NCBI GenBank assembly: GCA_900299025.1
Contig: OMIE01000066.1
Coordinates: 1-64,000, forward strand
Direction of reading: 5' to 3'
From: Burkholderiaceae bacterium
GTDB taxonomy: Bacteria; Pseudomonadota; Gammaproteobacteria; Burkholderiales; Burkholderiaceae_E
DNA: 64,000 nt
Shown: positions 1 to 64,000 of the stretch, piece by piece
Layout: each line of letters opens with the position of its first letter
How positions within the stretch are numbered: position 1 is the first letter of the stretch
Made by a program: the position numbers and the translations under genes
Notes under the pieces: model-generated
What the model was told of the DNA's origin: nothing
What the model saw: the letters and a program-made list of their open reading frames with translations, nothing else
The model's database searches: none

Positions 1-71
1 GCAGCCCGTGCTGCGTGCCACAATGAAGTTCAGCAACAAACTTAGCAAGCTCAGCGCCCTTTGGAGGAGAT

Positions 72-1277
72 ATGCAAGAGGTTTTTATTTGTGATGGTGT
101 ACGCACGCCGATTGGCCGTTATGGCGGCTCCTTGTCGTCGATTCGTACCGACGATTTAGCGGCTATCTCACTGGCAGCCCTGCTCAAGCGCAATCCAAGC
201 CTTGCCCCGGAAATAATCGAGGAAGTGATCTTAGGATGCGCGAATCAGGCGGGTGAGGACAACCGTAACGTGGCCAGAATGGCAAGTTTGCTGGCTGGTC
301 TGCCGCAAACAGTCCCGGCTGCAACCATCAACCGGCTTTGCGGATCGGGAATGGATGCAATTGGCACGATTGCGCGCGCGATTCGAGCAGGTGAAATTGC
401 TATCGGTATCGGTGGTGGGGTGGAGAGCATGTCGCGTGCGCCCTTTGTCATGCCCAAGGCCGATAGCGCTTTTTCACGCAGTAATGCGGTCTATGACACA
501 ACCATTGGCTGGCGCTTTATCAACCCCAAAATGAAGGTGGCTTATGGCGTCGATCAAATGCCAGAAACCGCTGAGCATGTCGCTTCCGATCTCGCCATCT
601 CGCGTGAGGATCAAGACGCATTTGCCTTAAGAAGCCAGCAACGTTGTGCAGCCGCTCAGGAAGCGGGGTTTTTTGATGCCGAGATTCAGCCAGTTGAGTT
701 GCCCTCGAAAAAGGGGGCACCGACGCTATTTGCCAAGGATGAGCATCCTCGTGCCGATACCAGCGTCGAATCCTTAGCCAAACTCAAGCCAGTGGTTAAA
801 GCCGATGGCAGTGTCACTGCAGGCAACGCCTCCGGGGTAAATGACGGTTCAGCCGCTGTACTGCTTGCCAGCGAAGCCGCAGCCAAGGCTCAAGGGCTTG
901 AGCCGCGCGCTCGAATTGTGGCTATGACAACTGCGGGTGTTGCGCCGAGGGTGATGGGGCTTGGGCCTGTGCCAGCAACTCAAAAACTACTCCAACGCAC
1001 GCAATTGACGCTGGCCGATATCGACTGGTTTGAGCTTAACGAAGCCTTTGCCGCGCAATCCTTGGGATGCACACGCCAATTAGGGCTTCTCGATGATGAT
1101 CCCCGAGTCAATCCGAATGGTGGTGCGATTGCACTTGGTCACCCGCTGGGTGCTTCGGGGGCCAGACTTGTGATGACGGCAGTGAATCAACTGCATCGCA
1201 GCAAGGCCAAGCGCGCGATCACCACCATGTGCATTGGCGTGGGACAGGGGATTGCGATGCTCATTGAGCGGGTTTGA
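72..1277 (+). CDS. pcaF: 3-oxoadipyl-CoA / acetyl-CoA acyltransferase (thiolase)
   Basis: A 401-residue thiolase that cleaves a 3-oxoacyl-CoA with CoA. The N-terminal half (for example GCANQAGEDNRNVARMA at 55-71) and the segment DTTIGWRFINP closely resemble 3-oxoadipyl-CoA thiolases (PcaF/PaaJ), which release succinyl-CoA and acetyl-CoA at the end of the beta-ketoadipate or phenylacetate pathways. The catalytic set is complete: nucleophile C90 in NRLCGSGMDA, H357 in GHPLGASGAR and C387 in CIGVGQG. The start is supported by GGAGGAG just upstream. No other aromatic-degradation gene is visible. The first 71 bases hold only the possible tail of an upstream gene (a frame-1 stop at 43-45). PcaF, PaaJ and a general acetyl-CoA C-acyltransferase cannot be fully separated from sequence alone. 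Confidence 0.85.
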   Translation: MQEVFICDGVRTPIGRYGGSLSSIRTDDLAAISLAALLKRNPSLAPEIIEEVILGCANQAGEDNRNVARMASLLAGLPQTVPAATINRLCGSGMDAIGTIARAIRAGEIAIGIGGGVESMSRAPFVMPKADSAFSRSNAVYDTTIGWRFINPKMKVAYGVDQMPETAEHVASDLAISREDQDAFALRSQQRCAAAQEAGFFDAEIQPVELPSKKGAPTLFAKDEHPRADTSVESLAKLKPVVKADGSVTAGNASGVNDGSAAVLLASEAAAKAQGLEPRARIVAMTTAGVAPRVMGLGPVPATQKLLQRTQLTLADIDWFELNEAFAAQSLGCTRQLGLLDDDPRVNPNGGAIALGHPLGASGARLVMTAVNQLHRSKAKRAITTMCIGVGQGIAMLIERV

Positions 1278-1286
1278 TCTTGGGGT

Positions 1287-1315
1287 CTTGAAAAATCGCA
1301 AGGCGTACCGATTTA
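1287..1315 (+). promoter_or_regulatory. Sigma-32-like heat-shock promoter of hsp20
   Basis: CTTGAAA (1287-1293) is separated by 14 bases from CCGATTTA (1308-1315). The known sigma-32 consensus is CTTGAAA, a spacer of about 11-16 bases, then CCCCATNT, so the -35 is perfect and the -10 is close. It lies about 65 bases upstream of the small heat-shock gene. Called by eye. Confidence 0.6.
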
Positions 1316-1378
1316 GAGAACATCGGCGGTGTATCAAGATTTGCATCGCTTCATCCATAACGTTCTTAATCGGAGATC

Positions 1379-1858
1379 ATGATGACACGCATCAGCCTTT
1401 ATGAGCCTTTCGCCTCGGTTTTTCCTGCTGACCTTTTTGCCAATGCTGTGGCTGGGTCGAGTTGGCCAGAGTGGTCGCGATCGATACCAGCAGCGGCGGC
1501 ACCGGTTTCGCGCGGTCTTGCAAGCACTCACACGCTTGCGATGCCGGTTGATGTGATCGAAACTGCAACCGGATGGACGATTCGTGCTGAACTTGCTGGT
1601 GTGGCTAAAGATCAGATCGATATACAAATTGACAGCAATACGGTAAGTATAACTGCTAAGCGTGAGCGCAAGTCAGAGCTCAAAGATGGCGAGCGTTTGC
1701 TGCGTGGGGAGATTGCCTCAGGATCGGTCATGCGTAGTTTTGCCATGCCCGCAGAGCTCGACGAATCGGCCGCAAGCGCGAAGTTTGAAGCGGGCATCTT
1801 GACGCTTGAACTACCGCGCAAGCAGGCACAACTTGCTCGAAAACTAGCCGTGCAATAA
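1379..1858 (+). CDS. Hsp20 / alpha-crystallin family small heat-shock protein
   Basis: A 159-residue ATP-independent holdase expected to bind unfolding proteins in the cytoplasm. Residues 1-55 form a variable N-terminal arm. The alpha-crystallin domain runs from about 58 to 150, starting at PVDVIETATGWTIRAELAGV and ending in a beta-strand GILTLELPRK. The latter carries the conserved G-I-L triplet-like motif (A-G-I-L-T-L) before a short C-terminal tail. The start ATGATG follows GGAG (1372-1375). A sigma-32-like promoter lies upstream and a strong intrinsic terminator downstream, so it is probably a single-gene heat-shock unit. Confidence 0.92.
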   Translation: MMTRISLYEPFASVFPADLFANAVAGSSWPEWSRSIPAAAAPVSRGLASTHTLAMPVDVIETATGWTIRAELAGVAKDQIDIQIDSNTVSITAKRERKSELKDGERLLRGEIASGSVMRSFAMPAELDESAASAKFEAGILTLELPRKQAQLARKLAVQ

Positions 1859-1898
1859 ATTAAACCTGATGGGCTTGAGAGAGCCCGCACCAGTCGAG

Positions 1899-1940
1899 CG
1901 CCGCAGGCCTGGCTGCCAGGTTTGCGGCGGTTTGTTTCTT
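1899..1940 (+). terminator. Rho-independent terminator after hsp20
   Basis: Arms 1899-1912 and 1916-1929 form a 14-bp GC-rich stem (two G-U pairs as RNA) with loop CTG, followed by the T-rich tract TTTGTTTCTT (1931-1940). It lies between hsp20 and the copper chaperone, which implies separate transcription of the two. Confidence 0.8.
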
Positions 1941-1964
1941 GATCACTACGAGGACTTGCAAGTC

Positions 1965-2168
1965 ATGGATTTAGAGGTTAAGGGTATGCACTGTCAGTCC
2001 TGTGTCAAGGCCATCAAGCGTGCCATTCAGGCGCTTGATGATCAGGCAAGCGTCGATGTTGACCTCGCCCAATCACAGGTAAAGGTCCTAGCGAGCAGTT
2101 TGTCGGCAGGCGATCTACAGGCGGCGATTGAAGACGCAGGTTTTGAAGTAACAAGTCTTCGTCCTTAG
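1965..2168 (+). CDS. copZ: CopZ-like heavy-metal-associated (HMA) copper chaperone
   Basis: A 67-residue single HMA domain. The metal-binding motif GMHCQSC sits near the N-terminus (M-x-C-x-x-C, cysteines at about residues 10 and 13), followed by the usual beta-alpha-beta-beta-alpha-beta pattern ending in AIEDAGFEVTSL. Such proteins carry Cu(I) to the cognate P-type ATPase. I chose ATG 1965 because it begins directly at the first beta-strand and gives the standard family length; the longer reading frame from 1869 would run through the upstream terminator. The copper ATPase gene begins 37 bases downstream on the same strand, as expected for a chaperone-pump pair. No CueR- or CsoR-type regulator is visible nearby. 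Confidence 0.85.
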   Translation: MDLEVKGMHCQSCVKAIKRAIQALDDQASVDVDLAQSQVKVLASSLSAGDLQAAIEDAGFEVTSLRP

Positions 2169-2205
2169 ATAAGCTCACAACATCTAAGGTCATGGGCGTG
2201 ATCCC

Positions 2206-4539
2206 TTGAGCGCTTTGTTATCCGTGGACCTTCGCATCGAAGGAATGAGATGCGCAGCATGCGCAAGCCGGATCGAGCGCGCTTTGACGAGGCGCAATGG
2301 CATCGAAAGCGTCAAGGTGAATTTAGTCCATGAAAAAGCCAGAGTCCGTTTTGATAAGGAGCAAGTGAGTAGCGAGGACTTGCTGAAATGGATCGACAGC
2401 ATCGGCTTTAAGGCAAGCCTTTTGCAAACCGATCAAGCAAGCAGTCAAGCGCAGGCACGAAAGCGAGCAGCCAAGCAAAGCGAGCGTCGGGAGGCAGTGC
2501 TCATTACTTTAAGCGCCCTACTTACCTTACCCTTGATGCTTCCCTGGTTGTCAGCCTGGCAGCAAGCGCTGCTTGCAAGTATCGTGCAATCAGTGATGGG
2601 TTATCGTTTTTATCGCGGTGGCTATCAGGCTTTGCGAGGCGGATCGCCCAATATGGATTTGTTGGTGGCGATTGGAACGAGCGCTGCCTGGGGATTGAGT
2701 TGCTGGAAATTACTAAGCCATGGGCTCGATGTGCAGCCCCACGAGCATTTATATTTTGAAGCAAGTGCTGCTGTGATCACGATGGTCCGCCTTGGCAAGT
2801 GGCTTGAGTCGCGCGCCAAGACCAAAGCCATCGCTGCGATGGACGCCATGCAAGAACTGCAGCCGCAACGCGCTTTCCTGATCACAGAGTCCCAGTTAAG
2901 TGATCAAGTTGCAGCGATCGCTTATCGCGAACTTGCTATCGACGATTTAATGGTGGGCGATCGAGTTTTGGTCAAACCTGGTGGCCAAATACCACTCGAT
3001 GGCATGGTTCGCATGGGCGAATCGAGCGTCGACGAATCGATGTTTACGGGTGAGAGCCGACCGATCCATAAGCAAGTTGGTGACCATGTGATCGGCGGCA
3101 CACTTAATCGTGAGGGTTTACTGCATGTGGAAGTTACAGCGCTTGCGCAACGCGGTCTGTTATCGCGAATGATCGAAGCGATCGAAAAAGCGCAACTTGA
3201 GCAAGCGCCGATTCAGCGCCTCGTCGATCGCGTAAGCGCAGTCTTTGTTCCGCTGGTTGTTTTTATAGCGCTTCTAAGCCTTCTTGGTGGTTATGCCTGG
3301 CACGGCGATCTGGAGGCAGCGAGCATTGCCGCCGTTTCGGTATTGGTGATTGCCTGTCCTTGTGCGCTCGGTCTAGCCACGCCCACTGCGATTGCGGTGG
3401 CAACAGGCTTGGCAGCGCGACGAGGTATTCTGATTCGGGATGTGGCAGCGCTTGAGTGCCTTCACCAGATCAAGATCATGGCCTTTGATAAGACCGGTAC
3501 CCTCACTGAAGCAAAACCGCGACTCATCGCACAGGCAAGTTGGGACGCGTTTGAGACGATGCATTTGGCGCTTGCTGCATCGCTTTCGCAAACTTCAGAG
3601 CATCCTTTAGCTAAGGCTTTGATAGAAGCGGCTCAAGCGCAAGGCCTGCGTGCTTCCCGACATTTTGACCGATGGCAAGCGTTACCGGGCCGCGGTATCG
3701 AAGCGGCAAGCGGATCGCAAGCTTGGCGGCTGGGCTCACCAAGCTGGGTGCTCCAAGATCTAGATCAAGCTTTGCTCCCTGAGCAAACATGGCAAGCCTT
3801 TAAACATGGTTTGGATCAGCATGTAGCTCAAGGCTACAGCCTAAGCGTTTTAGCAGTAGCTGACCTTGATTCCGATAGCTTGGCCTGTGGTCATACCGAC
3901 GGCCTTGCTCCTCGTCATACCGTTAGCGGCGGGGCCCGTGGCGGCTGGCATGTGCTCGCCTGGTACGCCTTTGATGACCATCTGCGCGAAGGCGCAAAAG
4001 AGGTGATTCGGGCCGTCCATGCGATGGGGCTCCATACGGCACTACTGAGCGGAGACGCACAAGTCCTTGTCAAACGACTTGCCAAGTCGCTTGGGATCGA
4101 TGAGGCACACGCTCAGATGCTGCCCGAACAAAAAGCGCAGGTCCTGGGGCAACTTCGCACAAGACTGGGCCCCGTTGCGATGCTCGGCGACGGTATTAAT
4201 GATGGTCCTGCCTTAGCCGCAGCCGATGTTGGCATCGCCATGGGATCGGGAAGCGATCTAGCCAAGCAAAGCGCTGCCATCACCTTGATGCGTAGCGATC
4301 CAAGCTTACTGATTCCCTTATTTGCCCTGGGGCGCGCTTGCTGGCGTACGATTCAAACGAATCTCTTTTGGGCTTTTGCTTTCAATGCAATCGGTATACC
4401 GCTTGCAGCATGCGGTTTACTTCATCCCGCTTTTGCTGGTGCTGCGATGGCTATGTCCTCGCTTATGGTCATTGGCAACTCGCTGCTCTTAAACCGTCGC
4501 TTGCATACGATGGAAAATCGCCTTGCTTGTTTGACGTAA
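2206..4539 (+). CDS. copA: Copper-translocating P1B-type ATPase
   Basis: A 777-residue inner-membrane pump expected to export Cu(I). The N-terminal HMA domain has C16 and C19 (GMRCAAC). The membrane part carries the CPC motif (C384-P-C386); the TGES actuator motif and the DKTGT phosphorylation site (D428) are present, as are the SEHPLA motif and GDGINDGPAL hinge. The last helices carry an asparagine (AFAFNAIG) and M-x-x-SS (AMAMSSLM), fitting the Cu(I) P1B-1 subgroup. An insertion with Cys and His residues at about 553-582 precedes the hinge region. The start is TTG 2206, because no ATG is in frame upstream; GTG 2224 is the alternative. Its stop lies 3 bases from the convergent glmS stop. Confidence 0.93.
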   Translation: MSALLSVDLRIEGMRCAACASRIERALTRRNGIESVKVNLVHEKARVRFDKEQVSSEDLLKWIDSIGFKASLLQTDQASSQAQARKRAAKQSERREAVLITLSALLTLPLMLPWLSAWQQALLASIVQSVMGYRFYRGGYQALRGGSPNMDLLVAIGTSAAWGLSCWKLLSHGLDVQPHEHLYFEASAAVITMVRLGKWLESRAKTKAIAAMDAMQELQPQRAFLITESQLSDQVAAIAYRELAIDDLMVGDRVLVKPGGQIPLDGMVRMGESSVDESMFTGESRPIHKQVGDHVIGGTLNREGLLHVEVTALAQRGLLSRMIEAIEKAQLEQAPIQRLVDRVSAVFVPLVVFIALLSLLGGYAWHGDLEAASIAAVSVLVIACPCALGLATPTAIAVATGLAARRGILIRDVAALECLHQIKIMAFDKTGTLTEAKPRLIAQASWDAFETMHLALAASLSQTSEHPLAKALIEAAQAQGLRASRHFDRWQALPGRGIEAASGSQAWRLGSPSWVLQDLDQALLPEQTWQAFKHGLDQHVAQGYSLSVLAVADLDSDSLACGHTDGLAPRHTVSGGARGGWHVLAWYAFDDHLREGAKEVIRAVHAMGLHTALLSGDAQVLVKRLAKSLGIDEAHAQMLPEQKAQVLGQLRTRLGPVAMLGDGINDGPALAAADVGIAMGSGSDLAKQSAAITLMRSDPSLLIPLFALGRACWRTIQTNLFWAFAFNAIGIPLAACGLLHPAFAGAAMAMSSLMVIGNSLLLNRRLHTMENRLACLT

Positions 4540-4542
4540 TAA

Positions 4543-6456
4543 TTATTCCACCGTTACAGATTTAGCAAGGTTACGAGGTTTATCAACATCGGTCCCGCGA
4601 ACAAGCGCTGTGTGATAGGCTAATAATTGGAGCGGTAAAACATGCAAAATCGGGGATAAAAGCCCGGCATGATCGGTAAGCTTTACCAGTTGCACGCCAT
4701 CGACCGCATCCATCGCGCTGTCTTTATCAGCAATGACAAAGAGGCGCCCACCACGAGCACGTACCTCTTCCAAATTACTTAACAATTTTGATAACAGCGC
4801 GTCTTGGGGTGCAACTGCCAAAACAGGCATGCTTTCATCGACCAGGGCAAGTGGGCCGTGTTTGAGTTCGCCGGCAGCGTAGCTTTCTGCATGGATATAA
4901 GAAATTTCTTTAAGCTTTAATGCGCCTTCCATGGCGATTGGATAATGCACGCCGCGCCCAAGAAAAAGCGCGTGATCACAGGCAGCAAAGTGTTGCGCCC
5001 AGCCAATCATCGCTTCTTCACAGGCCAACACCTCTTGCATCGCTGCAGGCAGGTGACGCAACTGTCCCACCCATGTCTGTTCATCAGCATTTGATAGCCG
5101 ACCGCGCGCTTTTGCAAGCACCAGAGCGAGCAAAAACAATGCTGCTAGTTGCGTTGTGAAGGCCTTGGTTGAAGCAACACCAATCTCAGGACCTGCACGC
5201 GTTAGAAAGCGAAGACGGCTTGCCCGGATTAACGACGATTCAGGAACGTTACAAATACTTAAGCTATCTCCCATCCCTAGTGCTTGTGCATGTTCGAGGG
5301 CGGCAAGCGTATCTGCGGTTTCGCCCGACTGCGAGATCGTAATCACGAGGGTTCCTTCAAGCGGAACCGACTGTCGATACCGATACTCACTAGCAATTTC
5401 GACCTGTGTTGGTAGACGCGCCACCGACTCAAACCAATAACGCGCTACACAGCCAGCGTGATAGCTTGTGCCGCAGGCTAGGATTAACACCTGTTTGGTG
5501 CGGGCAAAAACAGCTTGTGCTTCATGGCCAAACAACTCGGGAACGAGAGCCTGCCTTGCGTTGACCATCTCAAGGGTATTGGCCAGGGCAGCGGGTTGCT
5601 CAAAGATTTCCTTTTGCATGTAGTGCTGAAAAGGTCCCAGATCAAACTCGGTTGCCTTGATGTCGCTCGTGACAACTTCTCGACGAACATGTTGTCCATG
5701 CCGATCAACAAGTCGATGAGCACCAGGCCTGATCTCAACCACATCGCCTTCTTCGAGATAAGACAGATAGCGAGTCGATTGAATCAGCGCTGACACATCG
5801 GAGGCTAAAAAACGCTCGCCACCGGCGGCGCCTTCAACCGCGTCATAGCCTAAGAGCAGTGGCGCACCCCAACGGGTGCCGACCACCACATCGCTTTCGA
5901 TCGATGAGACGGCGGCCAGGGCATAAGCACCACGCAAGCGCGGTGCGACGCTTCGCATGGCATCGAAAAGACTCATGCTTGCACCGCTTTTGTGAGCGCT
6001 CAAAAGTGCGTGATGTAACAAATGGGCAATCACTTCGGTATCGGTTTGCGATGCAAATGCATAACCATCGGCGATCAAGCTTTCACGCAGCGCATGGTGG
6101 TTCTCGATAATCCCGTTGTGCACCACGCATACCGAAATAGCTTGCGCCTGCGACAAATGTGGGTGGGCGTTGTCCTCTGTGACACCGCCGTGGGTGGCCC
6201 ATCGGGTGTGTGCAATGCCGCAGTGCGCACGGGCTTGTATCTCATCGACGCGCCGTTTGAGTTGACTCACCCGGCCGACGGCTCGCAAGCGTTGCAAACC
6301 TGAAGGCTCAATCGCTATGCCTTCTTGGCCACTTGGCATACCCATGTAAGCAAGGCCAGCCGAGTCATAGCCTCGATACTCTAATCGTTCAAGACCCTGA
6401 AGCAAGTGGCCGATGATGTCGCGCGATGCGCTCGTTGCTGCAACAATGCCACACAT
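4543..6456 (-). CDS. glmS: Glutamine--fructose-6-phosphate aminotransferase (isomerizing)
   Basis: A 637-residue cytosolic enzyme that makes glucosamine-6-phosphate from fructose-6-phosphate and glutamine, the first step to UDP-GlcNAc. The N-terminal glutaminase domain starts MCGIVAA, with catalytic C2 exposed after Met removal. Two SIS sugar-isomerase domains follow (for example ISQSGETADTL), and the protein ends in DKPRNLAKSVTVE, the hallmark C-terminus with the Schiff-base lysine in KSVTVE. It is slightly longer than the usual ~610 residues because of small insertions in the glutaminase domain. glmU lies 52 bases upstream on the same strand, so the two UDP-GlcNAc enzymes are probably co-transcribed. 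No glmS ribozyme is expected or seen. Confidence 0.97.
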   Translation of the reverse strand: MCGIVAATSASRDIIGHLLQGLERLEYRGYDSAGLAYMGMPSGQEGIAIEPSGLQRLRAVGRVSQLKRRVDEIQARAHCGIAHTRWATHGGVTEDNAHPHLSQAQAISVCVVHNGIIENHHALRESLIADGYAFASQTDTEVIAHLLHHALLSAHKSGASMSLFDAMRSVAPRLRGAYALAAVSSIESDVVVGTRWGAPLLLGYDAVEGAAGGERFLASDVSALIQSTRYLSYLEEGDVVEIRPGAHRLVDRHGQHVRREVVTSDIKATEFDLGPFQHYMQKEIFEQPAALANTLEMVNARQALVPELFGHEAQAVFARTKQVLILACGTSYHAGCVARYWFESVARLPTQVEIASEYRYRQSVPLEGTLVITISQSGETADTLAALEHAQALGMGDSLSICNVPESSLIRASRLRFLTRAGPEIGVASTKAFTTQLAALFLLALVLAKARGRLSNADEQTWVGQLRHLPAAMQEVLACEEAMIGWAQHFAACDHALFLGRGVHYPIAMEGALKLKEISYIHAESYAAGELKHGPLALVDESMPVLAVAPQDALLSKLLSNLEEVRARGGRLFVIADKDSAMDAVDGVQLVKLTDHAGLLSPILHVLPLQLLAYHTALVRGTDVDKPRNLAKSVTVE

Positions 6457-6508
6457 AATTTTGATCGAACCTCGCGCGTCTTAAAGCCCTATAAGCTGTG
6501 TTTTGATT

Positions 6509-7966
6509 TTAGCTTTTCTTTATCGCTTTGCTAGGCCGCTTCCACCCCGCAATACTTAACTGCTTTGCACGGGACACGGTTAGTTCGCCTGCGGGCGCAT
6601 CTTTGGTGAGGGTTGTTCCCGCGCCAAGGGTCGCCCCGGCGCCGACGCGCACTGGCGCAACCAATTGACTGTCACTTCCGATAAACGCATCGTCTTCGAT
6701 CACGGTTTGATGCTTATTGGCGCCATCGTAATTGCAGGTGATGGTGCCAGCACCAATGTTTACACGCGAACCAACCAAGGCATCGCCTACATAGGCTAAG
6801 TGGTTGGCTTTTGAATACGCACCCATTTTTGCAGCCTTGAACTCGACAAAGTTTCCGACATGGTTCTCCTCGCCAAGCTCGGTGCCAGGGCGCAATCTTG
6901 CATAAGGGCCTACGCGGGAGCGGGGGCCGATTAGCGCAGACTCACAATGAGTAAAGGGCAAAATCTCGGTGCCTTCACCAACCTCGGTATCGATCAACAC
7001 GCAGTGAGCACCGACTCTTACGCCGCGACCGAGGCGAACACGCCCTTGAAAGATAACATTGATATCGATATAGACATCAGAGTCACATTCGAGGCTTCCT
7101 CGTACATCAAAGCGATTAGGATCGAAAATCTTCACCCCTTGAGCAAGTAAGCGATCGGCAAGCCTTCGTTGGAAAGCGCGCTCCAGAGCGATGAGTTGCG
7201 TTAGTGTGTTAACGCCTTGGATTTGCAATGCATCGCTGATCGGATGTCCGATCACGGGGTGGCCTTGCTGATGTGCCATGGCGATGACATCGGTGAGGTA
7301 GTACTCGGACTGCGCATTGTTGTCGGATAACTGGGATAACCAGCGTCCGAGGTGACGATTGGGCAAAAGCATCATACCGCTATTGATTTCAGCAATCTTT
7401 CGCTGGGCTTCGGTGGCATCGCGCTCTTCGACGATACCCGTGACATCACCGCTTTCGGGATCGCGCATAATCCGTCCGTAGCCTTTGGGCTCGTCGATCA
7501 TCGCGCTCAGAATAACGCTTCGGTCCTCGCTTGCATGGCCGTCTAGAAAAAGTCGCTCGATCATCTCGATGAGACTTTTTGCTTCGATAAGCGGTACATC
7601 GCCAAAAAGAATAAGGCTATGCCCTGAAGATGGTAGTGCCCCTTGAGCTTGCATCAGTGCATGCCCTGTACCGCGTTGTTCTGTTTGCTCATGCCAGAAA
7701 AGCTCAACGCCCTGTTTGCTCAAGGCTGACTCAAGACCGCTAGCCTCAATGGCGGCTCTCACCGCATCACCTGAGAAACCTCGCACCACATGAACCGCTT
7801 CAAGCACCCAGCTTGGGGATTGGTTTGATGCAAGTTCTAGAACTGTCCCAAGCACATGCTCAAGCATGGCGCGTCCACCGATCGGGTGGAGTACTTTGGC
7901 GATATCCGAATGCATGCGCTTGCCACGTCCTGCGGCAAGCACGACCACATGAAGCGGATTTTTCAT
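6509..7966 (-). CDS. glmU: Bifunctional UDP-N-acetylglucosamine pyrophosphorylase / glucosamine-1-phosphate N-acetyltransferase
   Basis: A 485-residue enzyme that acetylates GlcN-1-phosphate and then couples it to UTP, giving UDP-GlcNAc for peptidoglycan and LPS. The N-terminal uridyltransferase domain opens with VVVLAAGRGKRMHSD, the nucleotide-binding signature. The C-terminal part (from about residue 260) is a left-handed beta-helix of hexapeptide repeats with the acetyltransferase segment RPGTELGEENHVGNFVE and the NYDG loop. ATG 7966 is chosen because it starts immediately before the signature; an upstream extension would overlap the symporter gene. It lies 19 bases after the symporter stop and upstream of glmS. 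Confidence 0.96.
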   Translation of the reverse strand: MKNPLHVVVLAAGRGKRMHSDIAKVLHPIGGRAMLEHVLGTVLELASNQSPSWVLEAVHVVRGFSGDAVRAAIEASGLESALSKQGVELFWHEQTEQRGTGHALMQAQGALPSSGHSLILFGDVPLIEAKSLIEMIERLFLDGHASEDRSVILSAMIDEPKGYGRIMRDPESGDVTGIVEERDATEAQRKIAEINSGMMLLPNRHLGRWLSQLSDNNAQSEYYLTDVIAMAHQQGHPVIGHPISDALQIQGVNTLTQLIALERAFQRRLADRLLAQGVKIFDPNRFDVRGSLECDSDVYIDINVIFQGRVRLGRGVRVGAHCVLIDTEVGEGTEILPFTHCESALIGPRSRVGPYARLRPGTELGEENHVGNFVEFKAAKMGAYSKANHLAYVGDALVGSRVNIGAGTITCNYDGANKHQTVIEDDAFIGSDSQLVAPVRVGAGATLGAGTTLTKDAPAGELTVSRAKQLSIAGWKRPSKAIKKS

Positions 7967-7985
7967 TGGATACTTATTATAAGGT

Positions 7986-9446
7986 TTAAGGATTTGATCC
8001 CATGGCCTTCTCGACCACGGCGTGGTTGCCTTGGTGGCCAATGACTTGCGGTGCAAGCGAACCGAGAATCATGCCCATCAAGGACGCGAAAAGCCCGTTG
8101 AACTGTGGTGGGATCAAAGCTTCCGGATCGATGCTTTCGCTTAGCAGCCAGACTGATAAGCCAGCAAATACTGACAATAAGGCACCTTGGGTGGTGGCTT
8201 TACGCCAAAATACACCCGCAGCCAGGGGCACTAGCGCGCCGGCCAGCGGGACCTTATAAGCGTTTTGGACCATTTCATACATGGTGCTGCGTGAATTGAG
8301 CGCAAACATCAAGGCGCAAAGCGAAAAGAGAATCAGCACCACACGCAAGAGTAAGAGCATGCGCTGATCAGACATTTTCCCACTCAAAGGCTTAAGCACG
8401 TTTTCCGTAAAGAGCGCCGTGGGTGCAAGCAGTGCACCGCTTGCGGTCGATAAAATCGCCGATAAAAGTGCACCGAAGAACAAGGCCTGCGCCCAGAGGG
8501 GGGTTTTGGCGAGGATGAGCTCCGGAAGAATTCTTTGTACCTCTCGAGCGTCCTCTGACTCAAACAATTGCAGGCTTGCCGGGTCGATCACAATTGCGCT
8601 GTAGGCAATAAACATCGGAACAAAGGCGAAGACGAAATAAGCCATCGCACCAAACAAGGTGCCGCGAACCGCCGTCTTTTCATCTTTGGCCGAAGTGACA
8701 CGTTGAAAGACATCCTGTTGTGGAATCGAGCCAAGGGCCATGGTCATCCATGCCGCTGCAAAGGCAAGCCATTCGGCAGCATCGCCGCTTGGCCAAAAAC
8801 TGAAACGATCAGCCTCAATCGCAGCATCGATCACCTTACCGACACCACCGGCGAGATCACCGACATAAAACGCAACAAAAAGTAAACCGATAACGATGAC
8901 AACGGTTTGCAACAGATCGGTCAAGGCGATTGACCACATGCCCCCAAAAATCGTATAAAAAACCACAACACCTGCACCGATTAGAATCGCCGTATTAAGA
9001 TCGATGCTGCCGCCAGAAAGCACGGCAATCACCAAGCCAAGCGCTGTCAGCTGCGCTGAGGTCCAACCTAAATAGGATGCGACGATGGCAAAACTTGTAA
9101 TGACTTCCACAGATTTGCCATAGCGTTTGTGATAAAAATCGCCAATGGTGAGTAAGTCCATGCGATAAAAAACTTTGGCGAAAAACAAGGCTACAAAGAG
9201 CAGGGCACAACTTGCGCCGAAGGGGTCGGCGGGCACTGCATTTAGGCCGCCTTTGGCGAATTCGGCCGACACCGATAAGACGGTTTCGGCACCAAACCAG
9301 GTGGCAAAAACAGTGGCCATATTGATGTAAAGCGGAAGACTCCGGCCAGCAACCAAATAATCCTTGGAGCTTTTGACGTGCCGTGCCGCAATCAATCCGA
9401 TGAGCACGGTCAATCCCACATAAGCCAAAACAAGCGCGATTAACAT
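7986..9446 (-). CDS. Sodium:solute symporter family (SSS) transporter
   Basis: A 486-residue inner-membrane protein with about 13 hydrophobic helices. Typical SSS features are the N-terminal [14 protein letters not shown] segment, the unwound-helix region [11 protein letters not shown], and the middle motif [18 protein letters not shown], which resembles the SSS signature. Substrate cannot be read from sequence; proline, pantothenate or an organic acid are all possible in this family. The start ATG 9446 follows a perfect GGAGGAG; the GTG four codons upstream would use part of that ribosome-binding site as coding sequence. It overlaps the end of ubiB by 7 bases and precedes glmU by 19 bases, so it looks embedded in the same operon although no functional link is obvious. 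Confidence 0.88.
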
Positions 9447-11086
9447 GATCTCCTCCACACAGTTGACGTTTGCTGAGTCCGAGTGAGGGTTTGTGTTTCT
9501 GATGTTTCGTCGATGCTATCGAGATCAACAAGGCCCGACAGCAATAGCCCCGCACCTGCCAAGACCATTGCCAAAAGCCATACAAACACAATCAACCAGC
9601 GACGCGTCGTTTTGACTTGCTTGCTTAGTTCATGAAGCGCGGCTTCGATACTATTGGGGCTGCGACTTCGATGGGCTGCCTGTTGAAGTGCCTCATGGGC
9701 AAGCCGTGGCATTTCAGGTAGCGACACACTCCAAATTTCGGCCTCTTGCTTAAGTCTTCGCAAAACCCCGCGCCAGCCCAGTTGTTCACGCATCCATCGC
9801 TCTAAAAAGGGCTTGGCTGTGACCCATAGATCAAGATCGGGGTCAAGTTGTCGGCCGAGCCCTTCAACGTTAAGCAAGGTCTTTTGTAAAAGCACAAGTT
9901 GTGGTTGCACCTGAACCCCAAAGCGCCTTGAGACCTGAAACAGTCGCATGAGCACCTGACCGAGCGAAATTTCCTTTAAAGGCTTGTCAAACACGGGTTC
10001 GCAACAACTTCGAACAGCTGCTTCGAGCACTTCAACACGAACCTTCTCGGGTACCCAGCCAGCTTGCAAATGCAATTGCGCAACACGTCGGTAGTCGCGT
10101 CTGAAAAATGCGAGAAAGTTTTGCGCTAAGTAATTTTTATCTTCTTCACTCAGTGAACCAACGATCCCAAAGTCGAGCGCAATGTAACGTCCTTTGTTTG
10201 GCCCGTCTGCTGCGACGAAAATATTCCCAGGATGCATATCCGCATGGAAAAAGCCGTCGCGAAAAACCTGGGTAAAAAAGATCTCCACCCCGTCACGCGA
10301 TAGGCGCTTTAAATCGATACCTGCCTCAAGCAAGGCATCGATGCGGCTAATCGGAATACCTTGCATGCGTTGCATGGTGAGGACATTGTTCGCAGTTGCC
10401 GACCAAATCATCTCGGGCATTAATAAGAGCGGCGAGTCAGCGAAATTACGCCGCAATTGATTGGCGTTGGCAGCCTCGCGCAGCAAATCGAGTTCATCGT
10501 GCAAAATCATGTCGAATTCATCGATCACATCAAGCAAGCGTAGACGGCGCGCATCAGCAGAAAGCTTTAAGAGCACCGATGCGAACTGCCTCATCAGCGC
10601 AAGATCAGCGTCAATAAAGCCAAGCATGCCAGGGCGCAAGACCTTGACAGCCACCTCGCGACCGTCGTGCATTTTGGCAAAGTGCACCTGAGAAATTGAA
10701 GCTGATGCAATCGGTGTTTGGTCAAAGGATTGATAAACGTCCTCAATCGACTGACCGAGCCCTCGTTCTATTTCAGCCATCGCAAGCGCACTATCAAAGG
10801 GCGCTACCCGGTCCTGAAGTTTGGCGAGTGCATCGGCAATGTCTTCGGGCAGTAAATCGCGACGGGTCGACAGCAGCTGCCCAAACTTCACAAAAATCGG
10901 CCCTAGGGATTCAAAGCTTTGTCGAAGCCTCTCCCCGCGTGCCAGCTTTAAGGGATCGCTTGGGAGCAGCGCGCCAAGGGTGCGAAACCAAAGGCGATGG
11001 GCAAGCGAGGGAAAGGCATCAAGAAGCAGGCTATCGAGCCTGTGGCTGGCAAAACAGCGCAGGATCGACAGCAATCGAATATTCAT
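9440..11086 (-). CDS. ubiB: UbiB / ABC1 family atypical kinase-ATPase for ubiquinone biosynthesis
   Basis: A 548-residue protein of the UbiB/COQ8 family, needed for aerobic ubiquinone synthesis and membrane-associated. The KxGQ region reads [19 protein letters not shown] (about residues 63-81), characteristic of the family. It is followed by the alanine-rich nucleotide-binding loop ([12 protein letters not shown]), [19 protein letters not shown] and ALDFGIVG (kinase-like metal-binding DFG). A C-terminal hydrophobic segment ([20 protein letters not shown]) anchors it in the membrane. Its start overlaps the ttcA stop as ATGA and its end overlaps the symporter start. No other ubi gene is in the window. 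Confidence 0.95.
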
Positions 11087-11952
11087 CGTTGCGGCATGAA
11101 TTGCACTCGGACCTCGTCGATTGCAGGAGGGTCAAAAGCGATATCGCCTTCGACCGCCAAATCATCAACGGTGAGGGATTGAAAATCAAAAGCTTTGCGA
11201 TCCATTAAATGCGAGGGTACCAGTCGGCCAAGGGCAGCAAACACATGATCAACCCGGCCAGGAAACTGCTTTTCCCAAGTGCGCATTAGCTGTTTGACCT
11301 CTTGTCGCTTGAGATTATCTTGGGAGCCACATAAATCACAAGGGATGATCGGAAAAGCGCGCCATGCTGCATAGGCTTCCAAATCGCGCTCGCGCACATA
11401 AGCAAGTGGCCGAATCACGATGTGCTTGCCGTCGTCAGCGCGCAGCTTGGCTGGCATCCCCTTGAGCTTGCCGCCATAAAAGAGGTTGAGAAAAAAAGTT
11501 TCTAAGATGTCGTCACGATGGTGGCCGAGGGCGATTTTGCTTGCACCAAGTTCGTCTGCGACCCGATACAAAATACCGCGTCGCAGCCTCGAGCAAAGCG
11601 AACACATGGTTTTACCTTGTGGAATTACCCGGGTGACAATGCTGTAAGTGTCTTGGGTTTCGATGTGAAAGGGCACATTTAGGCTGCGCAAGTAAGTCGG
11701 CAGTACATCGGCTGGGAAGCCCGGTTGCTTTTGATCAAGATTGACCGCTATCAATTCGAAAGCGACGGGAGAGCGCTCACGCAAGGTCAAGAGTAAATCG
11801 AGCAGGGCGTAGCTATCTTTGCCGCCGGATAGGCACACCATCACTTTATCGCCCTCTTCAATCATCTGAAAGTCGCCGATCGCCTGGCCGGTTAGACGCA
11901 ATAAACGCTTATGCAATTTATTGCGTTCGTAGGCAAGCTTATCGTTCATCAT
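11083..11952 (-). CDS. ttcA: tRNA 2-thiocytidine(32) synthetase TtcA
   Basis: A 289-residue enzyme that thiolates cytidine 32 of certain tRNAs using an Fe-S cluster and ATP. The PP-loop SGGKDS spans residues 42-47. The cluster cysteines lie in [11 protein letters not shown] and further on in the PCDLCGSQ motif; [15 protein letters not shown] is family-typical. ATG 11952 is chosen because it overlaps the folB stop codon (ATGA arrangement). The start 14 codons upstream would lie inside folB, and ATG 11949 is an equally possible second codon. It is translationally coupled to folB upstream and ubiB downstream. Confidence 0.96.
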
Positions 11953-12344
11953 AGGGGGGCAAAGCGAATCGATTCGATACCAACGGTTTTGCAATCCGGA
12001 TAAACATCAGGCTTTTCAGTGCGAACCGTTGCCGCTCTAACAGCGCCGAGTTCGAGGCAAAAGCTGAGCACTTCGTCGATCAGGGTTTCTTGTAGGTTGA
12101 AGTGGCGGGATGCGGCAAGTGATGCGATACCTTCGCGCAATTTGTCATAGTCCAGCGTGTCTTGCACATCATCACGGTTTGAATCCGATGCTGCTATGGG
12201 TACAAAAAGTGCAACTGTAATTTTTACCCGCTGACGTGCTTGGCGCTCAAACTCATGAAAGCCGATCGAAGCCTGGACTTCAAGGTCTTCGATAAAAATC
12301 CGACGACAATCGCTTAGACGTGGATGAAACAGCAGAGAACTCAT
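11949..12344 (-). CDS. folB: Dihydroneopterin aldolase
   Basis: A 131-residue enzyme converting 7,8-dihydroneopterin to 6-hydroxymethyl-dihydropterin in folate synthesis. Family marks are [22 protein letters not shown] near the N-terminus (the IGxxxxE motif with its substrate-binding glutamate) and [13 protein letters not shown] followed by [18 protein letters not shown] near the C-terminus. Length fits the ~120-residue family. It overlaps the SDR gene upstream by 4 bases (ATGA) and ttcA downstream likewise, so it is part of a strictly coupled unit. Confidence 0.95.
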
Positions 12345-13261
12345 AGCCTTGATTCCGATTCGAGACGGTCGCTGGTCGTAAACATCACATCACGCGCGCT
12401 AGCTTGCAAGTGTTGCCCACCATCGACCAATAAATTCACGCCTGTAATGGCTCTGGCTTGAAGCAGATAGACGATCGCCTGCGCGATATCGCTTGGCTCT
12501 GAGGATCGCCCCAAGGGGGTTTGTTGGTGGGCCTGGGCAAAGCCCGCTTCGCTTTGATCGCCTGATAGCATGGTAATGCCTGGTGAGACTGCAAGCACGC
12601 GCAAATGCGGGGCAAAGTCGCGTGCCATGAGGTCGGTGGCCTGCCAAAGGGCGGCTTTGCTGAGGGTATAGGAAAAAAAATCGGGATTGGGGTTGTGCAA
12701 TTTCTGATCGAGCAAATTGATCACAACCCCTTGCTTAGAAGGTTTCGCCGCGCTGCAGTGTGCAAACAGGGCCTGAGTCAACAAGACCGGCGCAACAAGA
12801 TTTGGCATCCAGTGCCCAAGTAAGCCTTCAGCGTTGACGTCCCTAGGCCCATCCCAGGCAAAACGCGAAGCGTTGTTAATCACCGCGTCAAGGCCTTGAG
12901 CATGCTTGAGCGCCTGCTGAAAAAGCCCATCAACCTCAGCCGGAACAGACAAATCGGCCGCAAGCGTCCAGGCTCGCTGCCCCAAGGCACGAACCTCGTC
13001 AGCAGTCTTTTGCGCGTCGTCAAGCGAGTGCTGATAGTGCACCACCACATCCCATCGCGCCCTCGCGAGTCCCAGGGCAATGGCCCGGCCGATTCGTTTG
13101 CCGGCACCAGTGACTAAGGCCACAGGAGCGATGTTGCGCGGTTCTGCATGCTGTGTTTCATCCCATGCCGATGCTTGCGCAAAGCTTTCGTTGCCAGGCG
13201 CAGGCGCAGCCTCCGCCTTGCTTTGGGCGGGGCTAAGGGGCGGACTAGCGTGAGCTTTCAT
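12341..13261 (-). CDS. Short-chain dehydrogenase, probable FolM-like pteridine reductase
   Basis: A 306-residue SDR with an NADP-binding motif VTGAGKRIGRAIALGLA after a disordered N-terminal extension of about 45 residues. The arginine in TGxxxRIG (instead of the common GxG) is typical of pteridine reductases and FolM dihydromonapterin reductase. The catalytic Y-x-x-x-K reads YTLSKAAL. The coupled position just upstream of folB supports a pterin or folate substrate (inference). ATG 13261 is preferred; a further in-frame start 26 codons upstream would run into the divergent midA-type gene. Divergent promoters must lie within the 57 bases up to 13319. Confidence 0.82.
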   Translation of the reverse strand: MKAHASPPLSPAQSKAEAAPAPGNESFAQASAWDETQHAEPRNIAPVALVTGAGKRIGRAIALGLARARWDVVVHYQHSLDDAQKTADEVRALGQRAWTLAADLSVPAEVDGLFQQALKHAQGLDAVINNASRFAWDGPRDVNAEGLLGHWMPNLVAPVLLTQALFAHCSAAKPSKQGVVINLLDQKLHNPNPDFFSYTLSKAALWQATDLMARDFAPHLRVLAVSPGITMLSGDQSEAGFAQAHQQTPLGRSSEPSDIAQAIVYLLQARAITGVNLLVDGGQHLQASARDVMFTTSDRLESESRL

Positions 13262-13318
13262 CGTGCACAGTGGGACTTGGGTTTGGAGCTTCGGCCGCGC
13301 AGTGTAACCTGCACAACC

Positions 13319-14542
13319 ATGAGCATGTCTAGCCATCAAAGCTTGTCCGATCTAATCCGTCTCGAGATCCAAAGGTCCTCGGGTTGGCTCGGCTTCGAAC
13401 AGTTCATGGCTATGGCACTTTATGCCCCGGGCCTTGGCTATTACAGTGGCTCTCGCTCGCCCTTCGGTCCACAGGGTGATTTTGTGACAGCACCCGCAAT
13501 CAGCCCCTGGTATGGCGATTGCCTAGCCCGCCAGATCATCCAGGTGCTCGATGCGATCGGTAGCGATCAAGTGCTTGAATTTGGGGCGGGAGACGGCACG
13601 CTTGCTGCGCAAATCCTCAATTATGCTGCGCAAATCAAGCGGCCGATCCGATACCAGATTATCGAGTTATCAGCGGGTTTAAAGGAGCAACAACAAGACC
13701 GCATGAGACGAGCGTCAGCGGATACTCATGCGCAGGTCAGTTGGCTCGAGCGTCTCCCAGATCCCGGGTTTCGAGGCGTCATGCTTGCCCATGAGGTTCT
13801 CGATGCCATGCCTGTGCGTCTTTTTGTCCATCGATATGAGCCGCAGACGCCAGTACAGTGGTTTGAACGAGGGCTCGCTTTAAAGACCTCTTGGCAAGTG
13901 AGCGATGCTTCGCCACCCTGGCGATTTGTCGACCGCTTATGTGAACCCGACACTTCTAGCCGCCTTGATAGGCTTAAGGCCGCCTGTCAGCAGCAATGGC
14001 AAGAGGACTGGCCCGATGGCATGATTATCGAATGGCACGAACAAGCCCAAGCGTGGATTCGCAGCCTTGCTGGCGTCATCGAACAAGGGCTTTTGCTGCT
14101 TATCGATTATGGTTTTCCCGCGCATGAGTACTACCTTCCCCAACGCCAACAAGGCACCCTTATGACCCACCGCCAACATCGTGCGGGAACTGAGGTTTTG
14201 GCCCACCCCGGCGAACAGGATGTAAGCGTGCATGTTGACTTCACAGCAATGGCCCGCGTTGCCCTCGAAGAGGGCATGAACTTGTCGGGTTATTGTGCCC
14301 AAGCCAGGTTTTTGATGAATACGGGCCTACTTGATATCGCTGGGTCATGGGCGCAAGCCCAAGACAATTTACGTTCAAGCGAGGCAATCGCTAAGCTGGC
14401 TGCTGTGCAAAAACTGCTGTCAGAAGCGGAGATGGGCGAACTCTTCAAGGTCATGGCCTTGACCCGAGGGCTTGAAGATCTTGAACTCATCGGTTTTCGA
14501 CAAGGTGATCGTAGCGGTCGACTCGGACTTGAACCGTGCTGA
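13319..14542 (+). CDS. MidA/NDUFAF7-type SAM-dependent methyltransferase
   Basis: A 407-residue protein of the PF02636 family, the bacterial relatives of the mitochondrial complex I assembly methyltransferase NDUFAF7/MidA. N-terminal marks are FEQFMAMALYAPGLGYYSG and GDFVTAPAISPWYG; the SAM-binding motif is VLEFGAGDGTLAAQIL. The later motif MLAHEVLDAMPVRLF and LLLIDYGFPAHEYY are family-typical. The bacterial target is not known. ATG 13319 is the first start that gives family length; ATG 13325 is also possible. The DUF2905 gene overlaps its stop by 7 bases. Confidence 0.93.
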   Translation: MSMSSHQSLSDLIRLEIQRSSGWLGFEQFMAMALYAPGLGYYSGSRSPFGPQGDFVTAPAISPWYGDCLARQIIQVLDAIGSDQVLEFGAGDGTLAAQILNYAAQIKRPIRYQIIELSAGLKEQQQDRMRRASADTHAQVSWLERLPDPGFRGVMLAHEVLDAMPVRLFVHRYEPQTPVQWFERGLALKTSWQVSDASPPWRFVDRLCEPDTSSRLDRLKAACQQQWQEDWPDGMIIEWHEQAQAWIRSLAGVIEQGLLLLIDYGFPAHEYYLPQRQQGTLMTHRQHRAGTEVLAHPGEQDVSVHVDFTAMARVALEEGMNLSGYCAQARFLMNTGLLDIAGSWAQAQDNLRSSEAIAKLAAVQKLLSEAEMGELFKVMALTRGLEDLELIGFRQGDRSGRLGLEPC

Positions 14543-14730
14543 AGTGGTTGCTGGTTACTGTGCTGGCACTGATTCTTTTCAGCGGTCTACAGCCCTTGCT
14601 TCGCCGGTTTGGCTGGGGCCGATTACCGGGCGATCTTGAGTTAAAGCTAGGCAAGCGAAGCCTTTGGCTTCCGCTTGGCTCCACCGTGCTTTTAACACTG
14701 CTGGTTGGTTTGATCGCTCGCTGGCTCTAG
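14536..14730 (+). CDS. DUF2905 family small membrane protein
   Basis: A 64-residue protein with two hydrophobic helices (residues 3-17 and about 47-63) flanking a basic loop RRFGWGRLPGDLELKLGKR, which matches the DUF2905 pattern (LPGD in the loop). Function is unknown. The start is GTG 14536, which overlaps the stop of the upstream methyltransferase gene, so translation is probably coupled. A short direct repeat follows the stop. Confidence 0.8.
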   Translation: MLKWLLVTVLALILFSGLQPLLRRFGWGRLPGDLELKLGKRSLWLPLGSTVLLTLLVGLIARWL

Positions 14731-14767
14731 CTCAGCACAACGGCTCGCTTGAGCTCAGCACAACGGC
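14729..14767. repeat. Short direct repeat, two copies, 23-bp period
   Basis: The 16-base word AGCTCAGCACAACGGC occurs at 14729-14744 and again at 14752-14767. It fills most of the gap between the convergent DUF2905 and nitronate monooxygenase genes; the first copy begins in the DUF2905 stop codon. Probably a slippage duplication. Confidence 0.8.
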
Positions 14768-14777
14768 CGGCTTTCGA

Positions 14778-15743
14778 TTAAGACGCCACGTTGAGGGCTG
14801 CGCGCGCTGCATGGTACTCATCAGCAATACGATCAACCAGCGCTCCTGCGCTTTGTACCGCGTCGACGGCACCGATGCCTTGTCCGCAACCCCAAATATC
14901 TTTCCAGGCCTTTTTATCCATATTGCCGCCCGAATTGAAGTTCATTTTGCTGGGATCGCTCTCTGGCAGTTGGTCGGGGTCAAGACCTGCTTGTTCGATA
15001 GAGCGGCGAAGGTAATTGCCATGTACCCCGGTAAATAAATTGGTGTAAACAATGTCCTTGGCTGAGCCTTCAACGATGGCTTGCTTATAGCTATCTTTGG
15101 CGTTAGCTTCGTCGGTCGCGATAAAAGCTGAACCGATATAGGCAAAATCTGCACCCATGGCTTGGGCCGCCAAGACGCCAGCTCCGGTCGCAATCGATCC
15201 CGATAGCGCAATGGGCCCTTTAAACCAGCGTCTTGTCTCAGCAACCAGCGCAAAGGGCGACTGTTTGCCTGCATGGCCTCCCGCGCCCGAGGCAACCAGG
15301 ATTAGGCCATCAGCGCCTTTTTCGATCGCTTTATGGGCAAAAAATTGATCGATCACATCATGCAAGACCATGCCGCCATAGCTGTGGATGGCCTCGTTGA
15401 GTTCGGGTCTTGCTCCGAGCGATGTAATCACCAAGGGAACTTTGTGTTTAACGCAGAGTGCGACGTCTTGCTCTAGGCGGTCATTTGATTTGTGAACGAT
15501 TTGATTGACCGCGAAGGGTGCTGCCGGGCGATCAGGATGAGCCTGGTTCCACGCATCGAGTTCATCGCGGATGCGGATCAGCCATTGTTCGAGCACTTCG
15601 ATCGGTCTGGCATTGAGCGCAGGAAATGAGCCGACCACACCGGCCTTGCACTGGGCAATGACCAAGTCAGGGTTGGAAACAATGAAAAGCGGCGAGGCAA
15701 TCACCGGGATGCGAAGACTTGCCTTCAGTTGTTCAAGTGTCAT
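14778..15743 (-). CDS. Nitronate monooxygenase family flavoprotein
   Basis: A 321-residue FMN-dependent TIM-barrel protein of the 2-nitropropane dioxygenase / nitronate monooxygenase family. Typical elements are the N-terminal IPVIASPLFIVSNPDL, the glycine-rich VASGAGGHAGKQSPFAL segment with the putative catalytic histidine, and the FMN phosphate-binding run ALSGSIATGAGVLAAQAMGA. Many members are NAD(P)H:quinone reductases or enoyl reductases, so the substrate is uncertain. ATG 15743 gives the family start; the longer frame overlaps cca. It lies 10 bases downstream of cca. Confidence 0.9.
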   Translation of the reverse strand: MTLEQLKASLRIPVIASPLFIVSNPDLVIAQCKAGVVGSFPALNARPIEVLEQWLIRIRDELDAWNQAHPDRPAAPFAVNQIVHKSNDRLEQDVALCVKHKVPLVITSLGARPELNEAIHSYGGMVLHDVIDQFFAHKAIEKGADGLILVASGAGGHAGKQSPFALVAETRRWFKGPIALSGSIATGAGVLAAQAMGADFAYIGSAFIATDEANAKDSYKQAIVEGSAKDIVYTNLFTGVHGNYLRRSIEQAGLDPDQLPESDPSKMNFNSGGNMDKKAWKDIWGCGQGIGAVDAVQSAGALVDRIADEYHAARAALNVAS

Positions 15744-15753
15744 GGCGGTGGGC

Positions 15754-17058
15754 TTATGGGCGTGTGTTGTGAAGGCCGTGAGGATAACGTGTTCGTAGCG
15801 CCTTCGATAGCTCGAGCGCTCGTGCAAGCCTGATAGCCTCACCGAGGGCAGGACCCTTAAGCCTGCGTTGCGACTCGCTTACGTTAAGTTTGGCGTGACG
15901 ATAATCCTCAGCGAGTACGTTCAGCGCCTCGATCGCACGCTTGCTTCTGAGGCTTGCCTGGGATTGCACCGAAGGGTGCCAGCAGATGACGGCAAGCAAG
16001 TCATGCAGTTGCTGGGGCCGTCTCATCAGGTCAATCGATTCAAAAAACCCAGCTATCGATTGGGCTTGTGCAGCAAGGACTTCATCGGAAAGTGGCGGCA
16101 AGCCCGCCATCGAGTCACCATGCTGATCAGGTACGTATGGATCGTCGAAAAGGATGTCCAACAAGCTGCTTTGATGTTTGCGCACTTGGTGGCAAAGCGC
16201 TAGCGTATCGCGTGGCATTTTCAAGCTCGCCAAAACGGGCTCACGAAAGTGCTCAAAGGCAAGCGCACAAAAAATTCCCCAAGTGAGTCCTCGTTTTGCC
16301 CCCGCAGCGGCTGCAAAATCGAGTTGGGCAAGCATGGGCTCCTCCTCCTCACTCAAGCGGTCAAAGGGTTTGAGCTTGCAATCGGCAAGACAGCGCCAAA
16401 GCGCCGAGGGTTTGATTTCGGCCATGCCTTGATCGAGTTCGCGCCAGACACGCTCTGCACTCCAGTGGTCAGTTTCGCCAACTTGAACCATCTCACGCAT
16501 GAGCGTCATGGTTTCGGGGTGAATCTGAAAACTTGGAAAACGTGCCGCAAAACGCGCCACGCGCAGTAGGCGAACAGGATCCTCGCGAAAGGCTTCGCTC
16601 ACATGGCGCAAAAGGCCTTGCCGCAAATCGCAAAGCCCTTCGTAGGGATCCTGGAGCTCACCTTTAGCATTGATCGCCATCGCATTGATACGCAGATCAC
16701 GGCGCTTCAAGTCCTCCTCGAGCGACACTTCAGGCGCACAGCAAAACTCGAACCCCTGATAACCCCTGGCGATCTTCCGCTCGGTCCTGGCCAGAGCAAA
16801 CTCTTCTTGGTTTTGCGGATGCAAGAACACTGGAAAGTCACGCCCTACCGGCAAAAAGCCGGCCTCAAGCATGTGTTGTGGAGAGCTTCCAACCACTAGC
16901 CAGTCGTGGTCGTGGACCTCACGGCCTAGCAGCAAATCCCGCACTGCACCGCCAACGCAATACACCGTCGCTGGAGCAATCGCCTGGCAATAAGGATCGT
17001 GCTTGAGCCGATCGCATATGGCTTGTAAAGCCACGGGGGCGATCTTGCCTTCGATCAA
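15754..17058 (-). CDS. cca: CCA tRNA nucleotidyltransferase
   Basis: A 434-residue enzyme that builds or repairs the CCA end of tRNAs. The class II nucleotidyltransferase signature is clear: [12 protein letters not shown] near residue 34, then the metal-binding D-H-D in HDHDWLVVG. It is followed by [28 protein letters not shown] and [11 protein letters not shown]. The C-terminal third is more variable, and no full HD phosphohydrolase signature is evident. The likely start is TTG 17058, which follows the stop of the upstream gene (TAGATTG arrangement). Order and spacing suggest an operon with the NDUFA9-like gene and the flavoprotein. Confidence 0.94.
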
Positions 17059-17059
17059 T

Positions 17060-18106
17060 CTAACGCCCCCTAGGGGTCGATTGAAGGTAGTCGCGTGCGG
17101 CTTCGAGCCCTTGGGCCTTGATGCCTAGCGTAGCGAGCGTGTTGACTGGGACACCGAGTACCTGTGCTTTGCCACTTGGCAAATTATCGACGCGCATCGA
17201 GTCGAGATTATCAACACTCATCAAGGGCGGCCCTGGTAAAGCTTCAAGCATGCGGGCTTGGAGGTAGGCTAATGGATAAGGTAGTGGAACGATCCATGGG
17301 CTAGAACCATGAGCCGCTTCACAGGCAAAACGAAAAAGTTCTGCGAGCGTTAAGCGATCTGGACCAAACGCTTCAACAATAAGCGAAGCCTTCGTATCCA
17401 CGCAGGCTTTCCTATCCCAGTCGCTAAGTGCTTTGCGGCCTTCTACTTGCTTGGGTATGAAGGATTCACGTCCCAGGCGATGAAGCGCAAGGCGGCAAAT
17501 CACTTCACAAAGGTCTTGCACATGAACCGGGGCAAAGCGGGCATGGGCGCCTGCTAGCGGCAGCACAGGAACGAACGCGCCGAGCTTGGCAAAAACATTT
17601 AAAAACTTGTCCTTTGGCCCAAAAACTACCGAAGGGCGAACCAGGCTTACCGGATGTCCAGACTGTAATAGCATTTTCTCAGCCTGGCTCTTGGAGCGCA
17701 AATACATCGATGGGGCACGATCAACGTCTTCCGGCAGGCAACCAAGCGCTGAGATATGAATCAACGCCTGTTTGTCGAGTAGCTTCAATATGCGTTGCGG
17801 CAGCTTGACATGGACCGCATCGAAAGCTTTACCCCAGGGTGTTGCTCGATCGCTATGCAACACACCAGCCAGGTTAATCACAAGCTTGCTGTCTGCGATC
17901 AGCGCTTGCAAGCTTGGTTCATGATGCACATCAGCTTGAACAACATGCACGCTTGGCATCGTACTCAGCGACCCATGGCGCCATGCTCGCTTGCTCGGGA
18001 CGATAAGCCTCGTTTCGGGGAGCAGCCGGCTTAAGTGCGCAAGCAATGCGCTACCAATAAAGCCACTTGCACCGATGAGAAGGATGGCGTCATGCGTTGG
18101 TTTCAT
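17060..18106 (-). CDS. NDUFA9-like atypical short-chain dehydrogenase (NAD-dependent epimerase fold)
   Basis: A 348-residue Rossmann-fold protein starting with [18 protein letters not shown], the NAD(P)-binding motif of extended/atypical SDRs. Middle elements HISALG and [12 protein letters not shown] (Y-x-x-x-K-like) and [16 protein letters not shown] match the complex I NDUFA9-subunit family. Bacterial members are often annotated as complex I-related, but their role is not established. It is followed after one base by cca and preceded by the lytic transglycosylase gene with 33 bases between. Confidence 0.85.
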
Positions 18107-18139
18107 CGTGTGCTCAGGGTAGTTGGGCTTAAGGGTGAT

Positions 18140-20485
18140 TCAGGGCAACAGGGAGTTACCCGCAGCTTTGGGTGTGATCTCGCCCAGGCGTTTTTTAAGC
18201 GACTGCGACCCCTGCTTTTGAATGGCCGCATAGTAGACCGCATTGGATAAGACCTTTTTTACATAATCACGCGTTTCAGTAAATGGAATGATTTCTGCAA
18301 AGATCGCACCTTCAATAGGCCCTGGCAAGCTAGCGCGCCAAGCGCGGGGTCGATTCGGGCCAGCGTTATAGGCAGCTGAAGCCATTGCTTGGGAACCGTC
18401 AAGATCATCAAAAACAGATCGTAAGTAAAACGTTCCAAAGCGAATATTGGTTTTCATATCATGCAAGTCTTCGGTCTTGAAGTCGCCATGCCCAAGCTTT
18501 TTGGCGATCCAGCGACCGGTTGTAGGCATGATTTGCATCAGTCCTTGAGCGCCAACACTTGACTTGGCATCAAGCAAAAAACGCGACTCCTGACGGATCA
18601 AGCCATAAGCCCAGGCTGAATCGAGGCCAACCCGATTGGCCGAAGCTTCCAAGTCTTCACGAAACGGCATGATGAAGCGCAAGTGAAAATCATGCTCGAG
18701 CTTCGTCCGATCAGCAGTATTGACGCAGCGATCAAGCACAAGCCTCCTGCAGGCGAGTTCGGCTGCAGCAAGCAGCTCGCGATCTGACATCGTTTTGGTA
18801 CTTACCCACCATTCGCGATGCGCCTCGGCCCGAAGTCCTAGCTGATAAAGCTTGAAAGCACGTTGAACGCCAGCGAGGGCCGCGACCGCTCGAAGCTCAT
18901 CTTTTGTTGGCGCGGCCGCACGAGGAGGGAGCTCAATGCTTAGTCCGAGTTCCTCAAGCGAAAGTTGGCCGTAAAAGTGAAACTGCCCTGCAAGTTCCTT
19001 GAAAAGTGTTTGTGCGGCCTGTTCATCCCCCGCCTGCCGATAAGCCCTTGCGCGCCAGTACTGCCAAGTAGGGTCAGCTTGGCCGCGCGGAGACATCCAG
19101 GCGATGATTTGCTGCAAGCTATCCCAGTCCTGCGCACGCAAGCTGCTTCGAGCCATGATGGCGAGCGATTCATCACTTCCAAGCACACCCTGCTCGATCG
19201 CACTTGCACCCATGGCCTGGCTCTCGCGCAAGGCATCACGCGTAACTTCGATCGCCTGCGCTTGCATGCGTAGCATGCTCATGCTTGCGATTTGTGCCGT
19301 GATAAAACTACGAACGCTCACCGGCCAGGACTTTTGTTCATTCTGGCGCCAACGGCGGTAGGCTTCGATGCTGTCTTGCCGAGCAAATCGTGTCCAAGCG
19401 ATTTGTCCGATGGCCGGGTTACTGCTTCGTAAAGCCTTCTCGGGTTGATCAAGCGCCCGCTCAACCTCGCTCGAGGGCAGCCCAAGGTGGCTAGCCGCCC
19501 AGCGAATCGCGGCGGCTTGATTGGTCTCAAGTGCTAAGCGCAGGCGATGCTGCAAGGCTGACTGGTCGATTTGGCCTTGCTGCTTTAATTCGCTAAACAA
19601 ACGGCCGCAAGCAGCACCAAGTGGACGTGGGGCAAAGAGCAACTGCTTGGACTGCGATGCGATAAGCATGAGTGTTTCTTGTTCGCCTGAGGCAAGCTTC
19701 AATCTGGCGAAATGGAAAAGGCATTGCAAAGGGGCCTCGTCCTGAAAAATCAGCTTCGGATACTCCAATTGAAGTTGAGCCCAGGATTCTCGATCGGCAA
19801 GCCATTCGATATAGGTTTTGCGCAATTGTTCGCCAAGACTTTCGCCATCGTGCCGTGCAAGAAAACGTAAGACCTCGCGTTGCAAGGCGTCAGCGTTCGC
19901 CTCAGCGATCGGTCGTTGAGATAACTTCAGCCGAAGCGTCCAATGCTGTACGTAGGGATAAAGCGGATGTTCTTTGAGTGGTGCTTGATCACTCTGGCTG
20001 AAGATGCGCTGAAACTCCACTTGGTCGTTGCGTAAAAAGGCTTCACGCAACTGAATCAAGCGATCATCGCCATCGTGCTGGCCGGTCTGAGCCACGGTGA
20101 TGGTGTTGCTTTGGGAGGCTGCGACGGTCACCCCGCTAACAAGACTAAGACCTAGCAAGGCTGCCGGGATGACGGGCCGAATGCTTGGCCTTTCCGTCTT
20201 TTTGATTTCCAGTGTCTGCGGTTTAGGTTGAGGCTTTGCTGGGGATGCATTTTTGGCCTTTGTCTTTTGGGCCTTCGGCTTTTGGGGGGCCGTGCTCGCC
20301 TTTGTTGCGGTAGATTTTGGAGCGCTCTTTAGCTTTTGCGTCGTCTCGGTTTTTTCGGCGATCGCTAGTTGAGGCTGCACCACAAGCCCTATGGCAAGGG
20401 CAAATGCCAAGGACAACCTGATAGCGAGCGAATGAGCCCGATTAAAGTAGCGAGGGATTGATAAGATTTTTTTATGCGGAAGCAT
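18140..20485 (-). CDS. slt: Soluble-type lytic murein transglycosylase (SLT family)
   Basis: A 781-residue periplasmic enzyme expected to cleave peptidoglycan glycan strands with formation of 1,6-anhydro ends. A signal peptide covers residues 1-43 (hydrophobic core, probable cleavage after AIA). It is followed by a low-complexity Lys/Ala/Pro linker (44-100) and an unusual second hydrophobic stretch (104-123). A long alpha-superhelical region comes next, and then the C-terminal SLT domain with catalytic E633 in GLIRQESRF, plus GLMQIMPTTGRWIAKKLG and AYNAGPNRPRAWR. The length exceeds the ~640 residues of E. coli Slt70 mainly through the N-terminal linker. First gene of the slt-SDR-cca-flavoprotein unit. 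Confidence 0.93.
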   Translation of the reverse strand: MLPHKKILSIPRYFNRAHSLAIRLSLAFALAIGLVVQPQLAIAEKTETTQKLKSAPKSTATKASTAPQKPKAQKTKAKNASPAKPQPKPQTLEIKKTERPSIRPVIPAALLGLSLVSGVTVAASQSNTITVAQTGQHDGDDRLIQLREAFLRNDQVEFQRIFSQSDQAPLKEHPLYPYVQHWTLRLKLSQRPIAEANADALQREVLRFLARHDGESLGEQLRKTYIEWLADRESWAQLQLEYPKLIFQDEAPLQCLFHFARLKLASGEQETLMLIASQSKQLLFAPRPLGAACGRLFSELKQQGQIDQSALQHRLRLALETNQAAAIRWAASHLGLPSSEVERALDQPEKALRSSNPAIGQIAWTRFARQDSIEAYRRWRQNEQKSWPVSVRSFITAQIASMSMLRMQAQAIEVTRDALRESQAMGASAIEQGVLGSDESLAIMARSSLRAQDWDSLQQIIAWMSPRGQADPTWQYWRARAYRQAGDEQAAQTLFKELAGQFHFYGQLSLEELGLSIELPPRAAAPTKDELRAVAALAGVQRAFKLYQLGLRAEAHREWWVSTKTMSDRELLAAAELACRRLVLDRCVNTADRTKLEHDFHLRFIMPFREDLEASANRVGLDSAWAYGLIRQESRFLLDAKSSVGAQGLMQIMPTTGRWIAKKLGHGDFKTEDLHDMKTNIRFGTFYLRSVFDDLDGSQAMASAAYNAGPNRPRAWRASLPGPIEGAIFAEIIPFTETRDYVKKVLSNAVYYAAIQKQGSQSLKKRLGEITPKAAGNSLLP

Positions 20486-20534
20486 GGGCAGTCGTTAAAA
20501 AAGCACAAACTTGGGTCAAAGGCAAAGGCAGTCG

Positions 20535-21176
20535 ATGGCGAAATCAGACACCCCAACAGCAAGATCCACAGCACCTATCGATAAAAGCCAAGGCGATCAT
20601 CGTAAGGCTTTACGAGCAACATGCTTGGCGCGGCGCAATACCATCGATCCTGAACTAAAGCGGCAATATGATGCAGCGATTATCGCTCGCCTCATCGATT
20701 GGCTTGATAAACACCCTCCAGCAAAGCAAAGCGATGCACAGCTTGCCCTGTGGTGGCCCATCGGTAGCGAGCCCGATTGGCGATCGTTTGCAGGCCAACT
20801 TCGCAGGTTGGAATGGCAATTGGCTCTTCCTTGTGTCACTGGAAAAAATCTGCCACTAAGTTTTGCGCGCTATGACGAAGACACAGTACTTCGTCATGCG
20901 GGCCTAGGTATTTTCGAGCCTGCGCAAGTGCAAAGGATTCAACCCTGGATCATCGCTGCGCCATGTGTGGGTTTTTTTAACAACTATCGCTTGGGCTATG
21001 GGGGCGGCTATTACGATCGAAGTCTGGCGCTACTCGATGAAGAGGCGCGCAAACGCACGATTGCAGTCGCTTACAGCGCTTGCGAAGTTGTCTTTGAGCC
21101 TGAGGCTCACGATATAGCTTTTGCTACGTTAATTACCGAAAGCCCTAGGATAAGCGACCAAGGCCGAGTGCTTTAA
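20535..21176 (+). CDS. 5-formyltetrahydrofolate cyclo-ligase
   Basis: A 213-residue enzyme that converts 5-formyl-THF to 5,10-methenyl-THF with ATP. The N-terminal K-A-L-R-x-x-C-L-A-R-R segment and the C-terminal P-loop-like motif RLGYGGGYYDRSLA are diagnostic. ATG 20535 is chosen because a purine-rich AAAGGCAG run precedes it; a TTG eight codons earlier is possible. It is divergent from the transglycosylase gene. Its last 32 bases overlap the convergent metF gene, another enzyme of folate one-carbon metabolism. Confidence 0.93.
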   Translation: MAKSDTPTARSTAPIDKSQGDHRKALRATCLARRNTIDPELKRQYDAAIIARLIDWLDKHPPAKQSDAQLALWWPIGSEPDWRSFAGQLRRLEWQLALPCVTGKNLPLSFARYDEDTVLRHAGLGIFEPAQVQRIQPWIIAAPCVGFFNNYRLGYGGGYYDRSLALLDEEARKRTIAVAYSACEVVFEPEAHDIAFATLITESPRISDQGRVL

Positions 21177-21984
21177 GAATCCCAAGGCTGGCTTGATCTT
21201 GGTTGAGGGTGTAGAAGTGGAGTCCTGGTACTGATTCTTTTAACAATCGCTCACACATCCTGACGAGTACTTCGTGGCCGAAGTCCCGAATCGAAACCCG
21301 ATCATCGCCATAGCTGGCAAGCTTTAAACGGATCCAACGCGGGATTTCGGCACCACAACCTTCAGAAAATCGCATCAACTGGGTGTAATTGGTGATTGGC
21401 ATAATGCCTGGAACGATATCCATATCGACGCCTTCGGCTCGTACCATATCGCGAAAGTGGAGATAAGCTTCGGCGTTATAAAAATATTGAGTAATGGCTG
21501 AGTGCGCACCGCGCTTAACTTTGCGGATAAAAGCCTTAAGGTCCGCCTGTGGGGAGCTCGCTTGAGGGTGCATTTCAGGGTAGGCAGCCACTTCAAGATG
21601 AAATTGTTCGCCATGTCGCTGACGAATGAAATCGACGAGATCTTCTGCAAAGCGGAACTCACCACCTTGCACCATGCCCGATGGCAAATCACCACGCAGA
21701 GCAACGATACGCCGAATCCCAAGCGAACTGTAATGGTCAAGCAGTTCGGCAAGCTGGCTGCGGCTTTGACCGATACAAGATAAATGCGGTGCCACCTCAA
21801 TCGTTTCGCGGGTCATTTGCTCAACGAGCGCGAGTGTTTTGTCGCGGGTTGCACCGCCTGCACCGTAGGTCACGCTAAAAAATTGTGGTTTAAGCTTAGC
21901 AAGCTCGCCACGGACGAGTTCTAGCTTCTCGACTCCGGCATCGGTATTGGGGGGAAAAAATTCAAAACTAAGCGCCACGCTCAT
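21145..21984 (-). CDS. metF: 5,10-methylenetetrahydrofolate reductase
   Basis: A 279-residue FAD enzyme making 5-methyl-THF for methionine synthesis. Family signatures are SFEFFPPNTD at residues 6-15 (with the catalytic Glu), FFSVTYGAGGATRD, IVALRGDLP and GIMPITNYTQLMRFSE. Length and start (GGAG six bases before ATG 21984) are standard. It overlaps tlyA upstream by 4 bases (ATGA) and is the last gene of the riboswitch-controlled ahcY-tlyA-metF unit. The 3' end overlaps the cyclo-ligase gene on the other strand. Confidence 0.97.
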   Translation of the reverse strand: MSVALSFEFFPPNTDAGVEKLELVRGELAKLKPQFFSVTYGAGGATRDKTLALVEQMTRETIEVAPHLSCIGQSRSQLAELLDHYSSLGIRRIVALRGDLPSGMVQGGEFRFAEDLVDFIRQRHGEQFHLEVAAYPEMHPQASSPQADLKAFIRKVKRGAHSAITQYFYNAEAYLHFRDMVRAEGVDMDIVPGIMPITNYTQLMRFSEGCGAEIPRWIRLKLASYGDDRVSIRDFGHEVLVRMCERLLKESVPGLHFYTLNQDQASLGILKALGLGRLS

Positions 21985-22931
21985 GGGTCGCTCCGAGGCT
22001 GAGGAATGTTCTTCATGGGCCGCTGTGAATTGCTTGGTGTTGTTGGCGGCGCTTGTATGGGACGGTTGCGTCTTGCGAGCAAAAAATACTCTTGGTTGCC
22101 GGATGTACCAGGAAGTACGCTTGCCAGTACGTCCCTGTTGACATCAAAGTCCAAACCCATGTTCTTAAACGGTGCGACCAAGTCCTCAAGCATGGCTTGA
22201 AGTTTGGTGCTCTCGTGGACCAAACCGTCTTTGAACCAACGCTTACGTAAAACCGGGTCGGCACCAAGCTCAAACTGTGGCTTGATCAGTGCAATACAGC
22301 ATCCGCCCGGACGAATACATTGAATCGCCTGGGGCATCACATAAGATAAAGCGATAAAAGATACATCGATTACCACGCCGTGTGCACCCGCCTTTGGCCA
22401 TTGGTCATCAAAGCTCGACAAATCGGCAAGCTGCATCTGCATATCGAGTTGCTCATCGCGATCGATGATTCGTAGCGTCTGCATATGGGACTGCTCAATA
22501 GGATCAATGCGTCGGGTGACAGGCCAGGGGGTACGAAGATTGCAAGCTTCCACGCAACAAACTCGGGAGTCCTCACGCAGCTTCGTGCCTAATTGCTTGT
22601 GCCCCACATCAAAGCCCAACACGCGCTCAGCACCTTGTCTGAGCAAACAATCGGTAAAACCCCCAGTGCTCTGACCAAAGTCGACCCAATAGCCTTGGGC
22701 GTTGAGCTCAGGCCTGGCTCGAAAAACACCCGCAAGCTTGGCGCCGGCACGCGAGACGAATTCGGTTTCCGGCGATGGCGAAAGTTCAATCGAGGATTGC
22801 TCAAACACCTCAACAGAGGCCTTGGTCGCCGGCTTGCCATCGACCGAGACGGCGCCGGCTTGAATCAGTCGCGACGCCGCTGAGCGTGATGCAACCAGGC
22901 CTCGTTGCTGCAAGGCCTGGTCAAGTCGCAT
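21981..22931 (-). CDS. tlyA: TlyA family rRNA (cytidine-2'-O)-methyltransferase
   Basis: A 316-residue protein with an N-terminal S4 RNA-binding domain (MRLDQALQQRGLVASRSAA, ending at about residue 65) and an FtsJ-like methyltransferase domain. The SAM motif reads VDFGQSTGGFTDCLL; the family usually has D-x-G-A-S-T-G-G-F-T-D. Later motifs are GVVIDVSFIALSYVMPQ and ALIKPQFELG with the catalytic lysine. TlyA proteins 2'-O-methylate rRNA, and some have been called hemolysins. It sits between ahcY (42-base gap) and metF (4-base overlap), so a SAM-consuming enzyme is co-expressed with SAH recycling. Confidence 0.93.
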   Translation of the reverse strand: MRLDQALQQRGLVASRSAASRLIQAGAVSVDGKPATKASVEVFEQSSIELSPSPETEFVSRAGAKLAGVFRARPELNAQGYWVDFGQSTGGFTDCLLRQGAERVLGFDVGHKQLGTKLREDSRVCCVEACNLRTPWPVTRRIDPIEQSHMQTLRIIDRDEQLDMQMQLADLSSFDDQWPKAGAHGVVIDVSFIALSYVMPQAIQCIRPGGCCIALIKPQFELGADPVLRKRWFKDGLVHESTKLQAMLEDLVAPFKNMGLDFDVNRDVLASVLPGTSGNQEYFLLARRNRPIQAPPTTPSNSQRPMKNIPQPRSDP

Positions 22932-22973
22932 CGATACCTCTCGAGTCCCAAGGGCTTTTTAGACGCTATAAGC

Positions 22974-24431
22974 TTAGTATCGATAAGTCTCTGGCTTATA
23001 AGGTCCCTGCGCGTCAACACCAATGTAGCTTGCCTGATCTGCGGTCAGCTCGGTAAGTTTCGCGCCGAGCTTTTTAAGCTGCAAGCGGGCGACCTTTTCA
23101 TCCAGATGTTTGGGCAGCACATAAACCTTGCCAGTTTCATAGCGGTCTTTAGACTGGAACAGTTCGATTTGAGCAATCACTTGATTAGCAAATGAGGAGC
23201 TCATCACATACGAGGGATGTCCAGTGCCGCAACCAAGGTTAACCAATCGACCCTCGGCCAACAAAATGATGCGTTTGCCATCGGGGAAAATCACATGGTC
23301 GACCTGTGGTTTGATATTTTCCCAGCGGCATTCTTTAAGACCAGCGACATCGATTTCGTTATCGAAGTGACCGATGTTGCAAACAATGGCCTGATCCTTC
23401 ATACGAGCCATATGCTCGCGAGTAATAACATCCTTGTTACCGGTTGCAGTGACAAAAATATCGGCTTGATCGCAGGCATCGTCCATGGTTACGATTCGAT
23501 AACCTTCCATGGCTGCTTGCAAAGCACAAATTGGATCGATTTCAGTGATCCAAACCTGCGCTGACAAAGCACGCAAGGCCTGAGCCGAACCTTTGCCCAC
23601 GTCGCCATAGCCTGCAACCACCGCGACTTTGCCAGCGATCATGACATCGGTAGCGCGCTTGATCCCATCGACCAAGGACTCGCGACAGCCATATAAATTA
23701 TCGAACTTGCTCTTGGTCACTGAGTCATTGACATTGATGGCCCGGAAAGCAAGCTCGCCGCGCTCTGCCATTTGATAAAGACGCTTCACGCCGGTGGTTG
23801 TCTCTTCGGTTACACCAATCACAGCGCTCAGATGTCGCTGATAAAAACCTGGGTCCTTAGCCAATGTCGACTTGATCGAAGCAAAAAGAGCGGCCTCTTC
23901 TTCGCTGCCTGGATGTTCGAGAAGGCTCTTATCGCTTGCTGCTTTGGCGCCAAGATGTAGTAGTAAGGTAGCGTCGCCGCCGTCATCCAAAATCATGTTG
24001 GTACTGCCGCCGTCGGCCCATTCGAAAATTCGATGGGTGTAGTCCCAGTATTCCGCCAAGGTCTCGCCCTTGTGGGCAAACACAGGAATCCTTGCCGCAG
24101 CAATCGCAGCCGCTGCATGGTCCTGGGTGGAAAAAATATTGCAAGAAGCCCAACGAACTTCCGCACCCAAGGCAACCAAGGTCTCAATGAGAACTGCTGT
24201 CTGAATCGTCATGTGAAGCGATCCAGTGATTCTTGCGCCCTTTAAGGGTTTAGAAGCGGCAAACTCATCGCGAATCGCCATAAGACCAGGCATTTCGGTC
24301 TCCGCAATGCGAATCTCTTTCCGGCCCCATTCGGCCAATGACAGGTCAGCAACAACGAAATCAGTAAATGATCCGATGGCTGGATGTTTGATGGCGGGGT
24401 GAGGAATAACTTGACTGGCTACAGCGCTCAT
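22974..24431 (-). CDS. ahcY: Adenosylhomocysteinase (SAH hydrolase)
   Basis: A 485-residue NAD-dependent enzyme that splits S-adenosylhomocysteine to adenosine and homocysteine, removing the product inhibitor of methyltransferases. Diagnostic runs are [19 protein letters not shown], the catalytic [13 protein letters not shown], the NAD-binding [16 protein letters not shown], and the C-terminus ending in KPETYRY. The ~40-residue insertion in the catalytic domain typical of many bacterial forms is present, explaining the length. A strong AGGAGG precedes the ATG. An SAH riboswitch occupies the leader, and the cell would therefore raise ahcY expression when SAH accumulates. Confidence 0.98.
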
Positions 24432-24460
24432 GCTGCGCCCTCCTTTTCAAAAAACAAAGT

Positions 24461-24553
24461 GGGCGAGCGCCGTTGCAAAGTCACCCAAACTGAGCAACCT
24501 GCCCGAGCCTGGGGGTGTCAACTGATGGACACACCTCGCAACGCTCCTCGGGC
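24461..24553 (-). ncRNA. S-adenosylhomocysteine (SAH) riboswitch in the ahcY leader
   Basis: Read on the minus strand, the leader contains the conserved blocks CGAGGAGCGTTGC (from 24550), AGGCTCGGGC (24510-24501) and GCAACGGCGCTCGCCC (ending at 24461). These are the hallmark sequences of the SAH riboswitch. Stem P1 is perfect: GCCCGAG (24553-24547) with CTCGGGC (24507-24501). The 5' GAGCGTTGC block can pair with the 3' GCAAC/GCGCTC block, as in the known pseudoknot. The start of ahcY lies about 30 bases downstream with its AGGAGG exposed after the aptamer. Such riboswitches turn on ahcY when SAH is bound. Confidence 0.93.
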
Positions 24554-24571
24554 ATTCATATCGAGCCGGGA

Positions 24572-24577
24572 ATTGTA
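24572..24577 (-). promoter_or_regulatory. Probable -10 box of the ahcY operon
   Basis: TACAAT on the minus strand, placed so that transcription would start around 24564, about ten bases before the first stem of the SAH riboswitch. No good -35 is visible at 17 bases. Called by position and sequence only. Confidence 0.5.
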
Positions 24578-24591
24578 GCGCGATTCGGAAT

Positions 24592-24635
24592 CAACCGATC
24601 GATAAACCCCAGGCCTGAGGGTTTATCGATGGTTG
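24592..24635. repeat. Long inverted repeat between metK and ahcY
   Basis: Arms ATCGATAAACCC (24598-24609) and GGGTTTATCGAT (24619-24630) are perfect 12-bp complements around a 9-base centre. CAACC/GGTTG extends the stem outward across one bulged base. It lies about 33 bases beyond the metK stop and just upstream of the ahcY promoter. No T-run follows on either strand, so it is either an atypical metK terminator or an operator-like site. Confidence 0.75.
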
Positions 24636-24668
24636 GCTTGGTTCTTAAAGGTCTTGTTGATCCAAGGC

Positions 24669-25835
24669 TTAAAGGCCCGCGTCGGCGCGAAGCGCTTGAG
24701 CTTTATCGGTCTTTTCCCAACTGAACTCGGGCTCGTCACGGCCAAAGTGACCATACGCAGCCGTTTTTTGATAGATAGGTCGAAGAAGGTCAAGCATTTG
24801 CACAATACCCTTGGGCCTTAGGTCGAAATGTTTGGCAATAAGCGCCTCAAGGCGCTCGTCGCTAATTTTTCCGGTTCCAAAAGTGGTCACCATGATCGAT
24901 GTGGGCTGTGCCACACCGATGGCATAGCTGACCTGAATCTGGCAGCGGCTCGCAAGGCCAGCGGCGACAACGTTCTTAGCAACATAACGGGCGGCATAGG
25001 CAGCCGAACGATCGACTTTTGAAGGATCTTTGCCTGAAAATGCACCGCCGCCATGGGGCGCCGCGCCCCCGTACGTGTCAACAATGATTTTTCGCCCAGT
25101 TAGACCGCAGTCGCCCTGAGGGCCACCGACAACAAAGCGTCCTGTCGGGTTGACCAAATACTTCACCTCGCCTTGCAGCAATGCTTTGGGAAGGACCGGT
25201 TTGATAATTTCCTCGATCACTGCTTCACGCAATTGGTCGTAGGCTATATCGGGGGCGTGCTGCGTGGATAAGACCACGGTGTCAACACTATGCGGCTTAT
25301 CATCGACGTAGCGCAGGGTAACCTGGCTTTTTGCATCGGGCCTGAGCCAGGGTAGACGACCATCTCGTCGTAGCTGAGCCTGCCTTTCGACAAGGCGATG
25401 CGCGTAATGAATGGCTGCGGGCATCAAAACCGGTGTCTCGTCGCAGGCATAACCAAACATAAGCCCTTGATCGCCGGCACCTTGTTCAAGATCAAGCCCG
25501 CGTCCCTCATCGACCCCTTGCGCGATGTCCTGGCTTTGCTTGTCGTAGGCCACCAACACTGCGCAACCCTTGTAATCGATGCCGTACTCGGTGTTGTCGT
25601 AGCCAATCCTTTTGATGGTGTCGCGTGCAACCTGGATGTAGTCAACATTGGCGCCCGTGGTGATCTCGCCGGCAAGCACGACCAAGCCGGTGTTGCACAA
25701 GGTCTCCGCTGCTACCCGCGAGCGTGGATCCTGTGCAAAAATCGCATCAAGAATTGCATCTGAAATCTGATCCGACACTTTGTCGGGATGACCCTCGGAG
25801 ACCGATTCCGAGGTAAAAAAATAACTTTTGCTCAT
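24669..25835 (-). CDS. metK: S-adenosylmethionine synthetase
   Basis: A 388-residue enzyme that makes SAM from methionine and ATP. Signature segments are [20 protein letters not shown] near the N-terminus, [12 protein letters not shown] (ATP-binding), the glycine-rich [20 protein letters not shown], and the C-terminal [15 protein letters not shown]. Length is standard. GGAGG lies upstream of the ATG at 25835. A leader of about 100 bases separates the start from the best promoter-like -10, which could host regulation. It is divergent from the lipid A acyltransferase gene and reads toward ahcY on the same strand. Confidence 0.98.
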
Positions 25836-25939
25836 GCCATTGCCTCCAGGTTGTTGGGCGTAGCCACCTTCCCTTTGAAGCGGCGACGCTTTAGCGGTAT
25901 TTGTGTGCCCCGCAAGTTGTCATTAACTCGGCAAGTGCG

Positions 25940-25945
25940 ATTATA
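25940..25945 (-). promoter_or_regulatory. Probable -10 box of metK
   Basis: A perfect TATAAT on the minus strand in the divergent metK/lpxL region. Its transcript would carry a leader of roughly 100 bases before metK. No strong -35 is seen at the canonical spacing. Confidence 0.45.
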
Positions 25946-25964
25946 GCGCTTATCGGTAAATACC

Positions 25965-26798
25965 ATGCTACGTTTATTGTTCCAATGCTTATCGCTATGG
26001 CCCTTGCAAATGCTTTGGGCGCTCGGTGCCTTGATCGGTCGATTGGCTTGGGTCGTCTCCAAATCTTATCGGCAAAAGTCGCTCAAACATTTGTCGATTG
26101 CGGGCTATGACGTTACAGGTTTTATGCCGGATCGGGTCCGCGCCCATACAGGTCGCCTTGTTGCCGAATTACCCGCCTTGTGGTTTTGGCCAGACGAACG
26201 CTTATTTGCCCATTGTGAAAGCCCCAGCCAAACGGTGCTGACGCAGGCCATCGCATCGGCCCGACTCGAACAACGTGGTTTGCTTGTGATGACGCCGCAC
26301 CTCGGAAGCTTTGAAGTCATCCCCCGCTATATCGCCCAACACCTTCCCATGACAGTGCTATTTAAACCTGCCAAAAGCCAAGCGCTCGATCGACTTTTGC
26401 GCGAGGCTCGTAACCGAGGAGTGGTGAGGTCGGTTCCTGCCGATTTGAGTGGCGTTCGCGCCTTGTTGCGTTGCCTCAAACGTGGCGAGGCCGTGGGTAT
26501 GCTGCCCGATCAAGTCCCTGGAAACGGTGACGGCATCCTTGCCCCTTTTTTTGGACAGCAGGCATGGACGATGACGCTGCCTCAGGGCTTGATCGAACGC
26601 GTCAAGCCGATTGTTCTTTTTGCGATAGCGGAGCGTCGTTTGGCAATCAAGCCATTGGATCGCGGCAGTTGGTATATTCATTTTGAAATTTACAACGGTG
26701 AGTCTTCGCCTGCCGCGATCAACGCCGCGATGGAGCGCTTGATTAGGCGTTTTCCCGAGCAATATCTTTGGAGTTATAATCGTTATAAAGATGTATAA
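25965..26798 (+). CDS. LpxL-family lysophospholipid / lipid A acyltransferase (first copy)
   Basis: A 277-residue inner-membrane acyltransferase of the HtrB/LpxL family, which adds secondary acyl chains to Kdo2-lipid IV-A. An N-terminal hydrophobic segment (about 1-30) precedes the catalytic H-x4-E motif in MTPHLGSFEVIPRY. GEAVGMLPDQVPGNGDG and the C-terminal FPEQYLWSYNRYK are family-typical. It is slightly shorter than E. coli LpxL (306). A second homologue follows 11 bases downstream, so the pair probably acts sequentially; which acyl chain each adds cannot be told. Confidence 0.9.
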   Translation: MLRLLFQCLSLWPLQMLWALGALIGRLAWVVSKSYRQKSLKHLSIAGYDVTGFMPDRVRAHTGRLVAELPALWFWPDERLFAHCESPSQTVLTQAIASARLEQRGLLVMTPHLGSFEVIPRYIAQHLPMTVLFKPAKSQALDRLLREARNRGVVRSVPADLSGVRALLRCLKRGEAVGMLPDQVPGNGDGILAPFFGQQAWTMTLPQGLIERVKPIVLFAIAERRLAIKPLDRGSWYIHFEIYNGESSPAAINAAMERLIRRFPEQYLWSYNRYKDV

Positions 26799-26809
26799 GT
26801 GTTAATGAC

Positions 26810-27700
26810 ATGAACGAGCCTAGCCTAGAATTTGCAACATCCCTCCTGATAGGTCTGGCGCGGACCTTGTCGCGCTGGCCACGGCCTGCGATGTGCCTGC
26901 TCTCGGGCATGATTGGCCGATTGGTTTACGTGCTCGTTCGACGCCGAAGGCGCATTGCGCTGACCAACCTTTCGATTGCTTTTCCCGATCAATCGGCAGC
27001 TGAGCGAGAGGCTATCGCCAAGCGACATTACAAGGCCTTTGTCATTAGCTTGATCGATCGCTTTGCGTTGTGGGAAGGTCCGGTCAAACAATTAGAACAC
27101 ATGGTTCGCGTGAGCGGTTGGACTCATCTAGAAGAGGCCCGTGCTGCTGGCCCCTTAATTGTGCTTGCCCCCCATTTTCTTGGGCTTGACGCCGGGGGTT
27201 TGTATTTGAGTTCAAAAATGCCGGTGGTTTCCGTTTATGCCCAGCAAAAGAGCCAAGCACTTACCGATGCGATGACTGCAGGTCGCGGCCGCTTTCCCGA
27301 TACCAGCTTGGTCTTGCGCAATGAGGGCTTGCGCGCGGTATTGAGGCATGTGAAGCAGGGCAAAGTGCTCTATTTGCTGCCTGATATGGATTTGGGCTCA
27401 CGTGATGCAGTGTTTGTGCCTTTTTTTGGCCTTGACGCAGCGACGGTGACCACCGTGTCGAGGCTTGCCAGGATGACCGGAGCGCAGGTGCTGCCAACGG
27501 TGACGCGCTTGCAAGGCGATGTCTATCATTTGGAGATCTTTGAGCCCTGGCGCGATCTATCGTCGCTTACGGCCGAAGCGGCCGCAGCGCGGATGAATGC
27601 ATTTATCGAGGCGCGGGTACGCGAAGACCCCCATCAGTACTTATGGACCCATCGGCGCTATAAGACAAGACCCTCAGGCGAGCCTTCGGTTTATCGCTAG
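26810..27700 (+). CDS. LpxL/LpxM-family lipid A acyltransferase (second copy)
   Basis: A 296-residue paralogue of the preceding gene. It has an N-terminal membrane segment, the conserved RRIALTNLSIAFPD region, and a catalytic H-x4-D in APHFLGLDAGG (the glutamate or aspartate variant both occur in this family). LYLLPDMDLG and the C-terminal DPHQYLWTHRRYKTRP resemble lauroyl/myristoyl acyltransferases. It is probably cotranscribed with the first copy. dapF follows after 59 bases, a gap that contains a nested palindrome around 27714-27745. Confidence 0.9.
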   Translation: MNEPSLEFATSLLIGLARTLSRWPRPAMCLLSGMIGRLVYVLVRRRRRIALTNLSIAFPDQSAAEREAIAKRHYKAFVISLIDRFALWEGPVKQLEHMVRVSGWTHLEEARAAGPLIVLAPHFLGLDAGGLYLSSKMPVVSVYAQQKSQALTDAMTAGRGRFPDTSLVLRNEGLRAVLRHVKQGKVLYLLPDMDLGSRDAVFVPFFGLDAATVTTVSRLARMTGAQVLPTVTRLQGDVYHLEIFEPWRDLSSLTAEAAAARMNAFIEARVREDPHQYLWTHRRYKTRPSGEPSVYR

Positions 27701-27759
27701 AATGCGCGATCTCTTGGGGGGTGAGAGCGTTTTAAACGACCCCAACTCTATTCGGTGCC

Positions 27760-28650
27760 ATGATGATTCGCTTTAGCAAAATGCAGGGTGCAGGTAACGA
27801 TTTTGTTGTCATCGATGCGATCGGCCAAGCGATTGACGTCGAACAAGTTGATTGGCGGCAGGTCGCCGATCGACATTTTGGGGTAGGCGCCGACCAAGTC
27901 CTTGTTGTTGAAAGGCCACAAGATCCTGGCAACGATTTCCGCTACCGCATCTTTAATGCCGACGGTGCAGAGGTTGAGCAATGCGGCAATGGTGCGCGAT
28001 GCTTTGTTCGCTTTGTCCACGAGCAAGGTTTGAGTGCAAAAAGAAAGATTGCTGTCGAAACCCTGGCTGGCCTCATTGAACCCGAACTGCTCGACGATGG
28101 CATGGTCATGGTTAATATGGGGCGGCCTGACTTTAATACCCGAGACCTGGGTTTTGTTGACTGGCAACAAGCGCGCGCTCGAGGTCACGCTGACATCGAT
28201 GATGGCATCGAACATATCCAACTTGCATCGCCTGCACCCGAGTATTTGCCTAGTCTTGAGCTTGACTTGATGTCGATGGGCAATCCCCATGCAGTGCTCT
28301 TTTTGGATGCTCCGCCTAACGATGACATGCTCGAACATCTTGGCCCATTTATTTGCACACACCCGATTTTCCCCAAGCAGGTCAATGTCGGATTTGCTTA
28401 TCTGGCGTTGCCCGATCAATTGCAATTGCGCGTCTTTGAGCGTGGTGCAGGCGAGACATTAGCCTGCGGAACTGGGGCTTGTGCCGCCGCTGTCCTCGCC
28501 TTGGCGCGAAATAAAGCCCGCGAAGGCTTGCAGGTTCGGGCGCGCGGGGGCAATCTCTGGGTCGAGTGGGCGGGGGGGCAAAGCCCGGTCATGATGACAG
28601 GGCCCGCACACACCGTGTTTGAAGGTCTCATCGTCTTGCCGACGCGTTAA
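27760..28650 (+). CDS. dapF: Diaminopimelate epimerase
   Basis: A 296-residue PLP-independent racemase that converts LL- to meso-diaminopimelate for lysine and peptidoglycan. The two catalytic cysteines are C75 in EQCGNGARC and C236 in ETLACGTGACAA, acting as the acid-base pair. The N-terminus FSKMQGAGNDFVVID is diagnostic. The start could be ATG 27760 or the adjacent ATG 27763. Followed by the DUF484-xerC pair, a common proteobacterial order (dapF-DUF484-xerC). Confidence 0.97.
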   Translation: MMIRFSKMQGAGNDFVVIDAIGQAIDVEQVDWRQVADRHFGVGADQVLVVERPQDPGNDFRYRIFNADGAEVEQCGNGARCFVRFVHEQGLSAKRKIAVETLAGLIEPELLDDGMVMVNMGRPDFNTRDLGFVDWQQARARGHADIDDGIEHIQLASPAPEYLPSLELDLMSMGNPHAVLFLDAPPNDDMLEHLGPFICTHPIFPKQVNVGFAYLALPDQLQLRVFERGAGETLACGTGACAAAVLALARNKAREGLQVRARGGNLWVEWAGGQSPVMMTGPAHTVFEGLIVLPTR

Positions 28651-28718
28651 TCATGGTCGTGCCCTTGCAAGGCAATGATGTGCCCAGGCTTGCCAAATGG
28701 TTGAATTCAGGAGTTTTC

Positions 28719-29480
28719 ATGTCAGAGGGTCGAAACGAAGATAACGAGCAACAAATTGCGCGCTGGCTTAAGTCGAATCCCGAATTTTTGCAGCGGCATC
28801 CAGAGCTCTTATCGCAGATGAAGATGCCCGATTTACATGCAGGCCGGGCTATCTCTTTGCATGAGCGCCAACTTGAGGTGATGCGTGAAAAACATCGGCA
28901 GCTCGAACATCGTTTAGCGGACCTGATGCGCGTTGCTCAAGAAAATGACTTGATCGGCGAGAAAATGCAACGCTTCACAAGGCAATTGCTCTTGCATGAG
29001 GAGCGTTCAAGCCTGGACAGGCGCTTGATTGCACTTCTGGAGGAGATATTCCAAGTGCCTCAAGTCGGTTTAAGAGTATGGCCTCTGGGCGCTGCTCGTC
29101 TAGAGCCCGGCTTGGAGCTACCGCTAAGTGGCGACGAACTCGACCGCGTTGATCAAATGCAACAGCCTTTGTGCGGCAGCCCGGCGCAAAAGCCAGGTGT
29201 GATTTGGCTTGCTGATCGGGGGCAAAACGCCCGCTCGGTTGCGCTGCTTGCCTTGCGCCGTGGCGTCGAGCCTCAGGCCTTTGGTCTTTTGGTGCTTGGC
29301 TCGGCTGATCCAGACCGATTCCATGCCCAAATGGGCACAGCTTTTTTGCAACGACTCGCCGAGTTGGTGTCTGCGGCACTCACGCCTGCGCTCGGCGCTC
29401 TTTGGGCTAAAGAAAAAAGGCCCCATGCGCCAAGCGAGCCCAGCCAAGCGAGTGACCGCAGCCAGCCTGCCAACGCCTAA
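28719..29480 (+). CDS. DUF484 family protein
   Basis: A 253-residue protein of the DUF484 (GAF-like) family. The N-terminal WLKSNPEFLQRHPELLSQM region is the family hallmark, followed by a coiled-coil segment (about 45-85, SLHERQLEVMREKHRQLEHR) and a C-terminal GAF-like domain with FGLLVLGSADPDRF. Function is unknown; the gene often lies between dapF and xerC, as here. ATG 28719 is chosen over a start 22 codons upstream because AGGAG precedes it. The C-terminal tail is Ser/Pro-rich. xerC starts one base after its stop. Confidence 0.9.
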   Translation: MSEGRNEDNEQQIARWLKSNPEFLQRHPELLSQMKMPDLHAGRAISLHERQLEVMREKHRQLEHRLADLMRVAQENDLIGEKMQRFTRQLLLHEERSSLDRRLIALLEEIFQVPQVGLRVWPLGAARLEPGLELPLSGDELDRVDQMQQPLCGSPAQKPGVIWLADRGQNARSVALLALRRGVEPQAFGLLVLGSADPDRFHAQMGTAFLQRLAELVSAALTPALGALWAKEKRPHAPSEPSQASDRSQPANA

Positions 29481-29481
29481 A

Positions 29482-30396
29482 ATGGTTGATCTTGAGCAGT
29501 ATCTTCAACGTTTAAGCAGCGAAAGGCGTTATTCAAGCCATAGTTTGAAGGCTTACAGGCAGGATTTGGTCCTTCTTGTCCCACTCCTAACCGAAGGCGG
29601 TTGGGTGCATGTTGAAGCGAGGCATTTGCGTCGATTGCTCGCCCAACTCGCTGCGCAAGGGCTCTCGCCAAGATCGCTTGGTCGTAAGCTATCGGCGTGG
29701 CGAGGCTTTTTTGATTTTCTTTTTGAGCAAAAGATTGTTGCGCACAATCCTGCGCGGCAAATCAAAGCACCGAAGATGCCTTCGCGTTTGCCCAAGGCTT
29801 TGCCAGCCGATGACAGTCAGCGATTGTTGGATTTTCCGCAAGAAGGCCCAACGGCTGCCCGTGATTTGGCCATGATGGAATTGCTTTATTCGTCGGGCCT
29901 GAGGCTTTCAGAGTTGATACAACTCGATTGTGCATACCACCCTCAGGCGCTCGGTTGGTACGACGCTGCCCAGGCCCAGGTCCATGTGCTCGGTAAGGGC
30001 TCCAAGAGGCGCGTCACGCCTGTTGGCGGCAAAGCCGTCAGAGCAATCGATGCCTGGCTCAAGCAACGTGACGAATGGCTACAAAAGCAGCCTGGCGGCA
30101 ATCAAAACGCGCTTTTCCTCGGAACTCGCGGCCAGCGGATTAGCGCTCGGTCGGTGCAACACAGGCTTGCCAGCCTAGGTCTAGCAACAGGCCTTGCAAG
30201 TCGTTTGCATCCTCATGTATTAAGGCACTCCTTTGCCAGCGATATGTTGCAATCGAGTGGGGATTTGCGCGCTGTACAAGAGCTTTTAGGCCACGCCAGT
30301 ATTGCGAGTACACAGATCTACACCTCGCTCGATTTTCAAAGGCTTACCGCGGTCTACGATAAGGCGCATCCGCGGGCTGCAAGGCGAAGCACTTAA
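29482..30396 (+). CDS. xerC: Tyrosine site-specific recombinase XerC
   Basis: A 304-residue recombinase expected to act with XerD at dif to resolve chromosome dimers. The N-terminal SAM-like core-binding domain covers about residues 1-90. The catalytic set is complete: R141 (SSGLRLSE), K172 (GKGSKRR), H245 and R248 (HPHVLRHS), H271 (LLGHASI) and nucleophile Y280. ATG 29482 follows the DUF484 stop and gives the usual XerC length; ATG 29425 inside DUF484 would add 19 residues. The dapF-DUF484-xerC context identifies it as the housekeeping XerC, not a phage integrase. Confidence 0.95.
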   Translation: MVDLEQYLQRLSSERRYSSHSLKAYRQDLVLLVPLLTEGGWVHVEARHLRRLLAQLAAQGLSPRSLGRKLSAWRGFFDFLFEQKIVAHNPARQIKAPKMPSRLPKALPADDSQRLLDFPQEGPTAARDLAMMELLYSSGLRLSELIQLDCAYHPQALGWYDAAQAQVHVLGKGSKRRVTPVGGKAVRAIDAWLKQRDEWLQKQPGGNQNALFLGTRGQRISARSVQHRLASLGLATGLASRLHPHVLRHSFASDMLQSSGDLRAVQELLGHASIASTQIYTSLDFQRLTAVYDKAHPRAARRST

Positions 30397-30397
30397 G

Positions 30398-31627
30398 ATG
30401 GCTAAAAGTCAATCGCAGCCAGTGGTTGCTGCTTTGCTGCGGCTTCGTCCGGGCAAAGAGCGCTCGCTGCTTCGCCGTCATCCATGGCTTTACCCAGGAG
30501 CGATTAGCGATGAAGGCATTAAGCTGATTGAGCGCCTACCTAGCGGCCATCCGATTGCAGTTTGCGATGCCAAAGGTCAATTTCTCGCTTGGGCATGCGG
30601 TTCGCCCCGCTCTAGTATTCGACTGCGCGCATGGAGTTTTCAAGAGAAAGAGCCACCCGATGCGGCGCTGATTGCAAAGCGTGTCTCCCAGGCCTTTGCC
30701 CGGCGGCGAGCGATTCTTGAGCAAAGCAACGCAAGGCGCATGGTGTTTGCTGAGGCCGATGGTTTACCCGGCCTGATTGTCGATCTTTACGACGAGCAGG
30801 CGGTGGTGCAAATCTTGTCGGCAGGCGCCGATTACTTTCGGGCGGCCATTGTCGATGCGATAAAGGCGCAGGGTATCGATGCCATCTACGAACGATCGGA
30901 TGCTGCTGGTGCGCAGCGCGAGGGTTTAAACGCTGGCCAGGCGGTGCTGCATGGTGCCGAGCCTGCGCCCTTAATCAGCATCCACGAGCATGGCTTGCGG
31001 TTTTTTGTCGACGTGCGGCAGGGGCATAAAACCGGGTTTTACATCGATCAACGCGATAACAGGGCGCTTATTGCCGACTTGATCAAAGCGATGGATGCTC
31101 CAAGGGTTTTGAATTGCTTTTGTTACACGGGCGGTTTTTCGCTTGCTGCCTGGGCCGCTGGCGCAGCCGAAGTGATTTCAGTTGATTCAAGCGAGTCGGC
31201 GCTTGAGCACGCTCGTAAGCAGCAAAGCCTGAATAATCTCCAAGACCGCCAAGGGCGCTGGTGGGAAGCCAATGTTTTTGAGGCCTTGGCTGGCTTGCAA
31301 CGCGAAGGCGAACGATTTGATTTGATCGTGCTCGACCCACCGAAATTTGCACCCTCGAGCCAGCATGTCGATCGTGCAGCACGTGCTTATAAAGAGATCA
31401 ATCTTAAAGCGCTCACGCTCTTGCGTCCTGGCGGCTATTTGCTGAGCTTTTCCTGCTCAGGGGCGATATCGCTTGATTTGTTTCAGAAAATTCTGGCGGG
31501 AGCGGTGATCGATGCCGGCGTTGATGCCCAGTTGCTGCGCCGCTTGGCTGCGGGTGTTGACCACCCGATGTCGATGGTGCACCCAGAAGGCGAGTATCTC
31601 AAGGGACTTTTGCTCCAGCGGGTGTAA
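30398..31627 (+). CDS. rlmI: Class I rRNA large subunit methyltransferase (RlmI-like)
   Basis: A 409-residue protein that resembles RlmI, which methylates C5 of C1962 in 23S rRNA. An N-terminal PUA-type RNA-binding domain covers about residues 12-95, with RRHPWLYPGAI. The middle carries the RlmI insert FVDVRQGHKTGFYIDQRDNR, and the methyltransferase core has VLNCFCYTGGFSLAA, LDPPKFAPSS and LLSFSCSGAIS with the catalytic cysteine. ATG 30398 begins one base after the xerC stop; the longer frame would start inside xerC. Confidence 0.92.
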   Translation: MAKSQSQPVVAALLRLRPGKERSLLRRHPWLYPGAISDEGIKLIERLPSGHPIAVCDAKGQFLAWACGSPRSSIRLRAWSFQEKEPPDAALIAKRVSQAFARRRAILEQSNARRMVFAEADGLPGLIVDLYDEQAVVQILSAGADYFRAAIVDAIKAQGIDAIYERSDAAGAQREGLNAGQAVLHGAEPAPLISIHEHGLRFFVDVRQGHKTGFYIDQRDNRALIADLIKAMDAPRVLNCFCYTGGFSLAAWAAGAAEVISVDSSESALEHARKQQSLNNLQDRQGRWWEANVFEALAGLQREGERFDLIVLDPPKFAPSSQHVDRAARAYKEINLKALTLLRPGGYLLSFSCSGAISLDLFQKILAGAVIDAGVDAQLLRRLAAGVDHPMSMVHPEGEYLKGLLLQRV

Positions 31628-31723
31628 ACTGCCCGCCCGTTCATCCATCGCTGACGGTTTGCTTGCTCTGAATGCGTCAGGGGTCGGCGTGGATGTCCTT
31701 TATTTTTGCCCCTGGGGTTGTTT

Positions 31724-32704
31724 ATGCAGTCGAGCCAACATATTCCGGTGACCGTTTTGACTGGCTTTTTGGGCAGTGGCAAGACCACCTTGCTTAAACG
31801 TATCTTGACCGAGCAACACGGCCATCGCATCGCCGTGATTGAAAACGAATTCGGTGAAGAGGGTGTGGACAATGAACTGTTGCTGCAGGATCAGCAAGAG
31901 CAAATTGTTGAGATGAATAACGGATGTATCTGCTGCACTGTCCGCGGGGATTTGGTTCGCATCCTCAACGATTTGCATCGCCGTAAAAAGGCTGGCGAGG
32001 TGCAATTCGAGCGAGTGATTATCGAAACCACCGGACTAGCTGACCCTGGGCCGGTCGCACAAACTTTTTTTATCGATGACGATATTGCCGATGCTTACTT
32101 GCTTGATGCTGTCATCACGGTGGTCGACGCCAAGCATGCGATGACACAACTCGATCAGTCCAAGGAAATCCGCGAACAGGTTGCCTTTGCCGATCGATTA
32201 CTTTTGTCTAAGGTTGATCTCATCGATGAGGATGCTTTGCAAGCACTCAAGACGCGTTTGTTGCGGATCAACCCCAGAGCACCCATGTCGGAGGTTCATT
32301 TCGGGCAGACTGATATTAAGCAGATTCTGGACATCCGTGGCTTTAATCTGAATGCGATTCTTGAAATCGACCCGCAGTTTTTAGAAACCGACGAGCATGA
32401 CCATGACGAAGACGTCAGCTCCTTTGTTTTTCGCTCGAATAAACCTTTTGACGCAGGCAAGCTTGAGGACTTTTTATCGGGCTTGATTCAGGTTTACGGC
32501 CAAGATATGTTGCGCTACAAAGGGGTGCTCTACATGAAGGGCAGCGACCGCCAGACGGTCTTCCAAGGTGTTCATCAAATGATGGGTGCTGACCAGGGTC
32601 GCAAATGGCAGGCGGGCGAGAAACCGTCTAATAAGATGGTATTCATCGGCCGTAAACTGCCCAAAGATTTGTTTATGAAGGGCTTGCAGCAATGCTTGGC
32701 CTAG
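31724..32704 (+). CDS. CobW/COG0523 family GTP-binding metal chaperone
   Basis: A 326-residue G3E GTPase. The P-loop GFLGSGKTT spans residues 14-22 (Walker A) and ENEFGEEGVDN follows. The metal-binding C-x-C-C motif is C68-I-C70-C71, and IETTGLADP precedes the C-terminal CobW domain, which includes a His/Asp-rich stretch (DEHDHDEDVS). Family members insert or allocate zinc, cobalt or iron; the YeiR/YjiA/ZNG1 group acts on zinc proteins. It lies directly upstream of a zinc-free DksA. The start ATG 31724 is preferred over a TTG six codons upstream. Confidence 0.9.
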   Translation: MQSSQHIPVTVLTGFLGSGKTTLLKRILTEQHGHRIAVIENEFGEEGVDNELLLQDQQEQIVEMNNGCICCTVRGDLVRILNDLHRRKKAGEVQFERVIIETTGLADPGPVAQTFFIDDDIADAYLLDAVITVVDAKHAMTQLDQSKEIREQVAFADRLLLSKVDLIDEDALQALKTRLLRINPRAPMSEVHFGQTDIKQILDIRGFNLNAILEIDPQFLETDEHDHDEDVSSFVFRSNKPFDAGKLEDFLSGLIQVYGQDMLRYKGVLYMKGSDRQTVFQGVHQMMGADQGRKWQAGEKPSNKMVFIGRKLPKDLFMKGLQQCLA

Positions 32705-32814
32705 AGCCAAGTCTGCCGACTCTGATGACGATTGCTTTTTCGCCTTGCAAAGATCCGCTTCAAGCAGCTTTGCATTCCCACTAACCCATTTCCTTTTGGA
32801 AGCATCTTACCGCC

Positions 32815-33312
32815 ATGGCTACGAAGACCTCAACGAACAAGCCTGCCGCAGCGCAGGTTGAGTCCACTAGCAAGCCTGCTCCCAAGAGCGCAAAGGCCTC
32901 TGCCGTAATCAACAACGAGGCTGAATTGTTGTCAATGTCAGAAGACGACTACATGAACGCCGCCCAACTTGCCTTTTTCAAGCAGCGTCTGCAAGCCGTC
33001 GAGCGTGAGCTTTTGCAAAATGCCGGCGAGACCACCGAGCATTTGCGTGAAACCGTCATCGTCCCCGATCCTGCCGATCGGGCTACGATCGAAGAGGAGC
33101 ATGCGCTTGAGTTACGGACCCGCGACCGCGAGCGTAAGCTCTTAAAGAAGGTGCAGCAGGCAATCAACCGCATCGATGTGGGCGAGTATGGATGGTGCGA
33201 GGAGACAGGCGAGCCGATCGGCTTGCAGCGTTTGCTTGCTCGGCCGACAGCGACCCTTTCCCTAGAGGCGCAACAAAGGCGCGAATTAAGGCAAAAGCTC
33301 TATGGGGACTGA
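32815..33312 (+). CDS. dksA: RNA polymerase-binding transcription factor DksA (zinc-cysteine-poor type)
   Basis: A 165-residue coiled-coil protein that enters the RNA polymerase secondary channel and works with ppGpp in the stringent response. A lysine/alanine-rich N-terminal tail (1-30) precedes the coiled coil (about 45-120), whose tip contains the conserved D-P-A-D acidic pair (PDPADRA). In the C-terminal globular domain the four zinc ligands are reduced to one: C128, then T131, S149 and A152 at the other sites ([10 protein letters not shown] and TLSLEAQ). This matches the zinc-independent form common in alpha- and betaproteobacteria. Its stop overlaps the hslV start. Confidence 0.95.
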
Positions 33313-33844
33313 GTCCTTTCACGGCACCACGATATTAAGTGCACGCCGGGGTAAAAGCGTTGCGCTCGGCGGCGACGGGCAGGTCACGCTCGGTTCGGTG
33401 ATTGTCAAGGCCTCAGCCCGTAAGGTACGTCGCTTGCATCACGGCAAGGTGCTTGCGGGTTTCGCCGGCGGCACAGCCGATGCCTTTACGCTTTTTGAGC
33501 GCTTTGAGGGAAAACTTGAAAAGCACTCGGGTTTACTGCTGCGTGCGGCGGTTGAACTTGCCAAAGACTGGCGAACCGATCGCGGTTTGAGAAGGCTTGA
33601 GGCCATGCTCGCCGTGGCCGATCAGGACCACTCGCTCATCATCACGGGTCAAGGCGATGTGCTTGAGCCTGAGGACGGCTTGGTGGCGATTGGTTCGGGC
33701 GGGGCATTTGCTCAGTCGGCGGCAAAAGCATTGCTCAAGCACAGTGATTTGTCGCCAGAAGCGATGGTCCGCGAATCCTTGGCCATTGCAGCGTCGATTT
33801 GTGTTTACACCAATGAAAACTTTGTGATTGAAACCCTGCCATGA
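33302..33844 (+). CDS. hslV: ATP-dependent protease subunit HslV
   Basis: A 180-residue proteasome-like peptidase, the proteolytic core of the HslUV (ClpYQ) complex. The N-terminal threonine nucleophile is T9, exposed after removal of the first eight residues: the mature chain would start [10 protein letters not shown]. The [11 protein letters not shown] and [17 protein letters not shown] segments are diagnostic, and [15 protein letters not shown] is present. The start ATG 33302 overlaps the end of dksA by 11 bases, and the end overlaps hslU by 4 bases, so the three genes are coupled. Confidence 0.97.
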
Positions 33845-35214
33845 TGACGCCGAGAGAAATCGTCTCAGAACTCGACAAACATGTGGTGGGGCAGCAGGCA
33901 GCTAAAAGGGCTGTGGCTGTCGCTTTAAGAAATCGGTGGCGGCGCGCTCAAGTGGCCGAGCCGCTTCGCCAGGAAATTGTCCCGCGCAACATTCTGATGA
34001 TCGGCCCAACGGGCGTTGGCAAAACCGAAATCGCAAGGCGTCTGGCCAAACTGGTGCATGCGCCTTTTATTAAGGTTGAGGCAACCAAGTTCACCGAGGT
34101 TGGTTATGTTGGCCGTGATGTTGACACCATCATTCGCGATCTACTCGAAGTCGCCATCAAACAATGTCGCGACTCAGCCAAACGCAAACTTGAGCAGCAA
34201 GCGCTCGATGCAGCCGAGGACCGGATTCTGGACATCTTGCTGCCGCCAACGCGTGCTAGCGGTTTAGGTAGCGGGCTCAGTGGCCAACACAGCCAAGAAG
34301 GTGTTGATACTGCCCAGTCGTCCACCCGACAGAAGTTTCGCAAAAAGTTGCGTGAAGGCGAGCTCGACGACCGGGAGATCGAACTCGAAGTCAACCAGCC
34401 AGCGCCTGCCCTCGAAATGATGGGCCCCGCCGGTATGGAAGAGTTCACCCAGCAGTTGCAGCAATTGTTTTCGCAAATGCCAGGTAGGAAGAAGACCCGA
34501 CGCTTGCGGGTTGCCGAGGCGATAAAAATCCTTGCCGATGAGGAAGCGGCAAAACTCGTCAATGAGGACGATATTCGAAGTGAAGCGCTTGAACGCGTGG
34601 AGCAGCAAGGCATCGTCTTTATTGACGAGATCGACAAGATCGCAACCCGGTCGGATTTGCATGGTGCAGATGTCTCGCGCCAAGGGGTGCCCCGGGATTT
34701 ATTGCCCTTGGTGGAAGGAACCACCGTCAACACCAAATATGGTGCTATAAAAACCGATCATATTTTGTTTATCGCTTCGGGTGCTTTTCACTTGTCTAAG
34801 CCGAGTGATTTGATACCCGAGTTTCAGGGTCGTTTCCCGATTCGGGTCGAGTTGCAAGCCTTAACTGTGGAAGATTTTGAGCGGATTCTTCAAGCCACCG
34901 ACGCTAGCTTATTGCGACAGTACGAAGCACTGATGGGCGCCGAAGGACTTCATTTGATCTTCCAGCCGCAAGCGGTGCGACGTCTTGCTGAAATCGCGCA
35001 TCAAGTCAACGAAAGAACCGAAAATATCGGCGCACGACGATTGCACACGGTCATGGAAAAACTACTCGAAGAGATCGGTTTTGATGCCAGTGTATTGCCC
35101 AACCTCAAGCGTGACGAAAACGGCGAGCAGTCGATCGAGATCGATGCGGCATTCGTCGACCAACGACTTGCCGAAGCAGCATCACGTGAAGATTTAGCAC
35201 GTTATATTCTATAA
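33841..35214 (+). CDS. hslU: HslU ATPase subunit of the HslUV protease
   Basis: A 457-residue AAA+ unfoldase that feeds substrates to HslV. N-terminal marks are [21 protein letters not shown]; the Walker A motif is [13 protein letters not shown] and the Walker B motif is [11 protein letters not shown] pore loop (GYVGRD, residues near 89) and sensor elements follow, and the C-terminus ends in LARYIL, the tail that inserts into HslV. The intermediate I-domain (about 110-240) contains the characteristic [10 protein letters not shown] and PGRKKTRRL segments. Confidence 0.98.
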
Positions 35215-35234
35215 ATCATTTAATCGTCTATTAG

Positions 35235-36143
<909 letters not shown>

Positions 36144-36178
36144 TAACACGATTTGTTCGCGCTAATATTAAGATCGTT

Positions 36179-36919
36179 ATGAAACGTCAGGCCCTCTCGC
36201 GGCTTAAACGTCGTGACGGCCCGGTTTGGTTGCTCGATCTGGATAACACCTTGCATGATGCGGGCACGCACATCATGCCGAGGGTTAATCGAGCGATGAC
36301 CCAATGGGTTGCCAAACATCTCGCGGTTGATGAGGATGAGGCCTCGCGCTTGCGCGTTGCCTACTGGAAGCGCTACGGGGCGACTTTACTTGGCATGATT
36401 GAACACCATGCGATCAATCCTCATGCGTTTTTGCAAGACACCCATCCGCTGCCCGATTTGCTGGCAAAGCTAGGTCCCTATAAAGCGCTGCAAGAAAGCT
36501 TGCGACGGCTTAAGGGGTCGAAAGTGATTTTGACCAATGCGCCGCGTCACTATGCGCACGCCGTATTGCGTCATGCAGCGCTTGATGCTTTGGTTGAACA
36601 AGTCATTTGCATCGAGGATATGTGTTTTGCAGGACGTTTTCGTCCCAAGCCTTCGGTGGCGATGCTCAAGATGATTTGTGCAAGACTGGGTGTATCGAGC
36701 AGGCAATGCCTTCTGGTTGAAGATAGCGTTGAAAATTTGCGTGCTGCGCGAAGGCTCGGGATGCAAACGATATTAGTGTTGGAGCATGGTTGGCGAGGCC
36801 GGCCGCGAAGCGCCCACGCGGGCCATGCGCGAGTGCTCACCCATCAAGTGCATAGCGCAAGGCAATTGACCCGCTTGCTCAGTGTCCGATCGTCACCCGC
36901 GGTGAAAGCTGAGCGATGA
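36179..36919 (+). CDS. HAD-IA hydrolase, pyrimidine 5'-nucleotidase type
   Basis: A 246-residue haloacid-dehalogenase phosphatase. Motif I is LLDLDNTLHDA with nucleophile D20 and general acid D22. Motif II is ILTNAP; motif III/IV is RFRPKPS and LLVEDSVENLRAARRLGM. The class IA helical cap with AYWKRYGATLLGMIEHH resembles the SDT1/PHM8-type pyrimidine 5'-nucleotidases. The last ~35 residues are basic and not part of the fold. The gene ends 57 bases before slmA, where four imperfect copies of a 20-base ATGAGTGGG-containing unit span the junction. Confidence 0.9.
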   Translation: MKRQALSRLKRRDGPVWLLDLDNTLHDAGTHIMPRVNRAMTQWVAKHLAVDEDEASRLRVAYWKRYGATLLGMIEHHAINPHAFLQDTHPLPDLLAKLGPYKALQESLRRLKGSKVILTNAPRHYAHAVLRHAALDALVEQVICIEDMCFAGRFRPKPSVAMLKMICARLGVSSRQCLLVEDSVENLRAARRLGMQTILVLEHGWRGRPRSAHAGHARVLTHQVHSARQLTRLLSVRSSPAVKAER

Positions 36920-36975
36920 GTGAGAAGGCGCAGGGATGAGTGGGATTGTCAAGCGATGACTGGGAGGGCGCTGCC

Positions 36976-37551
36976 ATGAGTGGGCAAGCGAAGCGTCCCA
37001 AACCGGGCGAGCGCAAGATTCAAATTCTGCAAACATGGGCGCTCATGCTGCAAGAATCGGGCGATGCGCGGATCACGACAGCGGCGCTTGCTGCGCGTTT
37101 GTCGGTCTCGGAGGCCGCGCTTTATCGGCACTTCGCAAGCAAGGCGCAAATGGTTGAGGGGCTGATCGAATTTAAAGAACAGAGCATTTTTGGACTGATC
37201 AATCAAATAGAGCAAAAGCATGCCGATCCCATCTGGCGTGTGCAAAGCATTGCCCTCATGCTGATTGAGTTTGCACAGGCCAACCCTGGCATGACCCGCG
37301 TCTTGATTGGCGACAGCAGTGTGCTAGAAATTGAGCGACTGCAGCGTCGTATCCAACAAATGCTCGAGCGCATCGAGTTATCGCTTAAGCAAGCGTTTCG
37401 CCAGCTAGATCGTCACAAGATTGATCCAGCCTATGCCGCAGAAGCGATCATGGCCTGGGTGACAGGGCATTGGCTCGGTTTCGTAAGATCAGGGTTCAAA
37501 CCGCTCGATGCCGAGCGTCTTCGCGCGCAGTGCCTGCTTTTCTTAGGCTGA
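36976..37551 (+). CDS. slmA: Nucleoid occlusion factor SlmA (TetR family)
   Basis: A 191-residue DNA-binding protein of the TetR fold, likely the nucleoid occlusion factor that blocks FtsZ assembly over the chromosome. The helix-turn-helix region ITTAALAARLSVSEAALYRH (about residues 35-54) and the following FASKAQMVEGLIEFKE match SlmA closely. The all-alpha ligand/FtsZ-binding domain fills the remainder. ATG 36976 follows GGGAGG; a GTG 12 codons upstream is less likely. Final gene of the dksA to slmA block; convergent with the moeB-like gene. Confidence 0.92.
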   Translation: MSGQAKRPKPGERKIQILQTWALMLQESGDARITTAALAARLSVSEAALYRHFASKAQMVEGLIEFKEQSIFGLINQIEQKHADPIWRVQSIALMLIEFAQANPGMTRVLIGDSSVLEIERLQRRIQQMLERIELSLKQAFRQLDRHKIDPAYAAEAIMAWVTGHWLGFVRSGFKPLDAERLRAQCLLFLG

Positions 37552-37594
37552 AAACAGGGCACGTTTCAGATCCGGCTGCTTTTAGTTCTGTTTT

Positions 37595-38383
37595 TTAGTC
37601 CACGCGACGGGCTTGCCCCGAGCAAACAGCGCAATCGGGGTCGGCTTGTATCCGCATACTGCTTGTTGACATATTTCGCCCATCAATCATGAGTAGGACC
37701 TGGGGCAGGCTGCGGTTCATAAGCACGCGCATCGCAAGCCCTGCTTGCATGCAGCCCACCATGCCCGTTAGGGGCGAAAAAACGCCCATCGTGGCGCAGG
37801 CAACTTCGGCAGGCGCAAGGTCGAGTGGAAAAACGCAGTGGTAGCAGGCCCAAGCGCTTTGACTTGCAGCGCGACTGGCATGCTTTGGATGGTTAAGGTT
37901 GAGCACCATGCATTGCCCATCGAGCCCAATCGCCGAAGCACTCACCAAAGCAACACCATGACTCACACAAGCGCGATTGACCGCGTGGCGGGTTTGAAAG
38001 TTATCGCTGCAATCAAGCACCAGATCAACCGAAGCAATCGCCTGCTCAAGGGCTGCGCCTTCGAGTTTGTGGTCGATCAACTCGTAATGGGGATCCGGAT
38101 TAAGGGCTTGCAGGCTTTGTCGTGCCGACAGCACTTTGGGCATGCCTACACTGTGGCTCTTGTGGACGATTTGCCTTTGTAAGTTGGTCAGATCAACCCG
38201 GTCACCGTCTGCAAGCATAATCCTGCCCACGCCGGATGCGGCCAAATACATCGCAGCAGGCGAACCCAATCCGCCGAGCCCAACGATTAGAACGCTCGCT
38301 GCGAGCAGCCGTTCCTGGCCTTCCACGCCAACCTCATCGAGCAAGAGGTGGCGGGCATAGCGTTGAAGTTGTGCGTCGTTCAA
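37595..38383 (-). CDS. moeB: ThiF/MoeB-type E1-like adenylyltransferase
   Basis: A 262-residue ATP-dependent activator of a ubiquitin-like sulfur carrier (MoaD or ThiS). Key features are QRYARHLLLDEVGVEGQERL, the nucleotide-binding VGLGGLGSPAAMYLA and DGDRVDLTNLQRQIVH, and LDCSDNFQTRH. Two C-x-x-C pairs (CYHC and CAVC) form the zinc site. The best start is TTG 38383, giving M-N-D-A-Q-L-Q-R-Y as in other MoeB proteins; no ATG is in frame nearby. The frame continues further upstream into ctpA. Whether it serves molybdopterin or thiamine cannot be told. Confidence 0.85.
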   Translation of the reverse strand: MNDAQLQRYARHLLLDEVGVEGQERLLAASVLIVGLGGLGSPAAMYLAASGVGRIMLADGDRVDLTNLQRQIVHKSHSVGMPKVLSARQSLQALNPDPHYELIDHKLEGAALEQAIASVDLVLDCSDNFQTRHAVNRACVSHGVALVSASAIGLDGQCMVLNLNHPKHASRAASQSAWACYHCVFPLDLAPAEVACATMGVFSPLTGMVGCMQAGLAMRVLMNRSLPQVLLMIDGRNMSTSSMRIQADPDCAVCSGQARRVD

Positions 38384-38406
38384 GGCTTGCGAGCGCGCAC
38401 CATGCC

Positions 38407-39939
38407 TCAGTCGACGATCCGATCGGTGCGGGCAGCCGCAGTCTGGGTACCAGCGGGTTTGGCCACAGGTCGGCCCTTCAAATGGTTCATCGCTTGTTGC
38501 AATTGCCAATCCTCAGGGCTTCCGAACACCACGGGCTTGCGATTGCGCAAACGTTCGTTGATTTGCTCAGCCGTCAGTGATTTGCCACGGTCTGCACCCG
38601 GCGCATCGGCGCTGTTTTTGCGCTCGGACTGGCTTGGACTCGTATTGTTTTCTTGCGTAATGCCGCCTGCACTAGCCTTACCCGCATCATCGAGATGGCC
38701 TTTAAGATCTGCTTCGCGGACCCGCAAGTGGCTCAAATCGCCATCGGGGTACTCGTCGACCAAAATGTCGGGTGTGATGCCTTTGGCTTGGATCGATCGA
38801 CCGCTTGGGGTGTAGTAACGGGCGGTGGTGAGCTTGATCGCTGTGGTCGATGAAAGCGGCAAAATTGTTTGGACTGAGCCCTTACCGAACGTCTGGGTGC
38901 CGATGATGGTCGCTCGCTTGTGATCCTGCAAAGCACCGGCGACGATTTCGGAGGCGGACGCTGAGCCCGCATTAACTAAAACCACCATGGGAACGCTTTT
39001 GTAAACCGCTGGAATCTGAGCGATCGGGTCATCACCATGTCTTGCGTAGTCGTTGGGGTCTGCGTTGTAGCGTCGACGTGCATCGGCGTTGCGACCATCG
39101 GTACTCGTGACCAAGACTTTTGGCGGCAGGAATGCGGCCGAAACACCGAGTGCACCTTGAAGCAAACCACCAGGGTCGTTGCGTAAATCCAGCACTAAAC
39201 CCTTTAGAGGTCCCTGGCTCGCGAGCTGATCAAGATGTTTGGCTAAGGATGGCAGGGTCTGTTCTTGAAACTGGGTAATCCGGGCATAAGCAAAGCCCGG
39301 CTCGACCATCTTTGAGCGCACGGATTGCACCTTTATCACAGCGCGTTCAAGTGTGAAAACCCTCGGCGTCGGCTCACCCTTGCGGCTGATCGTAATGGTG
39401 ACCGGTGTGCCGGGCTTGCCGCGCATCAACTCAACCGCTTCAGTGGTTGAAATCCCTTTGGCAGGACGCTCGCCGATCTTAACAATCAAATCAGCAGCCC
39501 TAATGCCTGCACGCTCAGCAGGCGTATCCTCAATGGGTGCGATGACCTTGATGAAGCCGTCTTCAATACCGATCTCAATACCGATGCCGCCAAACTGGCC
39601 ACTGGTGTTGAGTTGCATTTCCTTATAGGCCTTGGCATCGAGGAAAGCCGAGTGTGGGTCCAGACCTGAGAGCATGCCACTGATAGCCTCGTTGATCAGT
39701 TTCTTGTCCTCGACTGACTCAACATAATTGCCTTTGATTGCTCCAAATACATCGGCAAACTGGCGCAACTCTTCAAGTGGCAGCGCTTGCAGCGGACTAC
39801 GACTGTCTTTTTGCGCAACCGCAGAAATTCCGAGGCTAACCAAAACACCGGCAACGGCGCCTGCGCAAACGAGCGCAAACGGCCTCATGTGGCGTTTCTT
39901 GGGTGGGTTGCTTGTCGCTTCATCGCGCATTTGATTCAT
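38407..39939 (-). CDS. ctpA: S41 family carboxy-terminal processing protease
   Basis: A 510-residue periplasmic serine protease. The N-terminal transmembrane/signal segment (about 20-42) follows a basic start; a PDZ domain (about 105-195, GGIGIEIGIEDGFIKVIAPI) precedes the protease core. The Ser-Lys dyad is S328 (AGSASASE) and K353 (FGKGSVQ), spaced 25 residues as in E. coli Prc. The C-terminal ~110 residues are polar and variable. It lies 22 bases after gpmA and 23 bases before the moeB-like start, so gpmA-ctpA-moeB form one unit, a common betaproteobacterial order. Confidence 0.96.
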   Translation of the reverse strand: MNQMRDEATSNPPKKRHMRPFALVCAGAVAGVLVSLGISAVAQKDSRSPLQALPLEELRQFADVFGAIKGNYVESVEDKKLINEAISGMLSGLDPHSAFLDAKAYKEMQLNTSGQFGGIGIEIGIEDGFIKVIAPIEDTPAERAGIRAADLIVKIGERPAKGISTTEAVELMRGKPGTPVTITISRKGEPTPRVFTLERAVIKVQSVRSKMVEPGFAYARITQFQEQTLPSLAKHLDQLASQGPLKGLVLDLRNDPGGLLQGALGVSAAFLPPKVLVTSTDGRNADARRRYNADPNDYARHGDDPIAQIPAVYKSVPMVVLVNAGSASASEIVAGALQDHKRATIIGTQTFGKGSVQTILPLSSTTAIKLTTARYYTPSGRSIQAKGITPDILVDEYPDGDLSHLRVREADLKGHLDDAGKASAGGITQENNTSPSQSERKNSADAPGADRGKSLTAEQINERLRNRKPVVFGSPEDWQLQQAMNHLKGRPVAKPAGTQTAAARTDRIVD

Positions 39940-39961
39940 CGATCATCCCTTGAACGAAGGT

Positions 39962-40723
39962 TCAGATCCTATCAGTGTCTGCCTTGCCCTGCGCAGCAAC
40001 CGATGCGATCGCGCGGGCAATCTCATCGGGATCGCCCAAATACCGCCGCGATTGAAACTTAAGCTTGCTGTCGAGTTCAACAAGTAAGGGCTGAGCAGTG
40101 GGGATATTCAAGTTGACGATTTCTTCTTCTGAGATGTGCTCAAGGTGCTGCAAGAGCGCACGCAAGGAATTACCGTGGGCTGCAATCACAAGCTTTCGGC
40201 CCGAGCGTAGAGCAGGCGCAAGCTCTTGTTCCCAAAATGGAACGACTCTTGCCACGGTGTCTTTGAGACACTCGGTACGGGGTATCTGGCCTGGAGGAAC
40301 ATCGGCATAGCGGGGGTCTTGATCACTTTGTCGAGGGTCGCCGGGCATCAAGGGCTCGGGGGCTATCGCATAAGCTCGCCGCCAAATCAGTACTTGAGCG
40401 TCGCCATATTGCGCAGCCGTCTCGGCCTTGTTCAGCCCTTGAAGAGCGCCATAATGACGCTCATTGAGTTGCCAGGCCGAATGTATGGGGATCCACATCT
40501 GATCCATCTCATCGAGCACAAGCCAAAGGGTATGGATCGCACGTCGCAATCTTGAGGTGTAAGCCCGATCAAAAGCGAAGCCTTGTTCACGCAATAACCG
40601 GCCTGCTCGCCTGGCTTCATCGACGCCTTTGGGGCTAAGTGCCACATCGGTCCAGCCGGTAAAACGGTTCTCTAAATTCCACTGGCTTTCGCCATGCCGC
40701 ATCAAAACAAGTTGGTAGCTCAT
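39962..40723 (-). CDS. gpmA: 2,3-bisphosphoglycerate-dependent phosphoglycerate mutase
   Basis: A 253-residue glycolytic enzyme that interconverts 3- and 2-phosphoglycerate. The phospho-histidine motif [18 protein letters not shown] is near the N-terminus. [19 protein letters not shown] and [16 protein letters not shown] (second catalytic histidine) complete the site. Length agrees with GpmA (about 250). The ATG lies 15 bases from a TACAAT box on the minus strand, and the divergent rhodanese gene begins 96 bases away. Confidence 0.97.
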
Positions 40724-40818
40724 AGTGGCTTGTATTGTAGCGATCCGGCAACGTGGAATAATCGCGGACTTAGGCCTGCACGGCGAGGCTTTTTGTGTTG
40801 TCCTTCAGGGATATTTAC

Positions 40819-41223
40819 ATGCAGTTTTTTATTGACAATATTTTTTTGATCGTGATGGCGATCGTCTCGGGTGGCTTACTACTGTGGCCCAGTATCCGCG
40901 ACCGTGCAGGTGGTGAGCGTCTTGACGCGGTCACCGCAACCAGACTAATGAATGACGAGGATCCGACCTTGATCGATGTTCGATCGCCAGCAGAGTACGA
41001 CGCAGGCCACCTGCTGAGGGCCAAAAGTATTCCCTTGGTCGACCTCCCCAAACGTGTCTCCGAGATCAAGGGGAAAAAACCCGTGCTGGTGGTTGATGGC
41101 GATGGTTCCAAAGCCGCAAAGGCGAGCGCCATTATTCGACAGGCGGGCATTGAGCGCGTCTACAGCCTCGCGGGCGGCGTTGCGGCGTGGCGGGCAGCGA
41201 GTTTGCCCTTGGTAAAGTCATAA
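40819..41223 (+). CDS. Membrane-anchored rhodanese-like protein lacking the catalytic cysteine
   Basis: A 134-residue protein with an N-terminal transmembrane helix (about residues 3-24) and a rhodanese-like domain (IDVRSPAEYDAGHL, residues 55-68). In active members the loop reads C-x-x-G-x-R. Here it is D93-G-D-G-S-K98, so the sulfur-carrying cysteine is replaced by aspartate and sulfurtransfer is unlikely. ATG 40819 follows AGGGA; the frame could start eight codons earlier. It opens the rhodanese-grxC-secB-gpsA run typical of betaproteobacteria. Confidence 0.9.
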   Translation: MQFFIDNIFLIVMAIVSGGLLLWPSIRDRAGGERLDAVTATRLMNDEDPTLIDVRSPAEYDAGHLLRAKSIPLVDLPKRVSEIKGKKPVLVVDGDGSKAAKASAIIRQAGIERVYSLAGGVAAWRAASLPLVKS

Positions 41224-41240
41224 TTCTCAAGAGGTCAGTC

Positions 41241-41504
41241 ATGAGTGCAGCGGTTGTTATGTACACCACAGCGGTTTGTCCCTATTGCCAGCGCGCCGAG
41301 CAGCTACTTCGTGCCCGTGGCGTTGAGCATATTGAGAAGGTACGCATTGACCTCGAACCGTCACGTCGAGACGAGATGATGCAGCGTACCGGACGTCGCA
41401 CCGTGCCGCAGATTTACATCGGCGACCACCATGTAGGCGGCTTTGACGATTTGGCTGCGCTTGATCGGGCTGGTGGGCTTACACCCATGTTGACCTCGGT
41501 TTAA
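41241..41504 (+). CDS. grxC: Glutaredoxin 3
   Basis: An 87-residue glutathione-dependent disulfide reductase. The active site is C13-P-Y-C16, followed by the conserved TVPQIYIGDHHVGGFDDL segment with the cis-proline and glutathione-binding GG. The start ATG 41241 is preceded by AAGAGG; a longer frame would overlap the upstream gene. It reduces ribonucleotide reductase and mixed disulfides in the cytosol. Followed by secB after an 89-base gap. Confidence 0.96.
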   Translation: MSAAVVMYTTAVCPYCQRAEQLLRARGVEHIEKVRIDLEPSRRDEMMQRTGRRTVPQIYIGDHHVGGFDDLAALDRAGGLTPMLTSV

Positions 41505-41593
41505 TGCCTTCCCGGGTGCCTGGTATTGACCGGCTACGGGCGAGATTTAGTTTCTACAGCGGCGATTTAAAACATATTCTCAAGGATTAGTTC

Positions 41594-42100
41594 ATGGCTG
41601 ACGAACAACAAGCATCTGCTGGGCAAGGCGAACAAGCGCCGCAATTTTCCATTCAGCGCATCTACCTCAAGGATATGTCGCTCGAATTGCCAAACGCGCC
41701 GCAAATTTTCCTCGAGGCTAGCGCGCCCAGCGTTGAAATTCAGCTCGACATCACCAATGAGGTGCTTGGTGAGGGCGTGCACGAGACAGCCGTCCGCGTG
41801 ACGGTGACGGCAAAAATGGCCGAGAAGGTCGCTTTCCTGGTCGAAGCAACGCAGGCTGGTATTTTCACATCGCAGGGCATTGCTGCGGATCAAATGGAAG
41901 CCGTTGCCAACATTCTTTGCCCGAGCATCATTTATCCCTATTTGCGCTCCAATATCGCTGATGCTGTGCAACGCAGCGGATTCCCACCTGTTCATTTGGC
42001 AGAGATCAACTTTGAGGCGCTCTTCCAACAACGCCTGGCCGAGCAGCAGGCACAGGCCGGCGCAGCCGGAAATGGCTCAGGCATCATCCTGCCCCACTAG
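41594..42100 (+). CDS. secB: Protein-export chaperone SecB
   Basis: A 168-residue cytosolic tetrameric chaperone that holds preproteins for the Sec translocase through SecA. Family marks are [19 protein letters not shown] and the strand [53 protein letters not shown] carries the conserved proline-tyrosine core. The C-terminal tail is Gln/Ala/Gly-rich. It sits between grxC and gpsA as in E. coli and many proteobacteria. Confidence 0.97.
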
Positions 42101-42133
42101 CGCTACGTCAGGGCATCTGAAGCGCTCACGGCC

Positions 42134-43135
42134 ATGCGCATTGCGGTCATCGGCGCTGGCGCTTGGGGCAGTGCGCTTGCGATTCATATCGCCAAGCGGC
42201 ATGCGTTGAGGCTTTGGGCGCGCGATCATGAGCAGGTGGAGGCGATGGCGCTTGATCGCGAAAACAAGCGCTACCTTCCTGGCATACAATTTCCCCAAAA
42301 CCTTCAAGTCACCGCCAGCCTCCAAGAGGCTATTGAGGGTGCATCGCTATGGATTCTTGCCTCGCCCATGTCGGGCTTGCGCCAGAGTTTGGATGCCATC
42401 AAGCAATTGGCCTCGCCGCAGCATTGGCCCGTTTTGTTATGGCTTTGTAAGGGCATCGAACGAGAAAGTGGCTTGCTTGCCCATCAAGTGCTCGAGCAAG
42501 CGGGAGCTGGCGCAACGGGGGGCGCTTTAAGTGGGCCAAGTTTTGCCCTCGAAACCGCTCAAGGTTTGCCTGTGGCTTTGGTTGTTGCAAGCGTTCACGA
42601 GGACTGCGCCCCGGTCGCAAGACAGGCGATGCATCATGATGCGATGCGGCTTTATGGCAACAGCGATCTCATCGGCGTTGAATTGGGCGGCGCTTTAAAG
42701 AATGTCATGGCCATTGCGGCTGGTGTGTGCGATGGCCTTGGCATGGGCAATAACGCAAGAGCTGCCCTGCTCACCCGCGGTCTGGCAGAGATTGCGCGAC
42801 TAGGTCAGCGAATGGGCGCTAAGCCCCAAACCTTCATGGGTCTCACGGGCCTTGGGGATTTGCTGCTCACGGCAACAGGATCCTTGTCGCGTAACCGTCA
42901 AGTCGGTTTGGCCTTGGCCAAGGGCGATTCGATTGCACGCATCCTGGCAGGGCTTGGCCACGTCGCCGAGGGTGTTCATACCGCCGAGGTGGCCGTGCAA
43001 TTGGCTGCGCGTTTTGATGTCGACATGCCCATTACCCAAGCCGTTCATCGTTTGGTAAGCGGCGAGTTGCGCGCCGATCAAGCTTTGCAAGCTTTACTCG
43101 CCCGCGCAGGTCGACAAGAGCTTGATGACTTCTGA
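42134..43135 (+). CDS. gpsA: NAD(P)H-dependent glycerol-3-phosphate dehydrogenase
   Basis: A 333-residue cytosolic enzyme that supplies sn-glycerol-3-phosphate for phospholipids. The NAD(P)-binding motif GAGAWGSALA spans residues 7-16. The catalytic lysine lies in GGALKNVMAIAAGVCDGLGMGNNARAAL (about 185-212), and FMGLTGLGDLLLTATG follows. C-terminal HTAEVAVQLAARFDVDMPIT is typical. Encoded 33 bases after secB and 12 bases before the LOG-family gene. Confidence 0.97.
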   Translation: MRIAVIGAGAWGSALAIHIAKRHALRLWARDHEQVEAMALDRENKRYLPGIQFPQNLQVTASLQEAIEGASLWILASPMSGLRQSLDAIKQLASPQHWPVLLWLCKGIERESGLLAHQVLEQAGAGATGGALSGPSFALETAQGLPVALVVASVHEDCAPVARQAMHHDAMRLYGNSDLIGVELGGALKNVMAIAAGVCDGLGMGNNARAALLTRGLAEIARLGQRMGAKPQTFMGLTGLGDLLLTATGSLSRNRQVGLALAKGDSIARILAGLGHVAEGVHTAEVAVQLAARFDVDMPITQAVHRLVSGELRADQALQALLARAGRQELDDF

Positions 43136-43147
43136 GCGAGTAAAGCA

Positions 43148-43720
43148 ATGACTTTGAGAAAACCATCACTAACTGTTTTTTGTGGTTCCCGCCATGGTCA
43201 ACATCAGGCACATATCGATGATGCCGCAGCCTTTGGGCATTGGATAGGTCAGCAGTCCTGGCATCTTGTTTATGGCGGCGGTAACGTTGGCCTGATGGGC
43301 GAGATTGCCCGGGCTGCCCTGCAAGCCGGTGCGCAGGTCACGGGCATCATCCCTGAGTCCTTGATGAAACGCGAAGTTGGTCTGGAAGGTCTGACGCGGC
43401 TTGAAGTCGTCAGCGACATGTCGGTACGCAAGCAAGCGCTGATCGATCTGGGCGACGCCTTTGTCGTGTTGCCAGGAGGTCTCGGCACACTTGATGAATT
43501 TTTCGAGGTTGCAACGCTTTTGCAGCTCGACTATCACCGCAAACCGATCCTGATCCTTAACCGTGACGGCTTTTGGGATCCACTTCTAGCCCTTGTGAAA
43601 CATCAAGTATTTGCAGGTTTTGTGTCACAAAAAGAGTTCGACGCTTGGCATGTTGTCGACGATTTAGACGATCTGAAGGCATCCTGTCTTGCCTTGCTAG
43701 GCCCAAGCAAGACCATTTAG
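43148..43720 (+). CDS. LOG family protein (possible cytokinin-type nucleotide phosphoribohydrolase)
   Basis: A 190-residue Rossmann-like protein of the LOG / TIGR00730 family. The signature PGGLGTLDEFFE and the glycine-rich LVYGGGNVGLMGEIA are present. Members hydrolyse the ribose 5'-monophosphate from nucleotides, but the bacterial physiological substrate is often unknown, so function is tentative. Its end overlaps trmL by 4 bases on the opposite strand (convergent). Confidence 0.9.
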   Translation: MTLRKPSLTVFCGSRHGQHQAHIDDAAAFGHWIGQQSWHLVYGGGNVGLMGEIARAALQAGAQVTGIIPESLMKREVGLEGLTRLEVVSDMSVRKQALIDLGDAFVVLPGGLGTLDEFFEVATLLQLDYHRKPILILNRDGFWDPLLALVKHQVFAGFVSQKEFDAWHVVDDLDDLKASCLALLGPSKTI

Positions 43721-44241
43721 TCTTTCGCTTGGCCTTCATAGCAACGCTGCTGACGCCAGGCTTCATAAACACTGACTGCGACCGCATTGGAAAGATTAAG
43801 GCTGCGGCTGTTAGCCATCATCGGTAGACGCAAGCTGCGGGCTTGTCCAATTGTTTGAAGAATGTTCTCAGGCAGGCCTCTTGTCTCTGAGCCGAACACG
43901 AGAAAACTCCCGGGTTCGATGGCCTGTCCGAAGAGATGACGGCGAGCTTTGGTCGTGAAGGCAAACAAATGTTGCGGCGACTCCGTGGCTAGAAATTGCT
44001 CCCAGCTTGGGTGCACACGAACCGAGGCAAATTCACGGTAGTCGAGCCCCGCCCTTCGCATTTTGGCGTGATCGAGTGGAAAGCCAAGGGGCTCAATGAG
44101 ATGCAGGCTGGCACCCGTATTGGCGCAAAGACGCATGATGTTGCCAGTGTTTGGCGGTATCTCCGGATAAACCAGCACGACGTGGACATCGGCGGCAATC
44201 CATGGGCCTGCGGCAAGTTCGGGGGTTGTCATTTCGTTCAC
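43717..44241 (-). CDS. trmL: tRNA (cytidine(34)-2'-O)-methyltransferase TrmL
   Basis: A 174-residue SPOUT methyltransferase that 2'-O-methylates wobble nucleotide 34 of leucine tRNAs. The family strings PPNTGNIMRLCANTGA, FGSETRGLPEN and NSRSLNLSNAVAVSVYEAWRQ (knot/SAM-binding) are unmistakable. The last ~15 residues are a short tail. It overlaps the convergent LOG gene and lies 30 bases downstream of comF. Confidence 0.96.
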   Translation of the reverse strand: MNEMTTPELAAGPWIAADVHVVLVYPEIPPNTGNIMRLCANTGASLHLIEPLGFPLDHAKMRRAGLDYREFASVRVHPSWEQFLATESPQHLFAFTTKARRHLFGQAIEPGSFLVFGSETRGLPENILQTIGQARSLRLPMMANSRSLNLSNAVAVSVYEAWRQQRCYEGQAKD

Positions 44242-44271
44242 TCATGAAGCAGCCCATCAACATAAACAAGG

Positions 44272-45156
44272 CTAGCGACGCATCAACACAACAAGGCTAA
44301 TCGATTGTATGGGCTTTGCCTTTAGGGCAAGGCAAGCGGCGGCTAGGGTCGAGCCCGTGGTCATGACGTCGTCGAGCAAAACAATAGGCCTTCTCGTGCG
44401 CAGTGCAGGCTGTGCCCCCGGCCCGAGATAAAACCCAGCTGTCCCATGGGAGGGATCAGGCGGGGAAGCCTCTCGAGCCTGGGCCGATAACGCGCGTTCC
44501 TTGCCAGTGCGACGTGATTGACTCGTACCGGTGTCATGGCGCAACAGGACTCGGCTTTCAAGCCTTGGCGCATTCCGATGGTCGAGCTTTGCCTGCTGCA
44601 CCCAGCCACGGGCGATTTGCTCAACCGGGTTGTAGCCGCGTTGGCGAAGTTTGGACGGTGTTGACGGAATGGGGATCAGCAACGGGGGCTCTTGCCCATC
44701 GGCATGGCAGCTAAAGGGCCTTCGTTGACCTAGCCAGCGACCAAGCGCGCGACAGGCGTTCGGATCCCCGCCATACTTGCCGAGCATTAAAACCCCATCC
44801 AAGGGGACTTGATAGTCCATCCCGATCCACACGCGATCCCAAGGCGAATCGGCATGCTTGCATGTGTGACTGCCCTCAGGCTGCTCGCTCTGTGTCTTGA
44901 TCCGACCGCAACGAAGGCATCTGGCGTGCCTCAGTGGGTCAGCCCCATCGAGAAGCGGCTGGCATGCGAGGCAGAAATCGCCTCGGGCAAGGCTTAGACA
45001 CAGGAGGCAGCGCTGTGGAAACCACGCTCCACGCAGGTTGCTGCCGATGTTGCGAATCAGCTGCCTCGGATCGCGTACGCCCCTCATGAGTCTTATCGCG
45101 CTTTGCCTTAATCGATGCGTTGCTTCCATAAGGATGAATTTGAAAACCTTGATCAA
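44272..45156 (-). CDS. comF: ComF family phosphoribosyltransferase-like protein
   Basis: A 294-residue protein of the ComF/GntX family. The N-terminal zinc-ribbon-like region has CLLC, CLAC and CLRC cysteine pairs (about residues 54-85). The C-terminal PRTase domain carries RGYNPVEQIARGW and the PRPP motif IVLLDDVMTTGSTLAA. Such proteins assist DNA uptake or phosphonate/competence-related metabolism; the exact reaction is unknown. The N-terminus is uncertain: M10 (45129) is a possible shorter start. A divergent methyltransferase gene begins 126 bases away. Confidence 0.9.
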   Translation of the reverse strand: MIKVFKFILMEATHRLRQSAIRLMRGVRDPRQLIRNIGSNLRGAWFPQRCLLCLSLARGDFCLACQPLLDGADPLRHARCLRCGRIKTQSEQPEGSHTCKHADSPWDRVWIGMDYQVPLDGVLMLGKYGGDPNACRALGRWLGQRRPFSCHADGQEPPLLIPIPSTPSKLRQRGYNPVEQIARGWVQQAKLDHRNAPRLESRVLLRHDTGTSQSRRTGKERALSAQAREASPPDPSHGTAGFYLGPGAQPALRTRRPIVLLDDVMTTGSTLAAACLALKAKPIQSISLVVLMRR

Positions 45157-45282
45157 AACAGCCTAGTGTTTGGCCTCGCAAGATGCCTTTCCCGAGTTGG
45201 CCATGCTGACGCTAGGCCCAGTAGGCCGTCCAGCAAAGACCAATGAGCTAGCATCAACTCGTTTAACTCGTCGAGCAAACCC

Positions 45283-46254
45283 ATGAACCAGCATCCAAAC
45301 ATGCGCTTGCAGCATCAACGCCGCTATCGCCGAGCGATGGACGCTGGCTTTTTGTGGGACGAGGTCCAAGCCCGTATGCTCGAGCGCATGCAATGGGTGA
45401 AGCAAGCACCCAAGCAAGTTTTGGTATTAGGCGATGCCAACCTGCGCGATGCCGGAAGCTTGCAATTGGCTTATCCGGCAAGCGAGCTCTTCGTGGTTGA
45501 CTGGGCTTGGGCTGCAAATTCTGCGACGAGGGCCGAGGCCCATAACCGCGAAGGCCTGCAGCGCTCAGAAGCTACCAAGGCTTCAGTCTCGAGCTGGGCT
45601 AAGAGGCTTTGGGGCCGTATGCTTACAAGCGCAACAATACCTGGTGATAACGATATAGAGCCTGCTGAGCGTGGCCACTTAATCGAAGAGCACTCAACGA
45701 AGCTACAGCGTGTAGCTGCGGATGTCCACCAACTTCCTCTACAGGCTGGAGCCTTCGACCTTTTATGGTCAAACGGCCTCTTGCATTGGTCGAAACAATG
45801 GCCCGAATTGCTCGCTGAGCTCCATCGATGTGCAAGGCAAGATGCCTTGTTTAGCTTTTCACTGCTTGGTGTTGACAGTTTCTCGGCGCTTCGCAGCTTG
45901 GCGCCTCAGTTGATGACTTTTCCGGATATGCACGATCTGGGGGATGCCCTAGTGCACACAGGTTGGGCTGAACCCGTTGTTGATATGGACCGCATTGTGC
46001 TGACCTGGCGCCACCCGCATGATCTTCTGAGCGATTTGCGTGCTCTTGGAGGGCACCTTAGCCCGACTCAAGCCAAGCATGTGCGCTCGCGCCGTTGGCT
46101 TGCACAGGTTCATCAGTCGCTCGAATATTTGCGACGTCCCGATGGACTGTTTCAGCTTGAAATCGAGCTTATCCTGGGTCACGCTTGGCGGGCTGCTGAT
46201 GCCAAACAAGCCGCCGAATGGCAGCCCATCCAACTAAAGCTTAAGGCTTCCTAG
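45283..46254 (+). CDS. BioC-like class I methyltransferase with degenerate SAM motif
   Basis: A 323-residue methyltransferase-fold protein. The region after the central insertion, DVHQLPLQAGAFDLLWSNGLLHW, matches motifs II-III of BioC-type enzymes (malonyl-ACP O-methyltransferases). RWLAQVHQSLEYLRRPDGLF is the C-terminal part. Motif I, however, reads VLVLGDANLRD instead of the usual D-x-G-x-G-x-G, and a polar insert follows at about 85-140. Either it uses an unusual SAM site or it is not active. Divergent from comF, next to which such genes are frequently found. Confidence 0.75.
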   Translation: MNQHPNMRLQHQRRYRRAMDAGFLWDEVQARMLERMQWVKQAPKQVLVLGDANLRDAGSLQLAYPASELFVVDWAWAANSATRAEAHNREGLQRSEATKASVSSWAKRLWGRMLTSATIPGDNDIEPAERGHLIEEHSTKLQRVAADVHQLPLQAGAFDLLWSNGLLHWSKQWPELLAELHRCARQDALFSFSLLGVDSFSALRSLAPQLMTFPDMHDLGDALVHTGWAEPVVDMDRIVLTWRHPHDLLSDLRALGGHLSPTQAKHVRSRRWLAQVHQSLEYLRRPDGLFQLEIELILGHAWRAADAKQAAEWQPIQLKLKAS

Positions 46255-46287
46255 GGGGCTCAGTGGCAAAAATCAGCACGGGGAACC

Positions 46288-46293
46288 TATAAT
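46288..46293 (+). promoter_or_regulatory. Probable -10 box of the cytochrome oxidase operon
   Basis: A perfect TATAAT about 55 bases upstream of the DUF2244 gene, the first gene of the oxidase cluster. The best -35 candidate, TGGCAA at 46264-46269 (18-base spacer), matches the consensus only partly. Confidence 0.55.
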
Positions 46294-46347
46294 CAAGGGC
46301 TACAAGCATCTACTCGACGCGGATGCGTGGTCATGGAAGGTGTATAG

Positions 46348-46833
46348 TTGGACTACTCATGGAACTGCACGGAGGAAGTTGACTCGCGTCAGTGGTTGAT
46401 GCGTCGTAATTGCGCCCTAACGCCATGCCAACTTGCCGTTTGGTTTGCTGCTGTTTCTAGCCTTTCGATTGCCGTCGCGACATTTTTCGCACTGGCGGGT
46501 GCTTGGATGGTTTTGCCGTTTGCTTTCCTTGAGGTCGCTGCGCTTGGTATTGCGTTTGTCGTATATGCGCGACACGCGGCTGATTTTGAGCGGATCGTGG
46601 TTCAATCCGGAGGATTAGTGGTCGAGCGGAGTACTGCAAGCCGTTTGGAGAGGACTGAAGTTCCCCTGGACTGGATTAGGGTCGAGTACCAGGGTCAGCG
46701 TCGAGAGTTGGTTAAGTTGGTATCTCAGGGAAGATTTTGCGAGGTTGGCCGGTTTGTGCCAGAGCATCAGCGGAGCTCGCTTGCGAAGGAACTCCGAAGC
46801 GCATGTCTTGGCAAGCTTGCATGGACTCGCTGA
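46348..46833 (+). CDS. DUF2244 family membrane protein
   Basis: A 161-residue protein with a pair of transmembrane helices (about residues 28-50 and 52-72) and a cytoplasmic C-terminal domain. The N-terminal W-x-x-R-R-N-C signature (WLMRRNC) and the ERIVVQSGGLVVER strand match DUF2244. The family is regularly encoded next to cytochrome c oxidase genes; its role is unknown. The start is a TTG (46348) preceded by GGAAGG; ATG 46399 would remove the signature tryptophan, so I prefer the TTG. First gene of the oxidase operon. Confidence 0.75.
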   Translation: MDYSWNCTEEVDSRQWLMRRNCALTPCQLAVWFAAVSSLSIAVATFFALAGAWMVLPFAFLEVAALGIAFVVYARHAADFERIVVQSGGLVVERSTASRLERTEVPLDWIRVEYQGQRRELVKLVSQGRFCEVGRFVPEHQRSSLAKELRSACLGKLAWTR

Positions 46834-46929
46834 TTGGGTAGGTTGGGAGTGATCTGTGGCCGGTCCGATGGATATGCGAGGGCTGCAGACGATAAAAAAT
46901 GGATGTTGAACAATGAATATGGTGATGGC

Positions 46930-48114
46930 ATGAGGACGATGGGACAGTTATTCGACCGAGCCGCTTCGGTCAGAGATAAGCTGGGTTTGGCAAGTTGCGC
47001 GATCTCGGCTGCATTAATTGCACCTAGCCTATGGGCTGCAGATATGCCTGGCGGACCCAAAGTCAATCAACTTGATTTGCCAAAGGGTGTGACGAAAATC
47101 GCTGCCGACCAGCACTGGATGAACTGGTTTTTAATGGCGGTCTGTCTTGTCATTTTCATCGCTGTTTTTGCGGTGATGTTTTACTCCGTTTGGGCACACC
47201 GTAAGTCAAAGGGCCACAAACCCGCCGATTTTCATGAAAGCACAGCGGTTGAAATTGCCTGGACCGTGGTGCCTTTTCTCATCGTGGTGGGAATCGGCAT
47301 TCCTGCAACAAAAATGGTCGTGGAGCAAAAGGATACTTCCGGGGCAGATCTGACCGTGAAGATTACGGGCTATCAATGGAAATGGGGTTATGACTATGTG
47401 AAAGGCGAAGGCGAAGGCATTGGCTTTTTGTCAACGCTTTCAACCCCAGAGTCACAGATCACAGGCAAGGACCCCAAGGGTTTGACCTATCTGATGGAGG
47501 TTGATAATCCCCTAGTGGTGCCGGTGGGCAAAAAGGTCCGTGTCGTTCTAACCGCCAACGATGTGATCCATTCCTGGACGGTACCTGCTTTTGGTGTGAA
47601 ACAGGACGCAATTCCGGGATTCGTACGCGATACCTGGTTCAAGGCAGAGAAAGAAGGGGTTTATCGCGGCGCTTGCGTTGAGTTATGCGGTAAAAACCAT
47701 GCATTCATGCCTGTCGTCGTTGAGGTCAAGTCGGCAGAGGAGTACAGCAAGTGGGTGGACGCTCGTAAGAAAGAAATGGCCGCCAAGGCTGATGATCCGA
47801 ACAAGGAATGGCAGCTTGCCGAACTACAATCCCGTGGCGAAAAAGTCTATGGCGCCAATTGTGCTGCCTGCCACCAGGCTGGCGGAACAGGTGCAGGGCA
47901 GTTTCCCGCTTTGATCAAAGCTGCGTCTGTTGTCGGCCCGTCTGCCGACCAAATCAAGATCTTGCTCAACGGCAAAGGCGCCGGCATGCCAGCCTGGAAG
48001 CAACTTTCTGATGTCGAGATTGCCGCCGTGATTACCTACACTCGCAACGCTTGGGGTAACAAGGCTGACGAGGGTTTGGTTCAGCCCAAGGCGATCGCTG
48101 AGGCAAGAAAGTAG
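46930..48114 (+). CDS. ctaC: Cytochrome c oxidase subunit II with fused cytochrome c domain
   Basis: A 394-residue subunit that receives electrons from cytochrome c. The N-terminal signal peptide (about 1-37, ending SLWAAD) precedes two transmembrane helices (NWFLMAVCLVIFIAVFAVMF and the IAWTVVPFLIVVGIG segment). The periplasmic CuA domain has C249, C253, H257 and the nearby methionine of CVELCGKNHAFM. A C-terminal cytochrome c domain carries the heme site C311-A-A-C314-H315. The fused cytochrome is typical of caa3-like subunits II in betaproteobacteria. The start is ambiguous: ATG 46903, 46930 or 46939; 46930 places the signal peptide well. Confidence 0.96.
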   Translation: MRTMGQLFDRAASVRDKLGLASCAISAALIAPSLWAADMPGGPKVNQLDLPKGVTKIAADQHWMNWFLMAVCLVIFIAVFAVMFYSVWAHRKSKGHKPADFHESTAVEIAWTVVPFLIVVGIGIPATKMVVEQKDTSGADLTVKITGYQWKWGYDYVKGEGEGIGFLSTLSTPESQITGKDPKGLTYLMEVDNPLVVPVGKKVRVVLTANDVIHSWTVPAFGVKQDAIPGFVRDTWFKAEKEGVYRGACVELCGKNHAFMPVVVEVKSAEEYSKWVDARKKEMAAKADDPNKEWQLAELQSRGEKVYGANCAACHQAGGTGAGQFPALIKAASVVGPSADQIKILLNGKGAGMPAWKQLSDVEIAAVITYTRNAWGNKADEGLVQPKAIAEARK

Positions 48115-48191
48115 TTGCTTTGGCCATATCTGGACATCTTTAAAGTTTTTAGCAATTTCCACGCAGAACCTTGAAACACTGAGGAACGACT

Positions 48192-49781
48192 ATGAGCGCA
48201 GTCCTTGACAACCACGGACATGATTCACATGACCACGCGCATGACCATCCCCACGGTCTACGCCGCTGGCTCTTTGCTACGAACCACAAAGACATCGGCA
48301 CGCTTTACTTGTGGTTTAGTTTTGTCATGTTGCTGTCTGGCGGTATTTTGGCGCTCACCCTTCGTGCTGAACTCTTTCAGCCGGGTATTCAAATCGTCCA
48401 GCCTGAGTTCTTCAATCAACTCACCACGATGCATGGTCTGATCATGGTGTTTGGTGCTGTGATGCCAGCCTTTGTGGGTTTTGCCAACTGGCAAATTCCC
48501 TTGATGATTGGTGCCTCCGATATGGCCTTCGCCCGGATGAACAACTTCAGCTTCTGGCTGCTTCCTCCGGCGGCCCTGTTGCTGGTTGGTTCCTTTTTCG
48601 TACCCGGCGGCGCGACAGCGGCTGGCTGGACCTTGTATGCACCCTTGTCGGTGCAAATGGGCCCAGGGATGGACTTGGCGATTTTCGCTGTTCACATCAT
48701 GGGCGCAAGCTCCATTATGGGATCGATCAACATCATCACAACGATCCTCAACATGCGTGCACCTGGCATGACGCTGATGAAAATGCCGATGTTCGTTTGG
48801 ACCTGGCTGATTACAGCCTATTTGCTGATCGCCGTGATGCCTGTTTTGGCAGGTGCAATCACCATGTTGTTGACGGATCGTCACTTCGGAACGTCATTCT
48901 TTAACGCTGCCGGTGGCGGTGATCCGGTCATGTACCAGCATATCTTCTGGTTCTTTGGTCACCCAGAGGTTTACATCATGATCTTGCCGGCCTTCGGCAT
49001 CGTTTCAGAAATTATTCCTGCCTTTTCGCGCAAGCGACTGTTTGGCTACTCGTCGATGGTTTATGCCACCGCTTCGATTGCCATTCTGTCGTTTATCGTT
49101 TGGGCTCACCACATGTTTACAACAGGTATGCCTGTCACCGGGCAGTTGTTTTTCATGTATGCCACCATGCTTATCGCTGTGCCCACCGGTGTGAAGATTT
49201 TCAACTGGGTCGCCACCATGTGGAAAGGAGCGATGACCTTTGAAACCCCGATGCTGTTTGCCATTGGTTTTATTTTCGTATTCACCATGGGCGGCCTAAC
49301 CGGGATCATTTTGTCGGTTGCTCCTCTTGATATCCAATTACACGATACCTATTACGTGGTTGCCCATTTCCATTACGTATTGGTTGCGGGCTCCTTGTTT
49401 GCCCTCTTTGCCGGAACTTATTACTGGCTGCCCAAGTGGACAGGGCATTACTACGACGAGGGTCTTGGCAAGTTCCACTTCTGGGCGTCGTTGATCACCT
49501 TCAATGTGACCTTCTTTCCGATGCACTTTCTCGGACTCGCTGGTATGCCGCGTCGTTACATTGACTACCCAACCCAATTCACCGACTTCAACGCACTTGC
49601 AACAGTTGGTGCGTTTGGTTTTGGATTAAGCCAGTTGATCTTCCTATACGTGGTCCTTAAATGCATTCGTGGCGGCGAGAAAGCACCAGATAAAGTCTGG
49701 GAGGGTGCCGAGGGCTTGGAGTGGACCGTTCCTTCGCCTGCGCCCTTCCATACCTTCGAACAACCGCCAACCTTTAAGTAA
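48192..49781 (+). CDS. ctaD: Cytochrome c oxidase subunit I
   Basis: A 529-residue inner-membrane subunit with 12 helices holding heme a, heme a3 and CuB. Residues THKD near the N-terminus and [10 protein letters not shown] start helix 1. The key site [14 protein letters not shown] contains H257 (CuB ligand) and Y261 (the cross-linked tyrosine), GHPEVY being the aa3-type K-channel signature. Further ligands lie in AHHMFTTG and HFHYVLVAG. It starts 77 bases after ctaC. An unusual His/Asp-rich N-terminus (residues 8-22) precedes the first helix. Confidence 0.98.
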
Positions 49782-49789
49782 GACCTCAG

Positions 49790-49819
49790 GCGAGGAGAGG
49801 CCTTTGGTCGTCTCCTCGC
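49790..49819 (+). other. Intra-operon mRNA hairpin after ctaD
   Basis: Perfect 9-bp arms GCGAGGAGA (49790-49798) and TCTCCTCGC (49811-49819) with a 12-base loop. No T-run follows, so it is not a classical terminator. It lies between ctaD and the small assembly gene and could stabilise the upstream subunit mRNA or reduce downstream expression. Confidence 0.65.
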
Positions 49820-49859
49820 ACAGAGGACGCTAGGGCAAAAGGTATTCGATCTGCAAGCC

Positions 49860-49955
49860 ATGAGTAACAACCTAAAAACCGCGCTTATCCTTTTATCGAT
49901 AGCTGCGGTGTTTTTTTTGGGTGTAATTGGCAAGCGGATTTTTCTCGGGCCTTAG
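49860..49955 (+). CDS. Cytochrome oxidase small assembly protein (31 residues)
   Basis: A tiny open reading frame with a single transmembrane helix: it starts M-S-N-N-L-K and contains LILLSIAAVFFLGVIGKRIF. This resembles the short protein that Burkholderiales annotations call cytochrome oxidase small assembly protein and that lies between ctaD and ctaG, as here. No other gene explains this stretch. ATG 49860 is in good context, the stop is TAG at 49953-49955. Its exact role is not established. Confidence 0.75.
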   Translation: MSNNLKTALILLSIAAVFFLGVIGKRIFLGP

Positions 49956-49998
49956 TCCTCAACCTTTCCCTCAGGCCTCACCACTCAACACGATAAGT

Positions 49999-50640
49999 AT
50001 GCTGCCCAGCGATTTCAGACAACTCAATAAGACGATGCTCGCCAAGCTACTGGTGGCGTCGACGTTGATGTTTGGGTTTGGCTTTGCGATGGTGCCGATC
50101 TATCAAAAAATTTGCGAAGTAACCGGGGTAAATGTGTTGACCCAACGCGATGAACGCGCTGAGGCCTTTGCCAAAAACACGCAGGTCGACAGTTCACGTA
50201 GCATCACGATTGAGTTTGATGCCAATGCGCATGGCCCGTGGCAGTTCAAGCCAGAAGTTAACGCCTTAACAGCTCACCCTGGTGAACTGGTCACCGTTTA
50301 CTACGAACTCCGGAACCGCAGTGAATACGCGGTAACGGGCCAAGCCATACCCAGTTATGCCCCTGGGTATGCTGCCAATTACTTTAAAAAGCTTGAATGC
50401 TTTTGTTTTAAGCAGCAGGCACTCGATGCAGGCGAAACAAGACAATTCCCTGTGGTTTTTGTCGTTGACCCCCAGTTACCTACCGATGTGAGCAATATCA
50501 CGCTGTCCTATACTTTTTTTGATATTGCAGGTACTACTAAAGCATCGATCGACAGCCAGCCGCTCATGTCATCGAGTGGTCAACTTGCTCCAAGCGGTCA
50601 GGCTGGCAAAGCTCCAAGCGCCCCAGAGCGGCGAAGCTAA
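49999..50640 (+). CDS. ctaG: Cytochrome c oxidase assembly protein CtaG/Cox11
   Basis: A 213-residue membrane-anchored copper protein that delivers Cu to the CuB site of subunit I. One transmembrane helix (about 15-37, LLVASTLMFGFGFAMVPIYQ) precedes an immunoglobulin-like periplasmic domain with the Cu-binding C-F-C-F motif in LECFCFKQQAL. The N-terminal YQKICEVTGVN motif is family-typical. ATG 49999 is chosen because it follows the short assembly gene; the frame could extend further upstream. The C-terminus is Ser/Pro-rich. Confidence 0.95.
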   Translation: MLPSDFRQLNKTMLAKLLVASTLMFGFGFAMVPIYQKICEVTGVNVLTQRDERAEAFAKNTQVDSSRSITIEFDANAHGPWQFKPEVNALTAHPGELVTVYYELRNRSEYAVTGQAIPSYAPGYAANYFKKLECFCFKQQALDAGETRQFPVVFVVDPQLPTDVSNITLSYTFFDIAGTTKASIDSQPLMSSSGQLAPSGQAGKAPSAPERRS

Positions 50641-50650
50641 TGCTGTCGAC

Positions 50651-50878
50651 ATGTCAAAGGCAGCGATAGGCATGGAAGAACCGAGTGCTCAGGCTAAGCA
50701 CGGTTTGCGCAAAACCGTGCTTGCTGTGGCCGCATCATTTTTTGGTGTTCGTGGCAGTAAAGAGCACGAGGCTGACATGGCACAACTAAAGCCCTTGCAT
50801 GTGATCGCGGTGGGTCTCATGATGGCGGCGATCTTTGTTTTATCGCTGGTTTTGGTTGTGCGTATGGTTGTGGCTTAG
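50651..50878 (+). CDS. DUF2970 family small membrane protein
   Basis: A 75-residue protein with one C-terminal transmembrane helix (about residues 50-72). The segment AVAASFFGVRGSKEHEADMA matches the DUF2970 pattern, found near cytochrome oxidase genes in betaproteobacteria. ATG 50651 lies 10 bases after ctaG; ATG 50672 is a possible shorter start. Function unknown. Confidence 0.75.
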   Translation: MSKAAIGMEEPSAQAKHGLRKTVLAVAASFFGVRGSKEHEADMAQLKPLHVIAVGLMMAAIFVLSLVLVVRMVVA

Positions 50879-50914
50879 GCGGTCTGGAGAGCTTTGATCT
50901 TGACTTGCTTTGAA

Positions 50915-50920
50915 TACAAT
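50915..50920 (+). promoter_or_regulatory. Possible internal -10 box upstream of ctaE
   Basis: TACAAT in the 71-base gap before ctaE, with poor -35 candidates (CTTTGA at a 17-base spacer, or TTGATC at 15 bases). It could add subunit III transcription within the operon. Confidence 0.35.
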
Positions 50921-50949
50921 AGCAAAAGTGTTTACATAGGGAGAACCTG

Positions 50950-51810
50950 ATGAGTGCCAATCAGCACGCACCATATTATTTTGTACCCGAGCCATCAAAG
51001 TGGCCGCTGTTTGGATCCATTGCGGCGGTTTTCCTCACCTTCGGCGCTTCGGGCACTGTGAATCAGCAAGCGGCCGGCCCCTGGTTGCTGCTGGTTGGTT
51101 TTTTGATGTTGTTTTACACGCTTTACGGCTGGTTTGCCAACGTAGCAGCTGAGTCGGAAGCTGGTACATACAATGAGCGAGTTGGCATTTCGTTTCGCTG
51201 GAGCATGAGTTGGTTCATCTTCTCCGAAGTGATGTTTTTTGCAGCCTTCTTTGGCGCTTTGTTTTATGCGCGTGCGATCACCATGCCCTGGCTCGGCGAG
51301 CCCGATGCCAAAGCTTTGCTTTGGCCCGAGTTCTCAGCGGTTTGGCCCAACTTAGGGCCGGCGGGGACGATTGAGCAATTTCAAACGATTGGTCCTTGGC
51401 CCATCCCGACGATCAACACCTTGCTGCTGCTTACCTCGGGCGTAACCCTCACTATTTCGCATCATGCGCTGCGTGCCTCTGAGCGCGGGAAAGCAATCTT
51501 TTGGCTCTTCGCGACCGTCGTACTAGGCGTGGTATTCCTTGGGTTTCAAGCCTTTGAGTACATGCATGCCTACAAAGACCTCAACCTTAAGCTAACCTCG
51601 GGCATTTTCGGATCGACCTTCTTCATGCTCACCGGTTTCCACGGCTTCCATGTTTTTCTTGGAGGTTTGATGCTTACCGTTGTGTTGATTCGCATGATGC
51701 GGGGACACTTTACCGCGGAGAATCATTTCGCCTTTGAGGGCGCAGCGTGGTACTGGCACTTTGTCGATGTTGTTTGGTTGCTTCTCTATATTATTGTTTA
51801 CTGGCTGTAG
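50950..51810 (+). CDS. ctaE: Cytochrome c oxidase subunit III
   Basis: A 286-residue subunit with seven hydrophobic helices that stabilises the oxidase core. Marks are YYFVPEPSKWPLFGSIAAV, the FRWSMSWFIFSEVMFFAAFF segment and HHALRASERGKA. The C-terminal FHGFHVFLGG and WYWHFVDVVWLLLYIIVYWL are conserved in subunit III. GGGAGA precedes the ATG. A strong terminator follows 74 bases after its stop, ending the core oxidase transcript. Confidence 0.97.
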   Translation: MSANQHAPYYFVPEPSKWPLFGSIAAVFLTFGASGTVNQQAAGPWLLLVGFLMLFYTLYGWFANVAAESEAGTYNERVGISFRWSMSWFIFSEVMFFAAFFGALFYARAITMPWLGEPDAKALLWPEFSAVWPNLGPAGTIEQFQTIGPWPIPTINTLLLLTSGVTLTISHHALRASERGKAIFWLFATVVLGVVFLGFQAFEYMHAYKDLNLKLTSGIFGSTFFMLTGFHGFHVFLGGLMLTVVLIRMMRGHFTAENHFAFEGAAWYWHFVDVVWLLLYIIVYWL

Positions 51811-51883
51811 GCCTCATTGCTGGTGCAAAGGGGGGCTGCATTCTTGTAACAGCCTTCTGCCTAGCTCGCTGTTGCGTTGAAGG

Positions 51884-51912
51884 GGGTCTTAAGGCTACTT
51901 AAGACCCTTTTT
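51884..51912 (+). terminator. Rho-independent terminator after ctaE
   Basis: Perfect 10-bp stem GGGTCTTAAG (51884-51893) and CTTAAGACCC (51898-51907) with loop GCTA, followed by TTTTT. The T-run is on the plus-strand side only, so it terminates the oxidase operon, not the convergent DUF2909 gene. Confidence 0.9.
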
Positions 51913-51930
51913 CACTAAGCCTCGATCGAC

Positions 51931-52143
51931 CTAACCCGTTGGCACCTGGTAGCCGGTTGGTGTAATCCAACCCATGTAATAGCAAAACCATAGGAATCCG
52001 AATAAAACCACTGACAGGGAGATGCGCAGGGTGAGCATTTGGACCACTTTGCCGGTTTTTCCCTGGTCCTTAACCAGGTAGTAGAGTGCCGATCCCAAAC
52101 TGGCAAGGATCAAGAGCAAAACGGCAATGACGATAAAACGCAT
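51931..52143 (-). CDS. DUF2909 family twin-transmembrane protein
   Basis: A 70-residue protein with two hydrophobic helices: residues 3-24 (FIVIAVLLLILASLGSALYY) and about 40-60. The YLVKDQGKTGKVVQMLTLRISLS linker matches the DUF2909 twin transmembrane family, which is found beside cytochrome oxidase genes. It is the only minus-strand gene of the cluster and ends near the ctaE terminator; divergent from surf1 across 54 bases. Role unknown. Confidence 0.8.
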   Translation of the reverse strand: MRFIVIAVLLLILASLGSALYYLVKDQGKTGKVVQMLTLRISLSVVLFGFLWFCYYMGWITPTGYQVPTG

Positions 52144-52197
52144 GGGAGCTCTCGGGTTGATTAGGCACTACTTGCTTTACGATCAAATGATTGTCGC

Positions 52198-53055
52198 ATG
52201 CCGATAAGTTTCGCCGAACAAAAGGCCCGTTCTGGCGCACCTTGGAAATGGCTTGCTTTAGCACTCTTGGTTGCGCTTAGCCTCTTAACGGGTCGACTTG
52301 GGCTTTGGCAACTCGATCGGGCAGATGAAAAGCGCGATATGGCGCAAAAGCGTCAGATGGCGTCTAGCAAGCCACCCGTTGCGCTTGAACGCTTACATGC
52401 CGATGCCCTGACGAATCTTGAAGGACAGCGTTTGCGGCTAAGGATCGATGCGCCTTTAAGCAATTGGTACCTCGATTCAAGAACATATAAAGGCCAAGCC
52501 GGCCTTTATGTGCTCGCTGTGTTACCCCTTGACGGTCCCGAAGATGGCTTGCCTGCGCCCAAGCAAGAGCCTACCGAATCATTCAAGCCATCACCGAACC
52601 ACCATGTTGGGGAACAATGGCGGCCAAACCACGTCTTATTGTTGCGTGGATGGCAAGCAAAAGATCCACGTCAACCTCAGGGTATTCAGGACAGGGGCAA
52701 AATCCAGGCTGGGGAATACGTGTTACTTCGTGTGGAGCACGAGCGTGAGCACATGGCATCCCGACTGGGCTTGGGTGATCGGATCGCAGGGGACAACTTG
52801 CAACATTGGTTGGCTGTCGATAGCCGGGTGATGAGCGAGCAAAGTGGTTTGCAGCTTGCGCCCTACGTTTTGCGGCAACTCGAAGCCGCGCAAGACGAGA
52901 AGGGGCAGTCGATTAATGATGGCTTGGTCCGTGATTGGCCTGAACCGTCGGACGGTATCGATAAGCATCGCGCCTACGCCTTGCAATGGTTTTTATTTTC
53001 TGGTCTCAGCTTGGCTTTGGCTGTCGTTATCGCCTTTCGTTGGCGTATCGATTAA
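52198..53055 (+). CDS. SURF1 family cytochrome oxidase assembly protein
   Basis: A 285-residue membrane protein with a helix near each end (about 18-36 and 262-281) and a periplasmic domain between, as in SURF1/Shy1. GRLGLWQLDRADEKRDM (residues 32-48) is the family motif; the loop WYLDSRTYKGQAGLYVLAVL and the DGIDKHRAYALQWFLFSG segment before the last helix are typical. It helps heme a insertion into subunit I. First gene of the second half of the oxidase cluster. Confidence 0.92.
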   Translation: MPISFAEQKARSGAPWKWLALALLVALSLLTGRLGLWQLDRADEKRDMAQKRQMASSKPPVALERLHADALTNLEGQRLRLRIDAPLSNWYLDSRTYKGQAGLYVLAVLPLDGPEDGLPAPKQEPTESFKPSPNHHVGEQWRPNHVLLLRGWQAKDPRQPQGIQDRGKIQAGEYVLLRVEHEREHMASRLGLGDRIAGDNLQHWLAVDSRVMSEQSGLQLAPYVLRQLEAAQDEKGQSINDGLVRDWPEPSDGIDKHRAYALQWFLFSGLSLALAVVIAFRWRID

Positions 53056-53062
53056 CAAATGA

Positions 53063-53728
53063 ATGGATGTTCTTGCAAACATGTCTGACCTGACTTACTC
53101 AAAACCGGCCGCAGTGATTCGCTATGGGCGTTTAAAAATGCTGCTGATTTTTGCCGTATGTGCCTCGCCAGTGGTGTTTGGAACATTAGCCTATTGGTTT
53201 TACCGATCAGAGACCACGACTAATTACGGGAGCTTCATCGAGCCTCAGCGACAGGCGGAAGGTTTGGAGGCTTTCCGTGGCAAATGGGTCATGTTCACCG
53301 TTGATTCCCCGCAGTGTGATGAGTTTTGCGCAAAGCGGCTTTACTTGATGCGTCAGGTCCGCCTCACCCAAGGCAAGGATAAAGAGCGTGTCGAGCGTGT
53401 GCTGCTCTTGACTGAACCGGGCAAGGCAGCGTTCGGCACAGCAGGCGTTGAGAGTCTGGAGAAAGTCCACGAGGGTATGCACGTCCTTTATTTAGAGCGC
53501 GACAAGCGCGAGCGCATACTCGGTCTTGGCAGCAAAATGGCCAGCAACGAACCGCCCGGGGATGCAGCCGACAAGGGCTCCAACAAAGCTGCTGACCGAG
53601 GGTTTGATAAAGGAATTTATCTGGTCGATCCATTAGGCCATGTGATGATGCGGTTTCCAGACGACCCCGATCCAAGTCGGATGAAAAAGGATCTTGGCAA
53701 ACTGCTGAAATGGTCGCGCGTGGGATGA
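53063..53728 (+). CDS. SCO-like thioredoxin-fold protein with CxxxC but no SCO histidine
   Basis: A 221-residue membrane-anchored protein: one helix (about 26-47) then a thioredoxin-like domain. VDSPQCDEFCAKRLYLMRQV carries C85-x3-C89, the spacing used by SCO copper chaperones. The later strand GIYLVDPLGHVMMRFP matches the end of the fold. The copper-binding histidine that SCO proteins carry just before this strand is absent. A variable insert (about 155-185) precedes it. Possibly a thiol reductase for SCO or subunit II. Starts at ATG 53063; ATG 53081 is an alternative. Confidence 0.7.
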   Translation: MDVLANMSDLTYSKPAAVIRYGRLKMLLIFAVCASPVVFGTLAYWFYRSETTTNYGSFIEPQRQAEGLEAFRGKWVMFTVDSPQCDEFCAKRLYLMRQVRLTQGKDKERVERVLLLTEPGKAAFGTAGVESLEKVHEGMHVLYLERDKRERILGLGSKMASNEPPGDAADKGSNKAADRGFDKGIYLVDPLGHVMMRFPDDPDPSRMKKDLGKLLKWSRVG

Positions 53729-53735
53729 TGGGCCG

Positions 53736-54821
53736 ATGAGTACTTCGATTTCAAGTTTTCCTACGCCAGCGCTTGGCCAGCCTTCCACGCTTATCGCCTA
53801 CCGACGTTTGATCGGATGGAGTGCATTGCTCTGTTTTGCCCTGATCATGATTGGTGCCTGGGTGAGGCTTACTGACGCTGGTCTTGGCTGCCCCGATTGG
53901 CCGGGCTGTTACGGAAAGCTCAGTCCGGTTCAGGCTAAGGCGCAAATCGCTCAGGCTGTGGCCGAGCAAGGCGGCGATCACGGGCCAGTATCCTTAGGAA
54001 AGGCCTGGCGCGAAATGATCCATCGCTACATCGCAACCGGTCTGGGCTTATTGATTATTGGCATTGTGTTGATGGCTTGGCGGCTACGCCATCGGCTTGA
54101 GCAATCGCCATGGTTGGCCACGTTCACCTTAGGCGTGGTTATCCTGCAGGGTTTGTTTGGCAAGTGGACCGTCACCTTATTGCTCAAGCCAGCGATTGTG
54201 ACCGGCCATTTAATCGGTGGGCTGTTGACCTTCTCGCTTTTGTTCTGGTTGTGGCTGCGGACCAGGCAGGCCATTGAGGCTGTCGGTTCACGACTGAAAG
54301 TACCGGTCAAGCCGCCTACTTATGGGCTTCAATGGTTTGCAAGGCTTGCCTTGCTCGCAGTCGGTTTTCAAATTGCACTTGGCGGTTGGACGAGTACTAA
54401 TTATGCAGCGCTTGCATGCCCCGATTTTCCAACTTGCCAAGAGCAGTGGGTCCCGCGGGTGAATTTTGCGGACGCTTTTCATGTGGTTCGTGAGCTTGGC
54501 AAGACGGCACAAGGCGATATGATCGACCTCCCAGCCTTGACTGCGATTCATCTGAGCCACAGGCTTGGTGCAGTACTTGTGCTAATGATCATTGGCTTGC
54601 TTGCTTTTTTCTGTTTTCGGCAAGGGGTCGCAACCCGCGAGGCTAGGTGGCTGCTTCTGATGCTTGCCCTACAGTGGGCCTTGGGCATAAGCAACGTGAT
54701 TTTCGATTTGCCTTTATGGGTCGCGGTTGGACACACTGGCGGGGCTGTTGTCTTGCTTGCCCTTACCCTGCTGCTAAACTTTCGGCTTAAGGCGTTGAGC
54801 CAGGTACATCAAGGAGGCTAG
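53736..54821 (+). CDS. ctaA: Heme A synthase (COX15/CtaA)
   Basis: A 361-residue membrane protein with eight hydrophobic helices that oxidises heme O to heme A. Key strings are [51 protein letters not shown], the second cysteine-containing motif [10 protein letters not shown], and [14 protein letters not shown]. These hold heme-ligating histidines. It lies 7 bases after the SCO-like gene and 5 bases before ctaB. Confidence 0.96.
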
Positions 54822-54826
54822 CTGCG

Positions 54827-55756
54827 GTGGCTTGGGGCGAAACCAGCGTATTGGAAAACAAAGCAGTTTTGCGCGAACGCGTGCAGGCTTATGTTGCGCT
54901 TACCAAACCAAGAGTGGTCATGCTGGCTGCCTTTTGTGCACTCATTGGTATGTTGCTAGCGAGCGACCGCTGGATTGGTTGGCCGCTTATCCTTGGGGCA
55001 ATCAGCGGCATTTCCTTGCTTGCGGCGGCAGGCTTTGTACTGAACTGTCTCATCGAGCGCGAGATCGATGCACGCATGGCGCGCACACGCTGGCGACCGT
55101 CGGCACGCGGTGAAGTGGGCAATCAGCAAGCGGTTGGTTTTGCGTTCGCGCTAGGGCTTGCCGGTGCGCTACTGCTTTGGCAGTGGGTCAATGTCCTTAC
55201 GATGTGGCTCACGATTGCAACCTTTGTCGGCTATGCGATTGTCTATACGATTTGGCTAAAGCCAGCGACGCCCCAAAATATCGTCATTGGTGGTGCCTCT
55301 GGTGCGATGCCGCCGGTGCTTGGCTGGGCTGCTGTAACGAATGAGTTGACAGCGCCTGCCTGGATTTTGTTTCTCATTATTTTCGTGTGGACCCCCCCGC
55401 ACTTTTGGGCGCTTGCCCTCTATCGCTTAGAGGACTATCGCCGAAGCGGTCTGCCGATGCTGCCAGTCACCCATGGGCCGCTGTTCACGCGACTCAACAT
55501 TCTTCTCTATAGCGTCTTGCTTGCTGCGGTAGCCCTCTTTCCCTACTTAATGGGTATGAGCGGCTGGGTCTACCTGATCGCTTCGCTTGCTCTTAATGCT
55601 TGGTTTGTTTTGCTGGCCTGGCGCCTTTATCGTGCCTACAGCGACGCGCTCGCCAAACGGCTGTTTCGATACTCCATTTGGTATCTCGCTTATCTTTTTG
55701 CCGCTCTCCTGATCGATCACTATCTGCGATTGTTCTGGTTGCCTGGATCAGCATAA
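54827..55756 (+). CDS. ctaB: Protoheme IX farnesyltransferase (heme O synthase)
   Basis: A 309-residue polytopic membrane prenyltransferase of the UbiA superfamily. The first prenyl-binding motif [19 protein letters not shown] carries the N-x-x-x-x-x-x-D pattern. The second conserved region [20 protein letters not shown] and [13 protein letters not shown] are diagnostic of CtaB. The product is used by the upstream heme A synthase. The start is GTG 54827, preceded by AGGAGG. Confidence 0.97.
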
Positions 55757-55760
55757 AAGC

Positions 55761-56417
55761 ATGCTGCTGAGCGATTGGCGCAAGCGGAGGCCGTGTTTGG
55801 GCCTGGCATTTTCTCTCATGCTCTCCGGCTTGGTCGGCTGTGAGCCTAATACGCAAACCGCCGCGAATCAAAGTGATGCCAAGGCGTCTGCGGTCAAAGC
55901 ATCAAAGGCTGGTTTTCATCACACCGATGTCACGGGCTCTTCCTTAAAGCCAGCCCTCAATTTGCCTGACCAATCAGGCGCTGTTCGGAAAATTAGCGAC
56001 TTCCGGGGCAAGTTATTGCTGGTTTTTTTTGGCTTCACCCACTGCCCAGATGTCTGCCCAAGTACCTTACAAGAAGCTGCCGAGGCGCTCAGCTTGCTTA
56101 GCGCCGAGCAGGCGCAGCGTGTACAGGTGGTTTTCGTAACACTCGATCCTGAGCGCGACCAACCCGAGATGCTTGAGGCTTATGTGAAGGCATTTCACCC
56201 AAGTTTCGCGTGGCTTCGAGGTAGTGAAGAGCAAACCAAAGCTGCTACAAAATCATTTCGTGTGTTTTACGAAAAAGTAACGCCCAAATCGGGTGGCCCC
56301 TATACGATCGATCATACGGCTGCGAGTTTTGTTTTCGACGGAGAGGGGCAGTTGCGTCTTTATGTGAAACACGCACAAGGCGCCAAAGCCCTCGCAGGAG
56401 ATCTTGCAAGGCTTTGA
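55761..56417 (+). CDS. SCO family copper chaperone (lipoprotein)
   Basis: A 218-residue periplasmic protein that matures the CuA site of subunit II. The N-terminal lipobox LSGLVGC with C27 suggests a lipoprotein. The thioredoxin-like core has the Cu motif C95-P-D-V-C99 (FTHCPDVCP) and the third ligand H185 in YTIDHTAASFVF. Length and motif set are standard. The last 12 bases begin the first unit of a 36-bp tandem repeat running to gpx. Confidence 0.95.
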   Translation: MLLSDWRKRRPCLGLAFSLMLSGLVGCEPNTQTAANQSDAKASAVKASKAGFHHTDVTGSSLKPALNLPDQSGAVRKISDFRGKLLLVFFGFTHCPDVCPSTLQEAAEALSLLSAEQAQRVQVVFVTLDPERDQPEMLEAYVKAFHPSFAWLRGSEEQTKAATKSFRVFYEKVTPKSGGPYTIDHTAASFVFDGEGQLRLYVKHAQGAKALAGDLARL

Positions 56418-56520
56418 GCTTTACTCTCAAAGAAGATTTTGCCAGGCTCCCAGCTTTACACTCATAGAAGATTTTTGCCAGGCTCCAAGCTTTACACTTC
56501 AGCGGGAACTTGCCAGGCTC
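56406..56520. repeat. Tandem repeat, about 36 bp, three units plus a partial
   Basis: Units at 56406-56440, 56441-56476 and 56477-56511, followed by a partial from 56512 (GCCAGGCTC). The shared core is GCCAGGCT, three variable bases, then GCTTTACACT. The first, more diverged unit begins inside the 3' end of sco; the last overlaps the stop of the convergent gpx. It therefore fills the whole intergenic gap. Confidence 0.8.
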
Positions 56521-57017
56521 TAAGACTTCTTATCGAGCATTGCTTCAATGGCCTCCACCATCGATTCGGGTGAATCGGTGGGAGCAAATCGTTGGACCGT
56601 TTGGGCATCTCGGCTGACCAGAAACTTGGTGAAATTCCACTTAATTCCTTCGGTTCCAAGTACGCCTGGGGCGGCTTGCTTGAGCCAGCGATACAAGGGG
56701 TGAGCCGATGCTCCATTGACCTCTGTTTTGGCGAACATGGCAAAGCGAACCGAAAAGCGGCTTTCGCAAAACTGCATCACTGTGTTTTCATCACCAGGTT
56801 CTTGCGCGCCAAACTGATTGCATGGGAACCCTAAGATGGCAAAACCGCGATCAGCAAAACGCTGATGTAGTGTTTGCAGACCTGCATATTGCGGCGTAAA
56901 ACCGCATTGACTAGCGACATTAACCACAAGGAGTACTTTGCCTTGATAGCTGGCAAGACTTTCTTGCTGACCGTCGATACGTTTGAGCTCAATCGACCAA
57001 GGGGGGGATTGGGTCAT
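56520..57017 (-). CDS. Glutathione peroxidase (cysteine type)
   Basis: A 165-residue thioredoxin-fold peroxidase reducing hydrogen and lipid peroxides. The nucleophile is C38 in NVASQCGFTPQY; the conserved FPCNQFG and WNFTKFLV segments bring the Gln and Trp/Asn of the catalytic tetrad. Many such bacterial enzymes use thioredoxin as reductant. Overlaps the EamA gene upstream by 4 bases (ATGA). Confidence 0.95.
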   Translation of the reverse strand: MTQSPPWSIELKRIDGQQESLASYQGKVLLVVNVASQCGFTPQYAGLQTLHQRFADRGFAILGFPCNQFGAQEPGDENTVMQFCESRFSVRFAMFAKTEVNGASAHPLYRWLKQAAPGVLGTEGIKWNFTKFLVSRDAQTVQRFAPTDSPESMVEAIEAMLDKKS

Positions 57018-57895
57018 GGCGAAGTTCCTTCACGCTTTACATCGAAAAGACCCCAGAGTGTCGCACCGAGAATCAATAGCGCGCCAATCACCGTGAGAAG
57101 ACCAAGGGTTTCCCCGCCAAGGGCGATCGCCGAGAGCACGGCAAAGACCAACTCAGAAAGCATCACCAAGGCAGTGATCCGTGCAGGCAATCGTGCCGCG
57201 CCGAACTGCAAAGCCATGTTGGCTGCAACAAATGCTAGCGTCAGCATCGCTAAAGGCAACATCCATGTCCAGGAAAAGGCCGGGATACCCGCAACCAATC
57301 CAAAAGGCGCAAGCCCAAGCGCAAGTGCCGCAGGCAAGAGTGCTCCACCGAGAAACATCGCCAAGGCGCGTGCTGCGGTGGCTGAAGCGGCGTGCTTCTT
57401 TAACAATAGGTTGGTAAAAGCGAAACCCATGCCTCCCAAGAGGCCCAACCAGTCGCCAAGTTGACTAGGCAAAGGCAAACCCATGCCCGGGCGCCAAAGT
57501 ACAAGACTTGCACCCGCGATAGCGCAAAGGACTTGTACCAGTCCGTTTACGCTTATTGCTTCGCCCAAAAGCCAACGCGCGCCAATTAAGGACCACACGG
57601 GCATGAGATAGAAGAGAAGGACGACTCGGACCACTTCGCCCACCGTTACGCCCCAGTTAAAGCAGGCATTGGTAGCGCCTGATGCAAGCATCAAGGCCCA
57701 AAGACCGGGCGTGGCAAGCACAACTTTTAAGGCTGCTGGTTTGCTCACGAGCAATACCAGCGCCGACAGCCCATAAATGCCACTGGTTGACCAAAGCGCT
57801 GCCAGGCCTAGATTATCGAGTTGCCTAAATGGCCACCAAGACAATCCCCAGACGAAGGCATTAAACAAAAGGGCAAGGACTGCGGTTTGCATCAT
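57014..57895 (-). CDS. EamA/DMT family transporter
   Basis: A 293-residue inner-membrane protein with ten predicted helices in two EamA repeats. The first repeat has WGLSWWPFRQLDNLG and the second ARALAMFLGG and RITALVMLSELVFAVLSAIALGG. The family exports amino acids and metabolites; the substrate is unknown. The N-terminus is M-M-Q-T. It is coupled to gpx downstream. rpoH lies downstream of neither; it starts from its own promoter. Confidence 0.88.
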   Translation of the reverse strand: MMQTAVLALLFNAFVWGLSWWPFRQLDNLGLAALWSTSGIYGLSALVLLVSKPAALKVVLATPGLWALMLASGATNACFNWGVTVGEVVRVVLLFYLMPVWSLIGARWLLGEAISVNGLVQVLCAIAGASLVLWRPGMGLPLPSQLGDWLGLLGGMGFAFTNLLLKKHAASATAARALAMFLGGALLPAALALGLAPFGLVAGIPAFSWTWMLPLAMLTLAFVAANMALQFGAARLPARITALVMLSELVFAVLSAIALGGETLGLLTVIGALLILGATLWGLFDVKREGTSP

Positions 57896-57978
57896 GAACT
57901 TGCGAATTGCCCTTCAATGGGGCTCATCAAGCCCCAATCTTGATGGTCAAAGCGGGCTGTGAACCCGCAAGGGCGACC

Positions 57979-58878
57979 TTAAACGTATGCAGCAAGCAAT
58001 TGGCGCAAGCGCATGAGGGCTTTGACTTCGATCTGGCGAATACGTTCGGCGGAAACGCCAAATTCTGCAGCTAAGTCATGGAGCGTTAGCGCCTGCGATT
58101 CATCTTCATTGAGCCAGCGCGCCCGGATAATGCGTTGGCTTCTCGGGTCGAGTTGCTCGATGGCCTCTGAAAGGCCCTCGCTCTCCAGCCAGTCTTGTTC
58201 TTGCGCCTGCAGGCGCTGAGCAGGGTCTGCGCCCGGTGCTGCAAGATAAGCAATCGGGGCAAAAGACTCATCGTCTTCGCTTCCACCTGGCTCAAGTGCA
58301 AGTTCCTGGCCGCTCAAACGCATATCCATTTCAAGCACGTCTGCTTCGCGCACGTTGAGGCGCTGAGCAATCGCATGGACCTCAGCCGTGGTCAGTTGGG
58401 CGCTTGCCGATTTTTCGAGCTCTTGCTTTTGCGATCGCAGATTGAAAAAGAGCTTGCGCTGCGCCTTGGTGGTCGCGACCTTAACCATGCGCCAATTACG
58501 CAAAATAAACTCGTGGATTTCGGCTTTGATCCAATGCAAGGCAAAGGAGACGAGACGAACACCACGTTCAGGGTCAAAACGCTTTACCGCTTTCATGAGG
58601 CCGACATTGCCCTCTTGGATCAAATCAGCGTGGGGGAGTCCGTAGCCCAGATATTGCCTGGCCGTCGAAACCACCAGACGCAGATGCGACAAGATCAGTT
58701 CACGCGCCGCGTCGAGGTCGCCTTGATCGCGCAGCTTGCGGCCAAGCTCAGTTTCACGCTCGGGGCTGAGCAAGGGTAGGCGGTTAACTGCCGAAATGTA
58801 GGCCTCCAAGTTACCGATTGCAGGCAAACTAAAACTGGCCATATTGCTTGTGAGGCTTAGTGCGTTGCTTGTAGCCAT
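57979..58878 (-). CDS. rpoH: RNA polymerase heat-shock sigma factor RpoH (sigma-32)
   Basis: A 299-residue alternative sigma factor directing transcription of chaperones and proteases. The RpoH box QRKLFFNLR is present (in TTKAQRKLFFNLRSQK), distinguishing it from RpoD/RpoS. Region 2 reads DLIQEGNVGLMKAVKRFDPERG; region 4 has LHDLAAEFGVSAERIRQIEVKALMRLR. ATG 58878 is preferred because GGGAG lies 7 bases upstream; the longer start at 58884 adds two residues. Its promoter carries a CIRCE element. The upstream same-strand gene is ftsY. Confidence 0.97.
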   Translation of the reverse strand: MATSNALSLTSNMASFSLPAIGNLEAYISAVNRLPLLSPERETELGRKLRDQGDLDAARELILSHLRLVVSTARQYLGYGLPHADLIQEGNVGLMKAVKRFDPERGVRLVSFALHWIKAEIHEFILRNWRMVKVATTKAQRKLFFNLRSQKQELEKSASAQLTTAEVHAIAQRLNVREADVLEMDMRLSGQELALEPGGSEDDESFAPIAYLAAPGADPAQRLQAQEQDWLESEGLSEAIEQLDPRSQRIIRARWLNEDESQALTLHDLAAEFGVSAERIRQIEVKALMRLRQLLAAYV

Positions 58879-58968
58879 CAACATACTCCCGATATGAAGA
58901 GGACAGATTCAGTGGTTCAACGGTCGAATCTGGTAAATGAACGGAAGAATTCTTGCTTTCATGGCACG

Positions 58969-58974
58969 ATTTTA
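58969..58974 (-). promoter_or_regulatory. Extended -10 of the rpoH promoter
   Basis: TGCTAAAAT on the minus strand is a TGn-extended -10 box, overlapping the distal half of the CIRCE element. The transcript would carry a leader of roughly 80 bases before rpoH. Confidence 0.55.
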
Positions 58975-58998
58975 GCACTCGACCACAAAGAGTGCTAG
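58972..58998. promoter_or_regulatory. CIRCE element (HrcA operator) upstream of rpoH
   Basis: The plus strand reads TTAGCACTC (58972-58980), nine bases, then GAGTGCTAG (58990-58998). The CIRCE consensus is TTAGCACTC-N9-GAGTGCTAA, so only the last base differs. Such sites are bound by the heat-shock repressor HrcA. The element overlaps the likely rpoH -10, as expected for repression. hrcA itself is not in the window. Confidence 0.9.
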
Positions 58999-59016
58999 CA
59001 AGATGGGCTTGTCGTC

Positions 59017-60312
59017 TTAACAATCCAACAATGCGTTGGCAAATTCCTCGGCACGGAAGGCTTGTAAATCGTCAACGCCCTCCCCTACACCAATGAAATA
59101 AACGGGTATCGGTCGATCTTTGAGTTGGTGCGCGAGGGCTAGCAGGGCGCCGCCTTTCGCGGTCCCATCGAGTTTAGTCACGACCAAGCCGCTTAGGGAA
59201 ATCGCCTCGTCAAACGCCTTCACTTGATGGAGCATGTTTTGCCCAGTGTTGCCATCCAGTATGAGCAAGGCCTCATGAGGCGCATCACTCATGGCTTTGC
59301 CAATAACGCGGCGAATCTTTTTGAGTTCATCCATTAAATGGCTTTGGGTTGGAAGTCTGCCCGCAGTGTCAATCATCACGACACCGCTTTGGCGCGCTCG
59401 CCCTGCGCTGACCGCGTCAAAAGCCACCGCTGCGGGGTCACCGCCTTGTTGAGCAATGACCTCGACCCCGTTGCGTTCGCCCCAAATCGCAAGTTGCTCG
59501 CGGGCGGCTGCTCGGAAGGTGTCACCCGCCGCGAGTAAAACGCTTTTGCCTTCTCGTTGAACATGCCTTGCGAGCTTGCCAATCGAGGTCGTTTTTCCCG
59601 CGCCGTTGACACCGGCAATCATCAAGACAAGCGGGGTACTTCGATCCAGATCAATACCGCCTTCAAGTGGTATTAACCGATCCCGAATGAGGTCGCGAAG
59701 GCGATAGCGTACGGCCTGACCATCGGTGAGTTTTTCTTGTTTGATTACCTGCCTTAAGGCGGCGATCAGGGACTCAGTGGCTGCAATGCCAGCGTCGGCT
59801 TGAATCAATGCTGACTCCAGGTCTTCAAGCATTTGCTCGTCAACTTTGACCACACCAAAGAGATCGGCAAGTTGATTGCGGGTCTTGGCAAGCCCTCCTT
59901 TAAGTCGAGCAAACCATCCACGCTTCGAAGCGCCGTCATCCTTTGACCCGGCTTCATCGTTAGTGCTTGCCGCATCTGCAGCGGCAGGGGCCAAGGTCAT
60001 GGCTTCAGGCTTCAAAGACGCGGCAACTACGGTAGGCAAGGCAGACTGTTGAGTTGCAACGACCGGTGCTGGCAGCGAAGCTTGGGTTTGCGCGTTGGCT
60101 ACTACTTCCGCGCTTGGCGACGCTGAGAGCTGGGGATTCGGCGGCTCAGCGACCGCGGCATCATGCGCCCCGGCGATCTGAGCCTCAGGCGACCGAGCGA
60201 CCTGGGGACTTGGCGGCTCAGCTACGAGGGGATCAGGCGCTTGAGCTGATTCGCTTTCGCTTGCCGGAGAGGGAGTAAAAACCGACTTTAGTCGACGAAA
60301 AAATCCAAACAT
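59017..60312 (-). CDS. ftsY: Signal recognition particle receptor FtsY
   Basis: A 431-residue GTPase that docks SRP-ribosome complexes at the membrane. The N-terminal acidic/proline-alanine-rich A domain (about residues 12-140) is low complexity and rich in AVAEPP-type repeats. The NG domain has P-loop GVNGAGKTTSIGKLA, DTFRAAAREQL, DTAGRLPTQSHLM and TKLDGTAKGGALL. ATG 60312 is chosen because FGFFRRLKSVF is a typical FtsY start. The rpoH gene follows downstream without ftsE or ftsX in between. Confidence 0.96.
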   Translation of the reverse strand: MFGFFRRLKSVFTPSPASESESAQAPDPLVAEPPSPQVARSPEAQIAGAHDAAVAEPPNPQLSASPSAEVVANAQTQASLPAPVVATQQSALPTVVAASLKPEAMTLAPAAADAASTNDEAGSKDDGASKRGWFARLKGGLAKTRNQLADLFGVVKVDEQMLEDLESALIQADAGIAATESLIAALRQVIKQEKLTDGQAVRYRLRDLIRDRLIPLEGGIDLDRSTPLVLMIAGVNGAGKTTSIGKLARHVQREGKSVLLAAGDTFRAAAREQLAIWGERNGVEVIAQQGGDPAAVAFDAVSAGRARQSGVVMIDTAGRLPTQSHLMDELKKIRRVIGKAMSDAPHEALLILDGNTGQNMLHQVKAFDEAISLSGLVVTKLDGTAKGGALLALAHQLKDRPIPVYFIGVGEGVDDLQAFRAEEFANALLDC

Positions 60313-60389
60313 TGATAACGCACCCGCATGAAGGGGAGGAGGCTTTGCGCTCGCGGCCCAAAGCTCGGAAGAGGGCTTGGACTGCCCTC

Positions 60390-61094
60390 GTGCATAGTAT
60401 CGATGATGACACATTGCGATCACCACACGAGAAAGCCTTGACCAAGCCAAGCCATCCACGAGAACCCAATAAACTCGCTCGAGCCCAGGGGAGCGTGCGC
60501 ATCATTGCTGGAAGGTGGCGATCAAGACAAGTCGCTGTCCCAGCCATCGAAGGCCTAAGACCAACCCCTGATCGGGTGCGGCAGACATTATTTGATTGGC
60601 TCCAGCATTTTTGGGCGGGCCAGGGGCAGGATTTAAGCGGCATGAGGGTACTTGATGCATTCGCAGGCAGTGGTGCGCTTGGATTTGAAGCGGCTTCGCG
60701 CGGAGCGAGCCATGTCAGCTTTCTTGAACAGCACCCGCTTGCAAGTCAAATGCTTGCTCGGCATATTGCAAGTTTCCAGGCTGCACATTTGCAATTGATC
60801 AGCGGCCATGCCTTGCGGATTATGGAGCGACTCAACCGAGGTGTTGAGCGCTTCGATTTGGTGCTCCTTGACCCGCCGTTCGCCTCGCAACTGCACTTGC
60901 CAGCAGCCCAATTGGCTATACCCTTGTTATCGGAGGCCGGTTTGCTTTATGTCGAGTCCGATCAGAGCTGGGACGAGCACCTGCGCATGGCTAATGAGCC
61001 AGCCAGGGAACTGCTTACCCATGCCTTTATGGTGCTCAGACAGGCTAAGGCTGGTTCAGTGCATTACCATTTACTGCAGAAAAACTCAGCTTAA
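60390..61094 (+). CDS. rsmD: 16S rRNA (guanine(966)-N2)-methyltransferase RsmD
   Basis: A 234-residue (by this start) SAM methyltransferase that modifies G966 of 16S rRNA. The core begins at GSVRIIAGRWRSRQV, followed by LRPTPDRVRQTLFDWL and the SAM motif VLDAFAGSGALGFEAASRGA. The catalytic L-D-P-P-F sits in LVLLDPPFASQLHLP. The N-terminus is uncertain: GTG 60390, TTG 60414 and TTG 60435 are all in frame, and a TTG as early as 60312 would overlap the divergent ftsY start codon. coaD follows 18 bases downstream. Confidence 0.9.
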   Translation: MHSIDDDTLRSPHEKALTKPSHPREPNKLARAQGSVRIIAGRWRSRQVAVPAIEGLRPTPDRVRQTLFDWLQHFWAGQGQDLSGMRVLDAFAGSGALGFEAASRGASHVSFLEQHPLASQMLARHIASFQAAHLQLISGHALRIMERLNRGVERFDLVLLDPPFASQLHLPAAQLAIPLLSEAGLLYVESDQSWDEHLRMANEPARELLTHAFMVLRQAKAGSVHYHLLQKNSA

Positions 61095-61112
61095 AGAATG
61101 CGTGGCGACCTT

Positions 61113-61628
61113 ATGACAACAGCGATCTACCCTGGCACCTTTGATCCGATGACCCGAGGCCACGAGGACTTGGTCCGGCGAGCCTGCTCGCTTTTTGACC
61201 AATTGATTGTTGCCGTCGCGATAAGTCGCTCCAAATCGACCTGGTTCGATTTACAAGAGCGTATGGCAATTGCTCAAGCGGTTTTTGCTGGCGAGGCGAA
61301 AGTGAGAATCATTCCCTTCGAAGGCCTACTGGTCGATGTCATGCGACGAGAGTGTGCCAAGGTGGTGATTCGTGGCGTTCGGTCAGTGACTGACTTTGAT
61401 TACGAAGTTCCTATGGCAGGTATGAATCGGCGCATGTTGCCAGGTATGGAGACGGTTTTCTTGCTCCCTGCCGATGACCTTGCTCATGTATCGGGCAGCC
61501 TCGTTCGGGAGATCGCCAAAATGGGTGGCCCTTTTGAGCCCTTTGTTCCGGAAGAGGTTGTGCCGTGGATCAAGCAAAGGCAAAACCAGCCACAAAAACT
61601 TCCGCCATCAACCCAATCCTCGGCCTAA
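61113..61628 (+). CDS. coaD: Phosphopantetheine adenylyltransferase
   Basis: A 171-residue enzyme that adenylates 4'-phosphopantetheine to dephospho-CoA. The nucleotidyltransferase signature YPGTFDPMTRGHEDLVRRA is at residues 5-23, with T-x-x-H-like GHED. IRGVRSVTDFDYE and the SSSLVREIAK-like VSGSLVREIAKMGG follow. ATG 61113 gives the usual length; ATG 61098 would add five residues. rsmD-coaD-ferredoxin is a common order in betaproteobacteria. Confidence 0.97.
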   Translation: MTTAIYPGTFDPMTRGHEDLVRRACSLFDQLIVAVAISRSKSTWFDLQERMAIAQAVFAGEAKVRIIPFEGLLVDVMRRECAKVVIRGVRSVTDFDYEVPMAGMNRRMLPGMETVFLLPADDLAHVSGSLVREIAKMGGPFEPFVPEEVVPWIKQRQNQPQKLPPSTQSSA

Positions 61629-61892
<264 letters not shown>

Positions 61893-61915
61893 GGCCCTAT
61901 GCTCGCCTGGCATTT

Positions 61916-63439
61916 TCAGATGGGACTCAATTCGATCGATTCAAAAATTTGGGCGCTGCGCCAGGTCTCGACTTCGTTGCGAAGGCTAGCGTGACTCAAG
62001 GGGTGCTGTTCAAGCCACTGTCTTGATAATTCGATTCGAACCTGCCGCTTGCGAGCAAATAAGGCGGGCAACAATACCTCTTTACGGTCTCTGCGACGGT
62101 GCAAAATAACCGACAAACGCAGGCAAAGCACCATGAGCCATTCGCGTTCTTGGCTTAAAAGCCCTTGAAGTTTGCGTAGGGAGCCCGATTGGCCAAGTGC
62201 CAGATTGGCAAGCCGGTTTTTCTCGCTCAGTGAAAACCCGGGCATCTCAGCGTGGAGCAAGATGTAGCCAGAATGTTTGTGGTAGTCAGCCTGAGCAATC
62301 GAAAAGCCCACTTCGGCCAGTCGCGCAGCCCATCCGAGTAACATTCTTTGCGCTTGGAGTTCCTCTTGAACGCCTCTAGCGGTCTGATCAAACAAGGCCA
62401 TGGCGGTTTCTGCAACACGTTCTGCATGCTCCCGATCAACACCGTAGCGTAATTGCAAAGCGTCTACGGTGACGGCACGCATATCCTGCCCAGAACTCCG
62501 ACCCAGTAAATCGTAGAGCACACCTTCACGGAGCGCTGCTGGACAGTAACGCATCGAGTCGAGATCGAATTCATCAAAAACCGCGCGCATGACAGCAATG
62601 CCACCAGCAAGAACCGGTCTACGGTCTGCTCGAATCCCCTTCAAATCAAGCCGATCGGGATGTCCTGCCTTGATCAGGCGCCGCTGCAAGTCAGTAAGAC
62701 TGTCGCGGTCGAGCATGTCGCGCTGATAGTTCAGTTGGGCGAGCTGCGTGAGCGCCTTGGCAGTTCCTGAAGTACCGACGGCATAACGCCAGCCCTTTAG
62801 ACGGTACTGTGTGCCGACAGCACCAAGGCGTGTTCTTGCATAGGCGATCGCCTCGTCCATGGCATGTTTGCCAACCATCCCGTCCGGGAAAAACCGTCTG
62901 CTCAGCGACACGCAGCCTACATAGCAGGATTCAAGAGCCTCGGGCTTATAGTCCGTACCCAAAATGCATTCGGTCGACCCGCCGCCAATGTCAACGACTA
63001 AGCGCTGCTGACCGTCACGTGGCAGATCATGCGCTGCGCCTTCGTAGATGAGTCGCGCTTCCTCAACGCCGGAGATGACTTCGATCGGAAAGCCTAGAGC
63101 GGCCTCAGCGCCATTTAAAAAATGTTTGGCGTTTGCAGCCACCCTTAAGGTGTTAGTTGCAACCACGCGTACGCGATTCGGGCCAAAAGAGCGCAAACGC
63201 TCAGCAAAGCGGTGCAGCGCCAGCAGCGCGCGCTGCTGAGAAGCCGCATCGAGATGGCCATCGGCTTGCAGTCCGGCAGCAAGCCGAACGGTTTCTTTCA
63301 GGATATCCAAAGGGAGAATCTGAGCCCCCAGGCTCGATTGCCTTACTCTTCCGATCAGTAGCCGAAAGCTGTTGGAGCCCAGGTCAACCGCGGCCAATAA
63401 TGCTGAAGGTGATTGAATTAGCGAGGAGTGAGCAGGCAT
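61916..63439 (-). CDS. ppx: Exopolyphosphatase (Ppx/GppA family)
   Basis: A 507-residue enzyme of the ASKHA fold that removes terminal phosphates from polyphosphate (or converts pppGpp). The first phosphate motif is AVDLGSNSFRLLIG; the second, VVDIGGGSTECIL, contains the catalytic site. A C-terminal HD-like domain (from about 320) completes the long form. The start ATG 63439 shares bases with the start codon of ppk1 on the other strand. A longer in-frame extension exists but would overlap ppk1 further. Ppx and Ppk1 catalyse opposite steps of polyphosphate turnover. Confidence 0.95.
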   Translation of the reverse strand: MPAHSSLIQSPSALLAAVDLGSNSFRLLIGRVRQSSLGAQILPLDILKETVRLAAGLQADGHLDAASQQRALLALHRFAERLRSFGPNRVRVVATNTLRVAANAKHFLNGAEAALGFPIEVISGVEEARLIYEGAAHDLPRDGQQRLVVDIGGGSTECILGTDYKPEALESCYVGCVSLSRRFFPDGMVGKHAMDEAIAYARTRLGAVGTQYRLKGWRYAVGTSGTAKALTQLAQLNYQRDMLDRDSLTDLQRRLIKAGHPDRLDLKGIRADRRPVLAGGIAVMRAVFDEFDLDSMRYCPAALREGVLYDLLGRSSGQDMRAVTVDALQLRYGVDREHAERVAETAMALFDQTARGVQEELQAQRMLLGWAARLAEVGFSIAQADYHKHSGYILLHAEMPGFSLSEKNRLANLALGQSGSLRKLQGLLSQEREWLMVLCLRLSVILHRRRDRKEVLLPALFARKRQVRIELSRQWLEQHPLSHASLRNEVETWRSAQIFESIELSPI

Positions 63440-64000
63440 GGATAGTGAGAACAGTGGTACCTCGGCAAGCAAGCCTAGAACCGCAAAGCGAAAAGCCACG
63501 CCGCAAGCCGGCAAGGCACGCACAACAGGCGCAAGGCTAGCCGGTGCTGGCCAGAAGGGCAAATCAAGCCTTCAACAAAGCATTCGTGCGCGACAAGACC
63601 CCTTTGTAAATCGCGAACTGTCCTTGCTCGCTTTCAACGAACGAGTGCTAGCTCAAGCCGAAGATACGAAGGTGCCTTTGCTCGAGCGACTGCGTTATCT
63701 CACGATTGTTTCGAACAATCTCGATGAATTCTTTGAGATTCGGGTTGCTGAGCTTAAGCAACTCGCAGAAAGTCCGAGTGCAAGCTTGGAGATCTTGCAA
63801 ACCCTTGCTGCCGTTCAGCTTCGCGCGCGAGCGCTTGTACGCCGGCAGTATGGACTCTTGAACCGAGAACTCCTGCCACGGTTGCGCGAGCAAGGTGTTG
63901 TGATTCACTTAAGCGAAGAGTGGAGCCCAAGCCAGCGCGAATGGGCAGAGCAATTTTTTCACAGTGAGGTCGAGCCGCTTTTAACGCCAATTGCACTTGA
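63438..64000 (+). CDS. ppk1: Polyphosphate kinase 1 (partial, runs off the window)
   Basis: The first 187 complete codons of a longer gene that continues past the window end. After a lysine/alanine-rich N-terminal extension of about 50 residues, the PPK1 N-terminal domain starts: FVNRELSLLAFNERVL (about 57-71), VSNNLDEFFEIRVAELKQL (about 91-109). The latter two are diagnostic of PPK1, which makes polyphosphate from ATP. The ATG at 63438-63440 overlaps the divergent ppx start (CATG). No later ATG occurs before the conserved domain. Confidence 0.93.
   Translation, partial: MDSENSGTSASKPRTAKRKATPQAGKARTTGARLAGAGQKGKSSLQQSIRARQDPFVNRELSLLAFNERVLAQAEDTKVPLLERLRYLTIVSNNLDEFFEIRVAELKQLAESPSASLEILQTLAAVQLRARALVRRQYGLLNRELLPRLREQGVVIHLSEEWSPSQREWAEQFFHSEVEPLLTPIAL

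Follow-up and report, generated by a model that had tools for sequence, protein, structure and literature searches.

A predicted HrcA operator overlapping the rpoH promoter of a lake betaproteobacterium and its conservation among relatives

In the lake betaproteobacterium studied here, genome sequences make it very probable that HrcA directly represses rpoH, the gene for the main heat-shock sigma factor, sigma-32. The inverted repeat in front of the gene is in all likelihood a genuine HrcA operator (CIRCE) lying over a sigma-70 extended -10 promoter, within a feed-forward loop with feedback through the chaperonin; we infer the binding of HrcA, the repression, the heat response and the GroEL feedback. 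The textbook picture of rpoH control derives from E. coli, an organism without HrcA. The comparisons described below suggest that direct HrcA repression of rpoH is the common and probably ancestral arrangement in the class; the E. coli scheme would be the remainder after the loss of HrcA.

The predicted operator and promoter in front of rpoH

The source genome is a draft of 2.97 Mb in 180 contigs and is 97.7% complete. In the window, which is the whole stretch of 64 kb that was analysed, rpoH is preceded by ftsY as its co-directional neighbour, with a gap of 132 bp between the genes. In E. coli, rpoH likewise lies behind the fts cluster. The features of the locus, in the direction of transcription, are as follows.

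59017..60459, minus strand: ftsY (TIGR00064, 321.7 bits; start codon uncertain)
58972..58998, minus strand: CIRCE operator, predicted HrcA site, CTAGCACTC-TTTGTGGTC-GAGTGCTAA, with one mismatch at the outermost base of the distal arm
58993..58998, minus strand: weak -35-like hexamer CTAGCA in the distal CIRCE arm, 18 bp before the -10, assigned by inspection
58969..58977, minus strand: extended -10 TGCTAAAAT, with TGCTAA from the CIRCE arm and AAT outside CIRCE
58961..58963, minus strand: predicted rpoH transcription start, placed about 7 nt downstream of the -10 from the position of that box
58886..58890, minus strand: rpoH Shine-Dalgarno sequence GGGAG, 7 nt 5' of the ATG at 58878
57979..58878, minus strand: rpoH, sigma-32 (TIGR02392, 382.5 bits, cut-off 323.1)

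The first-pass annotation had placed a CIRCE element one base off the consensus at the rpoH promoter, overlapping an extended -10, and a pattern scan of the window bears out both points. With TTAGCACTC-N9-GAGTGCTAA as the consensus and up to three mismatches allowed, the window contains just one match, the element at 58972-58998 (plus-strand letters TTAGCACTC-GACCACAAA-GAGTGCTAG), where shuffled sequences give 0.02. The element begins 18 bp from the end of ftsY. The rpoH-side arm GAGTGCTAA is followed by AAT and so reads on into TGCTAAAAT, which has the sigma-70 extended -10 form TGnTAnnnT; this overlap is kept in relatives along with the site. The hexamer CTAGCA matches a -35 box in three of six positions, and relatives have TTAGCA or TTGGCA there. 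There is no convincing stand-alone -35, and a generic sigma-70 scan returned no promoter. The grounds for calling a promoter are therefore the extended -10 and the fact that relatives conserve it. As an operator, the element is characterized by few mismatches, an hrcA gene in the same genome, a position at the promoter of a heat-shock gene, and conservation and loss together with hrcA.

Predicted wiring of the heat-shock circuits

A single hrcA gene is present in the genome (PF01628, 219 bits, over the cut-off of 22.2; E 8e-65), so that the absence on which the HrcA proposal could have foundered is not the case. By sequence, its product is a relative of the HrcA whose structure is 1STZ. Exactly two CIRCE elements occur genome-wide within three mismatches, one at rpoH and the other 87 bp before groES, the first gene of groESL. 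This second CIRCE is directly preceded by a sigma-32 promoter of groES, CTTGAAA-N14-CCGTATTA. The grpE gene, located near hrcA, has the sigma-32 promoter CTTGAAA-N13-CCCCACAT and no CIRCE in its upstream region, and upstream of hrcA itself neither a CIRCE nor a clear sigma-32 promoter was seen. With hrcA and grpE free of CIRCE, the HrcA regulon therefore comprises groESL and rpoH only. The predicted wiring gives HrcA two targets, rpoH and groESL, and sigma-32 likewise two, groESL and grpE-dnaK. Of the two-circuit link envisaged in the first-pass annotation, the coupling of HrcA to rpoH is supported; a simple cascade, in which the sigma-32 regulon just follows rpoH, is not, since groESL carries both a sigma-32 promoter and a CIRCE. 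For the same reason, the circuit combines a feed-forward loop and feedback.

By occupying CIRCE at growth temperature, HrcA would cover the -10 and block RNA polymerase, and the synthesis of sigma-32 would be low. HrcA is known from other bacteria to lose activity when GroEL becomes occupied. Heat or misfolded protein that engages GroEL would thus lower HrcA activity, and rpoH and groESL would be derepressed jointly. The newly made sigma-32 would then act on groESL, through a promoter accompanied by CIRCE, and on grpE-dnaK, which has the sigma-32 promoter only. Once free GroEL is restored, HrcA would become active again and shut both rpoH and groESL. Such a circuit would be a coherent feed-forward loop, with HrcA acting on rpoH and groESL and sigma-32 acting on groESL, combined with negative feedback via the chaperonin. 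Transcriptional repression by HrcA does not exclude added control of sigma-32 at the level of mRNA or protein stability. Read-through from ftsY could also add some HrcA-independent rpoH mRNA. For cultivable Burkholderiales, it can be predicted that deletion of hrcA would increase the transcription of rpoH and, as a consequence, the expression of the entire sigma-32 regulon.

Across the groES loci compared, CIRCE comes after CTTGAAA-N-CCnTATTA, a sigma-32 promoter. This arrangement, with CIRCE directly behind CTTGAAA...CCnTATTA, can be seen in locus L034 (about 3115-3175) and in loci L147-L173. Because CIRCE directly adjoins it, HrcA would block the start region of the groES sigma-32 promoter.

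Conservation across the class and a sigma-E-type promoter

Conservation of the site upstream of rpoH in relatives, which the first-pass annotation had listed as a check, was examined in 28 loci from the genome of the window and its relatives (13 families) and in 80 named loci, nearly all of them betaproteobacterial. A CIRCE lies 5' of rpoH in all 106 evaluable loci. It is perfect in 69, has one mismatch in 33, two in three and four in one, so that 102 of the 106 sites have at most one mismatch. The class-wide sample consisted of genomes outside the order, with rpoH loci oriented by tblastn. Here, rpoH has a CIRCE in 39 of 43 CIRCE-bearing genomes, and in none of the 17 genomes without CIRCE. 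The four CIRCE-bearing genomes with none at rpoH are G225, G238, G248 and G276; two to four good CIRCE sites are found in G276 and G238, none of them before rpoH. Outside these samples, a CIRCE before rpoH (-51) was predicted for Geobacter sulfurreducens in 2004 (PMC545781). As in the genome studied here, that bacterium has both systems, with a CIRCE near the 5' end of rpoH and another at groESL; it differs in that its hrcA-grpE-dnaK-dnaJ cluster also has a CIRCE, whereas hrcA and grpE have none here. On the class-wide counts and the Geobacter report, the link between CIRCE and rpoH looks old. In a control search with PF01628, no HrcA was found in E. coli, which is therefore without CIRCE control of rpoH.

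In E. coli, rpoH is also served by a sigma-E promoter. In many relatives of the genome studied here, a similar promoter is interlocked with CIRCE. In 57 of 160 loci, GGAAC lies within the 30 bp that precede CIRCE; shuffles give 3.5, and the adjacent 30 bp further upstream give 8. Where GAACY lies 6-30 bp before CIRCE, TC follows at exactly N16 in 80 of 93 loci and TCnnA in 70 of 93, with at most 18 for other spacings, a lock that partly reflects the placement of GAACY because one common register takes its TC from the CIRCE arm itself (CACTC). The sequence GGAACTT-N16-TCnnA is built like a sigma-E promoter, and its -10 falls within or just before CIRCE. The version GGAACTT-N16-TCTAA interlocked with the rpoH CIRCE can be read in loci L046, L060, L098, L103 and L197 and in about 70 more rpoH loci. 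In 39 of 77 named loci, the motif scores above a 1% null, with a matrix trained on class-level loci and a null that shuffles upstream DNA only. Upstream of rpoH in the window, GGAACTT-N16-TCnnA is absent (best matrix score -6.9). The window belongs to a family without RpoE (f1, G000-G018), in which only G014 of the members sampled has the protein, while RpoE (TIGR02939, over the cut-off) was found in all other families sampled. Among the 28 close loci, the motif is present in 8 of the 12 whose genomes encode RpoE and in none of the 16 whose genomes do not (p 1.6e-4), an association close to a single evolutionary event because the RpoE-less genomes all come from one family. It appears rather probable that many Gammaproteobacteria (as GTDB defines them, with the betaproteobacteria) use a single CIRCE as a composite switch that overlaps a sigma-70 extended -10 as well as a promoter for sigma-E (GGAACTT-N16-TCTAA), and that HrcA thereby gates both the housekeeping and the envelope-stress input into sigma-32. 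The window, which has sigma-70 and CIRCE only, would then show a reduced state after RpoE loss; by the same account, the CIRCE-rpoH link would be ancestral for the class, and the scheme of E. coli, which lacks HrcA, would be derived.

HrcA might bind the site and still control rpoH only weakly, with most rpoH mRNA coming from ftsY read-through or another promoter and with folding of the mRNA and proteolysis mainly setting sigma-32, in the manner of E. coli. The co-directional ftsY only 132 bp away, the additional sigma-E-type promoter in many relatives and the widespread control of sigma-32 stability would all fit with this. However, in many relatives CIRCE interlocks with this sigma-E-type promoter too, and in the window's family both the motif and, in nearly all sampled members, RpoE are missing. 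The single fold computed for the predicted rpoH 5' mRNA is not unusual (z = +0.82), and the strong conservation across the class argues for a real regulatory share of the operator. Weak control of this kind is unlikely.

Fusion of the -10 to CIRCE and joint loss with hrcA

The bases that flank CIRCE at rpoH are free to vary except for position 29, which is A in 90% of loci, and position 30, which is T in 100%. Together they complete the -10 TAAnAT, and the T is present in all 106 loci. In 27 groES loci from the same genomes, CIRCE is mostly followed by CAA or CAG, and T occurs at position 30 in 3 of 27 (11%). As this T is rare at groES, fusion to a -10 is a property of the rpoH promoter and not general to CIRCE. 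It is very unlikely that the -10 match is incidental, arising because GAGTGCTAA happens to give TGCTAA, and that the real promoter lies elsewhere: six of the nine extended -10 bases are indeed CIRCE bases and the -35 is weak, but the non-CIRCE bases A29 and T30 are kept at rpoH, and two relatives without hrcA retain the -10 after their CIRCE has decayed. In these two, G051 (locus L127) and G196 (locus L116), the former sites read TGATAAAAT and TGGTAGAAT, with the extended -10 TGnTAnAAT intact. The two cases are suggestive only, but they would fit with a promoter that outlives its operator after hrcA loss.

Within the order, hrcA is found in 178 of 200 genomes and is missing in 22, with G200 and G203 counted as hrcA-less by elimination. 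Of the 178 genomes with hrcA, 175 have a CIRCE with up to two mismatches, as against 1 of the 22 without hrcA (table 175/3/1/21; Fisher p about 3e-24, a value that ignores shared ancestry). The exceptions are mostly assembly gaps or degenerate cases. Among the hrcA-bearing ones, the assembly of G047 has no rpoH, the hrcA match of G100 is degenerate, and G198 has a CIRCE with three mismatches at rpoH; the lone match in an hrcA-less genome (G200, two mismatches) is far from rpoH. In five mixed families (f4, f24, f31, f34 and f51), the hrcA-less member has no rpoH CIRCE, and the hrcA-bearing members examined retain it. The loss of hrcA thus coincided with loss of the rpoH site in at least five separate events. 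The presence of hrcA, the conservation of the site with its -10 overlap, and the keeping and loss of CIRCE and hrcA together support the proposal that HrcA would repress rpoH.

That the repeat is an RNA hairpin, as an ftsY terminator or an mRNA stability element, is most improbable: it sits just 3' of ftsY, and a CIRCE within the 5' UTR can influence mRNA stability in Bacillus, but here the rpoH transcript would begin downstream of the repeat, whose -10 overlaps it, the arms are conserved by letter and not by pairing, and the repeat disappears along with hrcA. The terminator or RNA-element reading was also rejected for want of a T tract, a terminator-like site, an unusual 5' fold and any Rfam family above chance.

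Permina and Gelfand (2003) reportedly surveyed the regulons of HrcA/CIRCE and of sigma-32 in beta-, gamma- and epsilon-proteobacteria, the same two systems and bacterial groups as here, and their survey probably lists some rpoH sites. The HrcA-rpoH link is not new in kind, as it was already predicted for Geobacter, and in the searchable literature that report is the only direct statement of a CIRCE upstream of rpoH (PMC545781). Three findings are apparently unreported in searchable papers, although the 2003 survey may contain part of them: that the -10 is invariably fused to CIRCE at rpoH, that the site has repeatedly been lost along with hrcA, and that relatives have the interlock with a sigma-E-type promoter. 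The main text of a transcription-start paper on Cupriavidus metallidurans gives no start for rpoH (PMC9045368). Finally, in genome G222 (locus L225), the sequence GAGTGCTAAAATTT immediately before the rpoH CIRCE resembles an additional CIRCE arm in tandem, complete with a -10.
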